Positions 1 through 23,282 of a DNA stretch of 23,282 nucleotides are shown here, piece after piece. The notes below the pieces were generated by a model, which was not told the DNA's origin, made no database searches, and saw only the letters and a list, made by a program, of their open reading frames with translations. This DNA comes from a virus. How positions within the stretch are numbered: the stretch's first letter is position 1; each line of letters opens with the position of its first letter. The DNA lies in IMG/VR virus record IMGVR_UViG_3300030117_007234, positions 2,123-25,404 of that record; one strand, 5' to 3'. Made by a program: the position numbers and the translations under genes.

Positions 1-106
1 CCACCCCTGGCCACCTACCCACCTAACAGCTACCCAGCCCGGCACTGTAACGCAAAAGTGTCCGTTTGACCTTGTATTGTATCGTATTAGGAGTTACTAA
101 TTAATA
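1..106 (+). other. Leader / possible 3' end of an upstream gene
   Basis: No complete gene fits here. Two forward frames are open from the window edge: one ends at a TGA at 67-69, the other at a TAA at 98-100, just before the first gene. Either could be the tail of an upstream gene. The first 45 bases are C-rich with a short imperfect repeat of CCACCTA. AGGAG at 89-93 is the likely ribosome-binding site of the GTG start at 107, with somewhat long spacing. I see no convincing promoter. Confidence 0.3.
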
Positions 107-562
107 GTGACTCATAACGATCCATATGTATCCGAATGGATAAATCTTTGTCGAAGCTGTGGCTTAAAAGATAAACCATTTTATAGCCTGGCGGAGACTA
201 GCCAGCTCGTCGGATGCGCACGGTCCACAGTGAACCGTTGGGTCAAACGGGGCTACCTGGAAGCCAGGCCATGGGGCCCGCGCCGGGTCAAGGTGACGGC
301 TGCGAGTATCCGGCAGCAGCTGAACCTGGACCAACCGGTCGGTGTGGCTGCGCAGTTGACCAACCGGTCGGTGACCTCGGGTTTGACCAACCGGTCGGCT
401 CAGGCGGATTTTACCGACCGGTCGGTCACCCCCCCGATTTTTTCTGGGGATCCGAGCTGGGAGCCTGCTAACCAGCTCAGTGGACGAGAAAAAAATTTGG
501 AAAAAAATTTTGGGGAAAAAAATATAAAAAAAATTCCTGAAATCGGCGAGGACAGTACATGA
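107..562 (+). CDS. HTH DNA-binding protein, candidate replication initiator carrying its own origin
   Basis: A 151-residue protein starting at GTG 107. Residues about 26-72 look like a MerR/excisionase-type winged helix-turn-helix: a SLAE..QLVGCARSTVNRWV pattern followed by a basic RGYLEARPWGPRRVKV wing. A CxxC pair lies at 15-18. From residue 75 the sequence is low complexity: LTNRSV-type repeats, then repeated EKN units. At the DNA level this half holds four iterons and A-tracts (listed separately), so it may exist mainly to house DNA sites. The stop overlaps the next start in an ATGA junction at 559-562. By analogy with lambda O, whose iterons lie inside its own gene, an initiator role is inferred. 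An excisionase-like regulator is the main alternative. The HTH call is fairly firm; the initiator role is not. Confidence 0.65.
   Translation: MTHNDPYVSEWINLCRSCGLKDKPFYSLAETSQLVGCARSTVNRWVKRGYLEARPWGPRRVKVTAASIRQQLNLDQPVGVAAQLTNRSVTSGLTNRSAQADFTDRSVTPPIFSGDPSWEPANQLSGREKNLEKNFGEKNIKKIPEIGEDST
329..426 (+). repeat. Four iterons with ACCGGTCGG core
   Basis: GACCAACCGGTCGG occurs exactly at 329-342, 358-371 and 385-398. A fourth, variant copy, ACCGACCGGTCGGT at 413-426, is a perfect 14-bp palindrome. The nine-base core starts at 334, 363, 390 and 417, spacings of 29, 27 and 27 bases. Because the first spacing is not a multiple of three, copy 1 encodes DQPVG while copies 2 and 3 encode TNRS. 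The DNA is conserved while the reading frame changes, so these are more likely protein-binding sites than a peptide repeat. Confidence 0.8.
454..478. repeat. Inverted repeat between iterons and A-tracts
   Basis: GAGCTGG at 454-460 is matched by its reverse complement CCAGCTC at 472-478 across an 11-base gap, a possible 7-bp stem. It lies between the iterons and the A-tract block in the same gene, so it may be part of the same origin-like element. It is short enough to be chance. Confidence 0.4.
487..536. other. A-tract block, candidate DNA-unwinding element
   Basis: Four runs of 7-8 adenines start at 489, 501, 516 and 526, so they are spaced 10-15 bases apart, close to the helical repeat. 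Such phased A-tracts usually bend DNA, and the whole block is strongly AT-rich in a window of otherwise balanced composition. Lying just downstream of the iterons, it is in the place where a DNA-unwinding element is expected in lambda-type and plasmid origins. It still encodes residues in frame, as repeated EKN. Confidence 0.55.
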
Positions 563-1131
563 CTAAAGATACCGGCATATCCATCGAACTAGCCCAGACA
601 AACAGCCTCGTGCCTTATGCGAGGAATGCCCGGACCCACTCCGATGCGCAGGTGGCGCAAATTGCTGCCAGCATTAAAGAGTTCGGGTGGACCAACCCCA
701 TCCTGATTGACGGGGACAATGGGATTATTGCTGGGCACGGCAGGCTTCTGGCGGCGCAAAAGTTGGGAATGAAAGAAGTCCCAGTCATCCAGCTTGGCGG
801 GTTGTCCGAGGTTAAAAAAAGAGCCTACATCCTTGCTGATAATAGAATTGCCATCAACTCCGGCTGGGACACCGAGATGCTGGGTCTGGAACTGCAAGAC
901 CTGGGCAAAGACATCGACATGACCCTGGCTGGTTTCAGCATGGACGAAATTGACAGCCTTTTAGAGGACGGGTGGTCTTCTGATTTAGAATCCATCGAAG
1001 GTACTGAGGCCAACCTGAACGGCCTGCGGGAAAAAATTGTCCTCAAACTTGACGGGACTTTTGTTGAAGAAGTCACGAACATGATTAGAGCCTATTGCGA
1101 CGAACACGCAATCAACGTGGAGTTCTCGTGA
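559..1131 (+). CDS. ParB-like N-terminal domain protein
   Basis: A 190-residue protein. Residues about 15-80 form the ParB/sulfiredoxin-type domain: LVPYARNARTHS, a helix with IAASIKEFG, then IIAGHGRLLAA at 56-66 with the GHGR signature at 59-62. It continues with KKRAYILADNR and GWD at 88-104, typical of the phage ParB-like proteins that accompany methyltransferases and terminases rather than of true partition ParB. It has no HTH and no partner ParA nearby. The start codon overlaps the preceding stop, and the end overlaps the dpdA start as GTGA, so it is translated with the modification cassette. A role as DNA-binding nuclease or modification accessory is possible but inferred. The family assignment is solid. 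Confidence 0.85.
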   Translation: MTKDTGISIELAQTNSLVPYARNARTHSDAQVAQIAASIKEFGWTNPILIDGDNGIIAGHGRLLAAQKLGMKEVPVIQLGGLSEVKKRAYILADNRIAINSGWDTEMLGLELQDLGKDIDMTLAGFSMDEIDSLLEDGWSSDLESIEGTEANLNGLREKIVLKLDGTFVEEVTNMIRAYCDEHAINVEFS

Positions 1132-1958
1132 CCAAGCTAAACGTCTTGATAGCGTACCCGTACTATGCCGGGCGGTATCAGGAAATTGTTAAGTCTATGG
1201 GGGACTCCATTCGGTTCGTTCTGGACTCGGGGGCTTTTACGTCTTGGAAGTTGGGCAAGGAAATCCGCCTGGACGATTATTGCAAGTTCATCGAAACTTT
1301 ACCGGTTAAACCATGGCGCTATTTTACTTTGGATGTCATCGGCGACCCTGAAGCTACAATGGAAAACTACCAAACCATGCTGCGTCGGGGCTTTAATCCA
1401 ATCCCTGTTTTTACCCGTGGCGAAGACCCGTCGGTTTTAGAGGAATACTACGCGAATAGCGATGTGGTTGGTGTCGGTGGTTTGGTTGGTACTGAAGGCA
1501 ACCGTGGTTTCGTTAAAGGGATCATGGAAAAGATAGGAGAACGAAAGGTTCATTGGCTAGGCTTTACGAACCTGGAATTCGTTAAACACTACAGACCTTA
1601 CATGTGCGACACCAGCGCTTGGGAAAGTGCGGCGCGTTACGGGCAGCTTCGTTTGTATATGGGGCGAGGTAGGTTCAAGACGTTCAACAGAAAAGACTTT
1701 GCCCAAAAACCGGACGAAAGTGTTCTCCGTAGAATTAGCAGCTTGGGGTTAGACCCTTACAAGTTGGCGAAAGAAAAAAATTGGCGGGGTAGTTATTCCA
1801 CTATTCGGGAATTAGCCGCGTACAACTCAGTCGACCTCAGTATGGATGTTGAGAAGAATATAGGCACCAAATATTTTCTGGCTGTTGCTGCCATTTGCGG
1901 CTTCAGTCTTGTCGTTAAGGCATATCGTGATTTTACCAAAGGGAAACCAAATGGCTGA
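1128..1958 (+). CDS. dpdA: DpdA-type DNA-guanine transglycosylase
   Basis: A 276-residue protein related to tRNA-guanine transglycosylase (TGT). Family members replace guanine in DNA with a 7-deazaguanine such as preQ0. TGT-like landmarks are visible: LDSGAF with Asp33, matching the DSGGFQ Asp of TGT; LDVIGDP at 68-74; a GVGGLVG segment at 115-121, like the TGT base-recognition GGL loop; and CDTSAW with Asp161, where the nucleophilic Asp is expected. It is shorter than bacterial TGT, as phage DpdA proteins are. I chose GTG 1128 because GGAG sits 5 bases upstream (1119-1122) and it overlaps the parB-like stop as GTGA. A longer TTG start at 1095 has nothing in its favour. The next four genes make its substrate, which strongly supports the call. 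Confidence 0.85.
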   Translation: MTKLNVLIAYPYYAGRYQEIVKSMGDSIRFVLDSGAFTSWKLGKEIRLDDYCKFIETLPVKPWRYFTLDVIGDPEATMENYQTMLRRGFNPIPVFTRGEDPSVLEEYYANSDVVGVGGLVGTEGNRGFVKGIMEKIGERKVHWLGFTNLEFVKHYRPYMCDTSAWESAARYGQLRLYMGRGRFKTFNRKDFAQKPDESVLRRISSLGLDPYKLAKEKNWRGSYSTIRELAAYNSVDLSMDVEKNIGTKYFLAVAAICGFSLVVKAYRDFTKGKPNG

Positions 1959-2685
1959 AGTAGAGAATGGTAAGTTTGATCCGAGTTGGGAACCTGACGC
2001 ACCAGAAGATGAACCAAACATGGAAGCGGTGGTTATTGTTTCGGGTGGTATGGATTCCGTAACGCTGGCGTATGACCTCAAAAAAGAGGGGTACGACCTG
2101 ACGATGTTGAGTTTTGATTACGGGCAACGCCACAAGGTCGAACTTGAATGCGCGAAATGGCACGCAGACAAGTTAGACGCGGAACACGTAATCATCGACA
2201 TAAGTGGTATCCGTCCCCTGTTGAAAGGGTCGGCGCTCACGGATGATGTGGAAGTTCCCCACGGCCACTACGCTGAAGAAAGCATGCGGGCAACGGTAGT
2301 TCCTAACCGTAACGCTATTATGCTCAGTATTGCGTGGGGTCTGGCGTGTTCCAAAGGAGTCCACGTTTTGGGTTGTGGTGTTCACGCTGGGGATCACTAC
2401 ATTTACCCCGACTGCCGACCGGCTTTTGTGGACGAACTTAACAAAGCGTTGCGCGTTGGAACTGAAGGTCACCGATCAAGGGGGCTTCGACTCTACACGC
2501 CGTACATAGACAAAACCAAAACCGACATTGCTGCTATCGGTGGCGAGTTAGGTGTTCCGTACGAGAAGACCTGGACTTGTTACGAGGGCAAGGATGTTCA
2601 TTGCGGTCAGTGTGGTTCGTGTACTGAACGTAAAGAAGCATTTCGCGACAGTGGTGTTCCAGATCCAACGGCTTATCGGGCATGA
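1951..2685 (+). CDS. queC: 7-cyano-7-deazaguanine (preQ0) synthase QueC
   Basis: A 244-residue enzyme that converts 7-carboxy-7-deazaguanine to preQ0 with ATP and ammonia. The ATP pyrophosphatase P-loop SGGMDS is at 31-36 and the zinc site has Cys210, Cys218, Cys221 and Cys224 in a CxGQCGSC context. FDYGQRH and VVPNRNAIMLSIA are classic QueC motifs. There is no fused glutaminase or amidotransferase domain, so this is plain QueC rather than the Gat-QueC used for archaeosine-type bases. ATG 1951 has AAAGGG about 7 bases upstream and overlaps the dpdA stop by 8 bases. It adds a 23-residue acidic N-terminal extension before the usual start (Met24). That extension contains DPSWEP, also found in the first gene. 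The next gene overlaps as ATGA. Confidence 0.95.
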   Translation: MAEVENGKFDPSWEPDAPEDEPNMEAVVIVSGGMDSVTLAYDLKKEGYDLTMLSFDYGQRHKVELECAKWHADKLDAEHVIIDISGIRPLLKGSALTDDVEVPHGHYAEESMRATVVPNRNAIMLSIAWGLACSKGVHVLGCGVHAGDHYIYPDCRPAFVDELNKALRVGTEGHRSRGLRLYTPYIDKTKTDIAAIGGELGVPYEKTWTCYEGKDVHCGQCGSCTERKEAFRDSGVPDPTAYRA

Positions 2686-3149
2686 AAACTGTGATCGAGT
2701 CCTCGAAGAGTTTTCATAACTTACCATGCGCCCATCGAAGGTACGCCCACGATGGTCACTGTGCTCATGTTCACGGCTACAGTCGAAGCGTAACGTTTTG
2801 GTTTCGTGCTGAAGAAAGAACTGAGAACGGGTTTGTTATGGACTTTGGCCACCTCGCGGAGATCAAGAGTTGGTTAGAGGACCATTTCGATCACACACTT
2901 CTGCTTGATGCGGGCGACCCTCTTCTTCCGGAGTTTAAAGCACTGGAAGAAAAGGGCGCTTGTAAGTTGGTGGTGTACCAAGACGTCGGGATGGAGGGGA
3001 CTTGTGAGTTTATAAAAAGCTACATGGATAAGTGGTTGGAAAAAGAAACAGCGGGGCGTGTTTGGCTGCATTCGGTGGAAGTTCGGGAAAACGACAAGAA
3101 CAGCGCCAGGTTAGTAAGGGAAGATTCTGATGCCGTACACCGTCAGTGA
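2682..3149 (+). CDS. queD: 6-carboxy-5,6,7,8-tetrahydropterin synthase QueD
   Basis: A 155-residue member of the QueD/PTPS fold that turns dihydroneopterin triphosphate into 6-carboxytetrahydropterin, the second step to preQ0. Visible are His18 in PCAHRR, the catalytic-position Cys27, and HCAHVHGYS at 26-34. The family motif is Cys-x3-His-Gly-His; here it reads C27-A-H29-V-H31-G-Y33, so the last zinc histidine is Tyr and His29 may compensate. FVMDFGHL and a FDHTLLL segment match the family core, and VEVREN near the C terminus carries the expected Glu. The start overlaps the queC stop (ATGA) and the end overlaps queE by 20 bases. Context makes the function secure despite the altered metal motif. 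Confidence 0.9.
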   Translation: MKTVIESSKSFHNLPCAHRRYAHDGHCAHVHGYSRSVTFWFRAEERTENGFVMDFGHLAEIKSWLEDHFDHTLLLDAGDPLLPEFKALEEKGACKLVVYQDVGMEGTCEFIKSYMDKWLEKETAGRVWLHSVEVRENDKNSARLVREDSDAVHRQ

Positions 3150-3750
3150 AATGTTTTGCGCCCTTCAGGGCGAAGGTCACCGGGTGGGGTCCCGGAACGT
3201 GTTTGTAAGGTTTGCCGGGTGTAACTTGGCGTGTAACAAACCCGAGCACGGATTCGATTGCGACACAGATTTTAAGTCTGTTTACAAGCGCTATAAAACC
3301 GCTGAAGAGTTGGTGACGGAAATCGAAGAAGTTTGGGGCCCTTCGAAAAAAGGGCGAGCGGTTATTCTTACGGGCGGTGAACCTACTTTGCAGGTGGACC
3401 TTGAATTGACAGTTGCCCTTGGCAACGCTGGTTTTTTTATGGCCATGGAAACCAACGGTATCAACGAGCTTCCCGGCGCTGTTAAAAACAACATTGGTTG
3501 GATTAGTTGTTCGCCAAAAACGGCGGAACACACCCTAAAAATTGGAACGGTTAACGAGCTTCGTTATGTTCGGGCTATTCGGCAAGGAATTCCAAAACCT
3601 AAGCTTAAGGCGAAGCACTTGTTTCTTTCGCCAGCTGCTGACGGGGGCGGGCCTCGCCAAGAAAACTTAAATCACTGCATAGACTTAATAGACCAAAATC
3701 CTGAGTGGCGGCTTTCGGTACAAATGCACAAACTTTGGAGCATCCGATGA
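3130..3750 (+). CDS. queE: 7-carboxy-7-deazaguanine synthase QueE (radical SAM)
   Basis: A 206-residue radical-SAM enzyme that ring-contracts 6-carboxytetrahydropterin to 7-carboxy-7-deazaguanine. It opens with FCALQGEGHRVGSRNVFVRFAG, the QueE substrate segment. The Fe-S cysteines are Cys31, Cys35 and Cys44, spaced CX3CX8C rather than the CX3CX2C of Bacillus-type QueE, and are followed by DTDF. TGGEP at 81-85 is the SAM-binding motif. METNG and ISCSPK follow in the usual order. The start at 3130 has AAGGGA upstream and lies 20 bases inside queD. The stop overlaps the folE start as ATGA. Length is normal for the family. Confidence 0.93.
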   Translation: MPYTVSEMFCALQGEGHRVGSRNVFVRFAGCNLACNKPEHGFDCDTDFKSVYKRYKTAEELVTEIEEVWGPSKKGRAVILTGGEPTLQVDLELTVALGNAGFFMAMETNGINELPGAVKNNIGWISCSPKTAEHTLKIGTVNELRYVRAIRQGIPKPKLKAKHLFLSPAADGGGPRQENLNHCIDLIDQNPEWRLSVQMHKLWSIR

Positions 3751-4367
3751 ATGAAAGTAAGCAAGAAAAAATCGACAGGTGTACGCGAGAAGCCATCGAA
3801 GAAACTAAATACAATGCCGGACTCAAGGCGGTAAAGGATTTGCTTTGGGTCATTGGGGAAGACCCCGGTCGTGAAGGTCTGGTGGATACGCCTAAAAGAT
3901 TCGTCAAGGCATTGGGCGAATGGTTTCGAGGGTACAACGAAGACCCCAAACAAATCCTGGCCACTTCGTTCTCGGAAGTGGGTGGGTACGACGAACTGGT
4001 GATGCTTCGACGTGTCCCGTTCGAAAGCCACTGCGAGCACCACATTACCCCAATCATTGGAACAGCGACAATTGCCTACCTTCCAGATAAGGGCGCAGTG
4101 GGCGTTTCGAAGCTTGCTCGGGTTTTGGATTGTTACGCAAAGCGGTTGCAGGTGCAGGAAAGGTTGACGGCGCAAATAGCTGATGCGTTGGAAGAGTGTA
4201 TAAAACCTCGCGGAGTGGCCGTAATTGTGACCGCAACGCACCAATGTATGACCACAAGGGGGGTCCACAAAGCCCATTCCGACATGATAACCTCAGAAAT
4301 GCGGGGAATGTTTCGTGACAATGCGAGCCTCCGGGCGGAGGTTATGTCGCTACACCTTGGAGGGTAA
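3747..4367 (+). CDS. folE: GTP cyclohydrolase I FolE
   Basis: A 206-residue enzyme that converts GTP to dihydroneopterin triphosphate, the entry step for preQ0 (and folate). The zinc ligands are Cys96 and His99 in SHCEHH and Cys167 in HQCMTTRG, with the same 3- and 68-residue spacing as E. coli FolE. GEDPGREGLVDTPKR at 37-51 and LQVQERLTAQI at 134-144 are family signatures. The start at ATG 3747 overlaps the queE stop (ATGA); a longer reading frame from 3705 would run 46 bases into queE and is less likely. A phage copy would raise precursor flux during infection. With QueD, QueE, QueC and DpdA it completes a GTP-to-modified-DNA pathway. Confidence 0.95.
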   Translation: MNESKQEKIDRCTREAIEETKYNAGLKAVKDLLWVIGEDPGREGLVDTPKRFVKALGEWFRGYNEDPKQILATSFSEVGGYDELVMLRRVPFESHCEHHITPIIGTATIAYLPDKGAVGVSKLARVLDCYAKRLQVQERLTAQIADALEECIKPRGVAVIVTATHQCMTTRGVHKAHSDMITSEMRGMFRDNASLRAEVMSLHLGG

Positions 4368-4368
4368 T

Positions 4369-4842
4369 ATGGCTGGTCGGAAATCTAAGCTAAATGAGCA
4401 GGTAGTTGAGCGTTTTATAAGGGCAATTAAGCTCGGCTGCCCGATCAAAGACGCCTGCGGATGTGCCGGAATTAGTGAAACAACTTACTACCGCTGGATG
4501 CAGTTGGCGGATTCTGACCATCGCGGTTCGAAGAAATATCGGGAATTTCGGGAGCAAGTAAAAGTGGCCGAAGGGGAAGCGACGGCATCCTGGCTTGCAA
4601 TCATCGAAAAAGCAGCCCGTGAGGGGTCTTGGCAGGCGGCTGCCTGGAAGCTGGAACGTCGGCGGGACATGTTTATTCCAAAGACGCGACAAGAGGTGAC
4701 GGGTAAAGATGGAGAAGCAATCAAAATCGAAGAGCAAGCCCGAGAAGCCCGTAGCGTTATCACAAGCGCAATCGCTCGCATTGCTCCCGGAAGCGGAACA
4801 GCAGAAGATTCTGGATCAGTTGACCCCGAAACAGCTCATTGA
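4369..4842 (+). CDS. Terminase small subunit (HTH)
   Basis: A 157-residue protein. It recognises phage DNA for packaging and hands it to the large subunit. Residues about 8-50 hold a homeodomain-like HTH: GCPIKDACGCAGISETTYYRWM, typical of small terminases. The middle, with KVAEGEATASWLAIIEKAAREGSWQAAAWKLERR, is a helical oligomerisation-like segment found in the same family. ATG 4369 has GGAGG (4359-4363) five bases upstream and follows the folE stop by one base. The last 134 bases overlap the large-subunit gene in another frame. Position directly before the large terminase supports the call. Confidence 0.85.
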   Translation: MAGRKSKLNEQVVERFIRAIKLGCPIKDACGCAGISETTYYRWMQLADSDHRGSKKYREFREQVKVAEGEATASWLAIIEKAAREGSWQAAAWKLERRRDMFIPKTRQEVTGKDGEAIKIEEQAREARSVITSAIARIAPGSGTAEDSGSVDPETAH

Positions 4843-6070
4843 GCTTCGGTGGGATTGGAAGTTTTGGGCCAGACCCGACCAACAGATTCCTGCAGGGGAC
4901 TGGAGGGTCTGGCTCATCCTGGCAGGACGTGGATATGGGAAGACGCGCACTGGAGCGGAGTTCATTCGCGAGCGCGTAAATTCTGGAAAAGCTAAGAATA
5001 TCGCGCTGATAGGGCGAACAGCTGCGGACGTTCGAGACGTTATGGTCACGGGGCCGAGTGGTCTGTTGGCCTGTTGCCCACCGGATGAGCGACCGGTCTA
5101 CGAGCCCTCGCGTCGTAGGATAACATGGCCCAATGGGGTTGTAGCGCATACCTTTTCCAGCGAGAAACCGGATCAGCTTCGAGGACCGCAGCACGACACG
5201 GCGTGGTGTGACGAAACTGCGGCGTGGACGTATTCCTACGAAACGTGGGATCAGCTGATGTTCGGTCTTCGTCTGGGCGACCCAAAGTGTGTTGTCACAA
5301 CCACCCCTCGCCCTATTCAATTGCTCAGGGATTTGATTAAAAACGAAGCAACGGCGGTGACCCGTGGTACCACTTTCGACAACCGAGATAATTTAGCCGA
5401 AGGCTTCTTCCAGCATATCTTGGACAAGTATGACCAAACCACCCTCGGTCGCCAGGAGCTGTATGCAGAACTCCTGGACGAAATACCGGGTGCGCTGTGG
5501 ACCCGTGCTATGATAGAAGCAAGTAGGGTCACCGAAGTTCCTAAACTTACTCGGATTGTCATAGCGGTTGACCCGGCAATGTCGTCGAAACGAAACAGTG
5601 ACGAGACGGGGATCGTCGTGGTGGGGTTAGGCGAAGATAATGATTTCTATGTTATCGAAGACTTAAGCGCCCGTTTATCGGTGGACAAGTGGGCAAGGTT
5701 GGTTGTGGACACTTACCATCGGTTGGGGGCGGATAGGGTGGTGGCGGAAGTTAACCAGGGCGGTGAGTTGGTTGAGAAGGTGTTACGCCAGGTTGACACC
5801 AATATTGCCTATCGACCTATCCGCGCCAGCAAAGGTAAATTTTCTCGCGCCGAGCCTGTCGCAGCGCGTTATGAACAAGGGCGAGTCCATCACCTTGAAT
5901 CTTTCCCCCTGCTGGAAGACCAACTCTGCACGTATTCGTCCACATACATGCCCCAGAGCCCCGATCGACTGGATGCCTTGGTATATGCAGTCACTGAGCT
6001 AGATTCGCGTTCAGTGGTCAATATAAGCGTCGACAACGAGGCTAACTACAGCCCTCGAAACTGGTTTTGA
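4709..6070 (+). CDS. terL: Terminase large subunit (packaging ATPase-nuclease)
   Basis: A 453-residue motor protein. The N-terminal ATPase has Walker A AGRGYGKT at 72-79 and Walker B TAWCDE with Asp168 and Glu169, followed by a TTTPRP coupling motif at 197-202. The C-terminal RNase-H-like nuclease shows its three acidic positions: Asp288 in AVDPA, Glu347 in AEVNQGG and Asp422 in RLDALVYA. The domain proper begins near residue 48 (WDWKFWARPDQQ). The preceding Lys/Ser/Gln-rich segment comes from ATG 4709, which lies inside the small-subunit gene; no later ATG or GTG precedes the domain. It cuts and translocates the genome into proheads through the portal. Confidence 0.95.
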   Translation: MEKQSKSKSKPEKPVALSQAQSLALLPEAEQQKILDQLTPKQLIELRWDWKFWARPDQQIPAGDWRVWLILAGRGYGKTRTGAEFIRERVNSGKAKNIALIGRTAADVRDVMVTGPSGLLACCPPDERPVYEPSRRRITWPNGVVAHTFSSEKPDQLRGPQHDTAWCDETAAWTYSYETWDQLMFGLRLGDPKCVVTTTPRPIQLLRDLIKNEATAVTRGTTFDNRDNLAEGFFQHILDKYDQTTLGRQELYAELLDEIPGALWTRAMIEASRVTEVPKLTRIVIAVDPAMSSKRNSDETGIVVVGLGEDNDFYVIEDLSARLSVDKWARLVVDTYHRLGADRVVAEVNQGGELVEKVLRQVDTNIAYRPIRASKGKFSRAEPVAARYEQGRVHHLESFPLLEDQLCTYSSTYMPQSPDRLDALVYAVTELDSRSVVNISVDNEANYSPRNWF

Positions 6071-6071
6071 A

Positions 6072-7007
6072 ATGGGTTCTTGTGGGCACAACCATTGCGC
6101 ATCGCGTCATTCGCGGGACGACCAAGTTATCAAGGCCGAACGAATTACCTCGGAGGACTTTGGTGGGGAATCCAGAAGGCACGAAAGAATTACATCGGCG
6201 CGGGCTAAGTCTTTAGCGGGAGCACTAGAAAATTATCTAAAGGCGGAAACCAAAAAACGGGTTCGGCGTATTACCCAAGAAATTAGAAGAAACGGTCCCA
6301 AGTCCTTCATTGAAGTTAAAAAGGCAAATGGGGAAGAGGAAGAATGGGACGAAGAGCGGCTTCTTAAAATAATCGCCCTATATGGCGTTCGTCAAATTCT
6401 CGACAGTGGGCGGGAGATAGCCGGGTCGACGTGGGCAATACCCCCTGCCGTTCGCGATAACTACCTTTTCGAAAAACAGGTGCTGGTCCAAAGGATCCCC
6501 AAGAACCTCGAAAAGGAAATGCGAGGAACCATTGGTCGTGCGTTAGGTACTTGGTTTGTTGAAGAACCAGGGTTGACCATCCAGCAAATATCCCAGCGTC
6601 TTCGCAAATGGCTCACGGTTCCGTCTGCGGCGGAAACCCCTTACGAGCTGAAGCCTTTGGGCAAGCGGTTTACGCCTGAAGGTTTGGGGGCGCGTGCCAG
6701 GATGATTGCTCGTACGGAAATTAATCAAGCAAGGAATCGCGGCAGGTTGGAAGCTGGCAAGTCCATAGGTACGCAGTATTGGATTTGGATAGCCGAGACC
6801 GATGGCTTGTCTGGTGACCGTCAACACGAGGCATTAGATGGTCAAGTTCGACGAACTGGGGAGCCTTTCGTAAATCCTGTAACAGGTGTAGCTTTAGAGT
6901 ATCCCGGCGATGCAAGTGCCGATGATGCAGGCGAGATTATTAATTGCCGATGTAGCATCCGACCACTAACGGCCGATCAAGCAAAGCAATTTGGCATTGG
7001 AGACTAA
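6072..7007 (+). CDS. Minor head protein, Mu F / SPP1 gp7-like
   Basis: A 311-residue head morphogenesis protein. Residues about 205-300 form the Mu-F-type domain: RARMIARTEINQARNRGRLE at 208-227, WIAETDGLSGDRQHEALDG around 239-257, and the closing INCRCSIRPL at 290-299. These proteins sit near the portal inside the capsid and can be ejected with DNA. The N terminus is odd, with a Cys/His cluster CGHNHC at 4-9, possibly metal binding. Here the gene precedes the portal, whereas in Mu and SPP1 it follows it. It starts one base after the terminase stop. Confidence 0.85.
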   Translation: MGSCGHNHCASRHSRDDQVIKAERITSEDFGGESRRHERITSARAKSLAGALENYLKAETKKRVRRITQEIRRNGPKSFIEVKKANGEEEEWDEERLLKIIALYGVRQILDSGREIAGSTWAIPPAVRDNYLFEKQVLVQRIPKNLEKEMRGTIGRALGTWFVEEPGLTIQQISQRLRKWLTVPSAAETPYELKPLGKRFTPEGLGARARMIARTEINQARNRGRLEAGKSIGTQYWIWIAETDGLSGDRQHEALDGQVRRTGEPFVNPVTGVALEYPGDASADDAGEIINCRCSIRPLTADQAKQFGIGD

Positions 7008-7010
7008 GCG

Positions 7011-8408
7011 ATGGATGAGAAACTAGGCGGCTATAAAGCCTTAGATGTTTTAGGTGTTACGGGCCTTAATCGCCAAGACGGCATAGTAAACGAAGAATGG
7101 CTTCGACAGTTAGAAGGCACCAAAGGTGTTAAGATCTACGCGGAAATGCGGGATAATGACCCCGTTATTGGCGCAATTCTTTACGCGATTAAAACCCTGG
7201 TAAGACAAACAAGGTCGTCGGTACATCCTTCAGGCACTTCAGAAAAACATCACAGTTATGCCCAGTTTGTTAACGAATGTTTGGCAGACATGTCGGTATG
7301 TTGGCCTGACTTTCTTTCAGAAGTTTTGTCCATGCTTCCGTTTGGGTGGTCGTACTTCGAAACCCTTTACAAGATTAGGGGTGGCCACACCGACAACCCC
7401 AAGACCAATAGCATCTTCAACGATGGTAAAGTGGGTTGGCGAAAGTTCGGCATTCGCGCACAGGACACTTTGGACCATTGGGAATTTTCTGACGAAGGTG
7501 AAATTTTGGGCATGTGGCAGATGGCCCCACCTAACTATAACTTGATTTATCTTCCGATTGAAAAGTGTATTCATTTCAGAACAGAAACCCATAAAAACAA
7601 CCCGGAAGGGCGGTCAATTCTACGAAACGCCTATCGTTCTTGGTTCTTCTGTAAGCGCATTCAGGAAATTGAGGCCATCGGTATAGAAAGGGATCTTGCC
7701 GGTCTTCCTGTAATGCAGGTCCCCCTGGAGCTTTTAGCGAGTAACGCTACGGCGGCGCAGAAAGCGGTGGTCGACGAATGCCGGGATATGATTCAGAAGA
7801 TTCGCCGCGACGAGTATGAAGGGGTAGTAATCCCATCCGAAACGGACATCGACGGCAACCCTAGCGGGTTTAAGCTTAGTCTTTTGAGTTCGGGCGGTCG
7901 AAGGCCGTTGGACGTTAATGAAATTGTGAAACGGTACGAAAGCCGCACCGCGTTATCGGTTCTTGGCGAGTTCGTTCTTTTAGGTATGGACGGCACTGGT
8001 AGTTTTGCCCTGAGTTCCAGCAAGACCGCTCTTTTTGCCCAAGCCCTGGGGACGTATTTACAAAGCATCGCCACAACTTTTAATGAGCAAGCTATTGCTC
8101 CACTTATGCGGCTGAACGGGTTCAAGGACGTGAGCTGCTATCCTAAACTTGTTTTTAGCGACATTGAAACTCCTGACGTTCGTGAGCTTGGGGCCGCACT
8201 GACCGGTCTTGCAGGCGCTGGTTTGATTACACCGGACGACACTTTGGAGAAATGGATTCGTGAATTTGCGAACCTTCCCCCGGTGGACCTTGGTAGTGAA
8301 CGCCCTGCCGAAGAAGAAACTCACGACGACGACCTCTATAACGAAGACACTGACGGGCAGGTGGTTGAAGAAGCGCCAAAGGTAGAAGGTGAGGAGGTGA
8401 TGTCATGA
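7011..8408 (+). CDS. Portal protein (DUF935/Mu gp29-like)
   Basis: A 465-residue protein that would form the ring at the capsid vertex for DNA passage. It has the portal pattern of MRDNDPVIGAILYAIKTLV near residue 45, a central region with FRTETHKNNPEGRSILRNAY typical of portal wing/stem regions, and an acidic C-terminal tail rich in Asp/Glu. Its size matches Mu gp29-like portals. GGAG at 6999-7002 precedes ATG 7011. The stop overlaps the next start in an ATGA junction. Its place among terminase, minor head protein and protease supports the assignment. Confidence 0.85.
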   Translation: MDEKLGGYKALDVLGVTGLNRQDGIVNEEWLRQLEGTKGVKIYAEMRDNDPVIGAILYAIKTLVRQTRSSVHPSGTSEKHHSYAQFVNECLADMSVCWPDFLSEVLSMLPFGWSYFETLYKIRGGHTDNPKTNSIFNDGKVGWRKFGIRAQDTLDHWEFSDEGEILGMWQMAPPNYNLIYLPIEKCIHFRTETHKNNPEGRSILRNAYRSWFFCKRIQEIEAIGIERDLAGLPVMQVPLELLASNATAAQKAVVDECRDMIQKIRRDEYEGVVIPSETDIDGNPSGFKLSLLSSGGRRPLDVNEIVKRYESRTALSVLGEFVLLGMDGTGSFALSSSKTALFAQALGTYLQSIATTFNEQAIAPLMRLNGFKDVSCYPKLVFSDIETPDVRELGAALTGLAGAGLITPDDTLEKWIREFANLPPVDLGSERPAEEETHDDDLYNEDTDGQVVEEAPKVEGEEVMS

Positions 8409-11140
8409 TGAAGGCCAAAGATGACCCAAAGACTCCGGCAAAGCCTAGTGAACGTCGTACGGGTAGCGATAGGAACCCAAGCGGTTCGGCGTCAGGTCAG
8501 CGCGGTGGTATTACGCTATCCGAAGCCAACATTAAAACGCTTGAAAACAAGCGCGACGAGCATAATGAAAAGTATAAGGACACCCCTTCCAAACGGGTTA
8601 CGATGGGGCAGCTTAAGGCCGTGTTTCGTAGGGGCGCTGGCGCGTTTTCTACCTCGCACAGACCTTCAGTAACCAGTCGGGATCAATGGGCTATCGCACG
8701 GGTAAACGCTTTTCTTCATTTGATGGGTACGGGCAAACCTAAGAATTCCAAATATGTGACCGATAACGATTTACTACCGGCGAGCCACCCACGTTCCACC
8801 AAAAAAGAAAAGGCCGAAAAGGCTAAGAGCCTAAAACTAAAACCCCCAGAAAATTACCATTGGATGGACTACCAGGGGGGTCCTGTCCTTATGCCGGGGG
8901 AATACGCGCCTCATGAAGGTGCTGTTGAGTTTTTCGAGTTTGAAATTGTCGAAGAGCACGACGAGTCGCGGTTGAAAAAATACGGTACACCGGACGAAGA
9001 GTTTGCCCGATTCGACCCCCTGAAGAAGGGCGAAGAATGGGACGCGATCTATAACGCAATCCTGGAACGAACTGGGGACAAAGAATTAGCGGCGGCCACT
9101 GCTACAGCCCGTGCCGGTTCCAGGTTCGATAAGAAGAACTACAAGCCCCCGCAATCGGTTGTCCGAGAAGTGAACCAGGGGTTTTCGTGGCAAACCGAAT
9201 ACAAAAGAAGCGATGCCAGCACAAGAATTGGGGCGTTGATTCGACGGGGTAAATCCTTGCCCATCCAAACCGTTAAGGACATGGTCACGTTTTTCGCCGG
9301 ACACGAGAAAGACCTAACCGTTTCGCCAGCGAACCGGGATCCCAGTGCCCCCGGTTACCCTGGCGCCGGGTTAATTGCTTGGAAACTTTACGGGGGTGAC
9401 GCGGGGCGTAAGTGGGCGCAAGGGGTTATTGAAGAATGGCGCGAAGAGACAGAAAAACAACGAAGCTATAGCCCCCCGAAAGGCGTTCAGCGGGAAGCAG
9501 CCTTGGGGTTGAAGTGGCGAAGGGAGCACGGGCGTGGGGGGACCGAAGTGGGTGTGGCGCGGGCGCGTAACCTTTCGAACGGTGACAACATACCTCTCGA
9601 AACCATTAATCGTATGGTCTCATTTTTTGCCCGTCACGAAGTTGATTTGGATGCCCCGAAAAATAAGGACCCTGGGGCAGATGGTTACCCTGGGGCTGGG
9701 TTAATCGCCTGGAAGCTTTGGGGAGGTGACGCAGGTAGGCGTTGGGCTAACACGATTGCCGAGCGCGAAAAAAAGAAGGTCGGTAAAGCCAGCAAGGAAT
9801 ACATGGAAGCAGCCCTAAAGTTGGCAAAAGAAGAGTTGCCGGGGTGGGCTTACGCAAGGATTCATCAAGCGGCCATGGGCAGTGCGGGCGGTAGAAGGCG
9901 AAACGCAAAGGCTGGTGAAAAGTTGGTCGCTAAACTAGCCATGGCCCAAATGTCCGAACCCGTCGTTAAGCAGATGAGTAACGAAGACATTAAGCAGTTG
10001 TTCGACTATCTTAGCGAATGGTTCCAAAACCATAAGCGGGATGTCGATGTGAAGCCTTTAATTGTGGGGGCGGCGGCTTTAGTTATGTCGGAAATGACTC
10101 AGCGCGGCATGAAATGTCCTCCGGGCGATTTGAACAGGGAAGTTGCCCAGCGGCGGGAGGTTGAAAAGGCACAGCTGCGCAAGCTTAATGAAAGCACCAT
10201 TGAGGTACATTCCCCACACAGCCCTATTGTCTTTGTTGTGGAAGAACCAAACTCTATTGATAAGGCACGGGGGGAGTATTTGGTGGGGCAGGACGGTCGA
10301 ATCTTCAAGGATCTGTATTTGAAAAAGCTTGGCTTAAAAAAATCGGATGTTTGTATCGTGGACATCACGCAGCTGGATTGGGTTGAAACAAAGCGCCCAC
10401 GAGAAATTATTGCTTTGGGTCGAGTCGCTAAAAACGCCCTTGGGGACTTGGCTACATGTGTTTTGCCCCACCCTAAAGCGGTGCGGCGGTTTGGGGACAG
10501 TGGTGAAATTAATCGAAAACTCAACGCCCTACTTAAAAGAAGCAACGATTTCTTACTTGACCACAGCTTGCAAAATAGTCCAATCTTAGAGACAAGAGCA
10601 GAAGAGGACAAAAACACAACCGATGAGCTGATTGAAAAGCAGGATTGTGTTGGTCAGGATCTTCCTGGCAAGTCTGAATCGTTAGTCGTGCCGATTTCTA
10701 AGGCGGACTCGGAGAAACAGATAGTCTATGGCATTGTGCTTGATCCATATCAAATCGATAGCCAAGACGATTGGGTGCCTCCAAGAGCAATAGAGGAAAC
10801 TGCCCACAGATGGCTCGCTGAATCGCGGGTGATTGGGCTTGACCATAGCGACAAAGCAAACGCTTTCCCGGTCGAATCATATATGGTTCCCTACCCACCG
10901 GGCGAGTATGATAAGGCTATGGCGAACGAACCTCACAAAGCTTACACCATGCCTTTCGGGGATGACGTGGTACATTCAGGCTCGTGGGTACTTGGGACAA
11001 AACTCGGGGATTCTGAGTGGTCGAAAGTAAAAGAAGGCGAGTTAAACGCCTACAGTATCGGGGGCTACGGCAACCGAACATCGACTACTAAACAAGCGAT
11101 GCCCGCTGTTGAATTCTTGGAACTAAAAGAGGAACGATAA
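8405..11140 (+). CDS. Large multidomain head protein with C-terminal XkdF-like prohead protease
   Basis: A 911-residue protein. In order: residues 33-130, a phage domain with LKAVFRRGAGAFSTSHRP and VTDNDLLPASHP; residues 205-241, a short helical motif with IYNAILERTGDKELAAATA; residues 248-345 and 357-454, two tandem copies of a repeat with PGYPGAGLIAWKL-GGDAGR; residues 462-512, a helical segment; residues 603-712, a uracil-DNA-glycosylase-fold-like segment; residues 758-895, an XkdF-like serine protease with YGIVLDPYQIDSQDDW, GLDHSD (His814), GSWVLGTKL and AYSIGGYG. The protease matures proheads. The rest is far larger than a normal protease (about 200-350 residues) and resembles packaged polyvalent phage proteins. 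ATGA overlaps the portal stop. The protease call is firm, the UDG-like call moderate, and the roles of the other domains unknown. Confidence 0.8.
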   Translation: MMKAKDDPKTPAKPSERRTGSDRNPSGSASGQRGGITLSEANIKTLENKRDEHNEKYKDTPSKRVTMGQLKAVFRRGAGAFSTSHRPSVTSRDQWAIARVNAFLHLMGTGKPKNSKYVTDNDLLPASHPRSTKKEKAEKAKSLKLKPPENYHWMDYQGGPVLMPGEYAPHEGAVEFFEFEIVEEHDESRLKKYGTPDEEFARFDPLKKGEEWDAIYNAILERTGDKELAAATATARAGSRFDKKNYKPPQSVVREVNQGFSWQTEYKRSDASTRIGALIRRGKSLPIQTVKDMVTFFAGHEKDLTVSPANRDPSAPGYPGAGLIAWKLYGGDAGRKWAQGVIEEWREETEKQRSYSPPKGVQREAALGLKWRREHGRGGTEVGVARARNLSNGDNIPLETINRMVSFFARHEVDLDAPKNKDPGADGYPGAGLIAWKLWGGDAGRRWANTIAEREKKKVGKASKEYMEAALKLAKEELPGWAYARIHQAAMGSAGGRRRNAKAGEKLVAKLAMAQMSEPVVKQMSNEDIKQLFDYLSEWFQNHKRDVDVKPLIVGAAALVMSEMTQRGMKCPPGDLNREVAQRREVEKAQLRKLNESTIEVHSPHSPIVFVVEEPNSIDKARGEYLVGQDGRIFKDLYLKKLGLKKSDVCIVDITQLDWVETKRPREIIALGRVAKNALGDLATCVLPHPKAVRRFGDSGEINRKLNALLKRSNDFLLDHSLQNSPILETRAEEDKNTTDELIEKQDCVGQDLPGKSESLVVPISKADSEKQIVYGIVLDPYQIDSQDDWVPPRAIEETAHRWLAESRVIGLDHSDKANAFPVESYMVPYPPGEYDKAMANEPHKAYTMPFGDDVVHSGSWVLGTKLGDSEWSKVKEGELNAYSIGGYGNRTSTTKQAMPAVEFLELKEER
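9146..9766 (+). repeat. Two tandem protein repeats (GDAG module) within the 911-residue protein
   Basis: Copy 1 covers 9146-9439 and copy 2 covers 9473-9766. Both encode about 98 residues ending in the nearly identical GYPGAGLIAWKL(Y/W)GGDAGR(K/R)WA. Shared upstream pattern: PPxxVxREVxxGxxW, a central helix, then (V/I)xxMVxFFAxHExDL. The copies have diverged in DNA sequence, so the duplication is not recent. The second copy, with GRGGTEVGVARARNLS, looks closer to the form I recall from other phage head proteins; the first may be degenerate. Confidence 0.75.
10211..10540 (+). other. UDG-superfamily-like domain inside the head protein
   Basis: Residues 603-712 follow the order of a family 4/5 uracil-DNA glycosylase. 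A hydrophobic strand ends in VEEPN at 612-616, where the family has GExPG. GEYLVGQDGRIFKDL at 623-637 matches the family GRPFVGxAGxLLD. Then LGLKKSDVCIVDITQ (like IGLxRxDVYITNVVK), EIIALGRVAKNALG at 667-680, and LPHP at 687-690, the position of the active-site His. Glu613 and His689 fall where catalytic residues lie. This is pattern recognition only; activity is unproven. Confidence 0.55.
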
Positions 11141-12090
11141 TGGCCATCACGGCATTAACAGATGTGGAAACGTTGGAAGTGAGTTTGGTGCCGCAAGGTG
11201 CTAACAACAAAAAACGATTCCCCGTCCTAAAATCATCGGAGACAAACATGTCGGATATTCTGCACGCAGTGATTGACGCTCCTAGCAGCGAAGACACCAA
11301 ATTTGACCAAGTTGTAAAGAGCAGTGCGCTCGGTGAGAACGCTGAAGCGGCTGAAGCGCTTAAGGGCGCTATGAAAATCCTGAACGCCTATTCGGACTCA
11401 ATTTCGCCAGAAGACGCACTAGGTGTTCTAGCCAAGGGCTTTGGCGTGGAAAAGGGCGAAGACGAAGAAGTCGAAAAGCCTGGCCACTACGAGGAAAAGG
11501 CTGAAGACGAAGAAGACGATGCCGAAAAGGCCGAGCACGAAGAAGAGGAAGAAGCCGAAAAGGCTGCCCACGGTGACGAAGAAGAAAAAACCGAAAAGGC
11601 TGCCCACGGTGATGAGGAGGTCGAAAAGTCCTTGAATTCTTCTCAAATAAAAGCCCTCTTTAAGTCGCAAAGAGAAGCCATCGCAAAGGCTGAAAAGCTT
11701 GAAAAGGCGTTGATGGTGGAACGTGACGAACGTTTGCGCAAGGAATTTATTTCGAAGGCTCGAACGGACTTCCCATACGTTCCAGGCAAGTCCTCCGAAG
11801 AAGTTGGTATGATGCTTAAAACACTTCACGGGCTTGATCCAGCAATCGCTGGCGACATTGAAGGTATCTTTAAGTCAGTCAGTGCTACAATCGAAAAAGC
11901 CGGTTTGCTTGATGAGTTGGGGTCCGGCATGACCAACCGTGGGGATGGTGCTTCGGCATACGCAAAACTTGACGGAATGGCGCGCGACGCTGTTCAGAAG
12001 TCGGGTGCTTCGTACGCCAAAGCCTTCGAAACGGCAATGCAAAATCACCCCGAACTCTATAGCCAGTATCTTGCAGAGCAAGGTCAGTAA
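11140..12090 (+). CDS. Head scaffolding protein, acidic coiled coil
   Basis: A 316-residue protein next to protease, decoration and capsid genes, where scaffold is expected. Residues 1-32 (VETLEVSLVPQGANNKKRFPVLKS) resemble the tail end of XkdF-like proteases rather than scaffold. Residues 100-165 are extremely acidic with AEKA and EKAAHGDEE repeats. Residues 165-205 are strongly charged and helical (ALFKSQREAIAKAEKLEKALMVERDERL), likely a coiled coil. The C terminus has helices ending at ELYSQYLAEQGQ. Start and preceding stop share an A (TAATG), suggesting coupled translation. A second in-frame ATG at 11248 has its own Shine-Dalgarno. No enzyme motif is visible. The scaffold role is inferred from composition and position. 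Confidence 0.75.
   Translation: MAITALTDVETLEVSLVPQGANNKKRFPVLKSSETNMSDILHAVIDAPSSEDTKFDQVVKSSALGENAEAAEALKGAMKILNAYSDSISPEDALGVLAKGFGVEKGEDEEVEKPGHYEEKAEDEEDDAEKAEHEEEEEAEKAAHGDEEEKTEKAAHGDEEVEKSLNSSQIKALFKSQREAIAKAEKLEKALMVERDERLRKEFISKARTDFPYVPGKSSEEVGMMLKTLHGLDPAIAGDIEGIFKSVSATIEKAGLLDELGSGMTNRGDGASAYAKLDGMARDAVQKSGASYAKAFETAMQNHPELYSQYLAEQGQ
11237..11250 (+). promoter_or_regulatory. Possible internal translation start for the scaffold
   Basis: CGGAG at 11237-11241 lies 6 bases before an in-frame ATG at 11248 (Met37). A product from here would drop the XkdF-like N-terminal motif and consist of scaffold sequence alone, similar to the nested protease/scaffold starts of lambda C/Nu3. This is sequence-based inference only. 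Confidence 0.4.
11555..11612 (+). repeat. 22-bp direct repeat in the scaffold gene
   Basis: A 22-base sequence beginning CCGAAAAGGCTGCCCACGG is exactly repeated at 11555-11576 and 11591-11612, a 36-base period that keeps frame and encodes EKAAHGDEE twice. A more diverged unit lies upstream (AEKAEHEEE). This looks like recent in-frame expansion of an acidic low-complexity segment. Confidence 0.8.
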
Positions 12091-12104
12091 AAAGGAGGCC
12101 AAAA

Positions 12105-12479
12105 ATGGCGTTTTCAGAAAACATGGTGACGATCACCCTTGAAGCAGGTGCTGACTTGTCTGCGAAGCAGTACTACTTTGTCGCTGTCGATACTAACGGC
12201 AAAGCAGTGCTCACGGGTGACGATGGAAACCCTGTCGGCGTTCTCCAGAACAAGCCGACATCAGGCCAGGCGGCGACCGTCTGTGTCTACGGTGTAACCA
12301 AACTCTATATTGGGACCGAGTCCGGATTGGGCGCGGGTTACAATGTCGGGTGCGATGCGAACTCAGCCGGGAAAGTGTCCGACACCGGATCGTTCCGTAT
12401 GGGTGTCGCGTTACAGGACCCCACCGCTGATGGGGACATCGTTTCCATCCTTCTTCAGAAAAACGGCAAGCAAGCTTAA
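12105..12479 (+). CDS. Capsid decoration/cement protein (DUF2190-like)
   Basis: A 124-residue small beta-rich protein. Pattern of the DUF2190-type head stabilising proteins: early AGADLSAKQYYFVAVD, a GNPVGVLQNKPTSGQAATVCVYGVTK strand-loop-strand near 40-65, then GSFRMGVALQDPTADGDIVSILL at the end. It should bind the outer capsid surface and strengthen the shell after expansion. AAAGGAGG at 12090-12097, about 7 bases before ATG 12105, is the strongest ribosome-binding site in the window, fitting a protein needed in hundreds of copies. It sits immediately before the major capsid gene, the usual place. Confidence 0.8.
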   Translation: MAFSENMVTITLEAGADLSAKQYYFVAVDTNGKAVLTGDDGNPVGVLQNKPTSGQAATVCVYGVTKLYIGTESGLGAGYNVGCDANSAGKVSDTGSFRMGVALQDPTADGDIVSILLQKNGKQA

Positions 12480-12493
12480 CGAGGAGTTAGACA

Positions 12494-13459
12494 ATGCCAA
12501 ATCCAACTAGAAGTGACGTGCATATTAACGCCCCGTTAACTAACGTCTCAATCGCTTATGTGCAGGAAGCAGCTAAATTTCTTAGCTCCAAAGTCTTCCC
12601 CTTGATTAGTGTGCCGAAGCAGAGTGATCTCTACTTCAAATATGATCAGGGTGATTTTATGCGTTCGGAGGCGCGGATTCGCGCTCCAGGAACTGAGTCT
12701 GTTGGTGCAGGTTATAACCTGACTACTGATTCGTATTCCTGCACAGTAACCGCTCTGCACAAAGACGTAGCAGATCAAATTCGTGCGAACGCCGACGCAC
12801 CCCTCAACATGGACGCGGATGCGACAAAGTTTCTGACGCAGCAAATGTTGATTAAACGGGACAAGGATTGGGCCAGTAGCTACTTTAGCGGCGGGTCCTG
12901 GACTGGTTCAACAACCGGTGCGGATATCAACAAGGCGGGCGCCAAGTGGAACTCGGCGACGGGTACACCGATTGAAGACATCGATGCCGAAGCAGATTCA
13001 ATTGAAGCCAAGACGGGTTTTCGTGCGAATACGTTGGTGCTCGGTGTTGACGCTTACAACGCACTCAAAAACTCTGCTGATGTGGTAGATCGTATTCGCT
13101 ACACGCAGACGGGTGTTGTCACCGAGGATATGCTCGCGGGTCTTCTAGGCATGAAAAATGTCTACGTGGCACGTGGTATTGAGAACACGGCGATTGCAGG
13201 GGCGGCGGACAGCTTTTCGCGGCTTTATACCGGTACTACGGCGGTTCTTATGTATGTGCCGGATAATCCAAGCCTTATGCATCCATCGGCAGGTTATACG
13301 TTTGCCTGGGGTGGCTACACTGGGGCGGGTCCAGACGGTCAGCGCGTTAGCCGCTTCCGCATGGATCACCTCCGCAGTGATCGCATTGAAATGGAAATGA
13401 GCTACGATCAGAAGCAGGTTTCGACCGTTCTGGGCGCTCGTTTCATCAACTGCGCATAA
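12494..13459 (+). CDS. Major capsid protein (HK97 fold)
   Basis: A 321-residue main shell protein. Features typical of phage major capsid proteins: an N-terminal segment AYVQEAAKFLSSKVFPLISVPKQSDLYF, a long-helix region with KFLTQQMLIKRDKDWASSYF, the A-domain pattern TGFRANTLVLGVDAYNALKNSADVVDRIRYTQTG, then AGLLGMKNVYVARG and a closing stretch ending VLGARFINCA. Its length is ordinary and there is no N-terminal delta-domain, consistent with a separate scaffold gene. GAGGAG upstream (12480-12485) gives strong translation. Gene order after scaffold and decoration supports the identification. The fold is inferred from family resemblance. Confidence 0.9.
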   Translation: MPNPTRSDVHINAPLTNVSIAYVQEAAKFLSSKVFPLISVPKQSDLYFKYDQGDFMRSEARIRAPGTESVGAGYNLTTDSYSCTVTALHKDVADQIRANADAPLNMDADATKFLTQQMLIKRDKDWASSYFSGGSWTGSTTGADINKAGAKWNSATGTPIEDIDAEADSIEAKTGFRANTLVLGVDAYNALKNSADVVDRIRYTQTGVVTEDMLAGLLGMKNVYVARGIENTAIAGAADSFSRLYTGTTAVLMYVPDNPSLMHPSAGYTFAWGGYTGAGPDGQRVSRFRMDHLRSDRIEMEMSYDQKQVSTVLGARFINCA

Positions 13460-13461
13460 TC

Positions 13462-13686
13462 ATGTGGGTCGCGGGGAAACGGCTTACAGTTAAGACAGCG
13501 GACGGACGGTACGAGGATCGCCAAGTAGGCGATCCCGTACCGGAAGCCCCGTCTTGGCCATTTCGGACTTTCGAGGCGAACAAAAATCTTGGGCGAATTG
13601 TATGGTATGAAAAACCTCAACCCGCACCAAAGAAAAGAGGACGCCCGAGAAAAAGAAAGGCTGCGGATGTAGTCAAGAAAGGATAG
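13462..13686 (+). CDS. Small basic protein with AT-hook-like tail
   Basis: A 74-residue protein of unknown function. The first 50 residues hold a small beta-rich-looking segment (GKRLTVKTADGRYEDRQVGDPVPEAPSW) ending in GRIVWYEKP. The last 22 are very basic, with KKRGRPRKRK at 57-66, which contains the RGRP core of an AT-hook. It lies between the capsid and connector genes. Small proteins of similar shape are common at this spot in phages. It may be a minor head component or contact DNA; neither is shown. Confidence 0.7.
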   Translation: MWVAGKRLTVKTADGRYEDRQVGDPVPEAPSWPFRTFEANKNLGRIVWYEKPQPAPKKRGRPRKRKAADVVKKG

Positions 13687-13690
13687 GGCA

Positions 13691-14134
13691 ATGTCCTGGT
13701 CATTCAATGAATCGCTGACGAACAATCGCGATAAAGTACGGTTGAAGATTGGTGATACCGATACTAACGACCAAATCCTATCCAACGAGACTATTGACGC
13801 TCTTCTTACTGAGCATAGTAGTGATATCATGCTCACGACAATTTCTTGTGTTCGGGCGATTATCGCAAAGTACTCAAGAAACATGACTCGCGGAGCTATC
13901 GGACTCACCGCCGATATGACCGTGTTTGTTACGCACTATCAGGAACTTCTCTCGGATTTAATAAAACAAAACCGAGGGAATTCCGGTGTACGTTTCGCTG
14001 GCGGCTTTAGCGATTCCCGAAAAGAAACCATTGAAAGCGATGATGACTTTATCAGACCTTTCGCCAGCGTTGGGATGACCGACTACCCCGGTAGTGGTCA
14101 AAACGATGCTGGGGATGATTCGGACGAATACTGA
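13691..14134 (+). CDS. Head-tail connector/adaptor protein
   Basis: A 147-residue protein. The start, NRDKVRLKIGDTDTNDQILSNETIDALL, is the hallmark of gp6-like connectors, which dock under the portal: an early helix, then G(D)TD and an Ile/Leu-rich helix. A second helical part (ISCVRAIIAKYSRNMT) and a Tyr/Leu helix follow, and the C terminus is an acidic, disordered-looking tail (about residues 110-147). Position after capsid and before the gpG-like gene is as in other siphophages. The stop and next start overlap as TGATG. Confidence 0.8.
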   Translation: MSWSFNESLTNNRDKVRLKIGDTDTNDQILSNETIDALLTEHSSDIMLTTISCVRAIIAKYSRNMTRGAIGLTADMTVFVTHYQELLSDLIKQNRGNSGVRFAGGFSDSRKETIESDDDFIRPFASVGMTDYPGSGQNDAGDDSDEY

Positions 14135-14745
14135 TGTCATTGGACAACCTAGATAAGCTCAAAAACGTTCAAAGATTTTTTGATGAGTTTATGGGCGATT
14201 GGGAGAAGAAGGAAATATTCATCTCCGCTTATCAGGCTGCCCAAACAGCTGCTCTATACATCGACATTTCTTGTCGAATGCATTTCAAAGTAAAAACTGG
14301 AAACTTGGCAAGATCCTTCGAAGCCGTGCCCGCTAAAAGAAAGGGCAAGCTCATTACGGCAGGGGCTTACTCACCGCAACCGTACGCGGCCATTCGAGAA
14401 CGTGGTGGTACTATTCGCCCAAAGAGAAAAAAGGCCCTGGCAATTCCGGTTAGTAAAGTAGGTAAGAACGTGGGCAGCCCGGCAATGTGGTCAGGCCCTC
14501 AAAAGCTTGTTTATATTCCAAGGCCAAAAGGTGGCGGCAACCCCCGAAGTGTCGGTTTGTTGGGGGTGCCAACGAAGAACGGCGCGTTCAAAGCCCACTT
14601 TGCTTTAAGGTCCTCCGTTACCCAAACGGGGTCGGGTTATTTAACTTGGGCGCAAAAGATGGCCCAGCCGGAAATTTCTAAAATTGTCGGCGATTCGATA
14701 ACTAAAGCTTGGGCAACCGTGAATGTGCCAGGGGTTGAGAAGTAA
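14134..14745 (+). CDS. Tail completion protein (gpG / HK97 gp10-like)
   Basis: A 203-residue protein. Central motif KTGNLARSFEAVP followed by SPQPYAAIRERGGTIRPKRKKALAIPV is the signature of the Mu-gpG/HK97-gp10 virion morphogenesis family, which joins the neck to the tail. Residues 100-175 contain a longer insert rich in Lys, Gly and Pro (IPRPKGGGNPRSVG). The C-terminal helix ends in GDSITKAWATV. It lies between the connector and the tail terminator, matching the conserved siphophage order. Stop and next start share a base (TAATG). Confidence 0.8.
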   Translation: MSLDNLDKLKNVQRFFDEFMGDWEKKEIFISAYQAAQTAALYIDISCRMHFKVKTGNLARSFEAVPAKRKGKLITAGAYSPQPYAAIRERGGTIRPKRKKALAIPVSKVGKNVGSPAMWSGPQKLVYIPRPKGGGNPRSVGLLGVPTKNGAFKAHFALRSSVTQTGSGYLTWAQKMAQPEISKIVGDSITKAWATVNVPGVEK

Positions 14746-15200
14746 TGGGTACTCCGGCTCGAACAAGCATTCTCAGTAATATGAGCACCACTTTGGCCGG
14801 TATTACAACTGGGAACGGTTACAATACCACGGTCGTAACGGTTGAAGGGGAAGCAAAGACTTGGGCTGATGTTCCGGCGTCGTTAAAGCCTTGGATTGGT
14901 TATGTGCCTACAGCCGAAACTTTGCAGTATCTTCCTGGCAATCAAATTCGAGTTGTTTTGCCAATCCAGTTAATTTGTCATGTGGTTGGTCAAACACAAT
15001 CCACAAGATCTACGATCCTAAATAATTTACTGGACGATGTAATTGCCGTTTTAAGCGTTGATACAACAAGAGGTTCCAAAGCAATCTCGACCACGGTAGT
15101 ATCAGTGGAAACGGACGAAGGTGCTCCAGGCGCCATCGGGGAAGGTTCGATGGTCCTGACCGTCGAGGTTGCTTACATGAGAACCAGCGGGCAGTCTTAA
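14745..15200 (+). CDS. Tail terminator protein
   Basis: A 151-residue protein. It is the right size and place for the gpU-like ring that stops tail-tube growth and joins tail to head. The sequence has an early helix (RTSILSNMSTTLAGI), a long strand region around PGNQIRVVLPIQLICHVVG, then a helix (TRSTILNNLLDDVIAVLS) and a final strand VLTVEVAYMRTSGQS, the alternating pattern of tail terminators. Assignment depends on gene order and topology rather than a signature motif. Confidence 0.7.
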   Translation: MGTPARTSILSNMSTTLAGITTGNGYNTTVVTVEGEAKTWADVPASLKPWIGYVPTAETLQYLPGNQIRVVLPIQLICHVVGQTQSTRSTILNNLLDDVIAVLSVDTTRGSKAISTTVVSVETDEGAPGAIGEGSMVLTVEVAYMRTSGQS

Positions 15201-15211
15201 GGGAGTTTAGA

Positions 15212-15412
15212 ATGCGGGTAAAATACATTATGGCCAACCCGGCTAAATTTGGCGACGTTCGAGTACAGTTAAACGATGTTCTCGATTTGCCTGAAAAGCA
15301 GGCTGAGGAAGCTTTAACCAGCGGGTTCTTTGTTCCGGCAGATCGCGAACAAGCCCCAAAGACTTCGAAGTCTAAAAAGAAATCTACGCCAAAAACTGAA
15401 GGGGAGAGCTAG
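15212..15412 (+). CDS. Small phage protein, function unknown
   Basis: A 66-residue protein. The first 45 residues (VKYIMANPAKFGDVRVQLNDVLDLPEKQAEEALTSGFFVP) resemble the small domain seen in many phage proteins of this size, with a glycine turn and an LPE...A..L..GF segment. The C-terminal 20 residues are lysine/serine/threonine-rich and probably disordered. AAGGGAG precedes the start. It lies between terminator and tube genes; no function can be assigned. Its basic tail parallels that of the small protein at 13462. Confidence 0.65.
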   Translation: MRVKYIMANPAKFGDVRVQLNDVLDLPEKQAEEALTSGFFVPADREQAPKTSKSKKKSTPKTEGES

Positions 15413-15414
15413 TT

Positions 15415-16620
15415 ATGGGAGTTTCAGAAAATCACGCGTTAGGCCGGTCACTACGATGGTTTTGCGTAAAAGAAGATGCAGCTTATCCGGGCGGGCGCTA
15501 CGGAACTGACAACCAAAAGGCTGTTGCCGGAGGCGACGCCGCTAAGGTTTTGTCGTCTTCCATAGAGTTTACTGTAGCGAGAAACCCTAGAACAGATCCT
15601 CACGCAAGTCGTGCTGTTTTAGAGCGCATCACTGGTAAGCAGGAAATTAGCTGGAGTTGCGAGAGCTATCTGCTGCCGAAAAGCAGCGCGGCTCCCGACA
15701 TCGATCCTTTAATCGAAGCGGCCATGGGCGGTGCTTTCGGCACACCCACCGCTGGCTATTCTTTGTCGAATAACAACACACTGCCTACAGTTCGAATTGC
15801 TAGAACTGCGGACGGGGTATTCCGCGAGGATTTGTTCGGGGCTTGGGTGGAAGAAATGACCATCTCCGCTTCAGGTGGCGAGGAGCCTAGGATTTCATTT
15901 AGCGGTGGGGCGTTCAATTACGCCTTGACCGGAACAGGCAAAACCCACGCTTCCACGTCGGTGACGAGTACTTCGGTTCCGCTTGTCACGGGTGACGGTG
16001 TTAATTTTATGGTGGGTTCGGTCATCGACATTAACGGCGACTCTACCATCGTTACTGCTAAAACGGCGGCAGATACTTTGACCGTGAAAAGCGGTACGTA
16101 CACGAATAATGAGGACATTACGCCGGAGACGTATACTGAGACGACTTCGGACCAGCCCCCAATTAACGGTATTGGTGGCAAGCTCACCATGGGCGGCAGT
16201 GCTTCGTTACCGATTACCGGCATTGAGTTTACGTTGACGAACGGTATTAAGCCGTTTACCGATCAAGCTTTGGTAAAAGGCACAGAGGACTTTGTTGCTG
16301 GCTACCGAACCTGCACCGGTACGGTTACCGTTCGGGCTCGCAAAGACTTGATTAAGCAATTCGCTCAACGGTACGTCCAGCTGACGGCTGCGGGAGACCC
16401 GTCGTTTACCGGTCAATCTTCTGATTTCGAAATTTTGGTAGAATTTGGCAATGTTAGCGGCCAAGTCGTTGATCTTAACATCTTCAACGCCGAACTTGAT
16501 TTCGGTGCCATTGATGTACCGGAGGCTGAAGAGGCTATCCTAAATATTCCATTTACGGCGCTAGGGGATTCCAGCACACTGCTGGAGTTTGAATTGGTTT
16601 GGAACCAAAACCCTAGCTAA
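15415..16620 (+). CDS. Major tail tube protein with inserted beta domain
   Basis: A 401-residue protein. Most siphophage tube proteins are 150-300 residues. The core halves (about 1-168 and 248-401) contain tube-like strands: EDLFGAWVEEMTISASGGEEPRISFSGGAFNYALT and, near the end, TVTVRARKDLIKQFAQRYVQL plus AILNIPFTALGDSSTLLEFELVW. Between them, residues about 170-245 are a Thr/Ser-rich beta-like insert (GVNFMVGSVIDINGDSTIVTAKTAADTLTV), plausibly a domain projecting from the tail surface. Place just before the chaperone pair and tape measure supports the tube role strongly. Confidence 0.85.
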   Translation: MGVSENHALGRSLRWFCVKEDAAYPGGRYGTDNQKAVAGGDAAKVLSSSIEFTVARNPRTDPHASRAVLERITGKQEISWSCESYLLPKSSAAPDIDPLIEAAMGGAFGTPTAGYSLSNNNTLPTVRIARTADGVFREDLFGAWVEEMTISASGGEEPRISFSGGAFNYALTGTGKTHASTSVTSTSVPLVTGDGVNFMVGSVIDINGDSTIVTAKTAADTLTVKSGTYTNNEDITPETYTETTSDQPPINGIGGKLTMGGSASLPITGIEFTLTNGIKPFTDQALVKGTEDFVAGYRTCTGTVTVRARKDLIKQFAQRYVQLTAAGDPSFTGQSSDFEILVEFGNVSGQVVDLNIFNAELDFGAIDVPEAEEAILNIPFTALGDSSTLLEFELVWNQNPS

Positions 16621-16646
16621 CATCTAATCACAACACGGGGAAAAAT

Positions 16647-16994
16647 ATGTCTGTGATGAATGAAGAAGACGCGGTGCTGTATGTACCGGAACATGGCGAT
16701 AACCGGGACCTGCCCGAAGAGGAGCAGGTGGTTGTCTCAATCCTTCCGATGACGGGGGGTGAGTTCCGGGCCTACACGCGGTCGGTTAACAGTAAGAAAA
16801 ATAACCTTGATAAGGTTGTTCAAAGAATTATTACCGAGCGCGTGGTTTCTGTTACAAACTACGAAGACATCCGGGGGCGGCCTGTCACCACTGGTGAGTC
16901 TTTGTTCGACCAGGCAGAGGTGGCGTTTATTGACGAAGTTTTTTCGGCGTTAACCGAGATCAGTGTTCTGAAGGGTGGACTGAGAAAAAAATAG
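16647..16994 (+). CDS. Tail assembly chaperone, short form (gpG analogue)
   Basis: A 115-residue protein read without frameshift, ending ...RKK at a TAG (16992-16994). The first 30 residues are acidic, followed by VVVSILPMTGGEFRAYTR and helices to ALTEISVLKGG. It lies between the tail tube and tape measure, the position of lambda gpG, which holds the tape measure during tail assembly. Its last two codons are AAA AAA, part of a slippery heptamer, so a fraction of ribosomes makes the longer product. CGGGGA precedes ATG 16647. Confidence 0.85.
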   Translation: MSVMNEEDAVLYVPEHGDNRDLPEEEQVVVSILPMTGGEFRAYTRSVNSKKNNLDKVVQRIITERVVSVTNYEDIRGRPVTTGESLFDQAEVAFIDEVFSALTEISVLKGGLRKK

Positions 16995-17413
16995 AAATCG
17001 CTCTGCGTCTTGTCTTCAGCAATGACCAGAAGACGAAAGAGTGGGGATGCTCACGATGCAAGGGCGAAGACTATGAAGAAGGCGACAAGTACCGCAAGAT
17101 TCGAAATTGCGACACGGAGGAAAATGAGAACATCGCCTGGGAATGGATGCCGTCTTTAAGACGGTGCCCGTTCAGTCAAATCACCAACGAAGCCTGGGAA
17201 GTTATTCGATGGTGGAGCGAGTTTAAAGAGTTTGGGGTTTTGCCCTGGGGTGGGTCTGACCTAATGGCGCAGCCCGCCTACGTCTTAGAAGCCTTTGCTT
17301 TGTGTACTGAGTTCAAAAATAAAATAGAACAAGAAAGACACAAGCAAGCCGAAAGGGAACGTGAGAAATGGCAACGTCGGCAACAGCGGAGCGCAAAGTC
17401 GGGATTACGGTAA
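16647..17413 (+). CDS. Tail assembly chaperone, -1 frameshift fusion (gpGT analogue)
   Basis: Ribosomes slipping back one base on A AAA AAA (16985-16991) continue in the -1 frame from ATA at 16991 to a TAA at 17411-17413, giving 115 + 140 = 255 residues. I translated this region by hand and found no stop in between. The extension starts IEIALRLVFSNDQKTKEW, then GCSRC, a Cys in RNCDTE and another in LRRCPFS (a possible four-cysteine zinc site), and continues with VLPWGG and AQPAYVLEAFALCTEF, before a charged coiled-coil-like tail. An independent ATG at 17147 exists in the extension but starts after most of the Cys site. The last 46 bases overlap the tape measure gene. Confidence 0.85.
16985..17041 (+). 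promoter_or_regulatory. Programmed -1 ribosomal frameshift site
   Basis: The slippery heptamer A AAA AAA at 16985-16991 is in exact X-XXY-YYZ phase with the upstream frame and runs straight into the TAG. Nine bases later begins a possible stem-loop. CTCT (17001-17004) pairs with AGAG (17038-17041). CGTCTT (17006-17011) pairs with AAGACG (17030-17035). A small internal loop and an 18-base apical loop complete it. An alternative hairpin pairs GTCTTC (17012-17017) with GAAGAC (17029-17034). Spacing and structure are what a -1 frameshift stimulator requires. Confidence 0.85.
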
Positions 17414-19374
17414 TTCTGAAAGACAAAATGTCTGCCAGTCTTCGTAAGACCGAAAAGGCTGCCGAAGACGTGGCTCGCGCAGGTAAGAAAATCCAAAAAA
17501 GCTTTAAAAAGCTGATGAAGGTTATTTTGCCCGTTAGTGCGGCCTTTACCGCCATGAGCGCCGTTTCTTTCATCCTCACCAAAAGAGTCTCGGAGTTTGG
17601 TGACCAAATGATTAAGGGTGCCCAACGCCTTAATCTAACCACCACAGCCTTTCAAAGGCTTGACCACGCTATGCAGCTGAGTGGCACTAGTATGCAGGAG
17701 CAAAGAGGGGCACTCACAAGGTTTGCAAGAACAGCCAGGGACGCAGTTAACGGTGTTAAGATTGCGGAAGAAGCCTTTACCAGGTTAGGTGTGTCCGTCC
17801 GAAAGCAGGATGGTTCATATAAGCAAACTGAAGAACTTATTTATGACGTTTCTGACGCCTTCTCTAAAATGCCCATGACCGTTGAAAAATCCGCTCTCAT
17901 GATGGATTTGTTTGGTCGTAGCGGTGCCCAGATGGCGCAGTTTCTGAACTTAGGGTCGGAAGCCCTAAAAGAAGTAGGTCATGACGCGGAACGTCTAGGC
18001 GGCATCATGAGTGAAGATGCGGCCAAACAATCTGAAAAGTTTATTGACGCATTGACTAGACTGGATCTTGCGGCGGACGGTGTGACGCGAGCTATTGGCG
18101 GTTCCATGCAGCCCGTTTTTACGAGGATGATGGAGGCCATGGCGAATTCAGTGGTTAAACTCAGAAGAGTTTTCGCCCCTGTTTTTGAATCCATTCGTGA
18201 CGATTTCAAGGCCACGGCGGATGTCCTTGTCCCGGTTGTTGGCTTCATTATCAAGGCATTTGTGGGCTTTGGCACGGCTGTTGTTCTTGCGTTCAAAGCC
18301 ATCACCTTTACCATTAACAGACGGCTTGCGGAAATTGTCGATGGTATGAATGACATGATTGAAGGTGCCAATCGTTTAGGGAAAAGATTCGGGATTGCCA
18401 TTGAACCCATCGCGAACGTCTTTGCCGACACCCGTGACCAAATCAAAGAAGACATGTTGGACATTGGCGCTTCTTCTTTGGAAACAATGAATGCGATTGA
18501 CGCAGTTGGCGATGCCATTACTAACAGTAATAAAAAAATATACACGACGGCTGATGCTGTAGACGAGGCACGCAAATCAACTGAGGAGCTGGGCAACGTC
18601 AGTAAGGATTTGACGGATGAAGAGTTAAAACAGTTGGAAAAGCGTAGAAAAGCCAACGCTGATTACTATGCTAAAATTGAAAAAATGGCGGAAGAATCAC
18701 GTCAACGTAATTTTGAACGCCAGGTGGCTATTACGAATTCCGAAGCCGAAGCCCATGACGAATACATCCGAAAACAATTGTCCCACCTTCAGGACTTGCG
18801 AACTGAAGCTGCGGAGATGGTTGAAGAGTTTGCTCGTGCAGGCAGTTCGATTGGCAATGCGTTTATCCAGGGATTCGAGGCCGCTTCGGAATCGCAGGAT
18901 AGGATGGTTGAGGGTTTAAAGTCGGCAGCGCAGGAATCTATTATGATTGGTCTGGATGTTATGGAGCAGCAGGTCATTAATTACGCAAAGACAGCAGCGG
19001 CGGCAGCTGCAAGCTCTACCGCAAGTATTCCTGTTATCGGTCCAGCAATGGCGGCAGCGGCAGCGGCGGCCATGTTTGCTTTGGTTAAAGGTTTCATCCA
19101 TATGGGCTTTAACGGCATGGCCGAAGGGGGTCTGGTAACTGGGGGCATCGCAAATCGGGATTCCGTACCGACCATGCTAATGCCGGGCGAATTTGTTCTT
19201 ACGAAAAAGCAGACGGACAGCTTACGTCAAGGCGGTGGTGGCGGTTTGGGGTCGTCCACAATTAACATCGAACTTTCGTCTTCCCTTCCCCCCTCCCGGG
19301 CTGAGATGAAGAAATTTGTTCGTCAGAACATTGTACCAGCCCTTAGGGAACTACGTGCGCAGAGGATGTTCTGA
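17368..19374 (+). CDS. Tail tape measure protein
   Basis: A 668-residue protein that sets tail length and is ejected with DNA. It has the expected make-up: a charged, helical N terminus; hydrophobic stretches at 52-70, 287-315 and an Ala-rich one at 542-576; long helical, charged regions (400-490); and the C-terminal signature GMAEGGLVTGG..NRDSVPTMLMPGEFVLT at 583-612 common to tape measures. At about 0.15 nm per residue the tail would be near 100 nm. The start at 17368 lies inside the chaperone fusion gene, coupling the two. Its stop overlaps the next start as TGATG. Confidence 0.95.
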   Translation: MATSATAERKVGITVILKDKMSASLRKTEKAAEDVARAGKKIQKSFKKLMKVILPVSAAFTAMSAVSFILTKRVSEFGDQMIKGAQRLNLTTTAFQRLDHAMQLSGTSMQEQRGALTRFARTARDAVNGVKIAEEAFTRLGVSVRKQDGSYKQTEELIYDVSDAFSKMPMTVEKSALMMDLFGRSGAQMAQFLNLGSEALKEVGHDAERLGGIMSEDAAKQSEKFIDALTRLDLAADGVTRAIGGSMQPVFTRMMEAMANSVVKLRRVFAPVFESIRDDFKATADVLVPVVGFIIKAFVGFGTAVVLAFKAITFTINRRLAEIVDGMNDMIEGANRLGKRFGIAIEPIANVFADTRDQIKEDMLDIGASSLETMNAIDAVGDAITNSNKKIYTTADAVDEARKSTEELGNVSKDLTDEELKQLEKRRKANADYYAKIEKMAEESRQRNFERQVAITNSEAEAHDEYIRKQLSHLQDLRTEAAEMVEEFARAGSSIGNAFIQGFEAASESQDRMVEGLKSAAQESIMIGLDVMEQQVINYAKTAAAAAASSTASIPVIGPAMAAAAAAAMFALVKGFIHMGFNGMAEGGLVTGGIANRDSVPTMLMPGEFVLTKKQTDSLRQGGGGGLGSSTINIELSSSLPPSRAEMKKFVRQNIVPALRELRAQRMF

Positions 19375-20540
19375 TGGCTTATTCAGCGGCGGCGCTTACA
19401 AGTGCGGAAACAACAGGCTTCGATAACGATAAGCCCTTGTTTGTTGTGCAGTCTCTTCAGTCAAGCTCGTTAAGCGATGCTCATTGGAACACAGGCGGAC
19501 AGCACACGGATACAGATACCACTGACGCATCCTTTCCCGCTTCAAGGGCTGTAGATGATGTAGGTAGCCTACAAACTCAAGCGGCAACATCGACGTTTAT
19601 TAATGTTAGTGGTGCAACGCAGAACAACCCTTGTGTCATTACGGCGACTGGTCATCCGTTCTCTAACGGGGATTTTATCTACTTCTATGACGTTGGTGGT
19701 ATGACAGATCTGAACTACACCACTGCGGGCGGAAGCCACAACATTTATGAAGTGGCCAACAAGACCACAAACACCTTCGAATTGTCGGGCGTTAATTCCA
19801 CAGGGTTTGACGCTTACACCAGCGGCGGACGGGCTGAGATCGTTAAGTTCTATAACATCGACACGGGCTCTTCGGCCTCTTCAAAAGTTAGCTTCGACAC
19901 ACTGCTGCTTTTAAATCATAACTTCAGTTCTTCTCTAAACGTCGTAGTCGAAATCGCTGATAATAGTACCTTCACCTCAAATAAGATTGAAGTGGCTCGT
20001 CGCACCTCGTCAGGATCGACCGATACGGGGCGCTGGCTCATTACAAATTTGAATTCAGCGGGCACTGGAAGCACCTACAGTTCAAGCGGAACGGCTCAAA
20101 GGTATTCGGATGTCCAATACATCCGACTTGTCGTTGTAGGGCGATACTCGGCCATTGGTGAGTTTTTCCTGGGCACTCGTTATCAGCTTCAGCGTAACCC
20201 TAATTTGTCGTGGAACAACAAGGACGAGACAAGCGGCGTGACCGACTTCCAATCCCGAACGGGACTGACTAAGCGATACGTGTATTATCGGGGCCAGGCT
20301 ATTCGCAATGTGACAATGGGTATGGGGGCTAGTGCCGAAATTACCGTGATCGATAACTGGTTCAATGCGATAAACGAAGGTACTAGGCCCTTCCTTTGGA
20401 TAGACACGCCTACTAGCGGGGCTGAAGCCCGGTTGATGTTGTTAGACGATGCGGGTTTGAATTTTCCGCTAGTCGGACCTTTCGAGCGGCAGCTTACTTT
20501 TAGCATGACCGAACAACCCCCGTTTTTATCGAGGGAATAG
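19374..20540 (+). CDS. Distal tail-like protein with inserted FCCH-like domain
   Basis: A 388-residue protein directly after the tape measure, the place of distal tail proteins that form the hub ring at the tail end. The C-terminal third has RYVYYRGQAIRNVTMGMGASAEITVIDNWFNAINEGTRPFLWID, close to the strand pattern seen in such proteins. Residues about 76-155 (NNPCVITATGHPFSNGDFIYFYDVGGMTDLN to FELSGVNSTGFDAYTSGG) resemble the E1-FCCH-like domain found inserted into other phage tail proteins. The rest is Ser/Thr/Asn-rich beta sequence. No enzymatic motif is visible. Function rests on position and the general pattern. Confidence 0.7.
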   Translation: MAYSAAALTSAETTGFDNDKPLFVVQSLQSSSLSDAHWNTGGQHTDTDTTDASFPASRAVDDVGSLQTQAATSTFINVSGATQNNPCVITATGHPFSNGDFIYFYDVGGMTDLNYTTAGGSHNIYEVANKTTNTFELSGVNSTGFDAYTSGGRAEIVKFYNIDTGSSASSKVSFDTLLLLNHNFSSSLNVVVEIADNSTFTSNKIEVARRTSSGSTDTGRWLITNLNSAGTGSTYSSSGTAQRYSDVQYIRLVVVGRYSAIGEFFLGTRYQLQRNPNLSWNNKDETSGVTDFQSRTGLTKRYVYYRGQAIRNVTMGMGASAEITVIDNWFNAINEGTRPFLWIDTPTSGAEARLMLLDDAGLNFPLVGPFERQLTFSMTEQPPFLSRE

Positions 20541-20541
20541 A

Positions 20542-23282
20542 ATGGCCGGTAGTCCTGACGCAGACTGGTTCGAGGCAATGCGAGCCGCAACGATTGATGT
20601 TGTGGTTCATTGTTCTATTGCCCTAAGCGGCACAACTATGGATTTCCATAACTGGGCCTCGGGCGGTCTTGACGCTACGGTGACTGGCGACCCCTTGCTT
20701 AGTTCAATCACGTCCGTGACTCAGCAAGTGGATCCAATCAAACGAAACGTCCAAGCCTCCGAACTATCCCTGGAATTACTCGATGATGGCAAAATTCGGG
20801 GTTTGGTATCCAGTCAAAATTTTCTCAACACGGTGGTCACCGTCAAGCTTGGGGCTGTGCCTTTAGCGTTGTCCGAATTTGTTACAATCTTTAAAGGCTC
20901 AATCGCCAGGTTGCAGCCTGTTGAAGGCAAAATCACTATTAAGTTGCAAACCTTGGAATCCTTAATCAAGGATAAAAAGAACTTTAGAACGTACTACAAT
21001 AAACACCCGTTTGAAATTGTTAATCAGATGCTTCAGGATTCGGGCGTTGATTCCGGCGATATCAACTCCACGGCCTTTACCCCCTCCACCTACTCTGCCG
21101 ATATTTCGCACTACTGTTTTGCCAGCATGGTTACTGGTAGTGATTTCGAAAATGATATGTTTTGGGATTATGAGATGAACTCCAACACAGGGGCTGCGGG
21201 AGTTTCATATATCCACGACTGGACTTACCACGTTCTTAGATTCAGGCCGTTTGTTGATGAAGTAATGATGCTTACGCGGACCTCCATGTTCGTGAACACA
21301 GACGGTGATGTCACTTTGAAGCATTTTAATTCTTCTGAAGCCGTCGCCAAGCATTTCACAACAGACGAATATTCCGATTTTGAACAAGTCGAAGCAGACG
21401 TTCCAATTTACAACAAGATGAACTGCGCATTTAGGAACTCAGGTCCTCAACGATTTGTTCGCAAAGATAACACGTCGATCACTAATTACGACGAACGCCC
21501 TTACGAGACTCCTATTCTTTATCTTGCGCCTTACTCAAACTACTACGAAAACGGGGGCACGCCTCAAGCGGGCGACATTGTTCCGGGTTTTGCGGGCGTT
21601 AAGAATTTGTTAACCAGTCAAAGCACGGAAGCGCCTTCTGCCGATCGCCCCGTTTACTGGCTCCATCGTCAAGAAGTGATTAAGGCGACCGGGGCCTTTA
21701 CCGCCACCAATCAATACTACAACGAAATATATAATGCGGACGGCGACGGCACAGGGGTGTACGAATATTTCCCCCGTTACATCACTATGAGCAGCGTTGC
21801 CACTCGACCTTTTTTCGGCAACCAATCGGGCGAGGCTGAGTGGAACAACAAATGCTGGGATCTTACTGCGACATTCGATTTCTGTGATTACGTTTTAACA
21901 CGTTTCTCCAACACGGCGCCCGCTATACGAATTACCACCACGCTTGAATTCGCTTATCTCGAAATCGGTGATCTGGTTAGTCTGGACAACAATGTTTTTC
22001 TCAGCCCCGAACTAGCCCTGGACGGTCTGGATTCATCGGTTAAGTTTGAAATTGTAGGCCGGGAAATTACCCCGCTAGGTGACTCAATCAACATTGTTTT
22101 TGATTTAGTTTACGCTACAAAAACATCGCCCCCATCCACCTCGCTGGTTTCGCAGATGGCCGACAAGTTTGAAACCATGATGCCCGACAGTATTTTGGAC
22201 GCCGTTAGCAGCGGGTTGATGGGTGTAAACTCCGTAGGTGCCGGTTTGGATCTTGGCACTGGCTCAGGTCTTGATGGAACGATTGCGCCCGGTTCCGCCT
22301 CTACCGGCGGTCAATTTCCCATCGGGTTAGCCCAGCAAATGAATTTTCGGGTTATTGCCAACCGGGACAATTACGTTGGCATTAATGGGTTAACCGGCGA
22401 ACCCATTGTGACTGACGTCGCGACTTCGGATCCCGAACCACGCCTAGGACCGTCCGAAGTTCGACTGGGTTTGGCGGTGGCTGGTGCTTCGAGCATTACC
22501 TCAGTCAAAGATTTACGGCAAATTGGGTCCATCTCTGCCGATCAAGTCAACAAAGAGGCTTTGGCTCCTGGCGCTGTGCTGCTTTGGAATCCCGGTTTTG
22601 ATATCTGGCCTGACACCAGCAAGGCACCTCCGGCGTGGGTTGTAGACAGTGGGGTGGTCGGTACTGACTTGGAGAGATCTACAACTCAGATCCATAGCGG
22701 TCGGTACTCAACCAAAGTACTAAACACGTCCACCATCGCCAGCCTGACCTCATCCAAGATACCCGTGAACTCCAACAAGCCGTACCGTGCGGCTGCGTGG
22801 GTTTATTTGAGCGGTGGGTTTGATGTCGTTGTGGACGTGTTCTGGTTTAAGTCAGATCGTTCGGCGTGCAGTACGGCGTCCACAAACGTCTATAATGCCA
22901 CCCCTAGCACGGGGGCTTGGGTAAACATTAGTGGGGTTGCCAACCCTCCGAGCGATGCTGCGTTTGCTACCGTTCGGATTCGGCGAGACGCGGGCCCTGG
23001 CAACGTTGGTTATTTCGATGATGTTTCTTTGACCGAAGAGCCAGTCAGTTTCAAAGTCTACGGCGCTGCTGTAACGGCACCGGGCACAAAGTCGGCATTT
23101 CAAGTTAAGTTTAACAATGAAAGCCACGACTACGGTTCAAATTACGATAACAGCTCAAACTACAGGTTCGATGCCCCCGAAGCTGGTGTGTACGAGTTTT
23201 CGGCAGCCATTCAAGGCGTTTACGTGGGTTCTTTTACCTACATTACCGCAATGATTTACAAAAACGGCTCGGTGTTGGCTGA
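20542..23282 (+). CDS. Tail hub/tip protein with CBM-like and C1q-like modules (partial, 3' end outside window)
   Basis: Open from ATG 20542 to the window end: 913 codons without a stop, so the gene is truncated by the window. Residues 1-500 look like a baseplate-hub/tail-tip fold: TQQVDPIKRNVQASELSLELLDDG, KLQTLESLIKDKKNFRTYYNKHPFEIVNQML, then FAYLEIGDLVSLDN and VKFEIVGREITPLGDSINIVFDLVYA. A Gly/Ser-rich linker covers about 540-610. Residues 680-832 (LLWNPGFDIWPD..APPAW, then HSGRYSTKV, ending in GYFDDVSL) match the pattern of CBM4/9-type carbohydrate-binding modules. Residues 838-913 (RFDAPEAGVYEFSAAI, MIYKNGSVLA) resemble the C1q/TNF beta-sandwich. Together they suggest receptor binding at the tail tip. 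Confidence 0.8.
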   Translation, partial: MAGSPDADWFEAMRAATIDVVVHCSIALSGTTMDFHNWASGGLDATVTGDPLLSSITSVTQQVDPIKRNVQASELSLELLDDGKIRGLVSSQNFLNTVVTVKLGAVPLALSEFVTIFKGSIARLQPVEGKITIKLQTLESLIKDKKNFRTYYNKHPFEIVNQMLQDSGVDSGDINSTAFTPSTYSADISHYCFASMVTGSDFENDMFWDYEMNSNTGAAGVSYIHDWTYHVLRFRPFVDEVMMLTRTSMFVNTDGDVTLKHFNSSEAVAKHFTTDEYSDFEQVEADVPIYNKMNCAFRNSGPQRFVRKDNTSITNYDERPYETPILYLAPYSNYYENGGTPQAGDIVPGFAGVKNLLTSQSTEAPSADRPVYWLHRQEVIKATGAFTATNQYYNEIYNADGDGTGVYEYFPRYITMSSVATRPFFGNQSGEAEWNNKCWDLTATFDFCDYVLTRFSNTAPAIRITTTLEFAYLEIGDLVSLDNNVFLSPELALDGLDSSVKFEIVGREITPLGDSINIVFDLVYATKTSPPSTSLVSQMADKFETMMPDSILDAVSSGLMGVNSVGAGLDLGTGSGLDGTIAPGSASTGGQFPIGLAQQMNFRVIANRDNYVGINGLTGEPIVTDVATSDPEPRLGPSEVRLGLAVAGASSITSVKDLRQIGSISADQVNKEALAPGAVLLWNPGFDIWPDTSKAPPAWVVDSGVVGTDLERSTTQIHSGRYSTKVLNTSTIASLTSSKIPVNSNKPYRAAAWVYLSGGFDVVVDVFWFKSDRSACSTASTNVYNATPSTGAWVNISGVANPPSDAAFATVRIRRDAGPGNVGYFDDVSLTEEPVSFKVYGAAVTAPGTKSAFQVKFNNESHDYGSNYDNSSNYRFDAPEAGVYEFSAAIQGVYVGSFTYITAMIYKNGSVLA

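Follow-up and report, generated by a model that had tools for sequence, protein, structure and literature searches.

The origin of replication of bacteriophage lambda lies inside the O gene and consists of four 18-bp inverted-repeat iterons, each of which binds a pair of O molecules, together with a 39-bp region of high AT content (PMC6022878). The number of iterons is variable in the O genes of Stx phages (PMC7466680). In phage SPP1, oriL is situated within gene 38 and oriR at another place in the genome; each consists of repeats and an AT-rich DUE, and the same protein binds both (PMC6316719).

The locus described here lies in a 23.3-kb stretch of viral DNA (the window), bases 2123–25404 of a linear and probably incomplete IMG/VR record of 25,404 bp. 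A 10-N scaffold gap (G000, record positions 2113–2122) ends directly before window position 1. The gene at 107–562 on the + strand encodes a 151-residue HTH_17/excisionase-like winged-helix protein from a GTG start codon. Four dyad iterons (14-bp palindromes, 330–426) followed by an easily unwound AT-rich stretch (486–535) lie inside this gene, downstream of the part that encodes the DNA-binding domain. This is the lambda arrangement, and here too the number of iterons varies between relatives; the role of the HTH gene as initiator gene is putative. We estimate a probability of about one half that an origin, iterons plus unwinding element, is embedded in this small gene for a DNA-binding protein. 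The repeats, the constraint at the DNA level and the minimum in duplex stability are direct observations, as is the recurrence of this arrangement in three relatives.

The original prediction of a lambda O/ori design stands for the layout and fails for the protein. The HTH protein is not of the O type: it has no match to Phage_rep_O, the lambda O N-terminal domain, in Pfam and PHROG searches, and its tail is predicted to be disordered, leaving it without a folded C-terminal or recruitment domain. The neighboring gene encodes a ParB-like protein, and no helicase-loader or P-like gene was found next to the HTH gene. Also unlike lambda, the iteron sequence changes between close relatives, and two of these, L020 and L021, carry second, non-coding arrays. 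A second array is a point of likeness to SPP1, as is a putative initiator gene that contains both repeats and an AT-rich block. Binding of both arrays by the same protein is putative here, and the corresponding upstream region of the window phage is behind the gap. The second arrays of L020 and L021 differ from the SPP1 arrangement in having no clear tandem A-tract block; PHROG and phage-record searches detected no sequence relation to gp38, and no gp39- or gp40-like genes were found. The element shares its layout with the origins of lambda and SPP1 but does not belong to the lambda O family. Origins within initiator genes are familiar from lambda and SPP1, but to our knowledge none is known in a one-domain excisionase-like gene with wholesale repeat turnover between close relatives. 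If this reading is true, the locus would offer a small system for studying initiator-iteron co-evolution and a warning that the "disordered repeat tails" of phage proteins can be disguised DNA elements.

Palindromic repeats within the HTH gene

The HTH gene contains, on the + strand, a near-perfect 14-bp palindrome, ACCRACCGGTCGGT, in four copies. The 16-mers GACCAACCGGTCGGTG start at 329, 358, 385 and 412, which confirms the predicted four iterons with spacings of 29, 27 and 27. Copies 1 (330–343) and 2 (359–372) both read ACCAACCGGTCGGT, copy 3 (386–399) reads ACCAACCGGTCGGC and copy 4 (413–426) is the perfect palindrome ACCGACCGGTCGGT, to which the four copies have 1, 1, 2 and 0 mismatches, respectively. 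The dyad symmetry of each repeat is an addition to the original prediction, which had missed it. Copy 1 is read in a codon phase unlike that of copies 2–4, as had been predicted. No further close copy occurs in the rest of the window or in the 2.1 kb that precede it in the record.

The predicted conservation of the repeats as DNA is well supported. When the same protein was recoded synonymously with the phage's own codon usage, none of 20,000 trials contained four sites and the maximum was three (0 sites in 12778 trials, 1 in 6368, 2 in 828 and 3 in 26). Copies 1 and 2 share one 14-mer despite their different phases, and this identity recurred in 3 of 100,000 recodings. The sites are identical at 12–14 of 14 positions and the spacers at only 3–6 of 13, so a fresh tandem duplication is an unlikely source of the window repeats. 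The same retention of sites between diverged spacers, and the phase change, argue against neutral tandem repeats that arose by chance and expansion alone in a dispensable disordered linker. This explanation is improbable. It draws on the wide variation in the sequence and length of the linker after the HTH domain, which measures 37, 38 and 168 residues and is of unrelated sequence among the window phage, L020 and L021, and on the L021 array, which looks recently expanded in frame with spacings of 39 and 30. It does not account for an A-tract block conserved across reading frames or for matching arrays outside genes.

The RNA fold of positions 300–480 is more stable than that of shuffled sequences (z -3.75), which raises the question of whether the repeats act as mRNA hairpins, with copy 2 pairing with copy 4, to control expression. 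Such folding is expected of any set of near-palindromes, different sequences replace the repeats in the relatives, and the non-coding arrays are outside this gene's transcript. An RNA-level element has very little chance of being the correct explanation.

Relatives and constraint on the DNA

A search with the downstream ParB-like protein retrieved three syntenic IMG/VR phages, L020, L021 and L022, which form the comparison set; these and the window phage are all partial contigs. Their TerL proteins are 84%, 82% and 80% identical to that of the window, respectively, and the ParB-like proteins of L020 and L021 are 78% and 77% identical. In each of them, the corresponding position ahead of the same ParB-like gene holds other repeats, the tail motif and the A-tract block. 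In L021, ACCGATGC(G/T)G occurs 13 times in 39- and 30-bp steps, in most cases with a GACCTACATGTGGGTC-like dyad after it; L020 has two boxes of this type, and the L022 contig begins within CTCGACCGG repeats. The tail motif FSGDPxxxxANQLxGxEKN (coding stretch 440–496, + strand) is common to the window, L020 and L021 and is weaker in L022.

Homologous phages had been proposed as a check on whether the iterons persist with altered coding. The iteron sequence itself is not kept in the relatives; it is the A-tract DNA that is kept despite altered coding. A 1-nt length difference shifts the frame in L020 and a TAA is located inside the block, yet GAAAAAAATATAAAAAAAATT is identical to the window. The L021 block has GAAAAAAATT at 4265, 4279 and 4293, 14-bp steps that run through all three codon phases, and the second A-tract of L022 is past the stop codon. 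This DNA has been kept even though synonymous sites of the HTH domain are close to saturated between the window and the relatives. These frame-independent A-tracts make a stronger case for selection at the nucleic-acid level than does the one phase change on which the original prediction relied. Arrays of TGACCTACATG dyads occur in apparently intergenic DNA (L020, 58–151; L021, 1965–2106), where a protein explanation is inapplicable. Together, the sequence comparisons strongly support the view that the repeats and the A-tract block are kept as DNA rather than as protein.

A common motif or half-site, TGACCnAC, in the window and its relatives is suggestive. In 556 kb of other phage loci, no position matches TGACCnACnnGTnGGTCA with one mismatch or fewer. 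This consensus was, however, built from the sequences under study, and when a matrix was trained on the non-coding sites of L020 and L021 alone, the window sites ranked 3rd and 11th in the record, so the motif is not established. DNA-pattern scans with the A-tract junction and the TGACCTACATG arrays returned only L020 and L021 again. Matches to a two-copy ACCGGTCGGT DNA pattern came mostly from collagen-like GPT repeats of GC-rich phages. L018 carries a pair of similar palindromes in non-coding DNA but lacks a related gene. A TerL genome scan for prophages and hosts yielded only 49% relatives.

A-tract block, duplex stability and GC skew

The candidate unwinding element is an A-tract block of tandem GAAAAAAATT-like units at 486–535 that starts 60 bp past copy 4. 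By nearest-neighbor energies, no other 35-bp or 50-bp stretch of the window is as unstable; in an 80-bp frame it ranks second, after 71–150. The block of L022 is likewise the 50-bp stability minimum of its 18.9-kb contig, and that of L020 ranks second. Several promoter cassettes of L021 are even less stable than the block, which counts against the origin. Four A7–A8 tracts had been described as phased; they are present at 489, 501, 516 and 526, and their spacing of 12, 15 and 10 nt gives no helical phasing. The predicted 7-bp inverted repeat, GAGCTGG/CCAGCTC, exists at 454–460 and 472–478, and its left arm is missing from the three relatives. The sequence CTARCCAGCTC occurs twice in the same frame, at 198–208 in the HTH-coding part (TSQL) and at 468–478 in the tail (ANQL), and does likewise in L020 and L021.

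Cumulative GC skew, another check that had been proposed, reaches its minimum just after the HTH gene at 4428 in L021 (gene 3491–4315) and at 1059 in L020 (gene 504–926). The origin reading fits this anatomy of palindromic iterons, then the least stable segment, with the skew minima of L020 and L021 alongside. It is not proven by it, because both minima coincide with divergent transcription, which also produces skew.

The HTH protein

AlphaFold2 models built from four sequences predict a confident winged helix at residues 8–72, the DNA-binding domain, and disorder from residue 76 onward. The closest solved folds are mycobacteriophage Pukovnik Xis, the nearest, and Streptomyces BldC, with E-values of 0.003 and higher. 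Pfam and PHROG matches are of the HTH_17/excisionase type only (weak HTH_17, phrog_66/575), with no replisome-organizer family among the PHROG matches. A search of phage records with the whole protein and a single-sequence viral scan found no significant homologue. An N-terminal alignment scan of viral contigs recovered L020 and L021 again plus one distant match, L102; the corresponding genome scan gave no match. The HTH genes of L020 and L021 are 70–72% identical to the window gene over 74 residues, with dN/dS of ~0.13–0.21 and synonymous sites near saturation (dS 1.3–1.7). These ratios identify the HTH domain as a real protein under selection. The modeled resemblance to excisionases and BldC, and not to known initiators, weighs against the origin.

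The Xis-type winged helix, the Pukovnik Xis match and the phrog_66/575 excisionase matches would suit a gene for an excisionase (recombination directionality factor), accompanied by the sites that it binds and by an attachment site. The sites known for Xis and BldC are arranged as direct repeats. The window sites are dyads and not head-to-tail repeats, and the protein differs from Xis and BldC in its long disordered tail encoded by repeat and A-tract DNA. No integrase was seen by ORF reading and family scans, which were not exhaustive, in the incomplete record or in the L020–L022 contigs, and no att site was seen in that record. An excisionase would also leave the A-tract block unexplained, and this reading is very improbable.

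Mechanism proposed for the putative origin

The 3′ part of the HTH gene would be a DNA element whose translation yields a disordered protein tail: four palindromic iterons in an array at 330–426, then the A/T-rich unwinding element at 486–535. In the mechanism that we consider most likely, the winged-helix protein would bind the palindromes as pairs. The assembled complex would strain the adjacent A-tract block and open it, and the phage replication machinery would be loaded at the opened block, so that replication would start inside the HTH gene. The more distant relative L118 encodes a DUF5906/VapE-type helicase-primase that could serve as such machinery; no replication gene was recovered in the contigs of the window phage.

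A bolder proposal, which we think unlikely, is that a single Xis/BldC-type domain is a minimal initiator, and that most of the C-terminal half of this protein is a by-product of translating its own origin. The iteron family would be replaced or expanded between phages with terminases 80–84% identical, and origin identity would switch without replacement of the initiator gene.

Neighboring genes and the L118 locus

The HTH gene heads a DNA-modification operon of ParB-like, DpdA, QueC, QueD, QueE and FolE genes. The ParB-like gene (phrog_620; 559–1131, + strand) directly follows the HTH gene in the window, L020, L021 and L022. The main rival to the origin is a set of intragenic operators: the HTH regulator would bind the palindromes in its own gene and control itself and the downstream ParB-like/DpdA/QueC-D-E/FolE operon, with the A-tracts as a UP-like element or a translation enhancer before the ParB-like gene. 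We regard this as possible though doubtful. The MerR/Xis/BldC-type regulator fold, the position at the head of the operon, and an A-tract block that in each of the four phages stops ~20–35 nt short of the ParB-like start are consistent with it, as are the similar sites of L020 and L021 in intergenic DNA between small early genes. A simple consensus scan of window positions 1–1200 found no sigma-70-like promoter, so such operators would have no evident target. Four sites together with a tandem low-stability block are also more than an operator requires, and a translation enhancer has no need for three to four tandem A-tracts.

L118 (TerL 64% identical) bears on both the operators and the origin. 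Its orthologous HTH and ParB-like genes are divergent from an operon that encodes the DUF5906/VapE-type helicase-primase, an exonuclease and an SNF2-type helicase, which is a point in favor of an origin. The HTH gene encodes 88 residues and has no array, and other palindromes, TCCCATTTTGGGA, are scattered between genes, as would suit a regulator. The skew minimum and repeat-rich DNA are 3–4 kb to the right, near terS. This sequence arrangement, an orthologue without an array and with skew minimum and repeats elsewhere, argues against an origin in the HTH gene. The skew minimum of the L118 locus is at 9768. Non-coding, repeat-rich DNA at 8250–9640 contains a 73-bp repeat six times, a 17-bp repeat six times, TCCCATTTTGGGAA palindromes and an A/T block at 9606–9632; it is a possible origin or packaging region of L118.

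Two other functions for the window element were considered and dropped. A ParB centromere was abandoned because the ParB-like protein matches the ParB N domain only, and a packaging site is unlikely because the TerS gene is ~3.7 kb away. The partners of the ParB-like gene differ between phages. DpdA-like, QueC, QueD, QueE and FolE genes accompany it in the window (559–4367), L020 and L021. By eye, the partner is a fused adenine-methyltransferase-like domain in L022 (L114, 17592–18572) and a C5-methyltransferase-like gene in L118 (6094–7598).

Homologous small genes are on the + strand left of the gap in this record and on the − strand in L020 and L021, so the left piece of the record may be wrongly oriented. 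To the left of the HTH gene, almost all small genes carry near-identical promoter cassettes of their own, each TTGCAT-17-TATAAT-like and containing a TTGCAnnnnnTGCAA dyad, followed by a conserved CCACGGAG ribosome site. The cassettes resemble mobile regulatory cassettes described for other phages and are located at ~355–405, 725–780, 925–975, 1335–1385 and 1715–1770 in L002 and at ~75–165, 390–470, 1320–1400, 1705–1790, 2615–2700, 2995–3065 and 3340–3425 in L111.
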